From Bacteriovoracaceae bacterium (GTDB taxonomy: Bacteria > Bdellovibrionota > Bacteriovoracia > Bacteriovoracales > Bacteriovoracaceae): a DNA stretch of 64,000 bases. Position numbers and translations under genes: made by a program. Shown here piece by piece: positions 1 to 64,000 of the stretch (its first letter is position 1; each line of letters starts with the position of its first letter). The notes beneath the pieces are model-generated. The model saw only the letters and a program-made list of their open reading frames with translations. It had not been told where the DNA came from and searched no databases. The DNA lies in the NCBI GenBank assembly GCA_947377285.1, contig CANCFT010000018.1:1-64000 (forward strand), given 5' to 3'.

Positions 1-2
1 TA

Positions 3-2195
3 AATTCAAAAAATCCATCTTATAATATTAAATTAGGGTTATTGAAATCTAAAATAAGAACTAACCTTAAAAAAACTTGTGGTAAAAAAGAACTTAGCTT
101 ACAAGAGCTTTTAAAAAGTAAAGTAACTCAAACTTTAGGAGTTAAGTTACCTCCAGGTGAAAAATGTTCAGACGACCAAAACACTTGTCCGGCACAAGGA
201 TCATCGGGAGCATTTGCGATTTCAGCTCAACTTGATGATAAAACATCAAAGGATCTAATTCTCCAAATTCAATCTAATAAACCCAACAATGAACTAATAG
301 ATCAATTTTTTAATTCATATCCACAATTAAAATTAATTCAAAGTACACAAGATAATTTCAAAAATGAGTTCATTGATTATTTAAAAAAACATAAAAATGA
401 AAACCCTCAGGCATATATAAACAAGTTCTTTTTTAACAACAATAACAACCATAAAAAACTTTCACATACTTTAGCTGAACAATGTAAAAATTTAAATAAA
501 AGTATAGAAACATTTTTATGTAAAGATGAACTTGTAGGAGATCAATTGGCCAGTTTAAAAAAAGATACCTCTTTGGATCTTTTTGGCTTAAACCCCGAAT
601 TAAAAGACGATGCCCTTTTTGAATATGTGCCAGATATTAAAGAGAATTTTTACGCAGCTTTCGGGTTTCAATGTCTAGCTAAAAACTCCGAAACAAAATT
701 AAGTAAAAGTGCGAGCGATAATTCTGTAGATAATTGGTATTCACAATTTACTCAAAATACTAGACCGCAAGTCATGCCCGTATCACAAGTCAATGAAATC
801 AACAGTGAATTTTGTTCTCTTTATGAATGTAAAAATCCTGAAGTCAAAAATACAATTTATTGTAAAAACAACGGACCTATTACATCGGAAGCATTAAAGA
901 CAATTTTTAAATGCAATTCTCAAACTCCATGCAGTTCTGATATGCTGAAATATATTTCATATATTGAAAACTTAGCTCCTCAAGGAATTAATCTGAAAGT
1001 CAATCTCAGCTCTCAAATGGCATCAAATATAAGTACCAATAACGAGGCAAAAGAAAACGTCCCTCAGTACTCTTCATTCATGCAAAACTACCTCGGCGTA
1101 TCAGGCACTCTCCTCGCCGAAGGAAAAGAAATCACCGCTCAAAACGTAGCCGAAAAAACTAAAGAATTTACTGAGAAAAAGTTAGACCCTACTCCACCAA
1201 CTCAAGAATCAAAAATTTTAGATGTAAAAACAAATCAGATGGCCAAATCAGAATCTTCTTCACAAGCTCCTGAATCAAGATCTAATCCTACTCAACAACC
1301 ATCTTTTGATCCTCAATTTGACAATATTGCTTCAGAGTCTACAAAAAAACCTCATTCTATAGCAACAGGTTCAACTCCTTCCAACAATCACTTCGGAGCT
1401 GCTGAATCAACAAATAACGATGCAGAAATTAAAAAAATGCGCTCTGAACTTGAATCTCTCACAAGCTCCCTTAAAGGTAGCCAAGCTGAAAAACTAGCAA
1501 CGATCACAGACTCTAACTCAGTCTTTAGTCCAAGCTCCCTCGGGGGTGCTACAAGTTCGGATTTATCAAAAAGTTTAAATAGTGCCGAACGTGCTCGCAA
1601 TGATGAATACCAAAAAAACTTAGCTTCATGGGAAAATAGATTACGGAATTGGCAAAGTGATCTAACTGACCGCGAGTTGCGAGTTCCAAATAGAGCAGTC
1701 GCGACTAACAATAATAATAATAATAAAAATGTGGAAACAAATGAATCTTCAAATCCTTCTAAAATAAGTAGAAATGAAGCACAACCTTTTTTAACGGCAG
1801 CGACAGATAATAATGATAAAAGTGCTGAAAAAAGCAGCGGGAAATTAAATAAGAATACAGTCAGTTTAAATGGTGAAAGTCTTGGTTCTTCAGAAACTAT
1901 TCTCTCAGAAAGTGATCTCGCCAATTTAAAAATTGAAAACTTAAATAAACTTGGCATTAACTCTAAAAGTTCCTTTGTTATAAAAATCCTTCATCAAAAA
2001 AAATATTACAATGTTTCTGTTAAAATATTTCCTTATAAAAATAAAGATATCCTTGTCCCTCTCCTCAATGAAAGCAATAGCACAATCGCAAAAATAGTTC
2101 TCGAAAGCCCGCTCTTTAGAGAGTACAAACAGCTCCAACTCGATCGACAAAAAGAGCGTCAGGCATCTTTAAGTGACAATAAAATTGTGAAGTAA
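3..2195 (+). CDS. large secreted protein of unknown function, 5' end outside window
   Basis: The frame is open from the third base of the window, so the first visible start-type codon (TTG at 42) need not be the true start and the gene is probably truncated by the window edge. About 730 residues are visible. The N-terminal half has spaced cysteine pairs (for example CSDDQNTC and CNSQTPC), as expected of an exported, disulphide-bonded protein. The middle (roughly residues 370-640) is Ser/Asn/Thr-rich with short Asn runs, one encoded by an aat microsatellite near 1710-1728, and a short charged helix typical of coiled coil. The last 90 residues look like a small folded domain ending in a charged helix. 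I recognise no family. The style resembles the 723-residue protein at 14791-16962, but I see no clear homology between them. Confidence 0.75.
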   Translation, partial: NSKNPSYNIKLGLLKSKIRTNLKKTCGKKELSLQELLKSKVTQTLGVKLPPGEKCSDDQNTCPAQGSSGAFAISAQLDDKTSKDLILQIQSNKPNNELIDQFFNSYPQLKLIQSTQDNFKNEFIDYLKKHKNENPQAYINKFFFNNNNNHKKLSHTLAEQCKNLNKSIETFLCKDELVGDQLASLKKDTSLDLFGLNPELKDDALFEYVPDIKENFYAAFGFQCLAKNSETKLSKSASDNSVDNWYSQFTQNTRPQVMPVSQVNEINSEFCSLYECKNPEVKNTIYCKNNGPITSEALKTIFKCNSQTPCSSDMLKYISYIENLAPQGINLKVNLSSQMASNISTNNEAKENVPQYSSFMQNYLGVSGTLLAEGKEITAQNVAEKTKEFTEKKLDPTPPTQESKILDVKTNQMAKSESSSQAPESRSNPTQQPSFDPQFDNIASESTKKPHSIATGSTPSNNHFGAAESTNNDAEIKKMRSELESLTSSLKGSQAEKLATITDSNSVFSPSSLGGATSSDLSKSLNSAERARNDEYQKNLASWENRLRNWQSDLTDRELRVPNRAVATNNNNNNKNVETNESSNPSKISRNEAQPFLTAATDNNDKSAEKSSGKLNKNTVSLNGESLGSSETILSESDLANLKIENLNKLGINSKSSFVIKILHQKKYYNVSVKIFPYKNKDILVPLLNESNSTIAKIVLESPLFREYKQLQLDRQKERQASLSDNKIVK

Positions 2196-2264
2196 TATGT
2201 GTATTCATATACCTGGCACAATTTCTAATAAGTCTGAGTTCTTAGAGCAATAACCTAAAAATAT

Positions 2265-2281
2265 GGGCAAATTTTTTGCCC
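2265..2281. other. short inverted repeat after the first gene
   Basis: GGGCAAA, three T, TTTGCCC forms a perfect 7-bp stem about 70 bases after the stop codon. No T-run follows on either strand, so it is a weak terminator candidate at best. Confidence 0.25.
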
Positions 2282-2382
2282 GGGACTAAACACTCTTAAA
2301 AATATCGTTTTAGTAATCTTTTATAGTTACGCCAAAAAAAAGTGTAGCTTTTCGCTAATTATGTAGTTTTTAGTTACGGCCA

Positions 2383-2388
2383 TATAAT
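2383..2388 (+). promoter_or_regulatory. -10 element placed for a leaderless transcript
   Basis: A consensus TATAAT ends six bases before the ATG of the receiver gene, and no Shine-Dalgarno sequence is present. The transcription start would fall at or next to the start codon. The -35 region is poor. Confidence 0.4.
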
Positions 2389-2394
2389 TATTGA

Positions 2395-2856
2395 ATGATC
2401 AAAATGCACAAAATTCATCAAGACTCAAAAGCCAAGTTTCTGTTGAAGCTCATTGATCAATTCCTTTATAACAAGTCTGTTTTAGTTATAGATGATGAAG
2501 AAGCAGTCCAAGAAATGATGTCTGATTACCTCATTGAACTTCATATAGAAGAAAATAGAATTGTTTTTGCTTCTGATGGAAAAGAAGCCATTTCAAAAAT
2601 ATTAAACCAAGAATTCGGTTTAATTATCGTTGATATTCGAATGCCTAAATTAAATGGAATGGAGCTCATTAAAAAATTAAAACTGCGGGCAAAATATAAA
2701 GACATTCCAATTATCATTATTTCAGGTTTAATGGAAACTGAAAACGTCAACATCGCGCGCTCCCTTGGAATCAATTCAATCATTGTAAAGCCGTTTAGCT
2801 ATAAGGTCTTTGTTGAAAAAGTCGGGCAGGCCTTAAGTGTCCAGATGTTTTCGTAA
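2395..2856 (+). CDS. stand-alone response-regulator receiver (CheY-like)
   Basis: This is a single receiver domain after a 27-residue helical extension. The acidic pocket is D33-D34 and the phospho-acceptor is D80 in the VDIRMP segment. The conserved Ser is in IIISG near residue 110 and the conserved Lys-Pro is in IVKPF near 132. There is no output domain, so it probably signals by protein contact or passes phosphate on. No kinase gene is adjacent. A second ATG lies three codons in. No ribosome binding site precedes either start, but a TATAAT lies just upstream, suggesting a leaderless mRNA. The last 24 bases overlap the end of the convergent LspA-like gene. Confidence 0.88.
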   Translation: MIKMHKIHQDSKAKFLLKLIDQFLYNKSVLVIDDEEAVQEMMSDYLIELHIEENRIVFASDGKEAISKILNQEFGLIIVDIRMPKLNGMELIKKLKLRAKYKDIPIIIISGLMETENVNIARSLGINSIIVKPFSYKVFVEKVGQALSVQMFS

Positions 2857-3669
2857 ATTAGCAGCTACCTGCTCAAGGTGTTTGTAATTGTCCCCTTCGC
2901 GCAATTTAAGTTCTTTATCTTCGCCGGCCAATAAAGACTCCACGTATTTCTCGAAAGCATAGAGAGGGCCAGCTGTTTTTTTTGATAAAATAATTCCAGC
3001 AATAAAAGTGAGGATATTAAAAAATATTGTAATGGCTAAAAAGCTAACAGCAAATGCGATGACGGCGGACTTATTATTAAAGTGATTTGCCTCCATTGTT
3101 AAACTCAAATATGACAATGAAAATAATCCTAAGACAAGACTTGTACTTAATGAAATAACTGAAAATTTTAAAGCAAATCGAATCTGCTCTTTTGGATTAA
3201 CTAACCCAAAGCCTCTTTGATTTTCTGGATACCAAATAATATTGTCTTTTAAAAATATTGTTTTCACTATTAAAAATGCTCCAATCCACTGAAAGAGATC
3301 TGCGGGATTAAAAACAATCAAAGCTTTATGATTAAAAATGATAGGAATAAAATCGAGAGTCCCTGCATGTAAGGCCCTGTCGATGACGTTACCTAAGACT
3401 CCTCCAGTCAGCAAACTTAACCCTAACTTTAAGGTTATGAGTTCACTTGAAAGTATTGTAATAAGAAGCAGGTAAATAAAACAAAGGACTCCTCCAAAAC
3501 TTGTCAATGTCACAAGAGTTAAACTTTGAGGAAGATCTTGAAGAGAACCAAAAATAAAGCCTCGATTAATATGACTTTCTGAGCTATTTAAAAAATAGTT
3601 TTTTAATAACATATCTATGGCCAAACTAATTCCAAAAATGATGAGTGATAAGGTTATATCTTTTTTCAT
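2833..3669 (-). CDS. lspA: lipoprotein signal peptidase (LspA) fused to a HAMP-like tail
   Basis: Residues 1-140 match signal peptidase II, the inner-membrane aspartic protease that cleaves prolipoproteins before the lipidated cysteine. Visible motifs are D19xxxK23, NRGFIFG at 35-41, GGxxGNxxDR at 89-98, and the probable catalytic aspartates D106 (TLDF) and D124 (FNPAD). Normal LspA is about 160 residues. This one continues with two more hydrophobic segments (about 165-190 and 200-228) and a GPLYAFEKY...GEDKELKLREGD segment with the look of a HAMP domain. The start overlaps the stop of the upstream CxxCH protein by four bases (ATGA), so it is the last gene of a five-gene operon that also makes two proteins with an unusual lipobox. 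Whether it is the only lspA of the genome cannot be seen here. Confidence 0.85.
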   Translation of the reverse strand: MKKDITLSLIIFGISLAIDMLLKNYFLNSSESHINRGFIFGSLQDLPQSLTLVTLTSFGGVLCFIYLLLITILSSELITLKLGLSLLTGGVLGNVIDRALHAGTLDFIPIIFNHKALIVFNPADLFQWIGAFLIVKTIFLKDNIIWYPENQRGFGLVNPKEQIRFALKFSVISLSTSLVLGLFSLSYLSLTMEANHFNNKSAVIAFAVSFLAITIFFNILTFIAGIILSKKTAGPLYAFEKYVESLLAGEDKELKLREGDNYKHLEQVAANLRKHLDT

Positions 3670-4994
3670 TTTACAGCATCAATGACTTCAAAACTAAAAG
3701 ACAATTTATCAAACTCAGGGCCTTTATCTTTTAATAATACCATAGAATAAGTTGATAAAACTGAGTCCGTTTTTGTTACTGTTTTATCCACTGTGAGATA
3801 AGTAGAATGTTGAGGATTGAAATTTCCATTGACTAAAACTTTTAGTTTTTTAATCTTTATATCTTTTGAAGTTCGAATTTTGGGATTTGTAAGTTTGTAA
3901 CTATAAAGATCGAACTCTTCTATATCAATATCAAAATAGCTGTCACTTATACCTGTCAAATCAGCTAATGAAACACTTAAAGTCGCTTTCTGATTCACTT
4001 TTGCCATTGCCCCAGGGTCATAAGTTAAATCACTCGTTAGTACGACCTTGGAAATTTTAACTCCAGGCTCTTTTTGGCGAATTTCTAATTGATAACTTTT
4101 AGAACCTGTTAAGTAAAATTCCGTCTCTAATTTTTGAGGGGTATTGGTCACTTCTTTCCACATATAACCAGTGGTCGTTCCGATTGTCCATTCCTTGTAG
4201 TCACTTCCCGCCATTTTCACATAAACAGAATCTGAGGAAGCCGATGCTGCATTAACATACATAAAAACTTTATAAAAATCAGTTGCTGCAACTGAGAAAT
4301 TTAAAATTGCTGTACCCGCTGTCGTACTAGTTAAATCTTTTATTCCTGCATTTGCCGGTGTCCAAACATAAGTCGTACCATTTTCTTGAGCAATTACCAT
4401 TGGTGCTTTAATTGAAGATGCTTCTGCCATTAAAGTTATATTTGTAGCTGCACCATTACTATTAGGATCTAAGGCCGTACTAATTGTCATTGAATCTTTA
4501 GTTGTATTTCCGCTTACTGTAGTATTTGCAATATCGCCGGCAGTACCAGCAGTTAAACTTTTCCACTTATTAACCTGAGTTAATATTTCGTCCGCATTGC
4601 TGGTGCATGTCCCCCAACAGTTATGATTTTCATTTCTCAGTTTTAAAACTAACCGCGAATTTGCAGTATTTGTAAAATCAACTTTTGAAGAATTTATCAC
4701 AGCATCAAAAGCAATATTAATATCACTTGAAGCGTGCAATGGAGTTTGCGATCCTCCATGACAGCTCACACACCTTGCTCTCAAGACAGGGTAAACTGAT
4801 TTACTAAATGCGTCTAGTGAAATGGCACGGGTGTTACTTGTGGCGACAGTAGAGCTATTGCCACTTTTATCAGAAAATTTTAATGTATTTTTTTTTGTAT
4901 TAGGTGAACTGACACATTGGTTGTAACCAATTAAAACTGCACCTAATACAAAAATAGAACTTAGTTTATATTTTAATGATTTTTTCAAAGCCAA
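3666..4994 (-). CDS. CxxCH-containing lipoprotein-like protein with beta-rich C-terminus
   Basis: A basic start and hydrophobic segment end in IGYNQC (Cys27), which looks like a lipidation site but has Gln at -1 instead of Gly/Ala/Ser. A single c-type heme motif CVSCH follows near residue 75. The next 90 residues, including a conserved NCW..C motif, match the N-terminal part of the 505-residue protein at 7284-8801, so the two share a homologous heme-binding domain. The remaining 300 residues are Ser/Thr-rich and probably beta-sandwich; a carbohydrate-binding-like module is possible (segments YKVFMYVNA and YQLEIRQKEPGVKISKVVL). It lies five bases downstream of the DUF1501-type gene and overlaps the LspA gene. 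The expected location is a membrane facing the periplasm or cell surface. Function is unknown. Confidence 0.8.
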   Translation of the reverse strand: MALKKSLKYKLSSIFVLGAVLIGYNQCVSSPNTKKNTLKFSDKSGNSSTVATSNTRAISLDAFSKSVYPVLRARCVSCHGGSQTPLHASSDINIAFDAVINSSKVDFTNTANSRLVLKLRNENHNCWGTCTSNADEILTQVNKWKSLTAGTAGDIANTTVSGNTTKDSMTISTALDPNSNGAATNITLMAEASSIKAPMVIAQENGTTYVWTPANAGIKDLTSTTAGTAILNFSVAATDFYKVFMYVNAASASSDSVYVKMAGSDYKEWTIGTTTGYMWKEVTNTPQKLETEFYLTGSKSYQLEIRQKEPGVKISKVVLTSDLTYDPGAMAKVNQKATLSVSLADLTGISDSYFDIDIEEFDLYSYKLTNPKIRTSKDIKIKKLKVLVNGNFNPQHSTYLTVDKTVTKTDSVLSTYSMVLLKDKGPEFDKLSFSFEVIDAVK

Positions 4995-4999
4995 TTCCT

Positions 5000-6508
5000 C
5001 TAAACCGATTTATTGAAAATTAAGTAATTATTTAAATTTGCACCGAATGGATTATCGCCAACGACAGTCTCTAAAGTACTTTCTTTTCCGGAAAGTGCTA
5101 AATAATTACCGACAACAGCTTTTGCTAAATTCGTAACGTTATTACTTACCAAACTAGCGGTTAAATCAACATTCTCATTAGTTTTAAATGCTCCAATTTG
5201 TCTTTTTCCTGGAGTTCGTAAAAGTGCTCTTCCAGCTTGGCGATAGTAAAGAAAAAAAGTTGAAGCTCTCTGAGAACTATCCCCTCCCCATCCTAGTTTG
5301 CCTCGCCCTGCTACGCTGTTATCAATTTTTCCATTGGCCGAAACACTTCCGTCTGTAAAAACATAGATAAAAATATCTTTTTGTTTTTTAGCAGCAAGTT
5401 CTAAAACTCTTCCAATTAAATCACCCAATTTAAAATCCTTGGCCTCACCTTCTGAGCGATTATCTGAATGATAGTCATAACCACCTAGTGAAATAGTCCC
5501 TACTCCTACATGCCCATCAAGAATAAGCTTTGTAATGGTTGCCGTTTTACGTTGATCACCATCTGTTAAATTATTAAAAGATGCCGTTACTTGAGTGTCT
5601 AGAGTTGGATCAATCGCGGACGGAAGAAATTTATTAAGGGCATCTTGACTCTGAATATAACCGCAATTAATTAAATCTTTTAATTGGTCTGGCAAACTTT
5701 TTGAATTAAATTGTGCAACCTTATTGGCACTCATAGTTTCAATTGCCTTTAAAACTTTTGTCGATTTATCAGTACCAAAAAGTGTTCCAAGTTTTCCAAT
5801 ATTAACTAAGTTTAGCGCATCTTTAGGTGTGTTAATAGTCACTGGCTTCATTGTAGGAATGAGAGAAGCCTGTGGTACATTTGAATTCCCACCTGACTCA
5901 GATCCTTGAGTTCCGGCCATGGCCGTTAAATCCCCAGTTGCTCCAGCTTTAGTTAGCCAGTAAATGGGATTGTGTGGATTATTTGAAGTGTCATCATTTG
6001 ATGAAGCACAAAAAACCGCTCCATCTACTTTTGCTCTAGTCGTGACTGCAGCAGTTGATTGAATTCCACGTAAGATGGCCGAATCGGCATGAAATTGAAG
6101 TCCTAATTCATCTGAAGTTTGACCAGCATTTTTAGGATGCATAGAATCTGGTAATCCGAGTGTAGCATAAGATGGCAAATAATCAGTTTGTCCTCCAGTC
6201 TTTCCCACCATAACATTAGAGCCAGCAATATTAGACCCACCTGATAAATCAAAAATTAAAATAGGAATTCTACTTGTCGTTGGCAAAGCATTACCAGCTC
6301 CACAATCTAGGGCGTAAGCTGAATTCATATTTAATATCGATAAAAGACTTGGTGCCATGACAGCTCCAACTCCTGCGATTAACCCATGAGATAAAAAATC
6401 TCTACGGCTTACTAAATGATGACCTTCTAATTGTTTTTTCTTTTTCTTGAGCTCGTCTTGGATTCTAAGCATTTCATATTTTTTATTATTTTCATTTTCA
6501 TTATTCAT
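5000..6508 (-). CDS. DUF1501-type protein with twin-arginine signal
   Basis: The N-terminus carries a long charged stretch and then SRRDFLS (residues 34-40) followed by a hydrophobic helix and an AYA cleavage site, a Tat export signal. This indicates export in folded form. The mature part has the features I associate with DUF1501 proteins: ILIFDLSGGSN near the start, GGYDYHSDN in the middle, and IFIYVFTDGS followed by a glycine-rich region. DUF1501 proteins often neighbour cytochrome-domain proteins in planctomycetes and myxobacteria and resemble sulfatase/alkaline-phosphatase folds. Catalytic function is not established. Here the gene lies between two CxxCH proteins and a lipoprotein-like gene in one operon. 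Confidence 0.78.
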   Translation of the reverse strand: MNNENENNKKYEMLRIQDELKKKKKQLEGHHLVSRRDFLSHGLIAGVGAVMAPSLLSILNMNSAYALDCGAGNALPTTSRIPILIFDLSGGSNIAGSNVMVGKTGGQTDYLPSYATLGLPDSMHPKNAGQTSDELGLQFHADSAILRGIQSTAAVTTRAKVDGAVFCASSNDDTSNNPHNPIYWLTKAGATGDLTAMAGTQGSESGGNSNVPQASLIPTMKPVTINTPKDALNLVNIGKLGTLFGTDKSTKVLKAIETMSANKVAQFNSKSLPDQLKDLINCGYIQSQDALNKFLPSAIDPTLDTQVTASFNNLTDGDQRKTATITKLILDGHVGVGTISLGGYDYHSDNRSEGEAKDFKLGDLIGRVLELAAKKQKDIFIYVFTDGSVSANGKIDNSVAGRGKLGWGGDSSQRASTFFLYYRQAGRALLRTPGKRQIGAFKTNENVDLTASLVSNNVTNLAKAVVGNYLALSGKESTLETVVGDNPFGANLNNYLIFNKSV

Positions 6509-6525
6509 TTCTAGCTCCTTAATTT

Positions 6526-7284
6526 TTACAACAGAGTGACGTAAGCACTACTTAGAGAAGCAACACAAACACCTTTCACCGCTTTTTTAGTAGTTAAACT
6601 TGAAGTCATATTTTCACCAGAAATCAATGTCTCTAAAAGATTAGCTAACTCGGCCTTAGAACTGTTTGCAGTTGTCACATCAATTGGACCTAAAAAGCGC
6701 TCAACTGTTTGTGAAATTAGCTGAGTTTTATTAACCGTCGTAAGGGTTTGAGTTGGTCCTTGGTCGAAATTCACAGTGGTCCAAATAACTTTTCGATAGG
6801 CATCTGTTTCAACTAAACGATCACAATATTCGGTTGCTAATTTGGTAATTGCCACTTGCATCGAAGGTAAAAAATTCTTTACGTTATTGTCACTTGGAAG
6901 TTGAGTTGTAATATCATTAAAAGTTGTCACAATGGCCGCTTCATTGGTAGAAACACCTGTAAGGGCCGACATTGTCATATTTATTTGTTCAAAGTTTTTT
7001 ACACCAACTTCCAATGTTGACATTTCTGATTCAACAACTGGTGTGTTCATTGGTGGCATATCTAGACCTGCTGGCAATTTCGCTGTTGTCCCAATATCAC
7101 TTGCATCCCCCTTGCCAGGACTCGGGATAGTGGTTGATCCATATTTTGAAGTTGATTTTTGATTCATTTTTCCACTAGGTTTATAAACGCATTGATTAAA
7201 CCCAATTAAAAGCGTTAATAAAACAATACAAGAAATGATCATATTTGTTTTCGTCGATAGAGGTATGTCTTTTTTATCCATCAT
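6526..7284 (-). CDS. lipoprotein-like protein with atypical lipobox, unknown function
   Basis: An ATG at 7284 shares its A with the TAA of the upstream gene (TAATG), and a second ATG follows at once at 7281. A GGAGG sits four or seven bases before them, so translation is coupled. The N-terminal membrane segment ends in LLIGFNQC (Cys32), nearly the same as LIGYNQC in the 442-residue protein of this operon. Neither fits the standard lipobox because Gln is at -1. The rest, about 225 residues, looks helical with a short Pro/Ser/Gly linker after the cysteine. I recognise no family. Context suggests a partner of the DUF1501-type and CxxCH proteins encoded on either side. Confidence 0.75.
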   Translation of the reverse strand: MMDKKDIPLSTKTNMIISCIVLLTLLIGFNQCVYKPSGKMNQKSTSKYGSTTIPSPGKGDASDIGTTAKLPAGLDMPPMNTPVVESEMSTLEVGVKNFEQINMTMSALTGVSTNEAAIVTTFNDITTQLPSDNNVKNFLPSMQVAITKLATEYCDRLVETDAYRKVIWTTVNFDQGPTQTLTTVNKTQLISQTVERFLGPIDVTTANSSKAELANLLETLISGENMTSSLTTKKAVKGVCVASLSSAYVTLL

Positions 7285-8801
7285 TATTCCTCCACACAAA
7301 CGGCAGCAGTCTCTGCAATTAAATTTTTCATATTATAATTTTCATCTTGTTGAAAAAGGTCTGCTAATTTTCTCATGTCTTTCTTGTCAGCATCAGTTGA
7401 AGGAGTTCGTAAACAAACCAATTCATAAACTTTTGTCGACATACATTCAGAAAAGGCCCGAGATCTTGAAAGCATAGCTCCTAATTCGCGAACTCCATTA
7501 CCAGATGTTTGACTTGGCCATCCTAAATTAGCATTTTGTCCTTCGGCCCATGTGTTGACCCAGCTATTATCTTTTGTAATCCATCCTTCTTGAAAATTAT
7601 TATTTTTATTAATTTTGGCAGCGACAACTCCCTCGGTATAAACCATTTCGCCATTCACAAAATCAAAATAGGCGAATGCACCACCAAGAGCATCTTGACC
7701 AGCGTGACATCCAACACACTTATTGCGATAAGTTCGACTGTCACCACCGGGATCTCTTTCAACATCTCTTCTCACATGGTAATCCGTAATGTTGATATCA
7801 TGAAGCGCTTCAAAATCTCGGCATAAAAAATTCATAAATGTAAAACGAGTCGCTCTTCTATTGGTTCCTGCTGAATAAAAAGCAGCACCAGCGGCCCTCG
7901 AAGTTAAGACACCTGCAGTATCTTTAATTCCTGTCGTTGTTGTTTGACTGACTCTAACCAAATAATCTTTTAAAGATGAACGTGAATCTTCTAATTTCTG
8001 GTAATGATTATTCGATTTTTTATCATAAACTGGTATTGCGCCTGGAGTTCCAGATCCGGCAATATACAAATGATCTCCATAAAGCAATTGATCAAATGGA
8101 ATATTGTCTCGAATAATTCCTATAGTTGTTGCAACATAGTCATTTAAGGGAACCCTATTTGATTTATCAATATTACTCCAAGGTTTAATCCAATTTTTTA
8201 AAGTTAGGTCGTAAAAATTTGTATTGTCCATGGCCATTAAAGCCGCTTCTTTAATTTTTTTCGTTTCAACTAAGCTAGCGACTGCAGCAAGAACTGTTGA
8301 TGTTGGAGGTACACCTGCAAGTCTGTTATAAATTCTCCAGGCCCTCATTTTTGATGTTGAAGTTGAAGTTGAGGGAACTGATACAACTGGAGTTGCTGTG
8401 GTCGAAGGTGAATTAATTACGGTTGTCGCTGTCATCAACGTTTTCCAATAGGCAATCTGACTAGAAATTTCGTTGGCATCATTTGTACAATTTGCCGACC
8501 AACAGTGATGTCCCCCTTTAACTTTTGTATAAATTGATGAAGAAGTTGGCGTTGTAAAATTGGCTAAGGAATTATTAATGACTGCATCGTGGGCCGTTTG
8601 AACATCTAGGGATGCATGAAACGGCTTGGTTGTAGATTCATGGCAACTTGCGCAGCGACTTTTTGTTACAGTGTAGAGAGATTGCTGGAATGCTTGAACT
8701 GATGTCAGGGCTGCAGATGATTCTTTAGAATTTAAAATGAATACTGTGAGGGCAAGACCCAAAATATATAAATATTTATTTAAAAAAAATTTTACTTTCA
8801 T
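7284..8801 (-). CDS. periplasmic diheme-type CxxCH protein
   Basis: A cleavable signal peptide (about 30 residues, ending SSA) is followed by CASCH near residue 50 and a second CVGCH near residue 363. The first 130 mature residues are homologous to the N-terminal domain of the 442-residue protein downstream, including the HHCW..NC motif. A Thr/Ser/Pro-rich linker near 130-150 leads to a helical domain with RIYNRLAGVPP, reminiscent of the planctomycete-type DUF1592/DUF1588 cytochrome proteins, which also carry a late CxxCH. It is the first gene of the leftward operon and is divergent from the barrel-cytochrome gene. The likely role is electron transfer or a heme-dependent oxidase reaction in the periplasm; the substrate is unknown. 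Confidence 0.8.
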   Translation of the reverse strand: MKVKFFLNKYLYILGLALTVFILNSKESSAALTSVQAFQQSLYTVTKSRCASCHESTTKPFHASLDVQTAHDAVINNSLANFTTPTSSSIYTKVKGGHHCWSANCTNDANEISSQIAYWKTLMTATTVINSPSTTATPVVSVPSTSTSTSKMRAWRIYNRLAGVPPTSTVLAAVASLVETKKIKEAALMAMDNTNFYDLTLKNWIKPWSNIDKSNRVPLNDYVATTIGIIRDNIPFDQLLYGDHLYIAGSGTPGAIPVYDKKSNNHYQKLEDSRSSLKDYLVRVSQTTTTGIKDTAGVLTSRAAGAAFYSAGTNRRATRFTFMNFLCRDFEALHDINITDYHVRRDVERDPGGDSRTYRNKCVGCHAGQDALGGAFAYFDFVNGEMVYTEGVVAAKINKNNNFQEGWITKDNSWVNTWAEGQNANLGWPSQTSGNGVRELGAMLSRSRAFSECMSTKVYELVCLRTPSTDADKKDMRKLADLFQQDENYNMKNLIAETAAVCVEE

Positions 8802-8989
8802 TGAATTTAAAAGCTCCTGAAGAATACCCCAGCATTGGAGTTTCTTAGGAAAGTATAGCGTGAAACCAAAAAATTCATTTAGGTGAATATTTTACCGATA
8901 ATTACCCGACAGAAATGAACCGTTATATATCAGATGCATTTTATTTTAAATTGCATTATCATCATCACTGAATTAGCGAAAAAATATAT

Positions 8990-10156
8990 ATGAATAAAAC
9001 TCTCTACATCTACTTTTTGATAATCATTCCTCTCTTTTCAGGTAAGGCATATGCTTATCCACATTTTATAGGACATGGCTATAATTCCTGTATTACATGT
9101 CATTATAATCCCTTTGGAAATGGTCCAATAAATGACTACGGAAGGTCTGTTTCTGGAACGGCCATAGCAGGTCGTGATTTTTATGATGAAAATAAACCCG
9201 AAGAACTCATTGCCAATGAAACAGCTTTTTTTCTAAAAGACTATATCAGTAAATCTCTCAAGCCTTTTATTGGTTACAGAGGAATGTTTTACAAAAGTAA
9301 TCTCGGTCAAGATGGCAGTAAAGTTGAATTTATCAATATGCAATTAGATGGCAATCTCGTTGCTAAATTTGGTTCAAAAGACCAATATATAATGAGTGGA
9401 ACTTTTGGATATGCTCCCATTCCACGTTCGCTCAAAAATACTCCTGCGGGAGATGCCATGAAAGAGTATAGATCAAGAGAACATTATTTGGGAATTCGTC
9501 CCTCTCCAAACTGGGGAGTCTATTTTGGTTTAATGGATAAACCTTTTGGAATTAGAGTTGCTGAACACACGTCTTATTCTCGAATTTCGACTCAATTAAC
9601 AATGGATGACCAGGCCCATGGGGCCTTACTTCACTACTCAGGCACTTCACTAGAACTTGGTTTAAATGCTTTCATAGGAAATTTAGCTAGTAAATCAGAC
9701 GTACAAACTAAAGGTTTTGCAGGAACATTTGAACAAACCGTGTTTGAAAAAAATAGAATTGGAGCCAGTATTCTCAGTCAAAAAAATACCTACCTAAAAT
9801 CTACGGCCTTAGCTATACATACCCGGTCTCAAATAACTTATGGAACTAGTGTCTTATTTGAATTGGGACAAGTAAATAAAACGCCAGTTAACGGAACGAC
9901 TCCAAGAAAAGAAAATTATGCACTATTGCAAAACCATATTAAAACAAAACGTGGTCTTTATTTTTTAAATTCTATGGAATATTTTAAAAATAGTTTAGAT
10001 AATAGTTATAAAGTTCGATTTGGCCCAGGGCTTCAATACTATCCTTTTTCTAAATTAGAATTAAGAGCTGATGTTTACAATACAAGAAATTTTAGTAGAG
10101 ACTCAAATTCTGCTGATCGATGGGATCTATTAATGCAACTCCATGCTTGGTTTTAA
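8990..10156 (+). CDS. outer-membrane beta-barrel protein with N-terminal CxxCH motif
   Basis: A signal peptide of about 22 residues is followed immediately by a compact heme-type module, HGYNSCITCHYNPFGNG, and NDYGR. The rest is rich in alternating hydrophobic and polar strands with aromatic girdle residues and ends in LHAWF; a terminal Phe is typical of barrels handled by the Bam machinery. Fusion of a c-type heme module to a barrel suggests a one-protein porin-cytochrome conduit, with the heme at the periplasmic mouth. This role is inference. It is the first of four closely spaced genes (7 bases, then overlaps), the last of which is a monoheme lipoprotein. No clear Shine-Dalgarno is seen. 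Confidence 0.82.
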   Translation: MNKTLYIYFLIIIPLFSGKAYAYPHFIGHGYNSCITCHYNPFGNGPINDYGRSVSGTAIAGRDFYDENKPEELIANETAFFLKDYISKSLKPFIGYRGMFYKSNLGQDGSKVEFINMQLDGNLVAKFGSKDQYIMSGTFGYAPIPRSLKNTPAGDAMKEYRSREHYLGIRPSPNWGVYFGLMDKPFGIRVAEHTSYSRISTQLTMDDQAHGALLHYSGTSLELGLNAFIGNLASKSDVQTKGFAGTFEQTVFEKNRIGASILSQKNTYLKSTALAIHTRSQITYGTSVLFELGQVNKTPVNGTTPRKENYALLQNHIKTKRGLYFLNSMEYFKNSLDNSYKVRFGPGLQYYPFSKLELRADVYNTRNFSRDSNSADRWDLLMQLHAWF

Positions 10157-10163
10157 ATAATAA

Positions 10164-11219
10164 ATGAAAAAATTAATCTTCTTAAATTTATTTTTTTTAT
10201 CTCTAAGTTCAGTAATCTTGGCTGCTGATACCAATACTAATATTAAAAAGATGCAGCTGGCTTTAGATAAAAATAATCCTGAAAGTGTTGAAGAAATTTA
10301 TGACAATAATGAAGAAGATCTAAGTAAAAATTGGATGGCCCTTGAGAGACTTGCTTTAAGTTTTGAAAGAAGAAATAAATTTAAAGAAGCAGTCAATGTT
10401 TACCGAAAACTAGTCTCGCCATTTAATCTAGCTGCCCATAAAGCGATAATAGATAGTAATGCGCAAAAAGTGCCAGAAAATTTATATAGTGGAAACAAAC
10501 TACCCTATTATTACTATAAACTTGCTTTTTTAAACGCTCAACTTTTTGCGACTTCACATAAGTTTGTTCCCGAAACAGAGAGAACAAAGTTTAAAAAAAA
10601 TGCTGAAGGTTATCTCTTACTTCTAAAAAAAGTTAATGCTGATGAAAACGATTTAAAATTGGTTAATGACCTTATTTTAGAAAAAATAAAAGTTGAAGAC
10701 CAAATGGCCTATAAAAAAAGCTGGTACGTCTTATTCGATTTTATTAGTTGGCAAGATAGAGTGTACTTAGTTGATAATGTGACAGGTACAAAATCACCTC
10801 TTTTGAGTACTGCTATCGGCTCAAGTATTGGCTTAGGAAAGAAATGGAGCAATGCTAAATATGAATTTAATATTGAAGGTATGTATTCTATGGCGACATC
10901 TACAATAAGTAATATTGCTGATGGTCCAACTTATCAGCAATCTTCAGTTCCTGTGAAATCTATTATTTTAGGCCCTGGTATGTATTACAAAGCATTCTCA
11001 GATAAAGTATTCGTGGGTCTCCAACTTCCTGTCTCTATTCGCACTGGTTCTTGGTTAGCACCAGATGGCTATTCTCTTCAAGACTTAAAACAAACTGGTG
11101 CAGGTTATTTCTTTCAAGTAAAATTTGCAGTCAGTGGTATTTTTATTCAAACTCGCCTCGGTAAAATATTTCCCAACCCCGCAAGCCATTGGTCAATAGG
11201 AGCATTATATGATTTCTAA
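10164..11219 (+). CDS. secreted protein with helical repeat and barrel-like C-terminus
   Basis: A signal peptide (cleavage after VILAA, about residue 21) leads into roughly 160 residues of helical hairpins rich in Leu, Lys and Tyr that look like TPR units (for example ALERLALSFERRNKFKEAVNVYRKL). The last 170 residues alternate hydrophobic and polar positions, contain several Gly-Tyr strands and end in GALYDF, as in outer-membrane barrels. It lies seven bases after the heme-barrel gene and overlaps the next gene by 11 bases, so it belongs to the same unit. Function is unknown; assembly or anchoring of the neighbouring cytochromes is possible. Confidence 0.72.
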   Translation: MKKLIFLNLFFLSLSSVILAADTNTNIKKMQLALDKNNPESVEEIYDNNEEDLSKNWMALERLALSFERRNKFKEAVNVYRKLVSPFNLAAHKAIIDSNAQKVPENLYSGNKLPYYYYKLAFLNAQLFATSHKFVPETERTKFKKNAEGYLLLLKKVNADENDLKLVNDLILEKIKVEDQMAYKKSWYVLFDFISWQDRVYLVDNVTGTKSPLLSTAIGSSIGLGKKWSNAKYEFNIEGMYSMATSTISNIADGPTYQQSSVPVKSIILGPGMYYKAFSDKVFVGLQLPVSIRTGSWLAPDGYSLQDLKQTGAGYFFQVKFAVSGIFIQTRLGKIFPNPASHWSIGALYDF

Positions 11220-11691
11220 AATGAGTTTAATTTGTCTTTTAAGTTTTTCGAGTCTTTCATTTGCAAGTGACATCACTGTAAAAATGACATTATCACCAGC
11301 TGGATCTTTTGAAGCAAAAACAACCAAAGTTCATGGCGATGTTATAAAATCAGGGGAAAAATATACTGCAGAATCACTTTGGGTAAAAGTTGATGATTTA
11401 AAAACTGGAATTGATCTTCGCGATGAACATTTTCATAAGCATTTTAATTCAGAAAAAAATCCTAAAATTACTTTAAATAACGTAGTTGCAACAGCAGGAA
11501 AAGGATCTGGTACTTTAACAGTAAATAATGTTTCAAATAAAGTTGATTTTACTTATAAAGTCATAAGCGACAAAAAACTTGAAGCCTTATTAAAAGTAAA
11601 ACCAAGTGCATTTAAACTTCCTGAAGTAAAATACCTTGAAATTGGTGTTGATGATGAAGTTGAAATCGTCACAGTTGTGGATGTAAAATAA
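11209..11691 (+). CDS. YceI-like periplasmic protein
   Basis: A signal peptide ends near FASD. The mature 140 residues have the YceI/lipocalin-like pattern: repeated beta strands, GSFEAKTTKVHG, a central LRDEHFHKHFNSEKNPKI segment and a LTVNNVSNKVDF strand. YceI proteins bind long isoprenoids or related amphiphiles in the periplasm and are often linked to respiration. The start is set by AGGAG six bases upstream of ATG 11209, which overlaps the preceding gene. The stop codon shares its last A with the ATG of the next gene (TAATG), so the two are coupled. Confidence 0.78.
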   Translation: MISKMSLICLLSFSSLSFASDITVKMTLSPAGSFEAKTTKVHGDVIKSGEKYTAESLWVKVDDLKTGIDLRDEHFHKHFNSEKNPKITLNNVVATAGKGSGTLTVNNVSNKVDFTYKVISDKKLEALLKVKPSAFKLPEVKYLEIGVDDEVEIVTVVDVK

Positions 11692-12041
11692 TGAAGAGAA
11701 GTTTCCTACTTCTAATTTTTCTACTTTTGTTTTTAGGTTCCTGCGGTCAGGATTATAATTCAAATTATAATGACCGCGGAACTTATGCTGATATTGGAAT
11801 TCCCGCCGGAACTCCACTTTATAACGCTTATGTTTTAATTCAAAATCGCTGCTTCAGCTGCCACTCTGGAGCTTGGCAAGATTTTAAAACAGACCAAGCG
11901 TGGATGGATTCTGGACTAGTTAGTAAAGGAAGTTTTGATACATCTACACTTAGAAATAAGCTTCAAAACTATGGTGGAAATATGCCTCGGTTAACTTCTT
12001 CTGAAATTGATACACTAAAAACGTGGATCAATGGACTCTAA
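11691..12041 (+). CDS. monoheme cytochrome c-like lipoprotein
   Basis: A short basic start and hydrophobic stretch end in the canonical lipobox LGSC. The mature protein, about 95 residues, carries CFSCH for covalent heme and a later GGNMPRLT segment whose Met is a good sixth heme ligand. It ends with a short helix ending WINGL, as in small cytochrome c domains. It should sit in a membrane facing the periplasm or the surface. It is translationally coupled to the YceI-like gene and closes the four-gene operon, which supports a shared redox role with the heme-barrel protein. Confidence 0.85.
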   Translation: MKRSFLLLIFLLLFLGSCGQDYNSNYNDRGTYADIGIPAGTPLYNAYVLIQNRCFSCHSGAWQDFKTDQAWMDSGLVSKGSFDTSTLRNKLQNYGGNMPRLTSSEIDTLKTWINGL

Positions 12042-12050
12042 AATAGTTCA

Positions 12051-13307
12051 TTATCTAATCGTAAAAATCTTAAAAACATAAACTGCAATCATTACGATAA
12101 TCGCCAATAGAGCAATTGGTCCTTGCTGCATTCTTCTTGATGAACTTGCACTGCCTTGGTCTAAATCAAGTTTATTCCCCATCGTATCAAAAAATGTTTC
12201 ATGGTCTCTTATGATTGCCTGTGGAGGTAAGTCAGGATGTAAAGTCGTTAAGTTTTTAATTTTTTTCACAGCAGTTCCAATGGCCATAAATTCAACCATC
12301 CCTCCACCTAAATCATAAACCCGAGTTTTAACACCCACGACTTCATCGGCCCCACAATTAATTGCATCTTCTTGTATGCGAGCGAGTGCTTTTTCTCTGG
12401 CTTCATAAAGAACTTCTGTAAGTCCATCAACTTCACCACCGCCAATAGACTGAAGAACAGACATTATTCCTCCCGCTAAACCCAGTGAATAAACCGAAAC
12501 CCCCATGACTAGTTGGATGGGGAGGTAACCAATATTGACCATATTCCACATTTCTTCATTGGTCATATCACTTGTCACAGGATTGACTAAAAATTCGTCT
12601 AACAGAGGGTGATGTGAGGCCGTTCCGATCATAATCATTTCTTGCACACCCATTAAAGGAGCAAGTGTAGTTTCAATACCAATAATTGAATTGGCCCCTA
12701 CTTTTTTTGCTTCTTCTCTAAGTCGCATTAAAGCTTTATGCCGAGTTTTATCAAAGATCTCGGTGTACTCTTTGACTTCTCCTCTTTTTAAACTCTTTAA
12801 TGAACCTAAAATATTTCCACCAACTCCAATTGAATAAGCAATATTTCCAAAAACAAAATCGAGTGGTTTAAATCCAGAATCCATTTGGCAATACAACTGC
12901 TGAACATTTGCAGAAGTTGAAAATTGTAATGTTTCCTTTTCTGAATCTGGACGATCTTTTGACCTTATGGCCGATCCGATTGCCAAAAATTCTAAATTCC
13001 CACCGTGATTTATCAACTCAAAAGTTACCCCTGAAAGTCCAATGCCTCCAGTCAGTTTAGCTTCATTTATTAATCTTGTAATGGCCCTTTGTCTGCCGTC
13101 GTGAACCAGATGAGTTATCTCTTCAACTTCTCCTCCGCCCAAACTCGAAAGTCCCGCACCAATCCCTCGAGTGACTCCGATAGCGACCACACTATTTCCG
13201 ACACATAATTGTCCAGGCCTATATCCCAATTTATCAAGACAGAAAATTTCATTTCCAGAAAGCCCTGTTACTTGTCGATGATTATTGGCGAGAGATGTAT
13301 TAATCAT
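12051..13307 (-). CDS. triple YbjQ/UPF0145-domain protein with C-terminal membrane anchor
   Basis: Three copies of a YbjQ-like domain are arranged in tandem (about residues 28-115, 140-232 and 258-353). Each has a strand such as VVAIGVTRG, a GGGEVEE or RGEVKEY turn, a helix with R/K-A-L/I-x-R-L, and a closing strand ending in IGTA or IGSA. YbjQ proteins usually have one such domain of about 105 residues and form pentamers; their function is unsettled. A Gln/Ser-rich linker and one transmembrane helix (about 398-416) close the protein, so the domains are probably cytoplasmic and membrane-tethered. AGGA precedes the ATG. It converges on the cytochrome lipoprotein gene with nine bases between them. 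Confidence 0.85.
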   Translation of the reverse strand: MINTSLANNHRQVTGLSGNEIFCLDKLGYRPGQLCVGNSVVAIGVTRGIGAGLSSLGGGEVEEITHLVHDGRQRAITRLINEAKLTGGIGLSGVTFELINHGGNLEFLAIGSAIRSKDRPDSEKETLQFSTSANVQQLYCQMDSGFKPLDFVFGNIAYSIGVGGNILGSLKSLKRGEVKEYTEIFDKTRHKALMRLREEAKKVGANSIIGIETTLAPLMGVQEMIMIGTASHHPLLDEFLVNPVTSDMTNEEMWNMVNIGYLPIQLVMGVSVYSLGLAGGIMSVLQSIGGGEVDGLTEVLYEAREKALARIQEDAINCGADEVVGVKTRVYDLGGGMVEFMAIGTAVKKIKNLTTLHPDLPPQAIIRDHETFFDTMGNKLDLDQGSASSSRRMQQGPIALLAIIVMIAVYVFKIFTIR

Positions 13308-13405
13308 ATAAATTCCTATTTAATCTTTTTTAAATTCTCTCATAAGAGACTATTTGCTCAAAGATTTTTTCCCAGTTACCATTACTATTTTCACAAGGAA
13401 AAATA

Positions 13406-13762
13406 ATGAGTACAAAAATTGTCACAGATAAAAATATTGAAGAAGTGATGAAAAATCATCAGATCATTTTGCTCGACTTCTGGGCCGGCTGGTGTGAGCC
13501 GTGCAAAATGTTTAGTCCAATATATGAGCGTATTGCAGCTAAATATCCTGATATATTTTTTGGTAAAGTAAATACTGAAACAGAACCAATTTTATGTGAA
13601 GATTTTCAAATTAAATCAATTCCAACTCTTGTGATTCTCAAAGAAGGCACAATTATTTTTTCAGAATCAGGTGTTATTCCTGAATATGCACTTAATAATA
13701 TTTTGAAAAAAACTAAAGAAATTGATATTGCAACACTAAATACTAGTGAAGATAATGAATAA
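13406..13762 (+). CDS. thioredoxin-like protein
   Basis: This 118-residue single thioredoxin fold has no signal peptide. The active site is WCEPC (C30 and C33), with Glu where classical thioredoxin has Gly, and the cis-Pro loop SIPT follows near residue 77. It should be a cytoplasmic disulphide reductase; the WCEPC variant may shift the redox potential. AAGGA precedes the ATG. The metallo-beta-lactamase gene starts six bases after the stop, so the two are probably co-transcribed. Confidence 0.9.
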   Translation: MSTKIVTDKNIEEVMKNHQIILLDFWAGWCEPCKMFSPIYERIAAKYPDIFFGKVNTETEPILCEDFQIKSIPTLVILKEGTIIFSESGVIPEYALNNILKKTKEIDIATLNTSEDNE

Positions 13763-13768
13763 AGCTTA

Positions 13769-14779
13769 ATGAAGTTATTTTTCCTTATTATATTTTTTTT
13801 AAACGGATGTAGTTCAATGGACTCTAAAATTTCCTATCCAAAATCAGATCATTATAATGGTGAAACATTTTTCAATCCTTGGGGAGCTAACAACGCCAAA
13901 ACTATTTGGGAGGCTTTCAAATGGAAAATGACAACTAAGCCGGCACTATGGCCGCTTGAAATAACAAATACAATCAAACCAATATTTGTTCAGAATGGAG
14001 AAACCTCAAGTTTACATATTACCTATATTGGTCACGCTACAACTTATATTCAAGATTCAAAATTGAGTATCTTAACTGACCCTCAATTTAGTGATAGGGC
14101 CAGTCCCGTAAGTTTTGCAGGGCCAAAACGAATCCGTAAACCAGCTATTGAAATTGAAAATATTCCAGCTCTTGATTTTGTGCTTATTAGCCATAATCAT
14201 TATGATCATCTCGATCTCCCTACTCTATCGGCCCTCAATACAAAATTTCACCCAACTTTTATTGTTCCACTTGGAAATAGTGAGTTACTTAAAAGTGTTG
14301 GCATTGAAAAAGTTGTAGAACTAGATTGGTGGCAAAAACATGAAAATATCGAACTCGTTCCAGTTCAACATTGGTCTGCCAGAGGAATAAGGGACCGCAA
14401 TAAATCTTTATGGGGAGGCTATGTCATAACGATTGATAACCAAAAAGTTTTTTTTGCTGGAGATACAGGTTACGGACCTCATTTTAAAATGATTCGTGAG
14501 CACTGCGGCCCGATGGATTTAAGTATTCTTCCCATTGGAGCTTATGCTCCGAGGTGGTTTATGAAAGATCAACATATGAATCCAGAAGATGCGATTATGG
14601 CCCATGCTGATTTAAATTCTAAAAAAAGTTTTGCTATTCATTTTGAAACATTTCAATTAACTGATGAACCTTTTGAAGAACCGCGGAATATTTTAAGTGA
14701 TGAAATGAAAAAGAAAAAAATACTACCTGATGATTTTTTTATTCCGCAGGTTGGAGAGACTTTATTAGTTTCCCCATAA
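13769..14779 (+). CDS. metallo-beta-lactamase-fold lipoprotein (NAPE-PLD/UlaG-like)
   Basis: The lipobox FLNGC at the N-terminus marks a lipoprotein. The hydrolase domain has ITYIGHATTYI, SHNHYDHLD (the HxHxDH metal site), a later His in VQHWSARG, FAGDTGYG with the bridging Asp, and IHFETF near the end. This order and the 330-residue length fit the N-acyl-phosphatidylethanolamine phospholipase D-like branch, as in the Romp/YfhI-type lipoproteins. The role may be lipid or phosphodiester hydrolysis at the membrane; the substrate cannot be told. It converges on the next gene with 11 bases between the stop codons. Confidence 0.85.
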   Translation: MKLFFLIIFFLNGCSSMDSKISYPKSDHYNGETFFNPWGANNAKTIWEAFKWKMTTKPALWPLEITNTIKPIFVQNGETSSLHITYIGHATTYIQDSKLSILTDPQFSDRASPVSFAGPKRIRKPAIEIENIPALDFVLISHNHYDHLDLPTLSALNTKFHPTFIVPLGNSELLKSVGIEKVVELDWWQKHENIELVPVQHWSARGIRDRNKSLWGGYVITIDNQKVFFAGDTGYGPHFKMIREHCGPMDLSILPIGAYAPRWFMKDQHMNPEDAIMAHADLNSKKSFAIHFETFQLTDEPFEEPRNILSDEMKKKKILPDDFFIPQVGETLLVSP

Positions 14780-14790
14780 CATTTTTCACT

Positions 14791-16962
14791 CTAATTAAAA
14801 AAACTAAATCCTTTTTTCTCACCAGGCCCACAAATCTCTGGTTTTGATTTACTTATTTCATTTAGCTTTTTATTGAGCTCCTTAATAATTAATCGATGAT
14901 CTAACTTGTTTGAACACTGGTATTGTCTATAAGCTTCTGGATTATTAAGATTTTCATTTAATTTTTCAGGCAAGACAATTGATTGTTTTGGTTCAGAAGT
15001 TGTTTGCAAGCATTCAACATGTTTACAAGAATTTCTATAAATTAAATTATTTTTTCCGCTTACTTTTGTAAGTGGATTACTTTCATTACTTAAACTTGCC
15101 GGAGAATTATACATACCACCTAACAACGAACAGATTTGAGTAAGTTCTTCTGCTGCTATTTTCATTTCATCTAATGACACTTTTGGAATATTAGTTCCTG
15201 AAGTTGAATCACCTTTTATATCTTTAATTGCATTTGAATAGCGTTTAGCAGCTCTCTCAAGCCTATTTTCAAATTTATTTTTAAAAATTGTAATTGATGC
15301 ATTAGCTGGAGTGATAAGTGAAATACCATGTGATTGATTTTTATCTTTAAGAGGAGGTGAGAGATGATCCATAATTCCTAGAATTTCTGAAACTGACAGT
15401 TCTGCTTCAACGTCAGACTTTATTCCTTCTATTACACCAAGATTTTGCTTTTTCCAATACGCATCAATGACTTTTCCTAAGTCTAAACTGCTTAATTTTT
15501 CTCTAAATGCCTTTTTTAAGACGCGGGATTTGTCATCATTATCTGTATTTAAAATTTCATCATTTATTTTTAATAATTCTCGAAAAGCACTAACTTTACT
15601 TTTTAAAAGCTGGTCATTTTTTTCTGAACCAAGTGTTTTCATAATTTGATCTAGATGATCCCTAACTTTTATTGGATCACCTGCCCCTCGAGTGGGATGA
15701 GCAATTAATTTATTTATATTTTCATTAAAAGAAGTAATCAATTCATCTTCAAAATCATCTGCTTTTGAATTTGTAGTAGATGCAGCGGCATTTCCAGAAT
15801 TGTACATCGAAATTTGGCGTTTGTTTCCGGAGTAATCATTTTCATTTTTCTTTTCTGTAAAATAATTTAACAATTGGCTTATGCTTGAGTGATCAACTAA
15901 TTGTCCGGGTAAATCAATTAAATAAGCCTCACAAAGTGGTGGCTTATACCCATTTAAGTTTATACTTTTTTGAGGTGTGCTTTCACACTTTAAAATATTA
16001 TCTTGAATCTTTAACCAGAGACATGCCATAACAGGAAATTCTTTTTCCTCGCTAAGCTTGTGTAAATAATCATCCGCAGTTCCATCAACCGCGCTATTTC
16101 GAAGCATTCCTTCTGCTATATTTGCTCCAACAGATAATGCTAAACCTGGAAGACCAAAGGCTATCCCAACACTAGAAATTGAGCCTAATAAAGACGACCC
16201 AGTTCTATACATTGCATCCTTTGCAACAACTGCTGCCCCGTTATTACAAATCGAAGAATTGGCAATAGCATCTGAAACAGCTTGAGAAGTTGCTTGCAAA
16301 TTTTTTAAAAAATCTGCCTGCAATCGAATTTGACCAGTACTTTGACAGGTTAATTTCATCGCTGCTTTGTCTCGACTATAAATTCGCACTACACAACTTT
16401 GAGGATTTGGATCTTGCGGAGCTGGCATTCCAGGCATACTGTACATGCTCGTTGAATTTGTATTACATTCTGTATACCTTTGAGCAGAGTTCGGATTATT
16501 GAGAGCGTTTTGCATTTCAATTTCTAAAAGTGCTGTAAAATTATTACAATCCATTTGTAATCCATTAATCGAAACTGCAGGTGCTTGATTAGTTGAATAT
16601 GTAACAACTTGGCCAGTCGTAGAATCTCGTCCTGACATAATAACTCGAAGACTAGCAGGAGATGACGAATAACTTGTTGAGTTAGATGCTGCATCAGCAA
16701 TGGATGCGAGTTGTGGACATTCTTTCTTAAATTTTTCTAATTGTGTTTTAATATTCGTAATCATACTGCTTATATCTGCAGCAGGTGGTGGATTGAATGG
16801 ACAAAGTTGGTCGGTTCCAAGATCAACCACTGCAGGTGAACCATTCATTTGATTCATTGGAGGCATATTTGGTATACCATCTATACCATTGTAAGGATTT
16901 ATCACTTGAGAAAAGACTTGAAGAGATGATGCAGCTATTAATAGAAAAATTAATCTTTTCAC
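14791..16962 (-). CDS. large secreted protein of unknown function
   Basis: A signal peptide (MKRLIFLLIAASSLQVFSQ) is followed by a Pro/Asn/Met-rich segment, then a region with spaced cysteines and a glycine-rich hydrophobic stretch (about 255-290), and then about 250 residues of charged helices. The C-terminus again carries cysteine pairs (for example CKHVEC). The start is a GTG whose G is shared with the TAG of the upstream gene (TAGTG), so the pair is coupled. I recognise no family. Its style resembles the large protein at the left edge of the window. Confidence 0.72.
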   Translation of the reverse strand: MKRLIFLLIAASSLQVFSQVINPYNGIDGIPNMPPMNQMNGSPAVVDLGTDQLCPFNPPPAADISSMITNIKTQLEKFKKECPQLASIADAASNSTSYSSSPASLRVIMSGRDSTTGQVVTYSTNQAPAVSINGLQMDCNNFTALLEIEMQNALNNPNSAQRYTECNTNSTSMYSMPGMPAPQDPNPQSCVVRIYSRDKAAMKLTCQSTGQIRLQADFLKNLQATSQAVSDAIANSSICNNGAAVVAKDAMYRTGSSLLGSISSVGIAFGLPGLALSVGANIAEGMLRNSAVDGTADDYLHKLSEEKEFPVMACLWLKIQDNILKCESTPQKSINLNGYKPPLCEAYLIDLPGQLVDHSSISQLLNYFTEKKNENDYSGNKRQISMYNSGNAAASTTNSKADDFEDELITSFNENINKLIAHPTRGAGDPIKVRDHLDQIMKTLGSEKNDQLLKSKVSAFRELLKINDEILNTDNDDKSRVLKKAFREKLSSLDLGKVIDAYWKKQNLGVIEGIKSDVEAELSVSEILGIMDHLSPPLKDKNQSHGISLITPANASITIFKNKFENRLERAAKRYSNAIKDIKGDSTSGTNIPKVSLDEMKIAAEELTQICSLLGGMYNSPASLSNESNPLTKVSGKNNLIYRNSCKHVECLQTTSEPKQSIVLPEKLNENLNNPEAYRQYQCSNKLDHRLIIKELNKKLNEISKSKPEICGPGEKKGFSFFN

Positions 16963-17399
16963 TACTTCAATACTTTTGGCACATATTGAACATGGCTAAA
17001 AAAAAATTCTATATCTTTATTCAATATTCCTTTGGGAAATTGAAAACGATGAACATTTGATAGAGTTTCATTCTTATAAATTTTAGTTTGAAAGCCAATG
17101 TCTTTTTGGTGCGAAAAACAAGCCTTAGTCTCACTATTTTTAAATTTTAAATTGATCATTTTACCTTGGTCATATTCACAAATTTTTTCCATAGTCTCAT
17201 CAGGAGAAGCAGTTAATTTCATCCAAATGACTTCTTGATTTTTCATTCCTTTCATCGTCAATTTTGTCATAGTGAGATTATCAACTAACGGCATAGCTCT
17301 CATGGAATAAAATTTGTGATCAAATTTAAGCTCTGAAGTTAGAAGAACTCCATAGGCAACTTTAAATTTAAATAGAATTGTGAACAAGCCTATCAACAT
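16962..17399 (-). CDS. small exported protein of unknown function
   Basis: It has 145 residues with a hydrophobic N-terminal segment (LIGLFTILFKFKVAYG) that may be a signal peptide or anchor. The remainder is beta-rich with two cysteines (ICEYD and ACFSH) that could form a disulphide. It overlaps the large secreted protein gene by one base, which suggests the two products act together. No family recognised. Confidence 0.65.
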   Translation of the reverse strand: MLIGLFTILFKFKVAYGVLLTSELKFDHKFYSMRAMPLVDNLTMTKLTMKGMKNQEVIWMKLTASPDETMEKICEYDQGKMINLKFKNSETKACFSHQKDIGFQTKIYKNETLSNVHRFQFPKGILNKDIEFFFSHVQYVPKVLK

Positions 17400-17480
17400 A
17401 TAAATAAAATACTATCATATTTGTTGGTTAATATAAATCGAGGAAAAAAATACCTGACTTAGTTAAAATTTTTAGACAAA

Positions 17481-17510
17481 AAAAGGGACCAAAAAGTTAG
17501 GTCCCTTTTA
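17481..17510 (-). terminator. intrinsic terminator of the hydrolase gene
   Basis: AAAAGGGACC and GGTCCCTTTT form a 10-bp stem around a nine-base loop, with A-rich and T-rich flanks that work in both directions. It lies about 25 bases beyond the stop codon of the dienelactone-hydrolase-like gene. Confidence 0.8.
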
Positions 17511-17534
17511 AAAATAAATATTTAAATTAAAATC

Positions 17535-18314
17535 TTATTTCGTTAACTCTTGAAAGAAACTCTTCATCCCTTCCCAAGATCTCTTATCAGCAGTTGCATT
17601 ATACGCCGCCCCTTTTGTAATATCATTTCCTGCACCAACTTCTGTAAAGCTATGAACAGCTCCGGAATAAGCAGTGTACTGGTAAGCAACTTTTGCTTCA
17701 TCCATTTCTTTTTTAAAGGCAGCAACTTCTTCAGCCGGAACATATGGATCAAGAGCGCCGTGGAAAACAGCTACTTGTCCTTTGAAATTTTTAGCATCAG
17801 CTGGTGCGGGATTAGAAAGTCCACCATGAAAGCTTACAATTCCTAAAAGATTTGCTCCAGATCGTCCAAGCTCTAATGCAGTTGTTCCACCAAAACAATA
17901 TCCTGTGGCCAATAATTTCGTTGTATCAACTTTTGGATTTTTTTCAAGAGTTGCTAATGCTAGGTTTGCTCTTTGTCTTAAGAGTTTACGGTCATTTTTA
18001 TACATTGCTGCTAACTCACCTGCTTCTTTAGCATCTTTCGGGTGCACGCCTTTGCCATATATATCAGCGGCCATGGCCACGTAACCAAGTTTAGCAAGCT
18101 CAGTAATTTTAGATTCAGTTTCAGCAGTTACCCCCATCCAATTATGGAAAACGATTACACCTGGTTTTTTTCCTTTTTGAGCACTGTCAGTAGCAACGAC
18201 ACCTTCAAAAGTTTTATCCCCATCCTTGTATTCAACTTTAACTAAATTAATTTTCGCATGCGCTGACAAAGACATTAACCCTAATAAAAATACGCAAACT
18301 ATCGAACTTTTCAT
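17535..18314 (-). CDS. exported dienelactone-hydrolase family enzyme
   Basis: The start at 18314 is chosen because AGGAG lies upstream and it gives a clean signal peptide ending SAHA; a longer reading has no signal. The alpha/beta-hydrolase has the family's cysteine nucleophile in GYCFGG (C140), the acid in ALDPYVP and the catalytic His in GAVHSFT. Dienelactone hydrolases cleave lactone esters in the cytoplasm. The exported form here more likely acts as a general esterase on periplasmic substrates. Strong hairpin terminators lie on both sides, so it appears monocistronic. Confidence 0.88.
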   Translation of the reverse strand: MKSSIVCVFLLGLMSLSAHAKINLVKVEYKDGDKTFEGVVATDSAQKGKKPGVIVFHNWMGVTAETESKITELAKLGYVAMAADIYGKGVHPKDAKEAGELAAMYKNDRKLLRQRANLALATLEKNPKVDTTKLLATGYCFGGTTALELGRSGANLLGIVSFHGGLSNPAPADAKNFKGQVAVFHGALDPYVPAEEVAAFKKEMDEAKVAYQYTAYSGAVHSFTEVGAGNDITKGAAYNATADKRSWEGMKSFFQELTK

Positions 18315-18370
18315 GATTATTCTCCTGTTGATTATGTGACACTGAATTCTAAATGAATTTGAGATAAATG

Positions 18371-18417
18371 AAAATAGACAAGGCCTTTGCAAAAAGTCAA
18401 AGGCCCTTATCTATTTT
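18371..18417. terminator. bidirectional-looking terminator downstream of lpdA
   Basis: GGCCTTTG and CAAAGGCC form the core stem around an eight-base loop, extended by AAAATAGA and TCTATTTT on the outside. It lies just after the lpdA stop and before the hydrolase gene on the minus strand. Confidence 0.75.
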
Positions 18418-18423
18418 AAATAA

Positions 18424-19827
18424 TTATATATTTAAAGCGCGGTTATCGGTCGCTGCCAAACAAGCCTCTTTCAAACACTCAGAATAAGTTGGATGAGCGT
18501 GGCTAGTGCGAGCAATATCTTCAGCAGATGCGCGATACTCCATTGCAAGGACTGCCTCTCCAATAAGATCAGCACACCGAGGTCCTATCATATGCACCCC
18601 TAAAATTTCATCTGTTTTTTTATCAGCTAAAACTTTCACAAATCCATCTGATTCGTTTGAGGCCCGAGCGCGCCCAGAAGCTTTAAAGGGAAATGATCCG
18701 GATTTATATTCTTTACCAACAGCTTTTAGTTGCTCTTCTGTAAGGCCCACTGCCGCGACTTCAGGCCATGTATAAACTACACCGGGAATAAGATTATAAT
18801 CAATATGGGGACGTTGACCGGCCATATACTCAGCAACCAGAACTCCTTCTTCTTCAGCTTTATGAGCAAGCATCGCTCCTTTAACAACATCACCAATAGC
18901 ATAAATATGTGGGACATTTGTTAACAGATGAGCATCAGTGTGCACTCTTCCTCTTTCGTCTAATTTAACACCGGCAGCTTCAAGATTAAGCCCGTCAGTA
19001 TAGGGACGTCTTCCAACAGCTATCAAACAATAATCCCCTTCAAGGGTGATAGTTGCTTCAGATGATTTTGCTTTTGCTTTAACCGTTACTTTTTTTCCAT
19101 TTGATATAACTTCAGTCACACCGTGACCTAAGAAAAATTCGACTCCATCTTTTTTTAAAATTTTGTGAAGACTTTTTGAAAGTTCACTATCCATAGTTGA
19201 AATGATAGAATCAGCATATTCAACAACCGATACTTCAGTTCCTAGTCTTCTAAAGACAGAAGTCAATTCAAGACCAATAACTCCTCCACCGATAACTATT
19301 AATTTTTTCGGAAGTTCTTTGAGAACTAATGCTTCTGTTGAAGTGATTATTCTTTCTTTATCTATTGTTACTCCTGGCAAGCTCGAAGGTTTTGAGCCAG
19401 TCGCGATAACAATTTTTTTCCCTTTTATTTCCTGAGTTTCTTTTTCACCTTTAATGCTAACGGTATTGGCGTCTTTAAAAGATCCCAGACCAACATACAC
19501 ATCAACTTTATTTTTTTTCATCAAAAAGCTAACACCACCTGAAACATCAGAAACAACTTTTTTTACTCTATCTCGCATTTTATTAAAATCGAGGGCCACT
19601 GTACCTGCACTTATCCCATGATCAGCAAATGTATGAGTCAATTCATGAAATTTCTCAGAGGAATCAAGCCATGCTTTTGAAGGAATACATCCTACATTTA
19701 AACATGTTCCACCAAGAGTCTTATATTTTTCTATAATGGCAACTTTCATTCCAAGTTGAGCACATCTAACTGCACAAATATATCCGCCTGGGCCTGAACC
19801 AATAATGACTACGTCGTACTCTTTCAT
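18424..19827 (-). CDS. lpdA: dihydrolipoyl dehydrogenase (E3)
   Basis: The 467-residue flavoprotein disulphide reductase has the FAD-binding GSGPGGY at 11-17, the redox-active disulphide in GGTCLNVGCIPSK, the NAD-binding GGGVIGLEL, a second FAD motif around YAIGDV, and the C-terminal catalytic His in HAHPTYSE. It reoxidises dihydrolipoyl groups of the 2-oxo-acid dehydrogenase complexes using NAD. AGGAG precedes the ATG. It lies downstream of sucA and sucB, separated from sucB by a methyltransferase gene, and is probably the E3 of that complex and perhaps of pyruvate dehydrogenase as well. Confidence 0.97.
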   Translation of the reverse strand: MKEYDVVIIGSGPGGYICAVRCAQLGMKVAIIEKYKTLGGTCLNVGCIPSKAWLDSSEKFHELTHTFADHGISAGTVALDFNKMRDRVKKVVSDVSGGVSFLMKKNKVDVYVGLGSFKDANTVSIKGEKETQEIKGKKIVIATGSKPSSLPGVTIDKERIITSTEALVLKELPKKLIVIGGGVIGLELTSVFRRLGTEVSVVEYADSIISTMDSELSKSLHKILKKDGVEFFLGHGVTEVISNGKKVTVKAKAKSSEATITLEGDYCLIAVGRRPYTDGLNLEAAGVKLDERGRVHTDAHLLTNVPHIYAIGDVVKGAMLAHKAEEEGVLVAEYMAGQRPHIDYNLIPGVVYTWPEVAAVGLTEEQLKAVGKEYKSGSFPFKASGRARASNESDGFVKVLADKKTDEILGVHMIGPRCADLIGEAVLAMEYRASAEDIARTSHAHPTYSECLKEACLAATDNRALNI

Positions 19828-19869
19828 GTTATTCGTTGCTCCTCTTAATTGTTTAATTTATACAGTCTT

Positions 19870-20700
19870 TTAAAACATTCCGTTTCTAGCTTTTGCTTGA
19901 ATAAATGAAAAAAAGAATACAGCGTTCGGGTCATTGGCCACCACACTCATTTCACTTTTCATTCCATCAACAGTTGCCTGGTCTACATATTTTGCTTTTA
20001 ATAATTGGTCACTGGCACTCATTAAGAGCTCACTCCAAAATTCAATGATCTCTTTTCTTTTTTGCGGATAACGATTGTCGAGAAACCAAGTTTTCACTTC
20101 AGTCTCAATATTTCGATACCCATTTTGCATTAAGAGATTCCCAAGTTTGGCCCCCATAAATGGGTCCCCTTTTTGATCATATTGATAATCGTTAAAGGCC
20201 ATCCAGTATTTCCAAACATTAGGAGAATATGGATCGAGGAAAAAAGATGAATTCAGCACTTCAGTGATATAAACAATACCACCTGGACTCAAGACTCTTC
20301 TGACTTCTGAGAGCACTCTTCTTGGGTCAGGGACATGCTCTAAAACAAAACATAAAAAAGCAGCATCAAAACTTTCAGCATCAAACTTTAAGTCTTCTCC
20401 ACTCATTTGTTTTAATTCATATCGATCTTTTGCAAAAGCAAGTTGCGAAAGACTCGACTTAGCAGCGGTCAATTGTTTGTCACTTAAATCAATGGCCGTT
20501 AATTTAATATCGGGAAATCGGCGTAAAAGAATTTCGGATTGAGCTCCGACTCCACAGCCCACTTCCAAGACTTTCTTGCTCGAAGAAAAATTTATATTTT
20601 GATAAATTGTATGTTCGGCAAAGCGGGCCTGTCTTCTTAAACGCTCTTGTTCAACAGGAGAGAATCCGTGCAGATAAGGAAAATCCGTTTTTTCTGACAT
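19870..20700 (-). CDS. class I SAM-dependent methyltransferase
   Basis: Motif I is VLEVGCGVGAQSE (about residue 46), followed by the acidic ribose-binding end of strand 2 (LTAIDLS) and motif IV (FDAAFLCFVLEHVPDP). A post-I SAM-binding loop (MSGEDLKFD) is also visible. The C-terminal 100 residues are an aromatic, charged extension that may select the substrate. GGAGG precedes the ATG. Its position between sucB and lpdA, with 26- and 42-base gaps, suggests co-transcription with 2-oxoglutarate dehydrogenase. The substrate is unknown; quinone or small-acid methylation is possible. Confidence 0.85.
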   Translation of the reverse strand: MSEKTDFPYLHGFSPVEQERLRRQARFAEHTIYQNINFSSSKKVLEVGCGVGAQSEILLRRFPDIKLTAIDLSDKQLTAAKSSLSQLAFAKDRYELKQMSGEDLKFDAESFDAAFLCFVLEHVPDPRRVLSEVRRVLSPGGIVYITEVLNSSFFLDPYSPNVWKYWMAFNDYQYDQKGDPFMGAKLGNLLMQNGYRNIETEVKTWFLDNRYPQKRKEIIEFWSELLMSASDQLLKAKYVDQATVDGMKSEMSVVANDPNAVFFFSFIQAKARNGMF

Positions 20701-20726
20701 ACGCCCTCCATTTTTATTATAAGTTC

Positions 20727-21950
20727 TTAGACATCAAGAAGAAGTCTTGATGGGTCTTCAAGAAGTTCTTTCACTTGTTTTAAAAAGCTCACTGATTCAC
20801 GTCCATCAATAATCCGGTGGTCATAAGATAATGCCAAATACATCATTGGGCGAATAACTACTTGGCCGTTTAAGGCAATCGGTCTTTCAATTATATTATG
20901 CATACCAAGAATAGCTGATTGAGGAATATTTAATATAGGTGTAGAAAGCATTGAACCAAACACACCACCATTAGTGATCGAAAAAGTTCCACCTTGCATT
21001 TCTTCAATCGTAATTTTTCCATCACGAGCTTTAGTAGCTAGTGCTAAAATTTCTTTTTCAATTTGAGCAAGCGATAAACTTTCTGCATTTCTCACGACAG
21101 GAACCACAAGTCCTTTTGGTGTTGAAACAGCAATCCCAATATCGGCATAGTCGTGATAAATAATTTCGTCCCCATTGATTTGGGCATTTACAGATGGATA
21201 ATCTTTCAAGGCAACAGTCACAGCTTTAGTAAATAAAGACATGAACCCAAGACCAACACCATGCTTTTTAGTAAAAGCATCTTTATATTTTTTTCTTAGA
21301 TTCATCAGTTCATACATATCAACTTCATTAAAAGTTGTAAGCATGGCCGTAGTATTTTTAGCTTCTACTAATTTAGTAGCAATTGTTTTTCTCAAGCGAG
21401 ACATTTTTTCAGTTCGTAAATTTCTCGATCCAGGGGCCATTACTGTTGCTGCAGCTTTAGGTGCAGAGCTTGCAGGTGCTGCAACTTTTGCACTTGAAGA
21501 ATTCATTGCATCTTCTTTAGTAATCCGTCCATCTTTACCAGAGCCTACGACAGAGGCTGCACTCACTCCTTTTTCTTCTAGGATTTTTCTTGCAGCAGGA
21601 CTGGGGACATTTATTTCCTTACTACTTGCAGAACTCACCGTCGCAGCCGCAACTGGAGCAAGGGCCGCTGCTTTAGGAGCTTCAGTTTTTACAGCAGTAG
21701 CAGCTGGTTTAGCAGCACTAGTATCAAGCTCGCCGATTTTGGCACCAATTTTTAACTCAGCTCCGGCCTCGGCCATTATTTTTAAAACACCTGCACTTGG
21801 TGCCGGTAATTCCATTGACGCTTTATCCGATTCAATTTCACATACGGCTTCACCTTCAGCGACATAATCACCATCTTTTTTAAGCCATGAGGATAAAGTA
21901 ACTTCCGTGACAGATTCTCCGATGACCGGGATTTTTAATTCAACACTCAT
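20727..21950 (-). CDS. sucB: dihydrolipoyllysine succinyltransferase (E2 of 2-oxoglutarate dehydrogenase)
   Basis: The start at 21950 follows a GGAGA and gives the typical [14 protein letters not shown]-terminus. One lipoyl domain (about 1-78) has its lipoyl-lysine in ESDKASME. An Ala/Pro linker, a peripheral-subunit-binding domain ([13 protein letters not shown]... about 118-150) and a second Ala-rich linker follow. The catalytic domain ends with YDHRIIDGR, which contains the HxxxDG active-site motif. The enzyme transfers succinyl groups to CoA. The ribosome binding site begins just after the sucA stop, so the two are co-expressed. The E1 partner being sucA supports succinyl rather than acetyl specificity. 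Confidence 0.96.
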
Positions 21951-21960
21951 ATAGTCTCCG

Positions 21961-24690
21961 TTATTTTGCAAAAGCTTTCGTTACAATTTCTGCTTGTTCT
22001 TTTTTATGCACATTAGAAAATCCAGTGGCCGGGCTGGCCGAGGCTTTTCGACTAATTAGTTTAAAGCTGCCAAAAATATCTAAGTAGCGAAGTAAGTAAG
22101 TCCAATACCCCATGTTCATTGGCTCTTCTTGGACCCAAACAGTCTCGGCTTCTTTATACTTAGCAAGTATTTTTTTAATCTGGATAGATGGTAGTGGATG
22201 GAGTTGTTCTAAACGAACTATCGCCACATCATCTCTTTTATCAGCAATCTTTTTTTCATAAAGGTCATAGTAAATTTTCCCAGTACAAAAAAGAACTCGA
22301 ATTACTTTTTTTCCTACATTAGGGTCATCCATTAACTCTTGGAATTTTCCATTTATAAATTCATCTTTAGTAGACGAACAACGAGCATCTCTTAGAAGAG
22401 ATTTCGGAGTCATGACAATGGCCGGTTTTCTAAATGACCATGTCAGCTGGCGACGGATAAGGTGAAACATATTGGCCGGAGTTGAGCAATTGGCAATGAT
22501 TATATTATTATCTGCGGCCATTTGAAGGTATCTCTCAGGACGAGCACTCGAATGCTCGGGCCCAGCTCCTTCATGTCCATGTGGAAGTAACATTAATAGA
22601 CCGCTCATTCTCTGCCATTTCACTTCAGCTGAAGTGATATACTGGTCAATCACAATTTGAGCGCCGTTAGAGAAATCTCCAAATTGTGCTTCCCAAATAG
22701 TTAATGAGTTTGGACTTGTCCATGAATAACCAAATTCAAATCCAAGGACAGCGTATTCAGATAATAGTGAATTGTATAAACTCACTTTACCTTGCTTTGG
22801 AGAAATATATTCTAATCCACAATAAGCAGCATTCGTTTGGTCATCAAAAACTTTGGCATGACGGTGAGAGAAAGTCCCACGGATAACATCTTGACCTGTA
22901 AAGCGAACTGGGTGACCTTCATCTAATAAACTTCCATAAGCTAGAAGTTCAGCACTGGCCCAATCTAATTTATCAGTTTTAAAAGCAGCCTCTCGGTCAT
23001 CTAAAACTTTTTGAGTTTTTTTCATGAGCTGCATTCCAGAAGGAATTGAGTTGATGGCTTTTTGAACTCTTTCTAAAACTTCTAATTTAACTCCTGTCGC
23101 AGGAGATTCATCAAAAGAATCAACTTTTGAAAATCCTAAACCTTCCCAATCTTTATGCGGACCTTTTACTTTGAGAGGTATTTCTTTTTGGCGAACATTA
23201 TTAAAACGGTCAGAAAGTAGAAGTTTATATGCTTCAATCATTTCGTTGGCCAATAGTGATTCAATTTTTCCCGAAGTTAATAATTGATCAAGATATAGTT
23301 CTCTTGGGTTTTTGTGTTTTGTAATTAACTCATAAAGATTTGGTTGAGTATAACGGGGTTCATCCCCTTCATTATGTCCGTATTTTCTATAACAAACCAT
23401 ATCGATAAAAATATCTTCATTAAATTTTTGTCTAAATTCGACAGCTAATTCTACTGCGTAAACAACTGCTTCTGGATCATCTCCATTAACTTGAATGATT
23501 GGAGCTTCAACAGCTTTAGCAATTGAAACACAATATTGACTTGATCTTCCATCTTCAAAATCAGTTGTAAATCCAATTTGGTTATTGATAACGAAATGGA
23601 TAGATCCACCAACAGCGTAACCCTTTAACTTACTCATCTGAAGGGCTTCGTAAACAACCCCTTGGCCGGCAACTGAAGCATCCCCATGAATAATAATTGG
23701 AATCACTTTTGATAGGTCTGAATTATAATGATTATCTAAAAGTGCTCTTGAATAACCAATGGCCACAGGGGCCACAGTTTCTAAGTGCGACGGATTTGGT
23801 AAAAGTTTTACATAAACTTCTTGATCATTAATAGTTTTTTGAACAGTGGTAAATCCCATATGGTATTTTACATCTCCACTGTGACCTTGTTGCTCTTCAA
23901 TCGAGCCACCTTCAAATTCAGTAAAAATATACTCGTAAGTTTTTCCAACTGTATTTGCTAAAACATTTAATCGACCTCTATGGGCCATACCAATTATAAA
24001 CTCATGAGCGCCAAGTTCAGCTCCTTTATTGATGATGGCATCAAGTGCCGGAATAGTAGACTCTCCACCTTCAAGTGAAAATCTTTTTTGTCCCACATAT
24101 TTAGTCTGAAGAAAATTTTCAAAAACATTGTCTTCATTTAATTTTTGAAGAATTCTTTTTTTCTTCACTAAAGATAAATCAATATTTTTAGCAGTTGTTT
24201 CAATTTTCTCTCTCATCCAACGACGTATATCTGTGTTGTTTGAGTGCATGTATTGAAAACCAATTTTACCGCAATAGATTTTTTTTAAATGATCGAGAAT
24301 ATCTTGCAAAGAGGCAGGCCCTAACCCCACAAACTCTCCACATTGAAAAATAGTCGTACGGTCTGCTTCAGAGAGACCATACTCTGCTAAGCTAATGCGC
24401 GCTTGACGGTCTTTTCTTGGTCGAATGGGATTTGTGTCGGCCAGAAGATGTCCTCTGGTTCTAAAAGATTGAATCAATCTGAAAACATTAAACTCAGCAC
24501 GCCACTGTTGATCACTAAATCCTGTCCCTGCTGAAAGACCACTTCCCGATTCCGAAAATTCGAATCCTTGAAAAAATCTTTGCCAAGATTCATCAACTGA
24601 ATCAGGTGTTGATCGATAAGTGTCATACAATGAATCAATAAAAGTAATGTCAGAGCTAGAGAGATGAGTGAAGTCGATAGTCTTCGTCAT
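21961..24690 (-). CDS. sucA: 2-oxoglutarate dehydrogenase E1
   Basis: The 909-residue protein has the family N-terminus ([20 protein letters not shown]), the central [21 protein letters not shown] segment read as separate motifs, and the thiamine-diphosphate site ([13 protein letters not shown] and INNQIGFTT). The C-terminal transketolase-like region has [16 protein letters not shown] and [15 protein letters not shown]. Length and motifs match complete E1 enzymes of about 900-940 residues. It decarboxylates 2-oxoglutarate in the TCA cycle and passes succinyl to SucB. AAGGA precedes the ATG. The leader contains two overlapping hairpins. Confidence 0.97.
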
Positions 24691-24716
24691 AAACTTCCTT
24701 AAAATAAAAACGAACT

Positions 24717-24750
24717 GCCGAGCAAAACACTCGGCTAAAAAAAGATAGCC
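24717..24750 (-). promoter_or_regulatory. two mutually exclusive hairpins in the sucA leader
   Basis: GCCGAG with CTCGGC (24717-24735) and GGCTA with TAGCC (24733-24750) share bases, so only one stem can form at a time. On the minus strand the first is followed after a few bases by a T-rich stretch, 27-60 bases before the sucA ATG. This could be an attenuator or an mRNA-stability element. Confidence 0.35.
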
Positions 24751-24841
24751 TTAATATAGATCTAAGATATCAAAATTTTAAGTTTTTTTTCACATTAGGA
24801 AGAAATGTCTCAATTATTTTTTGCTTAACAAAAATTCAGAA

Positions 24842-25327
24842 CTACTGATGGCAGCATTTCTTCGCTTTTTTACCAGATCCACAAGGACATGGGTCATTGC
24901 GACCTACTTTTGCTTCGACTCTGCGAACCGTATTGTTTCTCATGACACCATCTACGAAGAACCATTCCCCTGCTTCTTTTTTAAACGTGCTCAATTCATG
25001 GTGTGATTGTTCACTATCGTTGAATTTGAACTTACATTTAAATTCAACTTGCCCTTCTGTATCTTTAGCAGTGCCTTTGCTGACTTCGCGAATCTCTAAA
25101 CCTAACCATTCCGAGTTCAAGGCCCAAGATTTAACACCGTCCATATCTAGTTCTTTACGAGTCGACTCGTGATGCGTTTTATAAATATAATCCATTTCAC
25201 CAACTGCAAATGCCGTATAGCGAGAACGCATAAGCGCTTCAGCAGTGGGAGCTTTGGCAGATCCGTTAATAAAAGGTTGGCAGCATTCGCTGTAATTTTT
25301 TGTTGATCCGCAAGCACATAAACTCAT
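24842..25327 (-). CDS. ychJ: YchJ-like SEC-C protein
   Basis: SEC-C zinc motifs lie at both ends: CACGS...CC at residues 4-17 and [17 protein letters not shown] at the C-terminus. The middle holds the NTF2-like YchJ domain, with [20 protein letters not shown] near residue 30. The 161-residue length and both motifs match YchJ-family proteins, which probably bind zinc and associate with protein export or ribosomes; the exact role is unsettled. TAAGGAG precedes the ATG. It is followed upstream by a methyltransferase gene on the same strand. Confidence 0.9.
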
Positions 25328-25340
25328 GTTAACTAACTCC

Positions 25341-26018
25341 TTAAAAGCGAAATAATAAATCTGTAAAACTGCTGTTATCCGTCTCGTGGTGAATTTTACT
25401 TTCTAAGAGTCTACTCGAAATAAAGGTAAAATGGGGACGAAAAAATTTGAGATATTTCTCTCTCGAGCGGTGAATGGCATATTCATCTTTAAACTTAACT
25501 TCTTCAATTTGGTGTTTTAATTCCAGATCAGTAGGCACGGATAAATACAAATACCTGACTCTCGCAGCAAGAACAGGCATGACTAGAAGAATTTCTTCAT
25601 CACTTAAATATTGAAGTACTGAAGTGCATATTCCTAAATCAAAAATTTTATCTTTTTTTAATTCTGTTTGGGCCCAAGTCGAAAGATCAGTATTAAGCAT
25701 TAGTAATTTTGTACTTTCTGCGGGTCTAATGTCTCGTTTACTCACTAAATCAAAGGCGTGCTTAGAGGGTTCTAATCCACAGGCCCTATAGGGAATAAAG
25801 GTTTTTAAAACTTCTTCAAATAAAATACCAAGACCAAATCCGAGGTCAATAACACTGCTAATATCGACGGCCTCTAAACTAAAAATAGCCTTCATATAAG
25901 CAGCATGCTCTCGGGCATTAATAATATTATCCATTTCTTCTGGTTCAGCGTAATTCACATCCCAATAATCTTTTGAAAATCCGACGGCGCCAACTTGTTG
26001 TTTGGAATTTTTTTTCAT
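25341..26018 (-). CDS. class I SAM methyltransferase-like protein
   Basis: Motif I is seen in [15 protein letters not shown] (about residue 56), with the next strand ending in CGLEPS and a motif-IV-like [18 protein letters not shown]. Motif I carries Phe where most have Cys/Ala (GFGLG), but the glycine pattern is intact. The C-terminus is basic and aromatic. Its start overlaps the stop of the upstream membrane-protein gene by four bases. The substrate is unknown. Confidence 0.75.
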
Positions 26019-26377
26019 AATGGTTTATTAACCGCTAACCAAATACTTAATCCGGCCAAAAATAATAATAGCCCAACGATAAAAGACTTTATTTGATTGC
26101 CTTTCATTTTAAAGAGTCCAATAAATAAAAGATTAATGAGTATCCAGTTGACGAATTTAAGTTTAATCCACAATGGAAATGGTTGGTTGTGTTTAAAACC
26201 TAGCCTGGCAATTAGTCCCATTCCTGCAACCATGATGAGAAAACTAACAATACCTACTACCCATTTACCTTTAGTTTTTTCAATGAAAGATGCTTTTGTA
26301 AAAACAAATCCAAGGCTTGAAAAAAAGCAAAGAATAAAAAATACGTGCAATAATTTATATGTTTCGTAATCAATCAT
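26015..26377 (-). CDS. small four-helix membrane protein
   Basis: It has 120 residues with four predicted membrane segments (about 5-25, 40-60, 72-90 and 97-115). A His near the N-terminus (LLHVFF) and the overall layout resemble SirB2-like or heme-associated small membrane proteins, but this is a weak match. AGGAT precedes the ATG. It overlaps the methyltransferase gene by four bases, which suggests linked expression. Confidence 0.7.
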   Translation of the reverse strand: MIDYETYKLLHVFFILCFFSSLGFVFTKASFIEKTKGKWVVGIVSFLIMVAGMGLIARLGFKHNQPFPLWIKLKFVNWILINLLFIGLFKMKGNQIKSFIVGLLLFLAGLSIWLAVNKPL

Positions 26378-26493
26378 TTGTTTATCCTTAATTTAAAATT
26401 CGCAATCATTATACAAGACCATTATAATCAAATATCCCAAAGTATCAAGAGTGAGCAATCTCCAATCACCTTTCATTTTGTTTGATTCTTCAT

Positions 26494-26499
26494 TAGAAT
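26494..26499 (+). promoter_or_regulatory. -10 element next to a start codon
   Basis: TAGAAT ends six bases before the ATG of the gene at 26506, and no Shine-Dalgarno is present. The spacing fits a leaderless transcript. The -35 region is not convincing. Confidence 0.35.
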
Positions 26500-26505
26500 G
26501 GATTT

Positions 26506-27249
26506 ATGGAAATATGGACAAGCCGAAAATACCGAAAAGAAGATAAGATTTACCGAGGTGCATTTACTTATAACCGCAATGAATCTTCATACGCTGAAGA
26601 AATATTTGATGTCTACAAAGATAAAAAAGACCAAAGCTTTCATTATGTCTCAGAAGCAATAGTTAAAGTTTCGACTGGAGAAATTCTCACTCTTCATGTC
26701 GAGTATATTGTAAACAAAGAATATATTCCACAAATGGTAGTCATCGAAAAACTTATGGGGAAAGAAAGCACTAGAGAAACTTATGAGTATATTGTAAGAC
26801 GAAATCATCTCCTCTATAAATTCATCAACTCTAAAGGCGACGAGCATAATGAGGAAATCTCAACTGCTCCCAAATACCATATTGCAACCCCAACAGCTGC
26901 CAGTTCTATGCTTTTTTTACGATCCAAAAAGTTTGATTCAAGTGGGAAAAATGCTTTTAATATATTAGTGGGATCTAATCACTGGGAATTTAAAGAAGCA
27001 CCAGTTTTTAAAAATATTATATTAGAGCGAGCCGGTCTCACTGCTGAAAAAATGAATATTGATGGACAAAATGTCACAGCAACTAGCTATAGAATGTATG
27101 ATGAAAATACAGATTTTAAACTTATTAAAGAACCTCCCCATATAAAAATTCTTTTAAGCCAGCACGCCGCCATTCCTTACCAAGTCAGAACTGACGACGG
27201 GACAAAAATCCAAATTAAATATTTGAATGATCTCAGTGAGAAAGAGTAG
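26506..27249 (+). CDS. conserved-looking hypothetical cytoplasmic protein
   Basis: It has 247 residues, no signal peptide and no membrane segment. It is beta-rich with many Lys/Glu/Tyr residues, for example a repeated pattern of strands at 35-110, and then a segment around TPTAASSMLFLRSKKF. I recognise no family. The start is set by a -10 element rather than a ribosome binding site. The 3' end overlaps the convergent helicase gene by 17 bases. Confidence 0.7.
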   Translation: MEIWTSRKYRKEDKIYRGAFTYNRNESSYAEEIFDVYKDKKDQSFHYVSEAIVKVSTGEILTLHVEYIVNKEYIPQMVVIEKLMGKESTRETYEYIVRRNHLLYKFINSKGDEHNEEISTAPKYHIATPTAASSMLFLRSKKFDSSGKNAFNILVGSNHWEFKEAPVFKNIILERAGLTAEKMNIDGQNVTATSYRMYDENTDFKLIKEPPHIKILLSQHAAIPYQVRTDDGTKIQIKYLNDLSEKE

Positions 27250-30187
27250 AAATTTCAACACCCTTATTTAAATGTGGATGACTCAAAATAAATTCTTCAA
27301 TTTCGGCACATGCTTCACTAAGTGGAGAGCGCAATAGAGCGTAGGGCTCCATTAATTTCACCATTTTCTCCATGGTTTTTCCTTTCCAACTTTTGACTCG
27401 GTTATCGACAATGATCACTCCGCCGTAATCACTTTCAGTTCGCAAGAGTCTCCCCAATTTTTGATGGAGAGATCGAGTGCGGTGGGCAAGGTAATAATCG
27501 GTAAACTCATTTCCTAAATTTGCTTCAAAAAAATCTCGTCTTTCATTGACGACTAAATCCATTCGAAGGTCAGGAATTTTATCGATAAATATAAATTGCA
27601 AGGCGTCTCCTGGAATATCTATCCCCTCTCCAAACGACTCCATCCCCAATAAAATCCCAGAACCAGAGCGCTTATAATCTTCAACAACATTAGTTCCCAT
27701 TCCTTGGATAAAAAGAGGAATCTGCCCTTCAAATTCTTTCAATAAAATTTCCCGTGCTGTTTCAAATCGCGCCTTGGCCGAAAATAAAAGCAAGGTCTTT
27801 CCGTTGAGGGCCCGGATTAATGGTTTAATTTTATTTAAATTATATTCAACAAAGTTGGGTTGATACAATGATGGCCCATCATCGCAAAGAAAGACTTTGG
27901 TTTTGCCTTTATAGTCATAAGTAAAAGGTAAATATGTCCCCGTCTTAAATCTTTTTTCTGGGTCAAGATAAGCATAACCTGTTGCCCATTCAATACCTCG
28001 GGCACCTGTATCTCCTGTTCCATTTGCTAAAGTGGCAGAGGTAAAAACGACTGAAGCTGAAGTTGCTAATAATTGATCTTTAACAATTAAACCAACATCA
28101 ATTGGAGAAGAAGAAAATAAATACCCAGAGTCTTCTTTAAACTTCATTGACCGGCAGTAATTATCCGCCGGGACAATTAATTTATCAAAACCCAAAACAT
28201 AATCAGAAAGTTGAGAATAAAAAGATTCAAATCGAGTAAAGGCCACAATTTCGTTTTCAGATTTTAAATTTTTTACATCAAATCTACCTGCATAAGGCAG
28301 GAGGTGATTTAAAAAAGTTTGGAGTATAAAATGTATACTTTCTAAATGATTTAATATGCTTTGAGCACTATGCTCCGTATGAGTAATCCGGTTGAGCATT
28401 GGAAGCTCATTCCAAAAAAGCTCTGTGTACTTGGGCATTCGTTTAAAATACATTGAGATCAGTTCTCGCAGCGGCGCCAAGTGATCTGTCAGCATTTGAA
28501 AAGACTTCATCGTTTCTTCGCGCAATCTTCGAATCACTTCACTTGATTCACCAACTACACTTTCATTTTGTGCCAAGAGATAAAAAAGGGAACCAACTCC
28601 TTGGGCGTGTTGAAGTGCATTGACGAAGACTTCAAATCCAACTTGGTCTATTTCAAGTGAAAATGCTTTGGTTGCTTCATCTTCAATTTTATGGGCCTCA
28701 TCGACAACAATATTGAGAGGTCTAGGAATTCCCTTTGGCCAAGCAAACATTAACGAGTGATTCCCAATAATAATATGTGCTTCTTTTGCTTCTCGAAGTC
28801 CAATGATATAACTGCAATTTCCTTTGAAAGGACAGTTGTTTCCTGAACAAGACCTGAAATCGACTCCCAATTCTTTTTCTCTGCGATTCATCGCTTCGAT
28901 CTTTCTTTTTAAAACATAGGGAAGATCGTCTCGTAAAATTTTATCAATGCTTTTTAAGCGTGCATTGTGAAAGAAAATGGATTCAAAATAAATTGAAGTA
29001 AAAAGTTCACCAAACTCTCTTGTATTACTCATTAGAGTGTTCTCACTTTCTTCAACTCGAAAGTTTGATTCACACAAATGGTTATTTGAACCTACTAATA
29101 ATTTGATTTTTATTTCGTCTTCATTGAGTCCTAAAAATTCTCTGACTTGGGGGACATCTTTATCAAAGGCTTGGTGCTGAAGAGTTTTCGTTCCAGTTGC
29201 TATCAATACTGGTTTTTTATCTTCAAGCGCAAAAAGAACTGCTGGAATTAAGTATCCAAATGTCTTTCCAGTTCCTGTTGGTGCTTGGACTAAACTGTGA
29301 ATATTATTTTTAAACGATTGACCTACTTTTACCGCTAAATCCATTTGCGACTGGCGCTTTTTATAACTTGGAAAAAGCGTTCTGATTTTTTCTTCATCTG
29401 AAAAAATATTTTTAATATTCTGCCCAGAAAACTCAACCGAAAAGTTTTTAATTAATTTTTTTATTGGCTGAATTTCAGGGAATCGCTTCGGCCAAATTTT
29501 TTCCCTGGCCAATTCAACTGAAGAATCTAAATCAAATTCAATACTCTTAGCTAATTCTTTAATTTCAACATCTGTTAAATGTAAAAATTGAGCGAGCCAA
29601 AATTGGTCTAATTGTTTTTCTAATAACTGCAATTTTAAAAACTGGTAATAGGCTTTATCTTTTCTAGTAAGTGCTGTGGCCACTAAGACAACTTTTAAAA
29701 GATCGCGGGCATCTTCAAAACCTCGGTGCATTTCAGTTTCAGCAATGCCCCAGTCTTGGATAAAATGTTCCAGCTTCAATGAATTATATTCAGGAAAGAG
29801 AAGTCCTAAAAATAAAAGGGTGTCACAAAATTCTTCACGCTGGCTTCCATCGTCTATTTTATCAAAGGATTTTTTTAAAAAGCCGGCCTCAAAATCTGCA
29901 TTATGAGCAACTAGCTTTGCTCCAAACAGTTCCTGAATTTCGCCTTCTACCTGCTTCCATCCTGGAGCATGAGAGAGCATTTTATTATTTATTCCAGTGA
30001 GTTTTTGAATAAAAGACGAAATTTCATTGGGGCTTGCTACTAGCGAAGAATATTTTTTTACCAGTGTAACGCCTTCAAACTCGAGATACCCCACATCAAT
30101 GACTTGGTCGTAACTTGGATCGGCCCCTGAAGTTTCAACGTCAATGACTGCCCATCTTCCTAGCCTATGACTTGGTCCTTGACTCAT
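27233..30187 (-). CDS. DinG-family helicase with N-terminal DEDDh exonuclease
   Basis: Residues about 10-170 form a DnaQ-like 3'-5' exonuclease: AVIDVETSG (ExoI), AHNADFEAGFL (ExoII) and HRGFEDARD (ExoIII). The helicase part has Walker A in QAPTGTGKTFGY, the iron-sulphur cysteines in CSGNNCPFKGNC, the DEAH box in VVDEAHKIED, and late motifs in GMESFGEGIDIPG and HQKLGRLLRTE. This order is that of the exonuclease-DinG fusions known from Firmicutes and others, but at 984 residues it is somewhat longer. It is an XPD-like 5'-3' DNA helicase presumably acting in repair or at R-loops. The three close cysteines, with one more upstream or downstream, should hold a 4Fe-4S cluster. Confidence 0.93.
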   Translation of the reverse strand: MSQGPSHRLGRWAVIDVETSGADPSYDQVIDVGYLEFEGVTLVKKYSSLVASPNEISSFIQKLTGINNKMLSHAPGWKQVEGEIQELFGAKLVAHNADFEAGFLKKSFDKIDDGSQREEFCDTLLFLGLLFPEYNSLKLEHFIQDWGIAETEMHRGFEDARDLLKVVLVATALTRKDKAYYQFLKLQLLEKQLDQFWLAQFLHLTDVEIKELAKSIEFDLDSSVELAREKIWPKRFPEIQPIKKLIKNFSVEFSGQNIKNIFSDEEKIRTLFPSYKKRQSQMDLAVKVGQSFKNNIHSLVQAPTGTGKTFGYLIPAVLFALEDKKPVLIATGTKTLQHQAFDKDVPQVREFLGLNEDEIKIKLLVGSNNHLCESNFRVEESENTLMSNTREFGELFTSIYFESIFFHNARLKSIDKILRDDLPYVLKRKIEAMNRREKELGVDFRSCSGNNCPFKGNCSYIIGLREAKEAHIIIGNHSLMFAWPKGIPRPLNIVVDEAHKIEDEATKAFSLEIDQVGFEVFVNALQHAQGVGSLFYLLAQNESVVGESSEVIRRLREETMKSFQMLTDHLAPLRELISMYFKRMPKYTELFWNELPMLNRITHTEHSAQSILNHLESIHFILQTFLNHLLPYAGRFDVKNLKSENEIVAFTRFESFYSQLSDYVLGFDKLIVPADNYCRSMKFKEDSGYLFSSSPIDVGLIVKDQLLATSASVVFTSATLANGTGDTGARGIEWATGYAYLDPEKRFKTGTYLPFTYDYKGKTKVFLCDDGPSLYQPNFVEYNLNKIKPLIRALNGKTLLLFSAKARFETAREILLKEFEGQIPLFIQGMGTNVVEDYKRSGSGILLGMESFGEGIDIPGDALQFIFIDKIPDLRMDLVVNERRDFFEANLGNEFTDYYLAHRTRSLHQKLGRLLRTESDYGGVIIVDNRVKSWKGKTMEKMVKLMEPYALLRSPLSEACAEIEEFILSHPHLNKGVEISTLSH

Positions 30188-30322
30188 AATTAATCCTTCG
30201 CTTGTACTTACATTTGCTTTTTTTGATATCCGAGTGTTTTAGCATAGTTTATGTCTATTTGAATATTGATGAAGCTTACTTTTTCATCTATTGTAAGCCC
30301 AATACATTTAAGGAAATATTTC

Positions 30323-30709
30323 ATGACAAGTGCCGTTGTTTTTCAAATTCAATCGTTTCTGGTTTATTCCCTCATGGTTTTTGGGATTTCAAAGCGTAAA
30401 CAAAGAAAAATTCACGTTCCAACCATGATAGCTGTTTTAACTTGGGACATTTTGCTTATTTTACAAATAGAACTAAACCGAAAAGCTGTAGAAAAAGCTG
30501 TTAAGGCTTTGGTTAACCCGATCATTTTAAATGTGCATGTTTCTTTGGCCGTATCCAGTGTCGTTTTCTACTTTCTTTTGATATACACTGGGAAAAAACT
30601 CCTGGCTGGAGATAAAAACATTCGCGCACGACACCGCTTATTTGGTTGGACAGCTTTTGTATTGCGCACACTAACATTAATCACCAGCTTTTTTGCTGTT
30701 GCTAAATAA
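30323..30709 (+). CDS. DUF420-like small membrane protein
   Basis: ATG 30323 has AAGGA about nine bases upstream and gives a sensible membrane N-terminus; a longer reading starts inside the leader without one. The 128 residues form four membrane helices, with conserved-looking His residues (KIHVP, NVHVSL and RARHRLFGW). The layout resembles DUF420/YozB and related heme-linked membrane proteins, at moderate confidence. The BolA gene starts eight bases later. Confidence 0.7.
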   Translation: MTSAVVFQIQSFLVYSLMVFGISKRKQRKIHVPTMIAVLTWDILLILQIELNRKAVEKAVKALVNPIILNVHVSLAVSSVVFYFLLIYTGKKLLAGDKNIRARHRLFGWTAFVLRTLTLITSFFAVAK

Positions 30710-30717
30710 AGGACTTT

Positions 30718-30978
30718 ATGGAATTTGAAAACGTTAAGAACCTTATTAAATCAGATTTAACTGACGCTTATATAGAGGTGCAAGACATGACCGGCACTCG
30801 AGACCACCTCGATCTTCTGATCATCAGTGATCGCTTTGTAGGTCTGCGCCTTATTCAACAACACCAATTGATCATGAATCTACTTACCGATAGCCTTAAG
30901 GCCGAGATCCATGCAGTTCAACTTAAAACAATGAGTTTTGAAGAAGCCCATAAACGCGGAATTAAAACTACTAAATAA
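30718..30978 (+). CDS. bolA: BolA-family protein
   Basis: The 86-residue protein has the BolA core: DHLDLLIISDRFVG, LIQQHQLIMNLL and the C-terminal IHAVQLKTMSFEEA with the conserved His. BolA proteins bind a 2Fe-2S cluster together with monothiol glutaredoxins and act in iron-sulphur delivery. The next gene is a CGFS monothiol glutaredoxin, 13 bases downstream, so the known BolA/Grx4 partnership is encoded here as an operon. GGA precedes the ATG. Confidence 0.93.
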   Translation: MEFENVKNLIKSDLTDAYIEVQDMTGTRDHLDLLIISDRFVGLRLIQQHQLIMNLLTDSLKAEIHAVQLKTMSFEEAHKRGIKTTK

Positions 30979-30991
30979 TACGGAGAAAAAT

Positions 30992-31360
30992 ATGAGCAAT
31001 CCATTTCAAGTCGTTGGCGCAAATGCTATTGAAGAATCTGAACAAAATAGAGGCCAGGACTTAAACTCTCGCATAAAAAATTTAATTAACTCAGCTCCAA
31101 TCATGCTTTTCATGAAGGGGACAGCAGATATGCCTCAATGTGGCTTTTCAGCTAATGTTGTTAAAATCCTTAACCATGTTGGTGTAAGTTACAACACTTT
31201 CAATATTCTTTCAGACATGGATATTAGAGATGGAATCAAGCAATACTCTAATTGGCCGACTTACCCACAACTCTACGTGAAAGGGCAATTAATCGGTGGC
31301 AATGATATTGTGACTGAGATGATGAATAACGGTGAATTGGTTGAAGCTTTAAAATTATAA
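30992..31360 (+). CDS. grxD: monothiol glutaredoxin (Grx4-type)
   Basis: CGGAG lies eight bases before ATG 30992, which fixes the start; a longer reading would overlap BolA. A 20-residue variable N-terminus leads into the glutaredoxin fold with PIMLFMKG, the active site CGFS (C50-S53), WPTYPQLYV with the cis-Pro, and GGNDIVTEM for glutathione binding. CGFS glutaredoxins hold and transfer 2Fe-2S clusters rather than reduce disulphides. Pairing with BolA in the same operon supports that role. Confidence 0.94.
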   Translation: MSNPFQVVGANAIEESEQNRGQDLNSRIKNLINSAPIMLFMKGTADMPQCGFSANVVKILNHVGVSYNTFNILSDMDIRDGIKQYSNWPTYPQLYVKGQLIGGNDIVTEMMNNGELVEALKL

Positions 31361-31377
31361 GAAAAAATTATTAAGAC

Positions 31378-31406
31378 AAAAAGGCTCCAAAAGGAGACTT
31401 TTTTTT
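31378..31406. terminator. terminator between grxD and the convergent receiver gene
   Basis: AAAAGGCTCC and GGAGACTTTT form a stem with one mismatch around an AAAA loop, followed by a T-run on the plus strand. On the minus strand it overlaps the receiver gene's stop region and also ends in T's. Confidence 0.75.
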
Positions 31407-31785
31407 AAGTTAAAAGCGTAGCAATATCCCTTTCGATTTCTTTAATAAGTTCATCTAAATCAAATGGCTTTGAAAAAAACTTTCGTGCCCCTGCTCTCAA
31501 TGCATCTTCCACGCTCACATCTGCTTGTCCGGAAACAAAAAAGAAGATTGGTGGTTTTGTCATTTTATTTACATGGGATAATACAACCATCCCATTTCCA
31601 TTTGGCATTTTATAATCAGAAACAATGATATCGATACTTTCTTTATCCAAAACCTTTATAGCATCATTTCCGCAGATCGCAGTCATTGTAGAGTAACCGC
31701 AATATTTGAACTCTTCTTCCATTAATTCCAAAATATCTGGCTCATCATCAATGATAAGAACAGTTAAATCTTTTTTCACGGTCAT
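31405..31785 (-). CDS. stand-alone response-regulator receiver
   Basis: The 126-residue receiver has the acidic pair D13-D14, the phospho-acceptor D57 (IIVSDYKMP), the conserved Ser in FFVSGQ and the Lys-Pro in FSKPF. No output domain. AGGAT sits seven bases before the ATG. It converges on the glutaredoxin gene and has no kinase beside it; the upstream gene on the same strand encodes an unrelated surface protein. Confidence 0.92.
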   Translation of the reverse strand: MTVKKDLTVLIIDDEPDILELMEEEFKYCGYSTMTAICGNDAIKVLDKESIDIIVSDYKMPNGNGMVVLSHVNKMTKPPIFFFVSGQADVSVEDALRAGARKFFSKPFDLDELIKEIERDIATLLT

Positions 31786-31840
31786 AATTTATCCTAAATC
31801 TGTAAGGCTTGTTCGAGACTGATCACTAAATCATAATCGA

Positions 31841-33196
31841 TTATTGCGCACTAGTGTATAACTTTTTTCGAAAATAAAGATAATAACAAGATAAACCAAC
31901 TAGACCGATCAAAATAACCCAATAAAAGTTGAAAAAGAAATACATTACATAGGCCATCGACCGAACTACCCATCTTAAGAAAGTACTTTGATAAAGTATT
32001 AAGGCATATTGAGGAGCTGATCTATAGTAAGCCTTAATAAACTTTTTCCCAAACCATGAATGGGCAAGCACTTGGTCGCGGTATTGCCTGAAAAAATTAA
32101 TAACATAATGCTCTTCTCCGAAGCCCGCGGTTAAAAGAAAGCATGCCTGTTTTTTGAGGAGCTCTTGGATTTGAGTAGGAGTTCCTTTGATTGAATTTGA
32201 TAGAGTTGAGGAGAAGCCAAATTTATCGATTAAGCCAACTGATAAAGTGACCTCTGTCGAATTTGGCAAATTAGCCAAAGTAAATTCTCCATTCAAATTT
32301 TGGGTTACGGGGTCTGTGACAAAAGCCCCTTGGCATCTTCCCGGCTCGCGGACTGATACACAAGAATCAGAGTCTAAGCTATGTAAATAAGCGTATGTGC
32401 CTTTATAGGCAGTACTAAAAGTTGAATTACTTGCCATCGTTCCAATTAAGCGATGATCACCTTTAAAAAGATTTGATAAACTAATATTTAGTTCTGAGTT
32501 CGTAAAAACTTGATTGCTCATATTGGCTTGAAAATAAACTCCCCCTGCATAGGTTGTATCAGGAGCTCCGATATCGCCCGAGCCGATGGCCAATAAAGAA
32601 GAAGAAACAAAAAAATAAATATTAATTCCTTTTATTGCTTCAGTAACTGCAGCAGAATTATTTTCATCAAAGTTCGCACAATTGGTTGTCGTATTTAAAG
32701 TAGCCCCTTCACAAATTTTTTGAGGTGAAATACTTAAGGTGAATTGAGTATTATCTAATGGGTTGATCAAACTTCCGTAATTGGCCACTACGACATAAGT
32801 CGAAGCTGATTTTACGGCGGCATACAAATATTTTGCATTAGAGTCTATAGACACAACTAAAGGAAAATCGATTGTATAATTGCTATAAGTTGTTTTAGAA
32901 GCTCCGTTGGCAGTATAGGCAAATAAAGTGTAATTAGGCCCTGCTGTCGAATTGAGATAATAGTAATCAGTTGTTGGAGCAGTCGTAATTGTGGCCATCG
33001 GTATATAAACTTTAGCCGCCGTTCCTTCTGATGCCCCGTCCCCTTTATCAACAATTAAAGATATCGATTTATTGGTAAAACCAGTCACTGAGGTAATCGT
33101 TGATGCATCTAAAATATGCACAGTATTAGCGGCCATAACGTTCAGTGAAGCCAATAATAATACAATAGGAAATACCTTAGAAAGAAACTTTTTCAT
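31841..33196 (-). CDS. exported protein with CFI-box C-terminal domain
   Basis: ATG 33196 has AAGGGA upstream and gives a signal peptide ending NVMAA. About 290 residues of Ser/Thr/Asn-rich beta structure follow. The C-terminus matches what I know as the CFI-box C-terminal domain: Cys-Phe-Leu, then LTAGFGEEHY, then FFRQYRDQVL, GKKFIKAYYRSAPQYA and FLRWVVR, and finally one membrane helix and a basic tail. The usual opening CFIATAAYG is degenerate here (CFLLTAGFG). The domain is thought to be a C-terminal sorting or anchoring element. The function of the exported part is unknown. Confidence 0.78.
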   Translation of the reverse strand: MKKFLSKVFPIVLLLASLNVMAANTVHILDASTITSVTGFTNKSISLIVDKGDGASEGTAAKVYIPMATITTAPTTDYYYLNSTAGPNYTLFAYTANGASKTTYSNYTIDFPLVVSIDSNAKYLYAAVKSASTYVVVANYGSLINPLDNTQFTLSISPQKICEGATLNTTTNCANFDENNSAAVTEAIKGINIYFFVSSSLLAIGSGDIGAPDTTYAGGVYFQANMSNQVFTNSELNISLSNLFKGDHRLIGTMASNSTFSTAYKGTYAYLHSLDSDSCVSVREPGRCQGAFVTDPVTQNLNGEFTLANLPNSTEVTLSVGLIDKFGFSSTLSNSIKGTPTQIQELLKKQACFLLTAGFGEEHYVINFFRQYRDQVLAHSWFGKKFIKAYYRSAPQYALILYQSTFLRWVVRSMAYVMYFFFNFYWVILIGLVGLSCYYLYFRKKLYTSAQ

Positions 33197-33244
33197 TCCC
33201 AAATTATCCCTTTAACTCAAAGCCCTCGTCAAACAATTATGACA

Positions 33245-33273
33245 TTGATTTATCCCAATATTTTCTCTATTTT
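33245..33273 (+). promoter_or_regulatory. promoter of the aminotransferase gene, leaderless geometry
   Basis: TTGATT, a 17-base spacer and TATTTT lie directly before the gene, with only seven bases between the -10 and ATG 33281. No Shine-Dalgarno is present, which fits a transcript that starts at or next to the ATG. Confidence 0.5.
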
Positions 33274-33280
33274 ATTTATT

Positions 33281-34141
33281 ATGAGTAAGTTCTTGATAAA
33301 TATTAACGGTGAACACTTTGACGAGAGTTCGGCTAAAATTTCCGTCTTTGACCGAGGTTTTTTATTTGGTGACTCCGTTTATGAATCTACTCGCACATTT
33401 AACCGACATCCATTTCGCTTGTCCCTTCATATTGAAAGGTTATTTGCCTCTGCTTTAAAAATCCAACTGAACCCGACACTATCTAAAGAAGAAATTGCCA
33501 CTCAAGTTTTAAAAACGATCGAGCAGTCTCCTCATCAAGACATATTTATGAGAATTATTCTCACTCGTGGGAATAATAGCGATTTAGGACTTGATCCTGA
33601 ATTATCTTCTGCGAATAACTTAATCATCATAACCAAAGAAATTTCTCCCAATCCAGAGTGGTGGTTAAGCCATGGGCTCTCAATGATCTTTTATCAAAAG
33701 CAAAATAGCCCAAGTGGATCATTGCCAAAATCGGGAAATTATCAAGAAAATATTATGGCCCATAAAGCGGCCCTTTCACAAAAAGCCTATGATGCCATTA
33801 TGGTGAACGGCCAGGGATTTGCGACTGAAGGCACAACTAGCAATATCTGGATTATTAAAAATGGCGTAGTCTACACTCCCCCTTTAATCGACGGGGTGCT
33901 AGAAGGCTTGACTAGAAAAACGATTTTCGAAATGCCACGAGTTTATCCTATTCAAGAAAAAAGCTTAACTCGCCAAGACATTTTAGAAGCCGACGAATGC
34001 TTCATTACTAGCACCACCCGAAACTTAGTTCCAGTCACCAAAGTAGAGTCCACTCCCATCGGCAACGGAAAACCGGGAGTTAATACCCTCGAACTTTTAA
34101 AATCCTACCTCCAATTTGTCGGCCAAAAAGCTGTATTCTAA
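33281..34141 (+). CDS. class IV aminotransferase (PLP; branched-chain or D-amino-acid type)
   Basis: The start at 33281 gives the family's usual N-terminus, with NGEHFDESSAKISVFDRGFLFGDSVYE read in pieces. R51-type arginine and the Schiff-base lysine K150 (LPKSGNYQ) are present, followed by the PLP-phosphate binding ATEGTTSNIW and the ITSTTRNLVPV loop. Length (286 residues) is typical. The family includes branched-chain aminotransferase, D-alanine aminotransferase and aminodeoxychorismate lyase; residues here do not decide among them, though the N-terminal NGE...DRGFLFGD pattern is common to the first two. No operon partner is evident. Confidence 0.85.
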   Translation: MSKFLININGEHFDESSAKISVFDRGFLFGDSVYESTRTFNRHPFRLSLHIERLFASALKIQLNPTLSKEEIATQVLKTIEQSPHQDIFMRIILTRGNNSDLGLDPELSSANNLIIITKEISPNPEWWLSHGLSMIFYQKQNSPSGSLPKSGNYQENIMAHKAALSQKAYDAIMVNGQGFATEGTTSNIWIIKNGVVYTPPLIDGVLEGLTRKTIFEMPRVYPIQEKSLTRQDILEADECFITSTTRNLVPVTKVESTPIGNGKPGVNTLELLKSYLQFVGQKAVF

Positions 34142-34169
34142 TTATTTACAGCGCCATCAAAATTTCAAA

Positions 34170-34198
34170 TTGACATTGGCTCCACCTGCCAGTATTAC
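34170..34198 (+). promoter_or_regulatory. strong sigma-70-type promoter of rpsD
   Basis: Consensus TTGACA, an exact 17-base spacer and TATTAC. The predicted start near 34205 leaves a leader of about 100 bases before the S4 ATG. Confidence 0.65.
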
Positions 34199-34303
34199 TA
34201 ACGGACGTATTTTTTATTAAAAATCACAGATCTAATAACTATAGTTTGTAAGTTGATTGTAAGTTTATAATGTTAATTAGTTATTTATTAGGGGAATGTT
34301 TGC

Positions 34304-34924
34304 ATGGCACGAAGTACTACAGGTAGAAGCCGTTTTAAGATTCAAAGATCGCTTGGAATTGAACTTCCAGGGCTAGGAAAAGCTGGTGCTCTTGAAAGAA
34401 GACCATACGGTCCAGGTCAACACGGAAATAAAAGAAAGAAAATTTCTGACTTTGCTGTTCGTATGAAAGAAAAGCAAAAACTTAGATACCACTACGGAAT
34501 CAGAGAAGGTCAATTAGTTAACTACGTAAAAAAAGCTAAAAAAGATAAGTCACGTGCTTGGATGGAAACACTTTTAATCACTCTTGAAAGAAGATTGGCT
34601 AACGTTGTATTCAGACTTAACTGGGCCCCCTCTATGCCAGCTGCTAACCAAATGGTTTCGCATGGTTTAGTTTTAGTTAACGGGAAAAAAATCAACGTTG
34701 CTGGATACACAATCGCTAAAGGCGACACAGTATCTTTAACAGAACGTGGATTTGCTTCACTTAACTATACTCAAGCTCAAGCAACCCCAAGACTTCCGTC
34801 AATCCCTGCTTGTTACACAATCGAAGGAAAAACTGCAAAAGTTTTAGATATGCCACTTCCAAGTGATATCCCTTTCGAATACGAAGGACAGTTGGTAACG
34901 GAATATTACTGGAAAGTTAAGTAA
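34304..34924 (+). CDS. rpsD: 30S ribosomal protein S4
   Basis: The 206-residue protein has the S4 N-terminal segment with RRPYGPGQHG, the S4 RNA-binding domain (LERRLANVVFRL and HGLVLVNGKKINVAGY) and the usual C-terminal IPFEYEGQLVTEYY ending. It lacks the Cys zinc motif found near the N-terminus of some S4 proteins. S4 starts 16S rRNA assembly and represses its own mRNA in several bacteria. It is alone here, outside the rpsM-rpsK-rpsD-rpoA cluster, with its own promoter, AGGGGA ribosome binding site and terminator. Confidence 0.97.
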   Translation: MARSTTGRSRFKIQRSLGIELPGLGKAGALERRPYGPGQHGNKRKKISDFAVRMKEKQKLRYHYGIREGQLVNYVKKAKKDKSRAWMETLLITLERRLANVVFRLNWAPSMPAANQMVSHGLVLVNGKKINVAGYTIAKGDTVSLTERGFASLNYTQAQATPRLPSIPACYTIEGKTAKVLDMPLPSDIPFEYEGQLVTEYYWKVK

Positions 34925-34958
34925 TAAGCTAAATAGTAAGTTCAAATCAAAGCTATAT

Positions 34959-34993
34959 AAAAAAAGCCACTTTTACGAGTGGCTTTTTTTTTC
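34959..34993 (+). terminator. intrinsic terminator of rpsD
   Basis: AAAAAAGCCACT and AGTGGCTTTTTT form a long stem around a six-base loop, followed by a T-run, 35 bases after the stop codon. Confidence 0.9.
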
Positions 34994-35027
34994 TTCAGAG
35001 CATCGTCATTTTAAAAATATTCAACTA

Positions 35028-35348
35028 TTAACGTATTCCAAACTGATTACAACTTTCAAGACTATAAATTGGTTGAAGTGCACCCATTCCGGTATGTACA
35101 GCAGCACCTAAAGTTGCAACGCAATCATATTTTCCACGCTTCATTGCTGCGACTGTATTATCCACTTTTTCGTTCATAAAAATAATTCCCATTGTATCAG
35201 CTCCTGCTGCATTCATTATAAAAGCAGAAGTCTGCCCATTTCCAACGAGATCACCAACGACTTCAATATTTACTCGAACGTTTGAAGCTGACATTAAGTT
35301 AATTGGAAAAATGGCAAATAAAGAGATAAGGCACAACATTTTTTTCAT
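35028..35348 (-). CDS. small secreted protein of unknown function
   Basis: It has 106 residues with a signal peptide (cleavage near MSAS, residue 21). The mature part has two cysteines (YDCVATLG and ESCNQ) likely to form a disulphide, and beta strands such as VRVNIEVVG. No family recognised. It lies on the same strand and about 60 bases downstream of the NadD-like gene, so readthrough is possible. Confidence 0.65.
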   Translation of the reverse strand: MKKMLCLISLFAIFPINLMSASNVRVNIEVVGDLVGNGQTSAFIMNAAGADTMGIIFMNEKVDNTVAAMKRGKYDCVATLGAAVHTGMGALQPIYSLESCNQFGIR

Positions 35349-35409
35349 TAGATTCTCGCTTGTTCAATGATTAATAAAAAGACTGGATTCATAAATATTT
35401 TAGGTCGAG

Positions 35410-36030
35410 CTAAATTTTGCGCATTTTAGTTGAAGAAATAGATTGATAAGGATGCTCTCCCAAATAATAAAATTCTAAATTGGGATTTATTGATTTTAAA
35501 AGTTTTTCTTGATGACTATATTCAGACGAATGAAAATTTCTTGGTACGATATATAATTTAGTCAGAGACTTTAGAAGAATTTCTGGATTTTTCCAATTCA
35601 AGAGACTCATATAGGAGTCATCTCCCATCAAAAAGTTTTTTTCATTTATTTCTACCAATGGAAGCCATGATGAAGTTGGATTTGGCCGGCTTAATCCTAA
35701 AAATCCAGGGTAAAGTGAATACGGTGTGTCTTTTAACTTTTCAGCTAGGGCCATAAATTCGTTATAAACATCTTCAGAAGACCGCTCATTATTTTTAAAA
35801 GGATTGCAATCTGGAACAATCAAAATATTTTTTTCAGGACATAGATCCAAACAGGCGCGGTGTCCTTGATGGAATGGATTAAAACTTCCACCAAAAAAAG
35901 TCACACTTTCTTTTATTGGTAATTTTAAAAATAAGTGAGGCAGCTCCGACTGATTATGAGTGTGATCACTCCCAGGCATAAACTCAAAATAATTGGCCAG
36001 CTCTATACATTTTTTTTGCTGGTCATTCAT
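35410..36030 (-). CDS. NadD-like nucleotidyltransferase
   Basis: A 45-residue N-terminal extension with His and Asn precedes the nucleotidyltransferase core, VTFFGGSFNPFHQGH, whose (H/T)xGH-type motif here is HQGH. A late SSTKMRKI matches the ISSTxIR motif. This is the pattern of nicotinate-mononucleotide adenylyltransferase, which makes deamido-NAD. The middle is divergent (LYPGFLGLSRPNPTSSWLPLVEI), so other substrates are possible. The start at 36030 lies inside the last codons of the zinc-finger/histone-fold gene, overlapping it by eight bases, which means coupled translation. Confidence 0.78.
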   Translation of the reverse strand: MNDQQKKCIELANYFEFMPGSDHTHNQSELPHLFLKLPIKESVTFFGGSFNPFHQGHRACLDLCPEKNILIVPDCNPFKNNERSSEDVYNEFMALAEKLKDTPYSLYPGFLGLSRPNPTSSWLPLVEINEKNFLMGDDSYMSLLNWKNPEILLKSLTKLYIVPRNFHSSEYSHQEKLLKSINPNLEFYYLGEHPYQSISSTKMRKI

Positions 36031-36493
36031 AATCTCTATCCATAACTGTTTTTCTTCCTTCACTGCGGGCTTTTTCTACTGCGCGGTCTGTAAGACGTCT
36101 CACATCACGCGAGAGAGCTTCCATCACGTTGGCGGCCGTGTTCATATCATATTTATCTTTAATATACTGCTTAAGCTTAGAAGCAACTATGAGTATTTCT
36201 TGGGAATCATCTGACGCATTAGAGTTTAATGTTTTAGATTGAACTAAAATTCGCCTAGGAGCATTTGCCGTTTCGTTTTGGACAATTCCAGCCTCAACTT
36301 TAGATGGAGAACGATTTTCTTCGGCCCAAGAACTTTTGTGATTCATCACCGGATTGTGAAGATTCCAGCAATCGACAGAGCAATAAACAAATTTTCGGCA
36401 GGAACTCACATTACACATTTGGTAAATTGTATTAAATCCAATCTCCTTCTTACAACTTCCACATTTGCGCCAATAATTATTTTCTTCATCCAT
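36023..36493 (-). CDS. zinc-finger protein with C-terminal histone fold
   Basis: The start at 36493 is set by GAGGAG upstream; a GTG six codons earlier lacks one. The N-terminus has a cysteine/histidine cluster, C11xxC14, C27xxxxC32, C38xxxC42 and H46/H52, spaced like a MYND- or ZZ-type double zinc site. A variable linker (about 55-95) follows. The last 60 residues read as a histone fold: helix 1 (ILIVASKLKQYIKD), loop, long helix 2 (about MNTAANVMEALSRDVRRL...), then GRKTVMDRD (146-154). That last piece is the loop-2/helix-3 signature of archaeal histones and of the single bacterial histone reported from Bdellovibrio. It probably binds DNA or nucleic acid. It overlaps the NadD-like gene. Confidence 0.8.
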   Translation of the reverse strand: MDEENNYWRKCGSCKKEIGFNTIYQMCNVSSCRKFVYCSVDCWNLHNPVMNHKSSWAEENRSPSKVEAGIVQNETANAPRRILVQSKTLNSNASDDSQEILIVASKLKQYIKDKYDMNTAANVMEALSRDVRRLTDRAVEKARSEGRKTVMDRDYE

Positions 36494-36542
36494 TTGCTTT
36501 TTACTCCTCACATCTATAAATTTTCGCTAGAATCATTTTAAC

Positions 36543-36893
36543 ATGAAATTTGAAACCGAATATAAAAACCTAAACTTTAGCATCCATATTGAAAAGGTCC
36601 CAGTAATTGACGTCAGTCTTTTATTGGGTGACAAATTTAATCGCGTCGCTAATCGCGTTTTAATTGAATTAAAAAAGGGCAATTTAGCTCCTTACCATTT
36701 AATTATTTCATCTTTTAATCTATTAGATGTAGAAAACGAGCGAACTCATTATTGGAGCAATATAATACTCACCAGTAATAGTGACGAATTATTAGAAGAA
36801 TTGGGACTATACTTAGAAGACGAAGAAATTCTGGATTCGATTGTTGCCAATTGGGAACTTGTTGGTGACGAGACTGGACCAGGCTGGAAATAA
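36543..36893 (+). CDS. hypothetical cytoplasmic protein
   Basis: It has 116 residues, no signal peptide, and is acidic towards the C-terminus (LEDEEILDSI... and DETGPGWK). I recognise no family. It is divergent from the zinc-finger/histone-fold gene, with only 49 bases between the two start codons, so the promoters must overlap. A TAGAAT -10-like element ends nine bases before the ATG and there is no Shine-Dalgarno, again near-leaderless. Confidence 0.65.
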   Translation: MKFETEYKNLNFSIHIEKVPVIDVSLLLGDKFNRVANRVLIELKKGNLAPYHLIISSFNLLDVENERTHYWSNIILTSNSDELLEELGLYLEDEEILDSIVANWELVGDETGPGWK

Positions 36894-36898
36894 AACAA

Positions 36899-36918
36899 GG
36901 TCTGCATTACTGCAGACC
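36899..36918 (-). terminator. hairpin between convergent genes
   Basis: GGTCTGCA and TGCAGACC form a perfect 8-bp stem around TTAC. TTGTTTTA follows on the minus strand, so it best serves as terminator of the leftward lipoprotein gene; the plus side has no T-run. Confidence 0.55.
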
Positions 36919-36941
36919 CTCAATGAAAAAGATTAAAAAAA

Positions 36942-37529
36942 TTATCTACATTCTGATTGATTCAATACAACTCTATCGACGAAAGTGATATCTCCATGAA
37001 AATCAGCTGATTCATCTACTGAAGACATTGCTTTAACTGATAAGTTTACTGTCTTATTTGTTTCTCTATCATAGTAACGAGTCCATTGGTAACCAAAACC
37101 AGTTTGGTATTGAACGGTACAACTCACGCCACCTTGAGGAATTGGAAAACAAACTTGTACTGGTCTTTGGTAAGTACATGACTGATTAGACTCTCTTACT
37201 TCAGAATTAGTTGTCGTAGTTTTTACATCCCCACTTAAGTCTACTGGCTGGCCAGACATTTTAGAAGAGATAGTAAAGGGACCATTACTTGGAATATTTC
37301 CATCATGAGAAAAATTAAATTTTTCATCAGAATCGTTATTTAATCTAAGAGTTATTTTTTTTGAAGTATTAGCTTGAATGTCAGCTGAATAAGTCCCAAC
37401 TTTTAAAAGATGAGTGACACCTTTTGAGTTCACTAATTTTAAGTCTTTTGTGATATTTAATTGTCCTTCGATTTTTTCACAGCTCACTAAAAAAAGTGCA
37501 GCTAAAAGTGTAGGCATTAAAAATTTCAT
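36942..37529 (-). CDS. lipoprotein of unknown function
   Basis: The start at 37529 has AAGGAG upstream and yields a clean signal with lipobox FLVSC (Cys17). The mature region is beta-rich and Thr/Ser/Asn-rich with three further cysteines near the middle (QSCTYQRPVQVC and VSCTVQYQ). The C-terminus contains NQSEC. No family recognised. It should be an outer- or inner-membrane lipoprotein. Confidence 0.75.
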   Translation of the reverse strand: MKFLMPTLLAALFLVSCEKIEGQLNITKDLKLVNSKGVTHLLKVGTYSADIQANTSKKITLRLNNDSDEKFNFSHDGNIPSNGPFTISSKMSGQPVDLSGDVKTTTTNSEVRESNQSCTYQRPVQVCFPIPQGGVSCTVQYQTGFGYQWTRYYDRETNKTVNLSVKAMSSVDESADFHGDITFVDRVVLNQSECR

Positions 37530-37778
37530 AATAGGTCTCCTTATGTTCAATAAAAAAATTGCTAAAAACTCACGAAATATTTGATGAGGTTAGCCCAATA
37601 GATTCTATTGATCAACGAATGCCCAATCAATGTAAGGTTTTTACTATAAACCAAATAAATTCTCTGGTTGGGGGTGACAATTTGACCCCAAATCTCAATT
37701 TACGCTCAATTTCTAGTCCAATTAAAGACGACTTGAGAATCCCTAGGTTATACCCAATGATCTTTTGCGGGGGTGCAA

Positions 37779-39026
37779 ATGAAAGTCTTTATTATTTTCT
37801 TATTTTCTTTTACTTTCTTATTTACTTTTGTTGCCGCTGCTTCTGAAAAGAGTGATGCCATTTGGCAAAAAAATCTTCAAGCACAGCATATTCCGCTAGC
37901 GGATCAATCCTACTGCTATGCAGATGAACGTGGAGATGTTCAAGGTAAAAATATAGATCAACGTGTACGATTAGCTTCTGTCTCAAAATTAGTTACAAGT
38001 TTATGGGCGATAGATTTACTCGGAGCTCATTTTCAATTTCAGACAAAACTTTTTATCAAAGGATCACACCTTCACCTTCAGGGAAGTCTTGATCCATTTT
38101 TTGATGAGCAAAAACTTTTTTTTCTTTTGTCTCAACTTAATGATTTAGGTTTTTCATCTTTTGATTTAATTACTTTTGATAAAAAAATTCAAATCAATCC
38201 TGATGCACAAATTCCTAGTAACGAGTACCCGTTAATTACCAGAGAAAGTAATGCTCAAAATATTAAATTGTTTTTTAATACGGCATCTTGGTCAGATGTT
38301 TTAAAATTAAACTATGCTCAGATGGAAAAATTCGAAAAACCAGGGCGGATAAGAAAGTCTGTTTTTTTTGAAACGAAAGAAGTCCGATTTCTTGAACAAA
38401 ATCCATTTGATAATGACCCCTCTGCAAAAGTTTTGACCTATCGTTCTCCACAGCTACATCGGTATCTTAAAGAAATGAATATTCAATCAAACAATTATGT
38501 TGCCCAAACATTATTTTTAAAACTTGGTGGTTCCGTATTGTTTGAAAAATATATGAATGAGAAATATGGATTAAATTCTCAACAACTACGTTTTTTTACA
38601 GGGAATGGTCTTCCTCTGATTGCCAACAAAGTGAGATTTGACAATTTTGGCACTTGTAGGGTGATCATAAAGCTAGAAGAAGAATTACATGAGTCAGCTC
38701 AAAACCAAGGACTAGAATTAAAAGATTTAATGGCCGTGCCGGGAAGTGATGGTGGAACTTTTAGTACACGCCATTACCCTTCAAGTTTTAAAAATTCATT
38801 TGTTGCAAAAACAGGTTCACTATTTAATACATCAAGTATCGCAGGAGCGATGAGTTCACAATCGAGGTTAAGTTATTTTGGAATTTTTAATCAAACAGAA
38901 GATATTGATGGTGCCCATAAAATTCAAGATGAAATGATTCAAACATTAATGAATGAATTAGGTGGACCTTTACCATTTGAATATTCCAATCAGCAGTTTT
39001 CAACTCACACAGAGGAAAACTTATGA
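37779..39026 (+). CDS. dacB: D-alanyl-D-alanine carboxypeptidase/endopeptidase (PBP4, peptidase S13)
   Basis: The signal peptide (VAAASE) precedes an S13-type penicillin-binding domain. The active-site SxxK is S67-V-S-K70 in LASVSK, SxN is the SNN of [10 protein letters not shown], and KTG lies in FVAKTGSLF. Another family motif, GNGLPL, is close to the usual GSGLS. PBP4 proteins are periplasmic and trim peptidoglycan crosslinks. At about 416 residues it is slightly shorter than E. coli PBP4, mainly in the insert between SxxK and SxN. The last bases overlap the convergent DedA gene by six. Confidence 0.88.
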
Positions 39027-39659
39027 CTTTCTTTTTTCTCTAATAAATTCTACGACACCTGGTAGGACTGAAATAAAAATGATGACCAACATCGCTAATT
39101 TAAAATTGCGTTGAACAATTTCTAAATTTCCAAAGTAAAAGCCAAGGGGAATAAAAGAATAAATCCAAAGTGCTCCGCCAATCACATTATAAGACATAAA
39201 TTTTTTATAAGTCATTTTACCAATACCTGCGACAAACGGAGCAAAGGTTCGCACGATAGGAATAAAACGGGCCAAGATAATAGTTTTGGCACCATACTTA
39301 GCATAAAATCGATGGGCACGGTCAAGGTGCTCAGTATTTAAAAGTTTATATTTTTTACTGACAAAAATTTTGGGACCAAAGTATTTTCCAATTGCATAAT
39401 TTACAGTATCACCTAAGACAGCTCCAGCTAGTAATGTGAGACTGATAGACCAAAAATCAAATGAACCTCTAGCAGCAAAGGCGCCTACAGCAAAGAGAAG
39501 TGAGTCTCCTGGCAAAAATGGCATTATAACTAATCCTGTTTCAACAAATAAAATTAAAAAGAGAAATAAATAAGTCCAAGAATGATAATGCCCAATAATA
39601 GTATCCAAATGAACTTCTATATGTAGAATGAAATCAATGAGAGTGTGTAGTAAATCCAT
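39021..39659 (-). CDS. DedA-family membrane protein
   Basis: The 212-residue polytopic protein has the DedA/SNARE-associated features: [21 protein letters not shown] near residue 40, a [13 protein letters not shown] segment, and the signature [21 protein letters not shown] around 135-155, of which the Arg residues are essential in characterised members. DedA proteins flip or transport lipid carriers such as undecaprenyl phosphate or phosphatidylethanolamine. AGGAA precedes the ATG. It converges with PBP4, a peptidoglycan enzyme, which may be coincidence. Confidence 0.93.
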
Positions 39660-39747
39660 TTAAAAAATTTCCTAAAAAGGTTACGGCGTAAGTATTTTCA
39701 AGTATAATTACTATTAAAACAATGACTATTTTTTGTGAGACATAACT

Positions 39748-40074
39748 ATGGTTAAATACTTTTTCTTATTATTCATCATCATTTCTAGCAACTGCGTCAG
39801 TGCCCATTGCCCAGCACTTTATAAACTTGAAAAAATGTGTTTTTTATTAGACGAAAATGTCCTCTATCTCTATCCCCAAAAAGGAGAGCACAGTGGTCCC
39901 TATTTGGATCTAAAAATGGGGACCCTTGCAAAAGTTAAGTCAAACGGTAAAGTCATACCATTTTCAAAAATTGCTCGAGGAGTTTATCGCCTAGAGACTA
40001 AAGTTGGGATTAAAGCAGCGGAATTGGAAATACAATCAGGAAAAAAAACGGAAACTCTGAAAATTTTACAATGA
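39748..40074 (+). CDS. small secreted protein of unknown function
   Basis: It has 108 residues: a signal peptide ending VSAH, a cysteine pair early in the mature part (HCPALYK and KMCFLLD) and then beta strands. A promoter-like TTACGG, 16-base spacer and TATAAT lies 40-67 bases upstream (39681-39708). No family recognised. Confidence 0.65.
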   Translation: MVKYFFLLFIIISSNCVSAHCPALYKLEKMCFLLDENVLYLYPQKGEHSGPYLDLKMGTLAKVKSNGKVIPFSKIARGVYRLETKVGIKAAELEIQSGKKTETLKILQ

Positions 40075-40166
40075 GTACTCCCCCACTATAAACGCTAATA
40101 CTTTCATGGTAAGTCTCATGATCTATAAATAGGTCACAAAAGAGATCGATTCCTTGGGGTACAGGC

Positions 40167-41420
40167 ATGTTTAAAAATTCATTCAAATTTTATTTTTTAA
40201 ATTCTATATTATTATTGAGTATTACAACTTCAATTTTTACCAGAGCTGAAGGTGCAGAAACTTTAGTAAGCCCAGAAAAACCAAAGATTAAAATCGCAAG
40301 CTTTATCGGTGTCACAATCGGCGGAGATATCGGTCAATACCAAGAAACATTAAGTTATTCTAGAAATGAAACCCGAAAACTCTACCTAGACGAAATTATC
40401 AATGCAGCTCTTAAATTAAGTAATGACCAATACAATCCGGCCGATGCTCTTTGGCCACTTCAGCAAATACAAGAAATTGCTGATGGAAAAAGAGAATATA
40501 ATAAATTTAGAGATAGTCTAAATATTGCACTTTCAATAGGCGAATTTTTTAAGAGTGAAATTGAAAAACTCCACCAAGTTAATGGCATTACGAGTAGTGA
40601 AAGAAAAATAGAATTCATTAACAACCTCAATAACGATAAAGCACAATACGATCACTTTGTTGTTATTCATTTTGCTCCAACAGGTCGTGGTCTTTTTAAA
40701 ATGACTGGTGTTTTAGGGGCAATAAATAATTCAGGCATTGAAAGAAGTTTTGAAGGAAATGGTCAGTTAGTTGACTGTATTTCACAGGTGGCCGCTGGGA
40801 TTTTTTACTCTGTGATGAATAATGAATTCCCTAATTGGGTAAACCCTAATCCAAATCTAACTTGGATCGCAGGTCCTAAAAATGCAAATCAACTCTCGTT
40901 TAAAGAAGCCAAACTATATTGTCTGGGTCAATCGGCCCGCTTACCACTTGCAAGTGAATTTCTATTGGCCCAACAAGGTGGAGCTTTCAGAAATGGTGGA
41001 GTTGAACGAATACTTAACGGCGAAATTTATTTTGTCGGCGATCTAATGAGACAAGCTGGCGTAAACTATTATGTGACTACTAAGGCAACTGCATTTGGAA
41101 TTCAGACTGATGTGCAAGCAGTTGTCGGGCAAACTGGATATGTATGGTGTGTAAAAGGGACAATGAATCAGACAGACACTTATATTCAAAAAATCTATTC
41201 ACTTAGAAGGATTTTAGATCCAAAAGGAATGAATATATTATATTTTCCAGAATCAGTTGAAGCTAAAAATTTATTAAGCTTAAAAGCTATTGAAAGTTTA
41301 TTGATCAATTCAAATGCATTTGGAGCAGAATTAGATGAAACATTGAGTACACTTGATTTAATGACGAATGAAGAAGCTCTAAAAATTTTAAAGGCCAATA
41401 ATAATTGGCCTTTAAAATAG
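40167..41420 (+). CDS. secreted protein with FGE/lectin-like C-terminal segment
   Basis: A signal peptide (cleavage near TRAEG) precedes 230 residues with no recognisable fold, including helical and Asn-rich stretches. Residues about 235-330 resemble formylglycine-generating-enzyme or lectin-type domains: FKEAKLYCLGQSARLPLASEF is close to their A..YC...GARLP..SEW motif and is followed by a Gly-rich region and a final GYVWCVKG. This match is moderate. A hairpin terminator is encoded in its last codons. Function is unknown. Confidence 0.7.
   Translation: MFKNSFKFYFLNSILLLSITTSIFTRAEGAETLVSPEKPKIKIASFIGVTIGGDIGQYQETLSYSRNETRKLYLDEIINAALKLSNDQYNPADALWPLQQIQEIADGKREYNKFRDSLNIALSIGEFFKSEIEKLHQVNGITSSERKIEFINNLNNDKAQYDHFVVIHFAPTGRGLFKMTGVLGAINNSGIERSFEGNGQLVDCISQVAAGIFYSVMNNEFPNWVNPNPNLTWIAGPKNANQLSFKEAKLYCLGQSARLPLASEFLLAQQGGAFRNGGVERILNGEIYFVGDLMRQAGVNYYVTTKATAFGIQTDVQAVVGQTGYVWCVKGTMNQTDTYIQKIYSLRRILDPKGMNILYFPESVEAKNLLSLKAIESLLINSNAFGAELDETLSTLDLMTNEEALKILKANNNWPLK
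41390..41413. terminator. hairpin overlapping the end of the coding region
   Basis: AAAGGCCAA and TTGGCCTTT form a 9-bp stem around TAATAA just before the TAG stop. The stem has A-rich and T-rich flanks in both directions, and it may serve both this gene and the convergent gene at 41444. Confidence 0.6.
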
Positions 41421-41443
41421 ATACAAAATTTAAAATTTAGAAC

Positions 41444-41899
41444 TTAGTTTGAAACTGGAACTTCTTTATCACCATAAAGAGCACCGTTTACAATAGTGAA
41501 ACCATCTGGATGGCCACCGTGTGGATCAAAATGAGTCCAATGAATCATCCCTTGACCAACATTTTTATACTCTCCACAAACTGAAATTGTTGATCCTGCA
41601 ACTAAAGGCACTCGACCAAAATCTAGATTGCTAACGATCATTAATTTAATTTGTCCACCAACTGTTAAAGTATATTTTTGGTGAGGAAGACCATTATGAT
41701 CTTCTGGTAATATTTGAGAAACAACACCAGTCACCATCACTTGTGGACGGTTAGCATTTGATTTCATCACAATTTTTAATTGATCAACAGTATTTGGAAG
41801 AACAGAGCCTCTCAAATCTTTACAATCTGGAAGGTTCGTTGAGCTTGCTAGGGCCGAAAAAGAAATAGCGACAAGAAGAGAAGTCAAAAAGTATTTCAT
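41444..41899 (-). CDS. DUF3465-like secreted protein
   Basis: The signal peptide ends LASST. The mature 130 residues match DUF3465 in order: GVVSQILPEDHNGLPHQKY, then SNLDFGRVPLVAGSTISVCGEYK, then IHWTHFDPHGGHPDG. The cluster of His, Asp and Trp in the last part suggests metal binding. The fold is probably an OB-like barrel; the function of this family is not known to me. A short inverted repeat, ACTAATA and TATTAGT (41909-41927), lies just before the gene. Confidence 0.8.
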   Translation of the reverse strand: MKYFLTSLLVAISFSALASSTNLPDCKDLRGSVLPNTVDQLKIVMKSNANRPQVMVTGVVSQILPEDHNGLPHQKYTLTVGGQIKLMIVSNLDFGRVPLVAGSTISVCGEYKNVGQGMIHWTHFDPHGGHPDGFTIVNGALYGDKEVPVSN

Positions 41900-41957
41900 A
41901 AAGCCTCACTAATAGTTGGTATTAGTAAAGCTAACGGATTAACTCAAGCTCTGTCTA

Positions 41958-42929
41958 CTAGATAATCTTCACTTTAACTGACATATGTTTTAAGACCCTC
42001 TTTCCAGTGAGTTTTTTGTCCATAAAATCTTCTAAGTAAGCATTATAACGAACTAAAATTGATTGCCCATCGCCCAATAATTCTGGATTTGTAATTTTAT
42101 TGTAAGCATCCTGCTTTATCGGAAAGGCAGTGATTAGAATTTCTTGGTGATTTTTTGGAAGCAGGATTGAATAGACTAATAAATAATCATTTTCTTCATT
42201 TAACTTTTTAAATGGGAATTTCACCAATGTTGTTTTGATGGTTGCGGCCAAAACATTGTGTTCGATAATATCTTCTTTTAAAGTATCAATGACTAGTTTC
42301 GAATAATCAAAATGCCGTATTTCATTTGAAACATTTTTAAGCGTATTGAGTTTGTCCAAATTTTTTGGATTTTCAAAGGCAATATGACCCGCAAAAAATG
42401 TTGTATTAGAAAGCAAACTTCCATCAGTCGCTTCTGGAGAAAGACTTAAGTTAGTCAAAGAAAAGGCATCATTTAATGAGTGATCAATCCATCTTTTTCT
42501 TTTATATCCATAAGGAGTTACCAGCGTGCTTAATAAATATCCATAAGTATGTGTCACGCCTGCATGAACTATTTGACCTTTAGTCTTTAGTTGAAAGGGA
42601 GCAAAGAGATCTGAAATTAATTGATCACCTAAAATTTGTTTTTTTGCACCTGAATCAAAATTAAGACTTTGTCCCCAGAAATTCAAAAGATTTTGGTCTT
42701 CAGTATCCACCTTTATTTGGTGAAAGAGTTGAGGAGTCTGAATACTTAATATTGTTAAGATAGATTCTTTTTTATCAATAGATTGATTCACAAGATTGAC
42801 CCAAAATTGGTCATCAGACATCGACAGAGGAATAGGAGCTTCATTTGTTTGTTTTTTTAACTGGGCACATGAAATAAGACAGAGGAGTAAAAGAGAAACT
42901 TTTATTTTTTTGATAATGAATGAAGTCAT
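41958..42929 (-). CDS. lipoprotein of unknown function
   Basis: A lipobox CLISC at the end of a hydrophobic helix marks a lipoprotein. The remaining 300 residues have mixed helix and strand; one part (HAGVTHTYGYLLSTLVTPYGYKRKRWID) suggests a compact domain. It lies 16 bases downstream of the TetR gene and is probably the last gene of the efflux operon. Its relation to export is unknown. Confidence 0.7.
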   Translation of the reverse strand: MTSFIIKKIKVSLLLLCLISCAQLKKQTNEAPIPLSMSDDQFWVNLVNQSIDKKESILTILSIQTPQLFHQIKVDTEDQNLLNFWGQSLNFDSGAKKQILGDQLISDLFAPFQLKTKGQIVHAGVTHTYGYLLSTLVTPYGYKRKRWIDHSLNDAFSLTNLSLSPEATDGSLLSNTTFFAGHIAFENPKNLDKLNTLKNVSNEIRHFDYSKLVIDTLKEDIIEHNVLAATIKTTLVKFPFKKLNEENDYLLVYSILLPKNHQEILITAFPIKQDAYNKITNPELLGDGQSILVRYNAYLEDFMDKKLTGKRVLKHMSVKVKII

Positions 42930-42945
42930 TTAATTCCTATAACTA

Positions 42946-43620
42946 TTAGAGTTTTTTATAATTACTAAATAAATTTCGCACTTGTTGAACAAAAAGGCGA
43001 CGAAAAAAATGTTCATCAATTTTTTCTAAACCGTGAATTTTAGTCGCAACTTGTTGAGAGATGCAAGTTGCAATAACAGGAGCAACTAGGGCAAGCCCAA
43101 TAATATTAATATCTGAATCTTCGGGTAATTTTTTATCATGAATAAATTGCTGAAGATTTTTATGAATAAGTGGAACGACACCATAATCATTTTTAACAAG
43201 TGCATTCAACATCATTTTACCACCTGACATACTGTCTCTAATCATGATCTGGTGAATTTCTCGGTTGATATAAGCATAATTTCCAAACTCACAGAGGGCC
43301 TTAGTAAAGAGTCGAATTTCAGGATCATTGAATTCTGGAAATTCTTGTGCAAGCTTTACTTGATCGTGAGAATGGTTTTTTTCAAAACGAGAATATACTT
43401 TTAAGACATCTTGAAAGTATTGATCAAGAATTTCATCTAATAATCCATCTTTATTTTTGAAATAATAGCTAATCATAGCTACGTTGCAATCAGAGAGTTC
43501 TGCAATTTTACGAGTACTGGCCCCACTAAATCCATATTCGGCAAATAATGAACGGGCCACTTTTAGTATTTTGGATTTATCTACTTCTGCCGGGCGTCCA
43601 ATTTTTTTAGATTTGACCAT
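42946..43620 (-). CDS. TetR-family repressor of the efflux operon
   Basis: The N-terminal 60 residues carry the TetR helix-turn-helix, with KILKVARSLFAEYGFSGAS, then STRKIAELSDCNVAMISYYF and FKNKDGLLDEIL. The C-terminal part is helical and should bind a ligand. AGGAT precedes the ATG. It is the fourth gene of the TolC-EmrA-EmrB operon, so it would be self-regulated. The likely operator is the 42-bp palindrome in front of the TolC gene, although that link is inference. Confidence 0.92.
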   Translation of the reverse strand: MVKSKKIGRPAEVDKSKILKVARSLFAEYGFSGASTRKIAELSDCNVAMISYYFKNKDGLLDEILDQYFQDVLKVYSRFEKNHSHDQVKLAQEFPEFNDPEIRLFTKALCEFGNYAYINREIHQIMIRDSMSGGKMMLNALVKNDYGVVPLIHKNLQQFIHDKKLPEDSDINIIGLALVAPVIATCISQQVATKIHGLEKIDEHFFRRLFVQQVRNLFSNYKKL

Positions 43621-43628
43621 CTTTTATC

Positions 43629-45218
43629 CTAATGAGCATCCATCACAGGTTTATCACCTGTACCTTCTTTTTTCTTCAAAAGAATAAGAGGCAAGAGCGA
43701 TAATAAATAACCAAATGACAAAATTCTAACTATTTTTTGGTAACCTAAAATAAAGGCCTGCTTATGGGCCATTCCTGTCATGATTTTTATTGAATCGAGA
43801 GCAGCTCCTCCCATTCCCAAAGCTTCATTCATTTTTCCCTTCATACTCATTTGAAGTTGATGAGAAAATTGCCATGCTTGGTGATCAAGAGAAGTGATAT
43901 GTGAAGCCATTACTTGATATGAAACAACTTGGTAGCGTTGAAAAAAAGTGGAGATAACGGCTATCCCGACACTTCCTCCGAGTTGTCGGCACAAATTTAA
44001 AAGTCCAGCTGCTTGACCAATTTCATTTCCTGAAAACTGAGACAGAACAATTGTATTAATTGGCACGAACAAGAACGCTAGGGCCGCTCCTCTAAACAAG
44101 AGAGGGATAAACATCCCATCAACAGATGTATAGGCGTCGAAAAAAGAAATTTTATAAACAGCAATGCTCAAAATAATAATTCCATTCGCAATTAAAAAAC
44201 GAGCATCGATTTTTTTTAAACTCGCTCCAACCATTGGCATGATGAATGCTGCTAATAAAGCTCCAGGAATAAAAAGAGCTCCTGTTTGTGTGGCGGTAAG
44301 ACCCTGGATGGTAGAAACGAAAACAGGAATAATAAAAATGAGTCCATAGAGAATGACCCCTACTCCACTCATCAGCAAAACTCCGCCAGTAAAACTTTTA
44401 TTTTTAAAATGCCGCAATTCCAAAATAGGGTGTTTATTTTTAAGTTCCCACCATATTAATCCCACAATAGAGACAACTGCAGCAATGGTGCAAACAAGTA
44501 TTAATTTTGAATCAAACCATTCGTCGGCTTGGCCTCGTTCTAAAACAAATTGCAAACAGCCAATTCCGGTTATTAATAAAACTAATCCCCATACATCAAT
44601 TGGGGTCCGTTGATTTTTGCGAATGGCCTTCAGCTCTTCTTTAGTTTGAACAATATTAGGATCAAAGCCTACATCTTCAACCAGTAAAAAAGAAAGAATG
44701 GCGACAATTATTCCAATTGGTAAATTTATATTGAAAATCATTCGCCAACCAAAATGATCAGTAAGGAATCCACCTAACACAGGACCAACAGTCGGACCGA
44801 CCATTACACTCATTCCGTAAATCGCACTGGCCAAACCAGCTTTTTCTTTGGGAAATGATTCAAAGATTAGGGCCTGTGAAGTGGGAAGTAAGGCACCTCC
44901 TGCGAGACCTTGAATAATTCTAAAAAAGACCAGCATACCTAAACTAGTTGAGAGACCACATGCAACTGAAGCAGCAGTAAAAAGAATAATACATGAAGTA
45001 TAATAAAGTTTTCGTCCAAATTGCTTTGAAAGCCAGCTTGAAATAGGCAATACAATAGCATTAGCGATAATATATCCTGTTACTACCCAACTAATCTCAT
45101 CGAGAGTCGCACCGAGATTTCCCATCATCGAGGGAATGGCAACATTGACGATCGAGGTATCAATGATCTCTAAGAGAGAGGCCAAGACCGCAGTCAGTAC
45201 AATTAATTTTGAACGCAT
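43629..45218 (-). CDS. EmrB/QacA (DHA2) family multidrug exporter
   Basis: The major facilitator protein has 14 predicted helices. Motif A-like and DHA2 signatures are visible: LEIIDTSIVNVAIP near the N-terminus, GNLGATLDEISWVVTGY, and WRMIFNINLPIG in the middle. A large cytoplasmic Lys-rich loop lies near residue 200. It is a proton-driven drug exporter. ATG 45218 is preferred over a GTG three codons upstream. With the membrane-fusion and TolC-like genes it forms a full tripartite pump. Confidence 0.93.
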   Translation of the reverse strand: MRSKLIVLTAVLASLLEIIDTSIVNVAIPSMMGNLGATLDEISWVVTGYIIANAIVLPISSWLSKQFGRKLYYTSCIILFTAASVACGLSTSLGMLVFFRIIQGLAGGALLPTSQALIFESFPKEKAGLASAIYGMSVMVGPTVGPVLGGFLTDHFGWRMIFNINLPIGIIVAILSFLLVEDVGFDPNIVQTKEELKAIRKNQRTPIDVWGLVLLITGIGCLQFVLERGQADEWFDSKLILVCTIAAVVSIVGLIWWELKNKHPILELRHFKNKSFTGGVLLMSGVGVILYGLIFIIPVFVSTIQGLTATQTGALFIPGALLAAFIMPMVGASLKKIDARFLIANGIIILSIAVYKISFFDAYTSVDGMFIPLLFRGAALAFLFVPINTIVLSQFSGNEIGQAAGLLNLCRQLGGSVGIAVISTFFQRYQVVSYQVMASHITSLDHQAWQFSHQLQMSMKGKMNEALGMGGAALDSIKIMTGMAHKQAFILGYQKIVRILSFGYLLSLLPLILLKKKEGTGDKPVMDAH

Positions 45219-45239
45219 ATTATACACTCACAATACTCA

Positions 45240-46091
45240 TTAATGAACGTTGATAGAAATAACGGCCGACAATCCTAATTGAAGAGCATCAATATCTTGT
45301 TCAGTTAAATTTACCAATTCTATTTTTACAGGAATTCTTTGAACGACTTTTGTGAAGTTCCCAGTTGCATTATCAGGTGGAAGTAAACTAAATACGGCCC
45401 CAGTGCTTGGTGCAATACTACTTACTTTACCGACAAAAGACTTTCCATCAATGGCATCAACTTTAACTTTTACACTTTGGCCGATATGAACTTCTTGCAA
45501 TTCAGTTTCTTTTAAATTGGCCTGAACCCATCTTTGTTTTTCAGCGACAAAACCAAATAGTGGTTGTCCTGCTGGAACAAATTGTCCTGGCTCGACAGAT
45601 TTCCTGGCGATCACTCCATCATTGGGAGCAATGATTTTAGTGTAAGATTCATTTAATCCTGCTTGCTCGGCCAAAGATTTTGCGGCTTTTAATTTAGCTT
45701 CTAAGTCTTTGTAGTCTGCATTTGCCTTGTCAAAACGCTCTTTGCTGATCGCTTGAGATTTAATGAGTTCTTGAGCGCGGATAAAATTGACTCGAGCTTC
45801 ATTGACTCTGGCCTCTAGTGAAGACGCTTGAGCAACGGCTGCAGTTTTTGCATTTGAATAATCAGAAGTATCAATTTGAGCTAAGACATCTCCAGCTTTT
45901 ACTTTTTGATTTTCTTCAACAAAGACTTTGCTTATCGTTCCGTTGACTCTCGAAGAGAGCATAAGAAAATGCGCTGATATTTGGGCATTATCTGTACTCA
46001 CGTGTAAATAACTTTCATAACTCAAATAAGTACCAAGACCTATCAAGATGACGAGAACAGGTATTCCAAATGACTTCAATTTGTTTTGCAT
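45240..46091 (-). CDS. EmrA/HlyD-type membrane-fusion protein
   Basis: One membrane helix at the N-terminus is followed by a lipoyl half-motif (STDNAQISAHFLMLSSRV and ISKVFVEENQKVKAGDVLAQID), a coiled-coil hairpin (about 85-150), the second lipoyl half (YTKIIAPNDGVIARKSVEPGQFV) and a beta-barrel domain. It links the inner-membrane pump to the outer-membrane channel. GGAGA precedes the ATG, and only one base separates it from the end of the TolC-like gene. Confidence 0.93.
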   Translation of the reverse strand: MQNKLKSFGIPVLVILIGLGTYLSYESYLHVSTDNAQISAHFLMLSSRVNGTISKVFVEENQKVKAGDVLAQIDTSDYSNAKTAAVAQASSLEARVNEARVNFIRAQELIKSQAISKERFDKANADYKDLEAKLKAAKSLAEQAGLNESYTKIIAPNDGVIARKSVEPGQFVPAGQPLFGFVAEKQRWVQANLKETELQEVHIGQSVKVKVDAIDGKSFVGKVSSIAPSTGAVFSLLPPDNATGNFTKVVQRIPVKIELVNLTEQDIDALQLGLSAVISINVH

Positions 46092-46092
46092 A

Positions 46093-47424
46093 TTATAATC
46101 TCCTTCCCATTGCTAATTCTAAATTAAGTAATGCTTCAATCGCATCAACTTGAGCTTTGACGACTCCTGCTTCTGAACGGTCTAAGTCTAACTCAGCATC
46201 TAATAAATCTGAGTTAGTCCGCGTCCCTGCTTTCAAGGCATTTTGATAAATCCGGACACTTTCTTTTGAAGCATCTACAGAGCGTAATTTTGCCGCATAG
46301 AGAACTGAGCTATTTAAATATCGGCGTTTCCAAAATTCCACTTCGTTAGTTGAATTTAAATTTTTTCTCAAAGAACCTTGTTCAATTTGTAATTTTTGAT
46401 AATAACTTTGCTCCTGGCGAGCGTAGCTTGAACCACCATCAAAGAGGTTCCATACTAAATTCATTCCTAAGGCATATGAGTTTCTAAATTTAGACGTATC
46501 TGTAAATGAAGAATCGCGGTTATTATAATATTGATAATTCGCAATTAAATTTACTTTCGGCATCCAGATAGAGCGGCTTGCTTTATAAAGACTATTGCTT
46601 GCTTCAACTCTTTTTTGAATAGCTTTTAAATCCATTCGTCCACTTGAAAGCGAACTAGAAGTGTCATTATTAGCATTTAAATTTTTAACTAGTTCTTCTT
46701 TAGGAACAGGTAATGTTTCTTCAAGAGGACGCTCATCCCCTTCTGACCCCATCACTTCACTTAAGGCTTTACGAGTTAAATAAACATTATCAATTGCCGC
46801 AAATTTTTCAGGAATGGCCTGTTCAAGTTGAACTTGGATTTTAAGGACATCTACTTTTGTAAATTCCCCTTGTCTTAATAAGTCTTGAGCTTTTTTTAAA
46901 TGATCACTTAAAGTTTTCACATTACTTTCTGCCACTTCTTTTAAAACTTGGGCACCTAGTGCTTGAAAAAACTTTAAACGAATGCTATTTTCGACAATCA
47001 TTATAGCGTGATTATGGTCCCATTCGGCCGCTTCAACATAAGAGTCGGCCGCAGAATTAGCATAAGTCGTTTTTAATCCATCAAAGAGATTGAGTGTTGC
47101 CTCTGCACCATAGGATGTTTTGGGATAAATAGTTTCAAAAACTGTCGATGGTGAAATTTGAATTTGTTGGTATTTTAAATCAAAAAAATGGCCTGCAATT
47201 AAGTCAACCTTAGGAAGAAAACCGCCAAAACTTTCTTTCTTTTTCCATTTAGCTTCTTCTAAGGCCGAAGCTGACATTTTTAATTGTGGATTATTTTGTA
47301 TTCCCTCTTCCATTGCCTTTGTGAGACTTAGTCCACTTTGAGCAAATGTATTTCTGCAGAATACAAATCCCAACACAAATAGAGAGTAGAAAATAAAGCC
47401 AAAGCTTCTGAGTACACTCTTCAT
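46093..47424 (-). CDS. TolC-like outer-membrane efflux protein
   Basis: After a signal peptide (FCRNTFAQS) the protein has the two-repeat OEP layout: long helical hairpins with SLTKAMEEGIQNNPQLKMSAS and GGFLPKVDLIAGHFF, repeated later as SNSLYKASRSIWMPKVNLIANY and NLVWNLFDGG. It forms an outer-membrane trimer that takes drugs out of the cell. It is the first gene of the operon. Its promoter lies next to a perfect palindrome. Confidence 0.93.
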   Translation of the reverse strand: MKSVLRSFGFIFYSLFVLGFVFCRNTFAQSGLSLTKAMEEGIQNNPQLKMSASALEEAKWKKKESFGGFLPKVDLIAGHFFDLKYQQIQISPSTVFETIYPKTSYGAEATLNLFDGLKTTYANSAADSYVEAAEWDHNHAIMIVENSIRLKFFQALGAQVLKEVAESNVKTLSDHLKKAQDLLRQGEFTKVDVLKIQVQLEQAIPEKFAAIDNVYLTRKALSEVMGSEGDERPLEETLPVPKEELVKNLNANNDTSSSLSSGRMDLKAIQKRVEASNSLYKASRSIWMPKVNLIANYQYYNNRDSSFTDTSKFRNSYALGMNLVWNLFDGGSSYARQEQSYYQKLQIEQGSLRKNLNSTNEVEFWKRRYLNSSVLYAAKLRSVDASKESVRIYQNALKAGTRTNSDLLDAELDLDRSEAGVVKAQVDAIEALLNLELAMGRRL

Positions 47425-47473
47425 AATGATTGTCCTTTCCTAACATCGTTTAGTCTTAAGTTTATTTGTCTCT

Positions 47474-47501
47474 AAGATAGATCAAGGGCGCTTATAGTCA
47501 A
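47474..47501 (-). promoter_or_regulatory. promoter of the efflux operon
   Basis: On the minus strand TTGACT, a 16-base spacer and TATCTT are found about 50 bases before the TolC ATG. The -35 hexamer overlaps the outer end of the 42-bp palindrome, so a bound repressor would block polymerase. Confidence 0.65.
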
Positions 47502-47538
47502 GATCTTTATTAAACAGTTGTTTAATAAAGATCTTGAC
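47497..47538. promoter_or_regulatory. perfect 20-bp inverted repeat, probable TetR operator
   Basis: The left arm begins GTCAAGATCTTTATT and the right arm is its exact reverse complement, ending AATAAAGATCTTGAC, with two bases between arms. It lies between the divergent efflux operon and the gene at 47581. Both outer ends create a TTGAC element, on opposite strands. Confidence 0.7.
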
Positions 47539-47544
47539 TCTGAT

Positions 47545-47574
47545 TAGACAAGGCCAATTCAATCGAGTTATCCT
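47545..47574 (+). promoter_or_regulatory. promoter of the cysteine-rich gene, leaderless geometry
   Basis: TAGACA, an 18-base spacer and TATCCT end six bases before ATG 47581, and no Shine-Dalgarno is seen. The -35 begins seven bases beyond the palindrome, so both divergent promoters may respond to the same repressor. Confidence 0.4.
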
Positions 47575-47580
47575 TTTTTT

Positions 47581-48252
47581 ATGTGGAAACCTCTCTTTGT
47601 ATCAATTTTTTTTGTTTTAAGTTCAAGCTATTCTAATGAAACGGCCAATAGAGTTAAAACTGAACTCCAAACAGAATTAAAAAATGATTTTTTAAAAATT
47701 TTAGAACAGAAATTCGGACAGTGTGGAAGTTCAACTCAATCTTGCCTTTCTCTTAAAGATAATTACCTTTTGGTTAATCTTCCAAAACAAGAAATCTGCT
47801 TTCCTTATACGACCTGTGGATTTTATCATTGTATGGAGCAAAAATATCATTGCTCTGATGTCGGAGTCGATTATTTTACCAAGCTCGCGTTTCCAACATG
47901 TCAGGCATATGAAAAAAATATTTCAAATAACCAATTCAGCGATCAAGGTGTTGATTGGATTTACCGGGTGATGGTTTGTTTGCAAAAAGGTCTAATAAAC
48001 GAATGTATTATTGCGGGCCATTGCCCAACAGGCCCAAGTCAAGAACAACAAAAATTAACTTGTGATCACATAACAGAATTTACCTTAAATTATCATCCCG
48101 GCTGTTATATAGAAAGTGGTGTCGGTGTCTGCCATCTTCCTCTTAAAGATAAAATTGAAATTTGGAAAACAGTCAATCCATTTATGACTAAAAGAGAACG
48201 TGATGAAGCTTATAAAGTTATTTTTAATTGTTTTAGACCTAAAGGTTTATGA
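47581..48252 (+). CDS. secreted cysteine-rich protein of unknown function
   Basis: A signal peptide (SSSYSNE) precedes about 205 residues with roughly 15 cysteines, several in closely spaced pairs (for example CGSSTQSC, CFPYTTCGFYHC and CIIAGHC), pointing to multiple disulphides in the periplasm or outside. The middle has a helical QGVDWIYRVMVCLQKG segment. I recognise no family. It is divergent from the efflux operon across the palindrome. Confidence 0.75.
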   Translation: MWKPLFVSIFFVLSSSYSNETANRVKTELQTELKNDFLKILEQKFGQCGSSTQSCLSLKDNYLLVNLPKQEICFPYTTCGFYHCMEQKYHCSDVGVDYFTKLAFPTCQAYEKNISNNQFSDQGVDWIYRVMVCLQKGLINECIIAGHCPTGPSQEQQKLTCDHITEFTLNYHPGCYIESGVGVCHLPLKDKIEIWKTVNPFMTKRERDEAYKVIFNCFRPKGL

Positions 48253-48311
48253 GTTTTAAAAAAAATAATGTATCATTGATTTTCAAAATCTAATCTCCAG
48301 AGGCAATCTAT

Positions 48312-49280
48312 ATGCATGATCATGACCATCACAATTGTCAACACGACCATGGCCACAAACATGAGCATACTCATGACCATGCTCATCATCATAATCATGT
48401 CCCTCAAAATTTTAACATGCCTTTTATTATTGGAATTACTCTCAACTCACTTTTTGTGATTATTGAAGGTGCCTATGGTTATTTTTCTCACTCGCTAGCA
48501 TTAATGGCGGATGCTGGACATAATTTAAGTGATGTTGCCAGTCTCTTTATAGCATGGGGAGCAATTTGGCTTTCTCAAAAAAAACCAACGAGTCGATTTA
48601 CTTTTGGACTTAGAAAATCATCAATTTTATCTGGGTTATTTAATGCACTTTTTTTAATGATAGTTGTCGGAATTATTATTTGGGAAGCCCTTCATCGATT
48701 AATGAATCCAGTCAGTATCGACTCTAAAACAGTTATCATTATTGCTTCAATTGGAATTATTATCAATTCAATGACGGCACTTTTGTTTTTTAAAAACAAA
48801 GATAATGATATTAATATCAAAGGGGCTTATTTGCACATGGCCGCTGACGCACTCATCTCTTTAGGTGTCGTTTTTTCTGGTGTCATCATTTCATTTACAA
48901 CTTGGAATTGGCTCGATCCATTGGTTAGTATTATTATTTCTTTCATTATCATTTATGGAACTTGGGATTTACTCAAAAACTCACTTCATCTTTCTATGGA
49001 TGCAGTTCCAGCTCAAATTGAGCCAATGTCAGTTAAGAAATATTTACAAAGTTTAGACAATGTCGTTGAAGTCCATGATTTGCATATTTGGGCCATGAGC
49101 TCAACTGAAATTGCTTTAAGTGCTCATCTTACAGTGAAAAATAATTCTCTCGACAATAAAATGCTCGTCAGTTTGTCGGCCAACTTAAAAGACAAATTTA
49201 AAATTCATCATCCAACAATTCAATTGGAATTATTTGATGAACATTTTCAATGTTTGCAAAAACCTGAGGATGTTTTATGA
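48312..49280 (+). CDS. cation diffusion facilitator (zinc/cobalt/cadmium exporter)
   Basis: The first 32 residues are extraordinarily rich in His with Asp/Glu, a metal-sensing or metal-loading tail. Six membrane helices follow. The metal site is visible as HxxxD pairs: ALMADAGHNLSD in helix 2 and MAADALISLG in helix 5. The C-terminal cytoplasmic domain has VVEVHDLHIW. These features match ZitB/CzcD exporters. AGAGG precedes the ATG. The glutaminase gene overlaps by four bases (ATGA). Confidence 0.96.
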   Translation: MHDHDHHNCQHDHGHKHEHTHDHAHHHNHVPQNFNMPFIIGITLNSLFVIIEGAYGYFSHSLALMADAGHNLSDVASLFIAWGAIWLSQKKPTSRFTFGLRKSSILSGLFNALFLMIVVGIIIWEALHRLMNPVSIDSKTVIIIASIGIIINSMTALLFFKNKDNDINIKGAYLHMAADALISLGVVFSGVIISFTTWNWLDPLVSIIISFIIIYGTWDLLKNSLHLSMDAVPAQIEPMSVKKYLQSLDNVVEVHDLHIWAMSSTEIALSAHLTVKNNSLDNKMLVSLSANLKDKFKIHHPTIQLELFDEHFQCLQKPEDVL

Positions 49281-50221
49281 AAGAATCAATTCAGGATTCC
49301 ATTCAATCCACAATAAACGAACTCTATCAAAAATATCTACCGTGCCTTGAAGGTTACACGGCCAATTATATTCCCGAGCTCGCCCACGCCGATCCACATG
49401 AATTCGCCATAGCTATCGCCATGGTCGATGGATCAGTCTTTCATATTGGCAGTGAACTTAAAAATTTTACATTACAATCTGTTTCTAAACCATTCGTCTA
49501 CGGCCTAGCTCTTGAAGCATTTGGAAGACCTTATATGTTAAGTAAAGTTGGTGTTGAACCAACAGGAGATGCTTTTAACTCAATAATTGAATTAGAAAAA
49601 CAATCTCACAGGCCTTATAACCCTATGATTAATTCTGGGGCAATTGCTGTCAGCAGTATGATTAAAGGTAAAAACACTGCAGAAAGACTTGATCCTATAT
49701 TAAAACTTTTTGAAAATTACGTCGGTCATAGCGTGAATATAGATGACAATGTTTTCCAATCAGAAAAAAAGACCGCACACCGAAACCGTGCGATTGCCAA
49801 TTTACTAAAACACTTTCAAATTATTGATGGAGATATTGAAGAATCTCTCGATCTTTATTTTAAACAATGTTCACTATTAGTAAATACTCTTGACTTATCT
49901 TTCTTAGCTGCAACTCTTGCCAATGGTGGAATACAGCCTAAAACAAAGAAAAAAGTATTAAATCCAGAATCAGCAAGAGATATGTTAAGCCTAATGTTTA
50001 GTTGTGGGATGTATGATTCCGCTGGAGAATGGGCCTATTCTGTAGGGCTTCCTGCTAAAAGTGGAGTCAGCGGTGGTCTAATTGCAGTTGTTCCAGGAAA
50101 AATGGGGATTGCCGTTTACTCTCCATTAATAGACGAAAGAGGTCATTCCGTAAGAGGGGTAAAAGTTTTAAAAGAACTGGCCCATCGTTATGACTTAAGT
50201 GTTTTTTCAAATAGTCATTAG
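49277..50221 (+). CDS. glsA: glutaminase (serine-dependent, GlsA)
   Basis: The 314-residue beta-lactamase-fold enzyme has the catalytic SxxK in FTLQSVSKPF, then VGVEPTGDAFNS, NPMINSGAIA with the conserved Asn, and the late GLPAKSGVSGG. It hydrolyses glutamine to glutamate and ammonia, a way to produce ammonia and, in some bacteria, to resist acid. There is no signal peptide. The start codon overlaps the CDF stop, giving coupled translation with a metal exporter; the physiological link is not obvious. Confidence 0.95.
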   Translation: MKESIQDSIQSTINELYQKYLPCLEGYTANYIPELAHADPHEFAIAIAMVDGSVFHIGSELKNFTLQSVSKPFVYGLALEAFGRPYMLSKVGVEPTGDAFNSIIELEKQSHRPYNPMINSGAIAVSSMIKGKNTAERLDPILKLFENYVGHSVNIDDNVFQSEKKTAHRNRAIANLLKHFQIIDGDIEESLDLYFKQCSLLVNTLDLSFLAATLANGGIQPKTKKKVLNPESARDMLSLMFSCGMYDSAGEWAYSVGLPAKSGVSGGLIAVVPGKMGIAVYSPLIDERGHSVRGVKVLKELAHRYDLSVFSNSH

Positions 50222-50245
50222 TTTGTAATAATTTGGAGCTTCATC

Positions 50246-51304
50246 ATGAAAGATCAATGGATACCAGTTGATAAAATTCAGTACCTCATTCAAATTGAAT
50301 CATTTGCTCTCTTTTGGATTTTATTATTATTAGGATTTATTTTTTATAAAGTCTTTTTAAAAAAAATTACAGATAAAAGACATTTGAACTTGCGTCAACG
50401 ATTTGGACGCACATTTTTTTACATTTGTGTGACTTCTCTTTTTGCAGCCGTTCATTGGTTATTATTTAATAATGCTTATCACTCCCAATCTGAGTTTTAC
50501 CTGATTAAAATTTCAAGTTATATCATTTTGATTGCTTTAGGTTTTGGTGTTATTAGCTTAATTAAACTCGCTCAAATTTATGTGTATTTATATTTATTTT
50601 TCATGAATATGAGTGTCGGAGTTCCTCGTCTCATTGCCAATATGTTTACCCTTGTTTTTTCATTGGCCATTGTCAGCTGGCTGGCCGCAGATATCTTTGC
50701 GTTTCATTTAGCGGCCGTCCTGGCTACATCCGCTGTCTTTTCTTTAGTTTTAGGTCTTGCATTACAAGACACTCTCGGGAATTTGTTTTCAGGAGTTGCT
50801 TTGCAACTTGATAGACCATTTAATATTGGTGATTGGATCGAAATTCATAGTGGCTCAGAGAAATGGGTTGGCCTTGTTCAAGAGATAAGTTGGCGAGCAA
50901 CCACTCTCTTAGGATTTGCTGATGAATTAATTCTTATCCCAAACCGTGTTATTGCTCAAAGTCAGTTGCTTAATTTTTCTCACCAAGTAAAAGCGGCGCG
51001 CCTCAATCAAGTTTTCCGTTTTCGATTTGATGTTCAAATTGATTTAGCTAGGCATGCTTTATTGGAAGGTTTGGCCAATATCCCTGAAATTTTAACGGAG
51101 CCACCACCTCGCACATTAATTACTGAAGTCACAGAGTCTTGGATAACCCTAAAAGTTTTTTATACCTTGAAAGACTATGGGACTCGTTACCGAACTGGGG
51201 ACAAGGCCATCACCCAAATCCTAGAAAGAATCCGTTACCACCAGCTTCCGCTTGCGACTCAAACTTTAAATATTGTTTCATCTATAAAAAATATAGATCT
51301 TTAG
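50246..51304 (+). CDS. MscS-family mechanosensitive channel
   Basis: Four or five N-terminal helices lead to the pore helix with its Ala/Gly pattern (ATSAVFSLVLGLALQDTLGNLFSGVALQ) and the Sm-like beta domain (DRPFNIGDWIEI and GLVQEISWRATTLLGFADELILIPN). The C-terminal alpha/beta domain is shortened. The channel opens on membrane tension and releases solutes on osmotic downshock. GGAG precedes the ATG. Confidence 0.93.
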   Translation: MKDQWIPVDKIQYLIQIESFALFWILLLLGFIFYKVFLKKITDKRHLNLRQRFGRTFFYICVTSLFAAVHWLLFNNAYHSQSEFYLIKISSYIILIALGFGVISLIKLAQIYVYLYLFFMNMSVGVPRLIANMFTLVFSLAIVSWLAADIFAFHLAAVLATSAVFSLVLGLALQDTLGNLFSGVALQLDRPFNIGDWIEIHSGSEKWVGLVQEISWRATTLLGFADELILIPNRVIAQSQLLNFSHQVKAARLNQVFRFRFDVQIDLARHALLEGLANIPEILTEPPPRTLITEVTESWITLKVFYTLKDYGTRYRTGDKAITQILERIRYHQLPLATQTLNIVSSIKNIDL

Positions 51305-51390
51305 ACTATGTTAAAATAAATATTTTTTAGTGCCTAACTAGAATTTTCTAAGCTCTAATAAGGGAGCTTGGAAAAATGTTTGGAGGTATT

Positions 51391-51831
51391 ATGAAAAATA
51401 TTGTTATCTGTGCTGATCTCAACGAAAAAAGTCTCGAAGTTTTAAAAACACTCAATCAAAGTTTAGATTTTAAAGAGGCAAAATTTCACTTCATACATAT
51501 CTTTGAAATTCATATGTATAATGCTGATCTAGTTCCAGTTATTTTTCCAACCGAAGTCCAATACCCAGAAATAGAAAAAAGTACAATAGGTATACTAGAC
51601 AAACTGACTAAAGATATTGGGTTAAAAAATGAACAAGTTGAATTAAAATGTTTTTTTTCTCATTCGCGAGAAGAAAAAATTAGAAGTTACTTAAATGAAG
51701 TTCATGCCAATATGGTCGTAGTGGCCACTAGAGGTAAACATGGCATTGAAGGCTTTTTCTCAAGTTCCCTGGCAGATTTTCTTTGCAAGTACTCCCCTTG
51801 TGATGTCTTAGTTTTAAGACCAAAGAAGTAG
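51391..51831 (+). CDS. universal stress protein (UspA family)
   Basis: The start follows TGGAGG and gives MKNIVICADLNEKS. The single Usp domain of 146 residues has the late nucleotide-binding motif in VVVATRGKHGIEGFFSSSLADFL, close to G-2x-G-9x-G(S/T), though one Gly is replaced. It ends in the usual CDVLVLRPKK. It is a cytoplasmic stress-linked protein of unclear mechanism. Confidence 0.9.
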   Translation: MKNIVICADLNEKSLEVLKTLNQSLDFKEAKFHFIHIFEIHMYNADLVPVIFPTEVQYPEIEKSTIGILDKLTKDIGLKNEQVELKCFFSHSREEKIRSYLNEVHANMVVVATRGKHGIEGFFSSSLADFLCKYSPCDVLVLRPKK

Positions 51832-51855
51832 CTATATACCTCGATTGACGAAAAG

Positions 51856-51885
51856 TTGACCCAAATTGGATTTAGGTGTTAAAAT
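51856..51885 (+). promoter_or_regulatory. promoter with leaderless geometry
   Basis: TTGACC, an 18-base spacer and TAAAAT end five bases before ATG 51891. This sets the start of the following gene at the ATG rather than at a GTG 15 bases upstream inside the promoter. Confidence 0.5.
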
Positions 51886-51890
51886 TAACT

Positions 51891-53351
51891 ATGGGAATAG
51901 CCGTCATTGATCAGGGTCCTGAGTTATTTTGGTTTGTGAGCAATGCACTCATACAAGATGAAATTCACCTTAAACACCTTCAAACTATTCAGGCCGGCGA
52001 ACATAATATTCTTCAAGAACTACCAGAAATAGTTATTTTAAACGGCGATAACAAAACACTACTTCCTGAAAAATTTATTAATAAAATGAGAAACCACGTT
52101 TTTGCTCGTAATACTCATTTTATTGTAGTGACAGCAGACACCTCAGTTGAATTTAAAAAAAATCTTTTAATTGCAGGCGCTGGACAAATCGTTTACCGCG
52201 GCAAAGGATATGGACCTTCTCCCAAATATTTTTCAAGTTTAATTAAATGGTTTTTGAATAGTAAAAATCCGGATCCACAAATATTTGATTATAAACCTGT
52301 ACCTTTTCCCGCTGATGCTGAATTTACTAGCTTCGGTCGTATTGGCTGGATCTCTTCAACTCACTGTATGATTGAAGCCAATTTAGATTTAAATCCAGGG
52401 CAATCTATAGAAATCACCAATACACTTTTTGAAGAATTAGAAATTAAAAATGCAAAATTAGTTTGTGTTGAAAAAAATACTGTAGGTCGCTACTACCAAT
52501 ACGCCAACAGCATTCTTTGTAAAATCACCTCAAAAGATATTCACAAAGATTCAAAGACTCTCGAAAATTGGATACTAAATAACCAAAATTTAAGTAAACA
52601 CAAACCTATTAAAGTTGTTTATTTTGAAAATGACCCCGACTACCGAGAAGAAATTAAACAAATGATAAAAGTAGGATCTGCCTTCTGCGCACGAGGTTAT
52701 CCTGATATAAAAGATTTCCAAGAAGTTCTCGATTATCAACTCCCCCATCTTATCTTAATCAACCGCTCATTGATTCAGCAAGACAAAGCTAAATTTGAGG
52801 CCTTGAGAAGTTTTGTTAAAACTCATTTCTGCTTTTGCGTGACTTATTCTGAAAGTGAAGTCTTTAATAGTGAAGAATTTAAAAAACTTTATGAATTTGC
52901 CATGCATGTTCCAAAACATATTGACCTTCCATTACTAGAATCCATGGTACTTAAACTAGAAAATAAATTACCTGAAAATTTAAAAACTGATTCTAAAAAA
53001 TTTTATTTCAATAAACACTCCGTCAATAGCCGACTAAGCTTACATGCTAATTGTAAAATTACGGAACTCGCTCTAAATGGAACAGGAGTCTTACTTCCAT
53101 TTGAAATTAATAATTTCTGTGCTTGTGAAATCTCTAGTAATGTATTTCCTATAATGGAACTGGGTCGAGCTCAATATTTTAGGTCTTTCAATAGCAAAAA
53201 AAGTCCGGACAACTCAAATGGATATTTTCATCGATTAGTATTTATGGGACAAAATGTTAAAGACAAAGAACTCGTCAAAAATGGAACTGAATCCATCGCA
53301 CTAGTAGGCTATGAGCGTTGGCTCAAAGGCGATATTGAGCCTTTATCCTAA
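51891..53351 (+). CDS. duplicated degenerate receiver/PilZ-like protein
   Basis: About 486 residues appear to be built of two similar halves. Each begins with a CheY-like alpha/beta segment (residues about 1-120 and 240-365). Their acidic pockets are degraded: IAVIDQGPEL and KVVYFENDPD keep one or two acids, while the phospho-acceptor position falls in IVILNG and LILINRS, with Asn instead of Asp. Each is followed by a beta-rich segment like a PilZ domain; the second contains ITELALNGTGVLLPF, resembling the PilZ (D/N)xSxxG motif. Such a protein could read c-di-GMP without phosphorylation. The fold assignment is by eye and moderate. Confidence 0.65.
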   Translation: MGIAVIDQGPELFWFVSNALIQDEIHLKHLQTIQAGEHNILQELPEIVILNGDNKTLLPEKFINKMRNHVFARNTHFIVVTADTSVEFKKNLLIAGAGQIVYRGKGYGPSPKYFSSLIKWFLNSKNPDPQIFDYKPVPFPADAEFTSFGRIGWISSTHCMIEANLDLNPGQSIEITNTLFEELEIKNAKLVCVEKNTVGRYYQYANSILCKITSKDIHKDSKTLENWILNNQNLSKHKPIKVVYFENDPDYREEIKQMIKVGSAFCARGYPDIKDFQEVLDYQLPHLILINRSLIQQDKAKFEALRSFVKTHFCFCVTYSESEVFNSEEFKKLYEFAMHVPKHIDLPLLESMVLKLENKLPENLKTDSKKFYFNKHSVNSRLSLHANCKITELALNGTGVLLPFEINNFCACEISSNVFPIMELGRAQYFRSFNSKKSPDNSNGYFHRLVFMGQNVKDKELVKNGTESIALVGYERWLKGDIEPLS

Positions 53352-53489
53352 AAGATTGGCCTGACATTTTCTTACATTGACGTTTGTCATTTAAATTTAA
53401 TGAAATCCTAATATGAATGACCTATCCATCGTGATTTTCCTAGTTTAAATTATTTGTAGAGCAATAACTCCATGAAGGAATCATTGATT

Positions 53490-54380
53490 ATGAAAAGTTC
53501 TGCAAAAAGTTCAAGAAGTCGAATTATTTTTTCTTTGCTTATCATTCAATTATTAACTTTTGGTCAAATTGCATTTGCAAAAGTTGAAATTCTCTTAGGG
53601 ACAACTCCTCTAGTTGGAAATCCCAATCTCGCCTTAAGTCCTCCTGAAAATTCCAAAGAAGAAATTCTCATTTCTCGCCCACAATATGTCCTTTCATATA
53701 ATAAAAACCGACGTTCACCAAATTGGGTGGCCTGGAAACTTGAAGCAAATCAAATAGGTTCTTCGGGGCGATCAAATACTTTTGCGATTGATGATGAACT
53801 CGAAAATTACCTCTTAAAAAACCCTGCAAATTCACAAGTTGTTACGCCTGACGAATACAAAGGAAGTTGCTTTGACAGAGGTCATCAAATTCCGTCTGCT
53901 GATAGAACAGATTCAATTGATAATAATATTATGACTTTCATGATGAGTAATATGATTCCACAAACACCATTTCTCAATAGAGTTATCTGGGAACATTTGG
54001 AACAATACACTCGAAATCTTGTTCAGAAGCAAGGCAAAAAAGCTTATATCATCGCGGGCCCCATCTATGACCAGGATTATGGATTTATTGGGCCAAATAA
54101 AGATATACCGGTTCCCTCTAAAGATTTTAAAATTGTAATAGTGCTAGACCAAAATCAGACACCAGATGATATCGATGCAAACACACCTATCATTTCTGTA
54201 GTTATGCCTAATACTCTTCAGGACGGTTCAAAACCATTAAATGACATCAATCAATTATGTAATAAGGCCCTAACTTCAGGACCAGCAGATAAAGCTGATT
54301 GGATGAAATATAAAACAACTTTAGCTGAAGTTGAAAGATTGTCTGGTTTTAAAATACTTACTCTTAAAAATAAATTATAA
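53490..54380 (+). CDS. secreted DNA/RNA non-specific endonuclease
   Basis: A basic, hydrophobic signal peptide (ending IAFAK) leads to a beta-beta-alpha-metal nuclease domain. The catalytic motif is CFDRGHQIPSADRT (DRGH), with the metal-binding Asn in MTFMMSNMIPQ and LNRVIWEHLEQYTR. This matches the Serratia/NucA-type endonuclease family. It is exported and would degrade nucleic acids in the periplasm, prey or surroundings. An ATG six codons upstream is an alternative start; AAGGA is ten bases before the chosen one. Confidence 0.93.
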   Translation: MKSSAKSSRSRIIFSLLIIQLLTFGQIAFAKVEILLGTTPLVGNPNLALSPPENSKEEILISRPQYVLSYNKNRRSPNWVAWKLEANQIGSSGRSNTFAIDDELENYLLKNPANSQVVTPDEYKGSCFDRGHQIPSADRTDSIDNNIMTFMMSNMIPQTPFLNRVIWEHLEQYTRNLVQKQGKKAYIIAGPIYDQDYGFIGPNKDIPVPSKDFKIVIVLDQNQTPDDIDANTPIISVVMPNTLQDGSKPLNDINQLCNKALTSGPADKADWMKYKTTLAEVERLSGFKILTLKNKL

Positions 54381-54408
54381 AAAAAGGTGATCTTAAGATC
54401 ACCTTTTT
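54381..54408 (+). terminator. intrinsic terminator of the nuclease gene
   Basis: AAAAAGGTGATC and GATCACCTTTTT form a perfect 12-bp stem around TTAA, starting directly after the stop codon. Confidence 0.9.
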
Positions 54409-54440
54409 AATTCTAATACCAATTAAAAATGATTAATTAG

Positions 54441-54557
54441 TTAATTGCCTTTAGATTTTGCTTTTTCTTTTTTCTTGTCTTGTTTTTCCTTAGTCGTTAA
54501 CTTTGGCTTTCCTTTTTCTTTACCTTTATCTCTTCCTTTTTCTTGTCCCTTTGCCAT
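54441..54557 (-). CDS. 38-residue lysine-rich small protein
   Basis: A short frame, ATG to TAA, encodes 38 residues of which about half are Lys, with Gly, Glu and Asp and no hydrophobic core (starts MAKGQEKGRDKG). AAGGAG lies eight bases before the ATG, which strongly supports translation. Small Lys-rich proteins of this kind occur in many proteobacteria; some may bind nucleic acid, but the function is unknown. Convergent with the nuclease gene across its terminator. Confidence 0.7.
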   Translation of the reverse strand: MAKGQEKGRDKGKEKGKPKLTTKEKQDKKKEKAKSKGN

Positions 54558-54645
54558 TTGCTGTACTCCTTATAAAGTTAGTGAAAATTCATAGTTATAT
54601 AATATCACCAAATTTTAGGATTTTTTCAACAATTGGTAAATATAT

Positions 54646-54870
54646 TTATGAATCTCGAATTTTTCTTCGTATTGAATGTTTTGCTTGATTATACTCTTTA
54701 CGTGACCTGTCTTTGGCGTGCCGATAAACTTTACCAATATTAAAAGAAATATGGTCAATATGCTCTCTAAGTTCTTCAAGTTCGTGTTGACTTAATTTAT
54801 TTCGCCTCACTTTAGTTGACTGGGATGAATAGAGGCCATCTTCCCAATTCTGCTCTCCACTTAATTTCAC
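54646..54870 (-). CDS. 74-residue basic helical protein
   Basis: It starts with GTG, with AAGGAGG five bases upstream, so it is a well-supported small gene. It is charged and helical (LSQHELEELREHIDHISF) and ends in a very basic stretch. No hydrophobic segment. I recognise no family; nucleic-acid or protein binding is possible. It precedes the 38-residue Lys-rich gene on the same strand. Confidence 0.7.
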   Translation of the reverse strand: MKLSGEQNWEDGLYSSQSTKVRRNKLSQHELEELREHIDHISFNIGKVYRHAKDRSRKEYNQAKHSIRRKIRDS

Positions 54871-54986
54871 AATTGCCTCCTTAACAGATTTATTCCTAAA
54901 AATAGTTTCAAAGAATATTAATAAAAAATAAAATAGAAAATTTTTAAAATATATAAAGAGAAAACTATGAATCCATTTTTTTTAAT

Positions 54987-55364
54987 TCAATGAGAACAAT
55001 ATCGATTAACAATTCCAATCAGGTCATTAATTTCAAAAGCTTTATTTAGGTGCTCTACATGAAAGGGAGTTACATCTTTTTCAAGGGATTTTTCGGCAGA
55101 TAAAATGACTATTGGAATAGTTGAAAGTTCAGAATTCTTGTCCATTTTTATAGTTGATAAAAACTCTAATCCATTCATAGAAGGCATCATAAGATCACAA
55201 AAAATTAATGATGGTTTTATATTATGAGATAGAATTTCAAGAGCACTGGCTCCATTATCAGCACAAAATGACTGATGGCCCAAAATAGATAAAACTTTTT
55301 TTAAAGCTGTTTGAACTTCTGGATCATCATCAATAATTAGAATCTTTCTCGATTTTTTCATCAT
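54987..55364 (-). CDS. stand-alone receiver, partner of the Hpt protein
   Basis: The receiver has the acidic triplet D12-D14, phospho-acceptor D57 in IFCDLMMP, the Thr/Ser position in VILSAE, and the conserved Lys in LNKAF, where the usual Pro after Lys is Ala. Its ATG overlaps the stop of the Hpt gene (TAATG). It is the last gene of a three-gene coupled operon (DAC-like, Hpt, receiver) and probably gives or takes phosphate from that Hpt domain. Confidence 0.9.
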   Translation of the reverse strand: MMKKSRKILIIDDDPEVQTALKKVLSILGHQSFCADNGASALEILSHNIKPSLIFCDLMMPSMNGLEFLSTIKMDKNSELSTIPIVILSAEKSLEKDVTPFHVEHLNKAFEINDLIGIVNRYCSH

Positions 55365-55702
55365 TATTTTAATTTTTCTTCATTTAAAAAAGTTTGAAAT
55401 TCATCAATCACTTTGGGCAACTTTGAAATATCACCATTTTTAGCGGTGTCTTCAATACGATTTCCAATTTCACTCAATGCTGAAAATCCATACAAACCAG
55501 CACTACCCTTAATCTTATGCCCTATCTTTTGGATTTTTTCTAATCGATTAGAATCTAATTCATCTTTTAGATTATTTTTAATTTCTAATAAATCCTCAAA
55601 TCTTTTTTCGATATAATTTTTTCCTTGGGAAAAGAAATATTTCTCTATCTCATGAATTCGGCTTACTTCAGAAATTGAATGAACTCTCGTGTTCGATTTC
55701 AT
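55364..55702 (-). CDS. histidine-phosphotransfer (Hpt) protein
   Basis: This 112-residue helical protein carries the Hpt motif IGHKIKGSAGLYGF, with H62 as phospho-acceptor, followed by a helix with ALSEIGNRIED. Such domains shuttle phosphate between receivers in multistep relays. The start overlaps the DAC-like gene by four bases (ATGA), with GAGG upstream, and the stop overlaps the receiver gene, so all three are translated together. No histidine kinase is visible nearby. Confidence 0.9.
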   Translation of the reverse strand: MKSNTRVHSISEVSRIHEIEKYFFSQGKNYIEKRFEDLLEIKNNLKDELDSNRLEKIQKIGHKIKGSAGLYGFSALSEIGNRIEDTAKNGDISKLPKVIDEFQTFLNEEKLK

Positions 55703-56925
55703 ATTAATACCTCGTTAGTTTTTACTAAATGTTTATAAGGCCTGCTTTCCAATGTAAAACAATTCTCTGTTTTAAGAATTCCCTGACAAATTGGGCAATT
55801 CAAAATTAAATCTTTGTCCCATTCGAAAACATTTACTTGCTCAACCACAAGATTCTTCTCGCAAAAATGACAAATTAACTCATAGGTCGAGCTTGTTATA
55901 TCAAGTTGTTTTTCTGGCAGTATTTTTCTTAAATCATGTGCTGATTTGTAAGATGGATGAATACTCAAGCCTGCAATATTCACACCATCAGAAAAAATAG
56001 TCACAGGTCCATCACTTGAAATTGTAATCACTAATGTATTTGTAAAATCATAAGAAAAACGTTTAGCTGATGTGTGCCTAGTTCCTTTAAGTTCAGGAAT
56101 TATTGTTCTACTTTTATTTGAATTTTTTAAATGAATGCCAGTTCGTAAAATGTCTCCCTCTGAATTAACATAAGTTGCCCCATCAATCAGAGAAAAAAAA
56201 TGACAAAAAGAATTTGCTTTTTTCTCATCTAATAATGAAAAACGAAAATCATTCATTTCTATCCCAGTTGTGAGAATTTCGACATTATCTATAGTTATTT
56301 CATTGAGCCACCAAACAATTGTTGCCCCCACTTTAGGTATCGGACTAAGTAAGTGAAAGGCAAACTCAAGTACCGTATTCAAAACATTGTGATTAATTTC
56401 AGAAACACATCTTGAAATTTTCCAAGCAGCTTCTTTTATCAATGGTTTTCTATACCAACTTCTATTCTCAAGTAAAATAATATTATTGCCTTGAAAAAAT
56501 TTAATTATTCCTCCCGGCCCTCTTTGAACAAACAAACCACCGGATGGCGGAAAAGCTCTGACTAATAATAATTCATTTGAAATTGGTTCCTTAAAATATA
56601 CTAATCCAAAAAATATATCTTTTTCATATATAAGAAAACAGTCTATACCATTAGCAAATTTTCTAGCCATCTCAATATGCTCAACACTGACTAGAACATA
56701 ATCAACACCATATAATTCAGCAGCTACTTCAACAAAGAGTACACCAATAGATGGAATTAAACCTTCATGAGCTTCGCTTGCAATAACAATTGATAATTCA
56801 TTTAAAATTGTTTTTGATGATAACCATTTATGATTATTTTCAATTTTTATTCCATTTAACTCAAGTTCTCTTGCGAGAAGTCTCTGCATTTCATTAAGGT
56901 GTTCGGAACTAGTTGCCAACATCAT
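55699..56925 (-). CDS. diadenylate-cyclase-like (DAC/DisA_N) protein with zinc ribbon
   Basis: Residues about 180-325 resemble the diadenylate cyclase fold: VGATIVWWLNE, then IDGATYV with the DGA motif at 248-250, then KGTRHTSAKRFSYDF with RHT at 283-285 where active enzymes have RHR, and finally LVITISSDGPVTIFSDG. These enzymes make c-di-AMP from two ATP. The third RHR residue is Thr here, so activity is uncertain. The N-terminal 170 residues probably form a sensor domain, and two CxxC pairs (C352/C355 and C377/C380) form a zinc ribbon at the C-terminus. It is the first gene of the operon with an Hpt and a receiver, which suggests phosphorelay control of a nucleotide second messenger. The family assignment is by motif only. 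Confidence 0.75.
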   Translation of the reverse strand: MMLATSSEHLNEMQRLLARELELNGIKIENNHKWLSSKTILNELSIVIASEAHEGLIPSIGVLFVEVAAELYGVDYVLVSVEHIEMARKFANGIDCFLIYEKDIFFGLVYFKEPISNELLLVRAFPPSGGLFVQRGPGGIIKFFQGNNIILLENRSWYRKPLIKEAAWKISRCVSEINHNVLNTVLEFAFHLLSPIPKVGATIVWWLNEITIDNVEILTTGIEMNDFRFSLLDEKKANSFCHFFSLIDGATYVNSEGDILRTGIHLKNSNKSRTIIPELKGTRHTSAKRFSYDFTNTLVITISSDGPVTIFSDGVNIAGLSIHPSYKSAHDLRKILPEKQLDITSSTYELICHFCEKNLVVEQVNVFEWDKDLILNCPICQGILKTENCFTLESRPYKHLVKTNEVLI

Positions 56926-57018
56926 CGCGACTCCTATAAAACATTAAAACAACAAATGCATTTGAGAAAAAAACTCACACATGCATTTTCTACATAATCT
57001 TAATCAGAAGGATTAACA

Positions 57019-57438
57019 ATGATCGAAATTTCCAAAAAAAATCCTCGCTCAGTTTTTGTTGTTGAAGATGATTTAGAACTCTCTTCAGTCATCGACCGCA
57101 TTCTAATAAGTATTGATCCAACGTTAATTCTCGAATGGGCCACTACAGCGGAAGAGGCCATAAGATCTTTAGTAAAACGAGCGGAAGAAAACAAAGAAAC
57201 CCCCTATGACTTAGTTATCTGTGATATTTTTCTTGAAGGTGCCAGAAATGGATTAGACCTTTGGAAGTTTTGTCATACTCACTATCCAGAAATGAAGGTC
57301 ATTATTATTTCAGGTATTGATCAAGAAAAATTAACAACCCTACTAGAAACAGGTGAAAAAGCTCCTCTTTTTTTAAGTAAACCTTTCTCAGTAGGTGACT
57401 GTAGTAATCTTTTAGAAAAACTACTAATCGAGTCGTAG
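57019..57438 (+). CDS. stand-alone receiver, divergent from the DAC-like operon
   Basis: The 139-residue receiver has acids E16-D18, phospho-acceptor D69 in VICDIFLEG, Ser in IIISGID and Lys-Pro in FLSKPF. A 15-residue loop insertion follows the first helix region. AAGGA precedes the ATG. It is divergent from the DAC-like/Hpt/receiver operon, with 93 bases between start codons, so it may be a second partner for the same Hpt protein. Confidence 0.9.
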   Translation: MIEISKKNPRSVFVVEDDLELSSVIDRILISIDPTLILEWATTAEEAIRSLVKRAEENKETPYDLVICDIFLEGARNGLDLWKFCHTHYPEMKVIIISGIDQEKLTTLLETGEKAPLFLSKPFSVGDCSNLLEKLLIES

Positions 57439-57519
57439 CTTGCACGAATTAACGAAAGAGAAAAAATACATTAATTACATCTCAGACATAACTTTTAATT
57501 ATCTTAATTTTAATTAAAA

Positions 57520-58989
57520 CTATTTAAGATTAATGAGACTGAGTTCTCTGTTGTGTTTTTCTGTTTCATTTTGAAAATAAACAGGTGGAGCAACTCTTTC
57601 TTCACAATTTTCTTTTGAACATCGCTCGCAAGTTTGACCAATTGAAATTTTTGGAAGAATTGGGTCATCTAAAAATTTTATCACATTTTTTAAATCATTG
57701 TTGACAAGAAATCCGATGGTAAGAGATTGGTTAGTATTGGCTTGGGTATTTGTTTTCCGGGCAAGAGAAATAGAAAAATAAGGTTGTCCGTCTTCAACAA
57801 TAGAAATTTGCCCCAAAACAAGTGATAATTTTTGATTTATTAATTTCTGATTTTTTAATTGAACTAAACTTTTAATGGCCACCCATCGGCGACAATAACT
57901 TTCGCTCATTTTTTGGCCATGTGGACTATGCAATTGTGAAAGGTGAAGCTCTTTATTTATGACGTAACTTTCATTTTCATTACTAGGCTTATCACTTTGT
58001 GTCGTTACACCAAGAAAAAAAAGTTCATTAACTTTGAAGTGCGATGGAAGCACTTGAGTCAGTCGGTGAAAAAACAAATCTGGACCTACTTGATATTTTT
58101 CAATTAATGATAAAAAATAAAGAGGATCAAATTGTTGCTTCGAAAAAAATGTTTTTAAATCTTTTGAAAACATTTTTTCTTCTAATAAAATTGCGCCGGC
58201 CAAATAACTTGCTTTATAGTCTTCAAGAAGTGCTCCCAGGCTTTTCTCTGGACTATTTGAACCTAAGGTTTGATAACTAATTTCTTTGGCCAGATAAAAA
58301 GTTTTTTGTCCATTTTCTAATAATTGATTTAAAAATATTTTAGAAGGAGAACTTCGTTTTACATAAAATTTCGTTTCTTTTAGTAATGGATTTGCAGTTA
58401 ATTCTTTTTCATCAATTTCATAATGAAATTTCTTTTTTACATGTGAACTCATTTCAAGATAACCGATACTTTCTTGATCAGCAAACCACTCGAGGCGCTT
58501 AGTCTTTGCCAATTTTTCTAATTCTGGAAAATAGTTATCATTTGTTTCTATAAAGGAGCGCAATGCAGCTGCATAAATATCTTCAAGTTTCATATCAAAC
58601 GAACGAGAAATTTGAAGTACTGTTAAAACAAATGAAGCAAATTTTTCTGGCGCACTTCCCATTAGATCAACAACATCTGATTCAGTTAATCCAAATAATT
58701 CAAATGGCATCTTACTAACAAGATCCCCTTCTAAGAACTTGAGCAAAGGGTGTAAATTTCTTCCTGTTTTAAACGAGACTAAGTCACCGAGGTCAACACC
58801 AAGCCCTTCTGCAAGGGAAGCTAGCTTTTCGACTTTGGGATACTTTTTACCTTTTTCAATCTCATTAAGATAAGACACTGAAAGGTCCGAGAGGTCGGCC
58901 AATTCTTTTAAAGAGAGGTTTCGTCTTAAACGCAATTGGCGAATCTTTAAGCCAAGAATAAATCTAAGGACAGTTTTTTTCTTCAACAT
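57520..58989 (-). CDS. ScfR/RamB-like XRE-family regulator of the glyoxylate bypass
   Basis: The N-terminal 70 residues form an XRE helix-turn-helix (KIRQLRLRRNLSLKELADLS and VSYLNEIEKGKKYPKVEKL). The middle resembles the IrrE-like linker of short-chain-fatty-acyl regulators (ScfR), which control acetate, propionate and glyoxylate genes. The C-terminus has cysteine clusters (CERCSKENCEE) and the CRRW motif earlier, as in the DUF2083-type domain. RamB of corynebacteria controls isocitrate lyase and malate synthase in the same way. It is divergent from the fused gene for exactly these enzymes. No ribosome binding site is present; the promoter suggests a leaderless mRNA. Confidence 0.85.
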   Translation of the reverse strand: MLKKKTVLRFILGLKIRQLRLRRNLSLKELADLSDLSVSYLNEIEKGKKYPKVEKLASLAEGLGVDLGDLVSFKTGRNLHPLLKFLEGDLVSKMPFELFGLTESDVVDLMGSAPEKFASFVLTVLQISRSFDMKLEDIYAAALRSFIETNDNYFPELEKLAKTKRLEWFADQESIGYLEMSSHVKKKFHYEIDEKELTANPLLKETKFYVKRSSPSKIFLNQLLENGQKTFYLAKEISYQTLGSNSPEKSLGALLEDYKASYLAGAILLEEKMFSKDLKTFFSKQQFDPLYFLSLIEKYQVGPDLFFHRLTQVLPSHFKVNELFFLGVTTQSDKPSNENESYVINKELHLSQLHSPHGQKMSESYCRRWVAIKSLVQLKNQKLINQKLSLVLGQISIVEDGQPYFSISLARKTNTQANTNQSLTIGFLVNNDLKNVIKFLDDPILPKISIGQTCERCSKENCEERVAPPVYFQNETEKHNRELSLINLK

Positions 58990-58998
58990 ATTAAGAAA

Positions 58999-59027
58999 AC
59001 TATACGCAAATTGACTTTTGATGTCTA
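58999..59027 (-). promoter_or_regulatory. promoter of the ScfR-like gene, leaderless geometry
   Basis: On the minus strand TAGACA, an exact 17-base spacer and TATAGT lie directly before the gene, with nine bases from the -10 to the ATG and no Shine-Dalgarno. The predicted leader is zero to three bases. Confidence 0.6.
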
Positions 59028-59096
59028 GCAGCGAAAAATAATTATTAGCGAATCTCTATTTTTAGCGAATTTTCGCTATCATTTTTGTTTCGCTAA
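59028..59096. promoter_or_regulatory. symmetric array of TTAGCGAA boxes
   Basis: Direct copies of TTAGCGAA start at 59045 and 59062, 17 bases apart, with a degenerate copy (GCAGCGAA) another 17 bases upstream at 59028. Inverted copies lie at 59072-59079 (TTCGCTAT) and 59089-59096 (TTCGCTAA), again 17 bases apart. The array is symmetric about 59070/59071 and sits between two divergent promoters. It is very likely the binding site of the ScfR-like regulator. Confidence 0.75.
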
Positions 59097-59098
59097 TG

Positions 59099-59127
59099 TT
59101 TACACTCTTTTTAGCATTAAATATTAA
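59099..59127 (+). promoter_or_regulatory. promoter of the fused malate synthase-isocitrate lyase gene
   Basis: TTTACA, an exact 17-base spacer and TATTAA. The last box of the operator array ends two bases before the -35, a typical position for an activator. The leader would be about 40 bases. Confidence 0.6.
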
Positions 59128-59173
59128 GTTAATTAAGGCCCTTGCAATTATTTAGGGAAATGGAGGAATGCTT

Positions 59174-62110
59174 ATGAGTTATCAATCTTTGAACGATTCT
59201 GTAGAAATTTCGACCGGTGCAGCGACTGAAAAATCACTTAAATTACTTGATCCAGGTTTCTTATCGCTTCTGACTGGCCTTCATCGCAAAATGGAGATTC
59301 GAAGAAATCAACTCTTGGCCTGTAGACGAAAACATCAAGAGTCCTACGACCAAGGCGCTATCCCCAGAACTGAAATTTTAAATAGTCAATCAACACTTCC
59401 AGGCTGGAAGGTTGCAGAAATTCCACAAGATTTGTTAAAGCGCAGAGTTGAAATTACAGGGCCTGTCAATGATACGAAAATGGTCATCAATATGCTCTCG
59501 CGGAATGCAGATGGAAGTAGGGCCGATATGGCCATGCTAGATTTTGAAGATTCAATGATGCCCAATTGGAATAATATCATTGATGGTGTTTATAATGTAA
59601 TTGGTGCTAGTAGTGGTGAACTACATTTTCAAAAAGAATCACAATCAAAAATGTATCAATTAGATCCTAACGATATGGCCGCTCTTATGGTTAGAGTTAG
59701 GGGCCTACACTTACAAGAAATTAATATTAAAATTGATGGCCAATATGTTTCAGCGGGACTTTTTGACCTGGCCATTTGTTTTTATCATTCGGCAAGCCTA
59801 CTTATCAAATTAAATAAAACACCTAAATATTATATTCCAAAAATTGAATACCCAATGGAAGCTTGGTGGTGGAATGACTTATTTATCAAGCTTCAGTCTG
59901 ATTTGGGTTATGCAAAAGGAACACTCAGAGTTACTTTTTTAATTGAGACTTTGCCTGCAGCTTTTAATATGGAAGAAATTCTTTTTGAAATTCGTGATCA
60001 CGCTGTAGGAATGAATGTTGGAAGATGGGATAAAATTTTTTCAGATATTAAAACTCTAAAAAACCATCCATCGCGGATAAGTCCCGATCGCGCTGAAATA
60101 ACAATGAAAAAATTTTGGATGGAAAATTATGCAAAAAAACTTGTGAATACATGTCATCGCCGTGGGGCATTTGCCATTGGTGGAATGTCGGCATTTACTC
60201 CTGGAAAAGACACCGAAGTGAGAGCAATTCAAACAAAAAAAGTCATTGAAGACAAAACCAATGAATTTAAATTAGGACATGATGGCTGTTGGGTCTCACA
60301 CCCCTTTTTTATTGGTCCGGCCATTCAATGTTTTCCTAAAAATAATCAACTCCAATTTATTGATGAAAGTTTTCCTCATCAACCTGATCTTTTAATGGAA
60401 GGATCTGGACCTCGCACTCTCACAGGTCTTAAGACCAATATTCAAGTGGCAATCGCTTACCTCATTGGGATGGCAAAAGGATTGGGATGTGTGGCCCACA
60501 ATAATATGATGGAAGACTTAGCAACACTTGAAATTTCTAGGGCCCAAGTTTGGCAATGGAAGCATTATAAAATCGAACTTGCAGAGGGAATGATTGTTGA
60601 TGATGCCTTAATCAAAAATATTTTTTTAGAAGAACAATCTCAATTTGAGCAAGTTATTTTGGCTAATTTTACACTTTCTGAAAACGAAAAAATAGTTGAG
60701 CTCTCAATTCTCCACAAAGCAACAAATGAAGGAATAATTCTTTTTTTAGCTCATAATCTTGAACCTTTTTTAACAACCACTAACACTTTGGAAATTTCAT
60801 CCAACAATACAATTAACAGGAGAGACAAAATGGAAGAATCATCAAAATTAAAACAACTCTGGGAAAAAGATTCAAGATGGAGAGGAATTAAACGCGATTA
60901 CTCACCTGCTGAAGTTTTAAAATTACGAGGATCATATAAATTGGAGCATTCATTGGCCCGTTTAGGAGCTGAAAATTTATGGAGACTAGTCAATGAAGAG
61001 CATCATATAAACGCTCTTGGTGCCTTAACTGGTAACCAAGCTGTTCAACAAGTCAGAGCAGGTTTAAAAGCTATTTATCTTTCAGGCTGGCAAGTTGCTG
61101 CTGACGCGAACTTAGCTGGAGAAATGTACCCTGATCAAAGTTTATATCCATCAGACAGTGTTCCTAATGTCGTTAAAAAAATAAACCAGGCCCTTATCAG
61201 AGCTGACCAAGTAGAAAGTGCTGAAGGAAATGTCACTAGAGAATGGCTTGCTCCAATTGTGGCCGACGCTGAAGCTGGATTTGGTGGAGCGCTTAATGCA
61301 TATGAACTTATGAAGCAAATGATTGCTGCAGGGGCCGCTGGTGTTCACTTTGAAGATCAACTTGCTAGTGAAAAAAAATGTGGCCACTTAGGTGGAAAAG
61401 TTTTAGTGCCAACTTCAGAGTTCATTAAAAAATTAACAGCTGCGCGCCTAGCTGCAGATGTTATGGATGTCCCAACTTTAGTTATTGCTAGAACTGACGC
61501 TCAAGCAGCGACATTACTAACAAGTGATATTGATCTACGTGATCATGAATTTTTAACAGGAGAGCGAACTCCTGAAGGATTTTTTAGAATTAGAAATGGA
61601 ATGGATATAGCGATCGCTCGTGGATTAGCTTACGCTCCCTATGCTGATTTAATTTGGTGTGAAACTTCAACTCCTGATCTTGCAGAAGCTAAATTATTTG
61701 CAGAAAGTATTCATGCAAAATTTCCAGGAAAAATGTTGGCCTATAATTGTTCTCCATCATTTAATTGGAAAAAGAAATTAGATGCAGCTTCAATTGCTAG
61801 CTTTCAAAAAGACCTCGGAGACTTGGGTTATAAGTTTCAATTTGTCACTTTAGCTGGATTTCACTCTCTCAATTATTCAATGTATTCACTTGCCCATCAA
61901 TATAAAACTCACGGGATGAGTGCCTACTCGGCCTTGCAAGAGAATGAATTTAGCGCAGAGTCTATTGGTTACACAGCAACAAGACATCAAAGAGAAGTTG
62001 GCACTGGCTATTTTGATTTGGTATCTAATACTATTACTCAAGGTCAATCTTCAACATTAGCTTTAAAAGGATCAACGGAAGAAGAACAATTTAATTACGC
62101 TTTAGTTTAA
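59174..62110 (+). CDS. malate synthase-isocitrate lyase fusion protein
   Basis: The first 535 residues are malate synthase A-type: [16 protein letters not shown] at the start, [16 protein letters not shown] (acetyl-CoA/Mg region), [11 protein letters not shown] and [14 protein letters not shown] later. Residues from about 555 are a complete isocitrate lyase of about 425 residues, with [17 protein letters not shown], then [10 protein letters not shown], the catalytic [10 protein letters not shown] and [17 protein letters not shown] at the end. Together they turn isocitrate and acetyl-CoA into malate and succinate, allowing growth on acetate or fatty acids. TGGAGG is eight bases before ATG 59174, preferred over an ATG two codons earlier. 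Its regulator gene is divergent. Fusion in this order (malate synthase first) is unusual; the nematode fusion has isocitrate lyase first. Confidence 0.95.
60818..60832 (+). promoter_or_regulatory. internal ribosome binding site and ATG at the start of the isocitrate lyase part
   Basis: AGGAGAG lies five bases before an in-frame ATG at 60830, just where the isocitrate lyase half begins. No stop codon separates the two halves. It may let free isocitrate lyase be made as well as the fusion, or it is a relic of two former genes. Confidence 0.6.
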
Positions 62111-62114
62111 AATA

Positions 62115-62145
62115 AAAAAGGGAGCCAAATAGCTCCCTTTTTTTA
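62115..62145. terminator. terminator after the fused glyoxylate gene
   Basis: AAAAAGGGAGC and GCTCCCTTTTT form an 11-bp stem around CAAATA, followed by further T's. It also lies just downstream of the convergent small gene. Confidence 0.9.
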
Positions 62146-62167
62146 TACATAAAAAAATTATTTATAA

Positions 62168-62449
62168 TTATTTTTTTGCAGCTGGAGCAGTTGTAGATGC
62201 AGCATTTTTTACGTTTTTAGCTGTAACTACTGGAGCATCTTTTTTAACTTCTTTAGTTGCAACTGCAGATACAGAAGCAGCTTTTTCTGATTTAACTTCT
62301 TTAGCAGCAACTGGAGCAGTTTTAACATTTTTTGCTTCACAAGCAGCAAGTTCTTTACCAGTTAAGTTAGCACAAGTTTTTGCTGATTTTGTAGCTGAAA
62401 AAGAAGCAACTGAAGTAAGTGCAAGAGCGATTACGATTAATGATTTCAT
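62168..62449 (-). CDS. small secreted Ala/Lys/Val-rich protein
   Basis: A signal peptide (cleavage near ASFSA) is followed by a cysteine pair (TCANLTGKELAAC) and then about 50 residues made almost only of Ala, Lys, Val, Ser and Glu, with repeated units such as KEVK, KNVK and TAPVAA. AGGAG precedes the ATG. The low-complexity tail suggests a flexible, perhaps cell-wall-spanning or structural, periplasmic protein. Function unknown. Confidence 0.75.
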   Translation of the reverse strand: MKSLIVIALALTSVASFSATKSAKTCANLTGKELAACEAKNVKTAPVAAKEVKSEKAASVSAVATKEVKKDAPVVTAKNVKNAASTTAPAAKK

Positions 62450-62837
62450 GAGATCTCCTAAGGTTTAATACTTAAAGCAAATTATTTTGCTTTTAAAAGT
62501 AAATGGGTTAATTTTTGACGAATTTACCTGATTTTCACAAAACAACAATTTTAAAATTTACAAAATGTAATTCTTTTAGGCTTTTTTTTAAATGTAATGC
62601 CCATGTAATGTTCTAAATTAATAGATAAAAATCCGCGATTAGGTAAATTAAAATTAAACTGTTTATATTGCCCATAAAATGAGTCTCTTTTTTACTTGAA
62701 AAATATCATTTCTTTCGACCAATAATTGCACTAAGTCTCTAATAATATTAACTTTAAAATTTAACCTTTACCTTTTCAACCAAACTAACCGATTAAACTA
62801 AGATAATGGTTAGAATGCAAAAATACTTAGAAAAAAT
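62450..62837. other. 388-base AT-rich intergenic region
   Basis: No convincing coding frame lies here. It holds the leaders of two divergent genes. One perfect inverted repeat, AAAGCAAA and TTTGCTTT around TTAT (62474-62493), lies 25 bases before the small secreted gene and could form a leader hairpin. I see no tRNA or recognised RNA gene. Confidence 0.6.
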
Positions 62838-64000
62838 ATGAAGAATTATTTAATTAAATTGGCTTACTTTTCACTTTTTATACTGCTCACTTCTTGTGTG
62901 CCTAGCTCTATTACAAACAAGGCAAAGCAGTCACCATTAAAATTTACTCCAACAGCAAATACTCCAAGTGTTTCAAATACCTCGAGTAGTTCAAATCCAA
63001 CTTTTTCAAGCTTTCAAAAAGTTATTACTGATAAATGTCTTACTTGTCACAACAATAGTACTGTTGGTAATTTTTCATTAATTAAATCTGAAGCAGATTG
63101 GTTGAGATCTGGTTACATCACAGCTGGTGAATATAAAACTTCCACCCTTTATCTTTCTCTAAAGGGAGAAAATCCTACAGGTACAATGCCTAAGGGCCTG
63201 GCGCCTGCACTCGTGGCCGCTGATATTAAGTCAATTAAAGATTGGATTACTTCAACCAAGATACCAGTTGTCCCAAGTATTTCTTCTTTTACTTCCAGCT
63301 CACTTTCGATCAAAGCTGGAGATAGTATAACTTTAACTTGGTCTGTGCTGAATGCACAAACACTTAGCATCTCAGGTATTGGAGATGTTACTGGGAAAAC
63401 TTCAGTAGTTGTAACTCCAAACGCTAATAGCGTTTATACATTAACGGCAACAAGTTCTGCTGGAACTGTTTCAAGTGCCTTAACTATTAATATCGCTTCG
63501 GCATCAGCACCATTGATCAATTTGTTTACAACAAGTGCTTCATTAGTCTTTGCTGGAGGAAGTGCAACACTTAATTGGAATGTTACCAATGCAACGACTG
63601 TTAGTATTTCTGGCATCGGAGTTGTCACAGGTACTTCTAAAGTCGTTACACCTGCAGTGAATACAACTTATACATTAACCGCAACAAATACTAATGGCTC
63701 AACAATCAGTTCAGTAACTATTAATATTGCCCCTGCTCCTATAATTGCAACTTTTACGGCCAGTGCTGCCACTATTACAAATGGAGATAGCACCGCTCTT
63801 ACGTGGTCTGTAATGAATGCCACGACATTAAATATTTCTGGTATTGGCGTAGTTACAGGAACAACTAAAGTTGTTAATCCAACGACAACTACAACCTACA
63901 CCTTAACGGCGACAGGTATTGGGGGAATCGCAACTAAATCCGTCATAATTACCGTCAATCCAGCAGTAGTGGTTGTGAACCCTCCCGTTTTGACTTCCGC
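62838..64000 (+). CDS. CxxCH lipoprotein with Ig-like tandem repeats, cut by the window edge
   Basis: The frame is open from ATG 62838 to the right edge, so the 3' end is missing; about 387 residues are visible. The lipobox is LLTSC. A Ser/Thr/Asn-rich linker precedes one c-type heme motif, CLTCH (about residue 66), in a small cytochrome-like domain with a late Met (GTMPKGL). Three Ig-like or PKD-like repeats of about 75 residues follow, each with LTW or LNW followed by NAxT, then ISGIG, V(V/T)xG, YTLTAT and a closing SS strand. They are similar at DNA level too. It is probably a surface-exposed cytochrome-bearing lipoprotein. No Shine-Dalgarno is clear. Confidence 0.8.
   Translation, partial: MKNYLIKLAYFSLFILLTSCVPSSITNKAKQSPLKFTPTANTPSVSNTSSSSNPTFSSFQKVITDKCLTCHNNSTVGNFSLIKSEADWLRSGYITAGEYKTSTLYLSLKGENPTGTMPKGLAPALVAADIKSIKDWITSTKIPVVPSISSFTSSSLSIKAGDSITLTWSVLNAQTLSISGIGDVTGKTSVVVTPNANSVYTLTATSSAGTVSSALTINIASASAPLINLFTTSASLVFAGGSATLNWNVTNATTVSISGIGVVTGTSKVVTPAVNTTYTLTATNTNGSTISSVTINIAPAPIIATFTASAATITNGDSTALTWSVMNATTLNISGIGVVTGTTKVVNPTTTTTYTLTATGIGGIATKSVIITVNPAVVVVNPPVLTS

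Follow-up and report, generated by a model that had tools for sequence, protein, structure and literature searches.

Known cases of receiver-controlled synthesis of a cyclic dinucleotide include PleD and WspR, which are c-di-GMP cyclases. The locus that we describe here resembles them in the proposed two-component input to a dinucleotide cyclase, but PleD and WspR make another messenger with a GGDEF fold, whereas our protein has a diadenylate cyclase (DAC) fold, its receivers are separate proteins and an Hpt protein is added to them. To our knowledge, the control of c-di-AMP synthesis by outside signals is poorly known. In the literature searched, which was mainly open-access and excluded bioRxiv, we found no description of a DAC-Hpt-receiver operon (including the available parts of PMC6741144, PMC9239204, PMC6416229 and PMC5986932) and no mention of DACNK. 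There was likewise no mention of DACNV among the matches listed for the diadenylate cyclase literature, or of Bacteriovorax among those listed for c-di-AMP.

Among described diadenylate cyclases, CdaA/DacA shares with our protein the DAC domain fold and most of the ATP-site residues, but it belongs to a cdaA-cdaR-glmM operon instead of an Hpt and receiver context, it reads RHR where our protein reads RHT, and it has, according to the accessible part of PMC8573169, membrane helices at the N-terminus, where our protein scores as DACNK. DisA is, like our protein, a soluble multi-domain DAC with a matching domain fold, but the DisA equivalog model gives our protein 15.9 bits where 201 are required, and Pfam detects no DisA C-terminal domain, its place being taken by a Cys ribbon. 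The DACNK-DAC proteins of Pfam have the identical domain order and read GTRHT in most rows. They differ in context, since an Hpt is present in our locus but was found near the DAC in none of 33 loci outside Bdellovibrionota (with profiles built from few rows, and several loci ending at contig edges), and the DACNK-DAC family therefore does not need phosphorelay partners. The DACNK-DAC enzyme architecture is already in Pfam, and the new part is the phosphorelay wiring. We file the protein as a DACNK-type DAC, with a DACNK domain (PF21753) followed by DAC, rather than with the classical CdaA and DisA proteins, because its motif is RHT instead of RHR.

With about even confidence, we read the locus as a phosphorelay-linked unit around a soluble, accessory enzyme that would make c-di-AMP. 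Catalysis, product, phosphotransfer, contact between receiver and DAC, direction of control and the kinase are what we infer; the data show the domains, the DAC fold of the isolated domain model, the conserved active-site residues, the conserved gene linkage and the presence of a second, canonical DAC. A further proposal, held tentatively and short of an even chance, is that this would be the first two-component-controlled c-di-AMP synthase, a unit of a dedicated Hpt, two stand-alone receivers and a DACNK-DAC in Bdellovibrionota with an RHT site that is non-canonical yet active. If so, c-di-AMP would gain a phosphorelay input, so far known for c-di-GMP.

The window, that is, the whole stretch of DNA analysed, comprises the first 64,000 nucleotides of a contig from a Bacteriovoracaceae bacterium (CANCFT010000018.1). 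Three genes of the reverse strand encode a 408-aa DACNK-DAC-Cys-ribbon protein, a putative accessory diadenylate cyclase (55699..56925; ORF, Pfam profiles and domain fold match), a 112-aa Hpt protein with phospho-acceptor His62 (55364..55702; ORF, profile PF01627 and alignment) and a 125-aa single-domain receiver, REC1, with Asp57 as the site located by inspection (54987..55364; ORF and profile). On the forward strand, a 139-aa single-domain receiver, REC2, with Asp69 and Lys121 (57019..57438; ORF, profile and alignment), starts 93 bp from the start of the DAC gene, the two sharing an intergenic region of this length (56926..57018, no strand). The DAC and Hpt genes overlap by 4 nt (ATGA) and the Hpt and REC1 genes by 1 nt (TAATG), so that the ORF coordinates bear out an earlier note on this DNA, which had described an overlapping three-gene run beside a divergent receiver. 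That note missed the N-terminal DACNK domain and the C-terminal CxxC...CxxC ribbon of the first protein, as well as the membership of the divergent REC2 in a conserved unit. An AGGAG ribosome-binding sequence lies directly 5' of the DAC ATG and is kept in all four genus loci. A promoter scan gave 14 matches against a mean of 15.4 in shuffles, that is, no excess.

The DACNK domain, called a "probable sensor domain" in Pfam, covers residues 18-161 (56443..56874, reverse strand) with 32.8 bits for a cut-off of 27. It is followed by the DAC domain (PF02457, residues 198-314; 55984..56334, reverse strand), matched with 45.7 bits (curated cut-off 27, E 5.7e-12), and by a C-terminal ribbon of C352, C355, C377, C380 and C389 (55759..55872, reverse strand, from the alignment). 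The five Cys are invariant in all seven Bdellovibrionota rows of the alignment, and the ribbon probably binds zinc. Profile and structure searches, set by the earlier note as the test of its DAC assignment, uphold it by the profile score and by the fold of the isolated domain. When the DAC domain was modelled by itself (pLDDT 86.4), the model matched 71 PDB chains at E<=0.001, and the 50 matches listed were all CdaA, DacA, DisA, CdaM or DacM entries, with E from 3.4e-07 and query TM of 0.51-0.62. The full-length model is confident (pLDDT 92.1, pTM 0.86), but in Foldseek it gave no match at E<=0.001 among 308, with no DAC among the 50 matches listed; the secondary-structure elements of the DAC part are identical in both models. 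By sequence, the matches to solved DACs are weak: the single protein reached one of them at best (E 0.035), and a 34-row family profile reached 14 sequences at E<=0.1, with E from 0.00076.

The two motifs that the earlier note had pointed out are indeed present, DGA at residues 248-250 (56176..56184, reverse strand, from the translation) and GTRHT, the equivalent of RHR with Thr, at residues 281-285 (56071..56085, reverse strand, from translation and alignment). We compared them in an alignment of 34 rows made up of the window protein and 33 of the 39 loci found by an alignment-based scan of genome contigs; L057 and L066, whose frames are partial or too long, were left out, as were L067-L070. 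DGA occurs with GTRHT[SN] in 25 of the DACNK-DACs and with GMRHT in one, and these 26 rows include, by record title, Bdellovibrionota, Cyanobacteriota, Planctomycetota, Actinomycetota and others. The remaining eight pair DLA with GMRHR and form one tree group (support 100/98). Judged from the alignment, the Thr of RHT is a family trait of DACNK-DACs, and decay as the origin of the Arg-to-Thr change is rejected in view of the 26 rows sharing it and of purifying selection on the gene. In the group of eight (L047, L048, L051, L058-L060, L062 and L064; seven of Acidimicrobiia type by record title), two active-site changes travel together, DLA for DGA and MRHR for TRHT. L057 reads MRHR, and DGA was not found there. 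L067, a DACND-DACNH-DAC protein from a Melainabacteria/Cyanobacteria MAG, reads RFN at the RHR position, and L068-L070, MAG DACs of the same label, have FN where RH is expected, the preceding residue lying outside the printed stretch, so that variation of the motif is not confined to a single DAC subfamily.

According to the available portion of a review (PMC7288161), the side chains of the ATP site of Listeria monocytogenes CdaA are Leu31, which touches adenine, Asp71, Thr102, Arg103, His104, Ser122 and Glu124, with main-chain contacts from Leu88, Gly101 and Glu123; Arg105, the second Arg of RHR, does not appear in the site list given there. In a profile alignment, the counterparts in the window protein are Asp248, Gly281, Thr282, Arg283, His284 and Ser303, and five of the seven listed side chains (D, T, R, H, S) are identical, with Asp305 replacing Glu124 and Thr202 replacing Leu31. 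A MAFFT alignment agrees for GALI, Thr202, DGA/Asp248 and GTRH but is out of step by one position at the SEE motif/Ser303, so the equivalence of Ser303 with Ser122 and of Asp305 with Glu124 rests on the profile alignment. The earlier statement that DAC domains need DGA and RHR was too strong: in Mycobacterium tuberculosis DisA, as far as the accessible part of PMC3328451 reports, replacing RHR by AAA abolishes activity, whereas the enzyme tolerates a change of Gly to Ala in DGA. The doubt raised over the Arg-to-Thr change is also largely answered, with RHT being the rule in the family alignment and the changed Arg absent from the CdaA list. Diadenylate cyclase activity is thus the likely prediction for the window protein, with RHT instead of canonical RHR, Thr for Leu31 and Asp for Glu as sequence differences that speak against it. 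If the protein is active, a whole subfamily would work without the final Arg of textbook RHR, which bears on the annotation of DACs.

The same genome carries an ordinary cdaA elsewhere, which reads GTRHRAA and precedes YbbR-like (cdaR) and glmM-like genes, both named by reading; the gene of the window is therefore a second DAC. GTRHRAA is found in all 13 CdaA loci of the genus. The fourteenth genus genome (G014, an incomplete MAG) has no canonical match, and its single DAC match is of DACNK type by position. A DAC of any kind occurs in 304 of the 368 genomes of our phylum sample. In G304, from another family and 93% complete, the single DAC match (E 1.4e-10) is of DACNK type as judged by match strength and may be the sole source of c-di-AMP there.

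The Hpt (PF01627) scores 43.2 bits for a cut-off of 24.6, and REC1 and REC2 score 67.1 and 44.5 bits with Response_reg (PF00072, cut-off 30.2). His62 is invariant in the six aligned Hpt rows, a seventh having been read by eye, and Asp69 and Lys121 of REC2 are invariant in seven of seven rows. Pfam detects no output domain in the Hpt and receivers of the window, which fits a protein-protein control of the DAC. No histidine kinase is present among the 18 window proteins scanned; a HisKA/HATPase gene lies near the Hpt in one genome of the other family (G312). Elsewhere in the window, a 491-aa protein (51876-53351) has no Pfam match over the cut-off and a weak receiver-like match (E 0.22).

If the locus encodes a phosphorelay-controlled synthase, two DAC domains would face each other in a dimer of the DACNK-DAC protein, the geometry that catalysis requires according to the part of PMC7288161 available, and join two ATP into c-di-AMP. 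An orphan, perhaps hybrid, histidine kinase encoded elsewhere would pass phosphate to the co-translated Hpt, which would exchange it with both receivers, REC1 and divergent REC2. Once phosphorylated, a receiver might then bind the DACNK or ribbon part and alter the dimerisation of the DAC domains. Signals would in this way add a burst of c-di-AMP to what the housekeeping CdaA supplies.

The main alternative, which we consider unlikely, reverses the direction of this scheme: the DAC domain would bind ATP or c-di-AMP without synthesis, and its ligand would steer the phosphorelay, with the Hpt and receivers as output. The altered RHR is consistent with such a nucleotide sensor, as are the second, canonical DAC of 13 of the 14 genus genomes, which could supply c-di-AMP, and the subgroup with DLA and MRHR, in which the family tolerates active-site change. 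Moreover, c-di-AMP steers the two-component kinase KdpD, as reported in the accessible part of PMC8214093. Nevertheless, the RHT group has kept the Asp of DGA, the T, R, H and S residues and a metal-type acid, and the one DAC match each in G304 and G014, both incomplete MAGs, also argues for synthesis.

To follow the unit across genomes we used a sample of 14 genomes of the genus and 368 of the phylum Bdellovibrionota. DACNK occurs in seven of the 368, namely in four of the 14 of the window's genus and in three that belong to a single genus of another family; with genomes restricted to at least 90% completeness and at most 5% contamination, the count is five of 234. The closest named relatives are three Bacteriovorax MAGs. 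A scan of contigs with the single protein found no relative, and the alignment-based scan found the 39 loci. A family-wide protein search had the window's genome as its sole match among 95, the other genus carriers lying outside that sample. The seven Bdellovibrionota DACs form one tree group (100/99). One of them (L037, in G310) comes from a record titled Nitrosovibrio sp., which a genome search places in the window's phylum and whose DAC groups with those of Bdellovibrionota; the record is probably a mislabelled MAG.

The order REC2 diverging from DAC-Hpt-REC1 is identical in all four genus genomes. The earlier note had made recurrence of the three-gene order in related genomes a test, and it recurs in the three other gene-bearing members of the genus, with a rearranged set in the three genomes of the other family: DAC-Hpt followed by opposite-strand genes in G304, DAC-REC-REC-Hpt in G312, and DAC-OmpR-type regulator-Hpt-REC in G310, each with a divergent receiver upstream. 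Across the seven Bdellovibrionota loci, a divergent receiver is present in all, a same-strand Hpt downstream also in all (five at a distance of -4 to 46 nt, the other two at 782 and 1111 nt), and a same-strand receiver within the gene run in six. Elsewhere, 3 of the 33 loci have a receiver-like match (L039, L044 and L070), none of them a small divergent gene; in L044, the receiver-bearing gene is two genes upstream of the DAC on the same strand.

REC2 orthologues at E<=1e-6 are found in exactly the four of 14 genus genomes with a DACNK-type DAC and in no other, although these four may be one lineage, in which case the co-occurrence counts for less than odds of 1 in 1001. These four genomes also carry the close Hpt matches (70-79% identity); weaker ones (24-37%) also occur in genus genomes without such a DAC, some match being present in 11 of 14, and from the other family, the two aligned Hpts share only 18 and 29% identity with that of the window. 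With eight Hpt matches in the whole genome, a same-strand Hpt is expected by chance within 1.2 kb with a probability of about 0.001 at each locus. Rough dN/dS values, with many dS above 1, were 0.03-0.21 in 21 of the 24 pairs of module genes with unsaturated dS. All four genes being kept in three other genus genomes and dN/dS being low, the gene order goes beyond chance.

These data bear on a second alternative, that the genes are mere neighbours, the receivers and Hpt serving phosphorelays in general and lying here by accident. It may draw on the missing Hpt in the loci of other groups and on a local order that differs between the two families, but the translational overlaps, a linkage found at all seven loci across two families and the exact co-occurrence of REC2 with the DAC make it quite improbable. 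The tie of a conserved, non-canonical second DAC to phosphorelay proteins in two Bdellovibrionota families is real, and this unit would offer a genetically simple place for testing c-di-AMP control in Gram-negative relatives of predators. Least probable, and highly doubtful, is that the protein is an active enzyme of DAC fold but uses another substrate or makes another product, such as a different cyclic or linear nucleotide, in which case RHT and GATI would mean altered specificity: the co-varying pairs DGA/RHT and DLA/RHR and the alignment of the adenine-touching Leu31 with Thr202 are in its favour, but the phosphate and metal site is almost unchanged and we know of no DAC that makes another product.

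Two further readings were rejected. For a defence system, PADLOC gave no match for the DAC, Hpt or REC2, and REC1 had a weak match of 16.7 bits to the SduA model only; for a mobile origin, the DAC was without match in plasmid or phage collections.

TrkA_C-type domains can bind c-di-AMP, and a Na/H exchanger with two such domains is convergent with REC1 in three of the four genus loci (L026:4339-6507, L027:3589-5757 and L028:822-2978), making it a possible c-di-AMP target. Binding of c-di-AMP by a TrkA is described in the available part of PMC12453120. As a fixed partner of the module, this antiporter was discarded: in the window other genes hold that place, the genome's nearest homologue (43% identical) being encoded on a different contig, and G006 and G015, each with the canonical DAC as its single DAC match, have homologues of 64% identity. 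Its link to the module is weak. The DNA upstream of the module in the window encodes an MscS-type channel (50246-51304) and a UspA-family protein (51376-51831), which fit an osmotic theme. In G310 and G304, DNA-binding regulators are also present in the neighbourhood of the module, and a transcription branch is therefore also possible.
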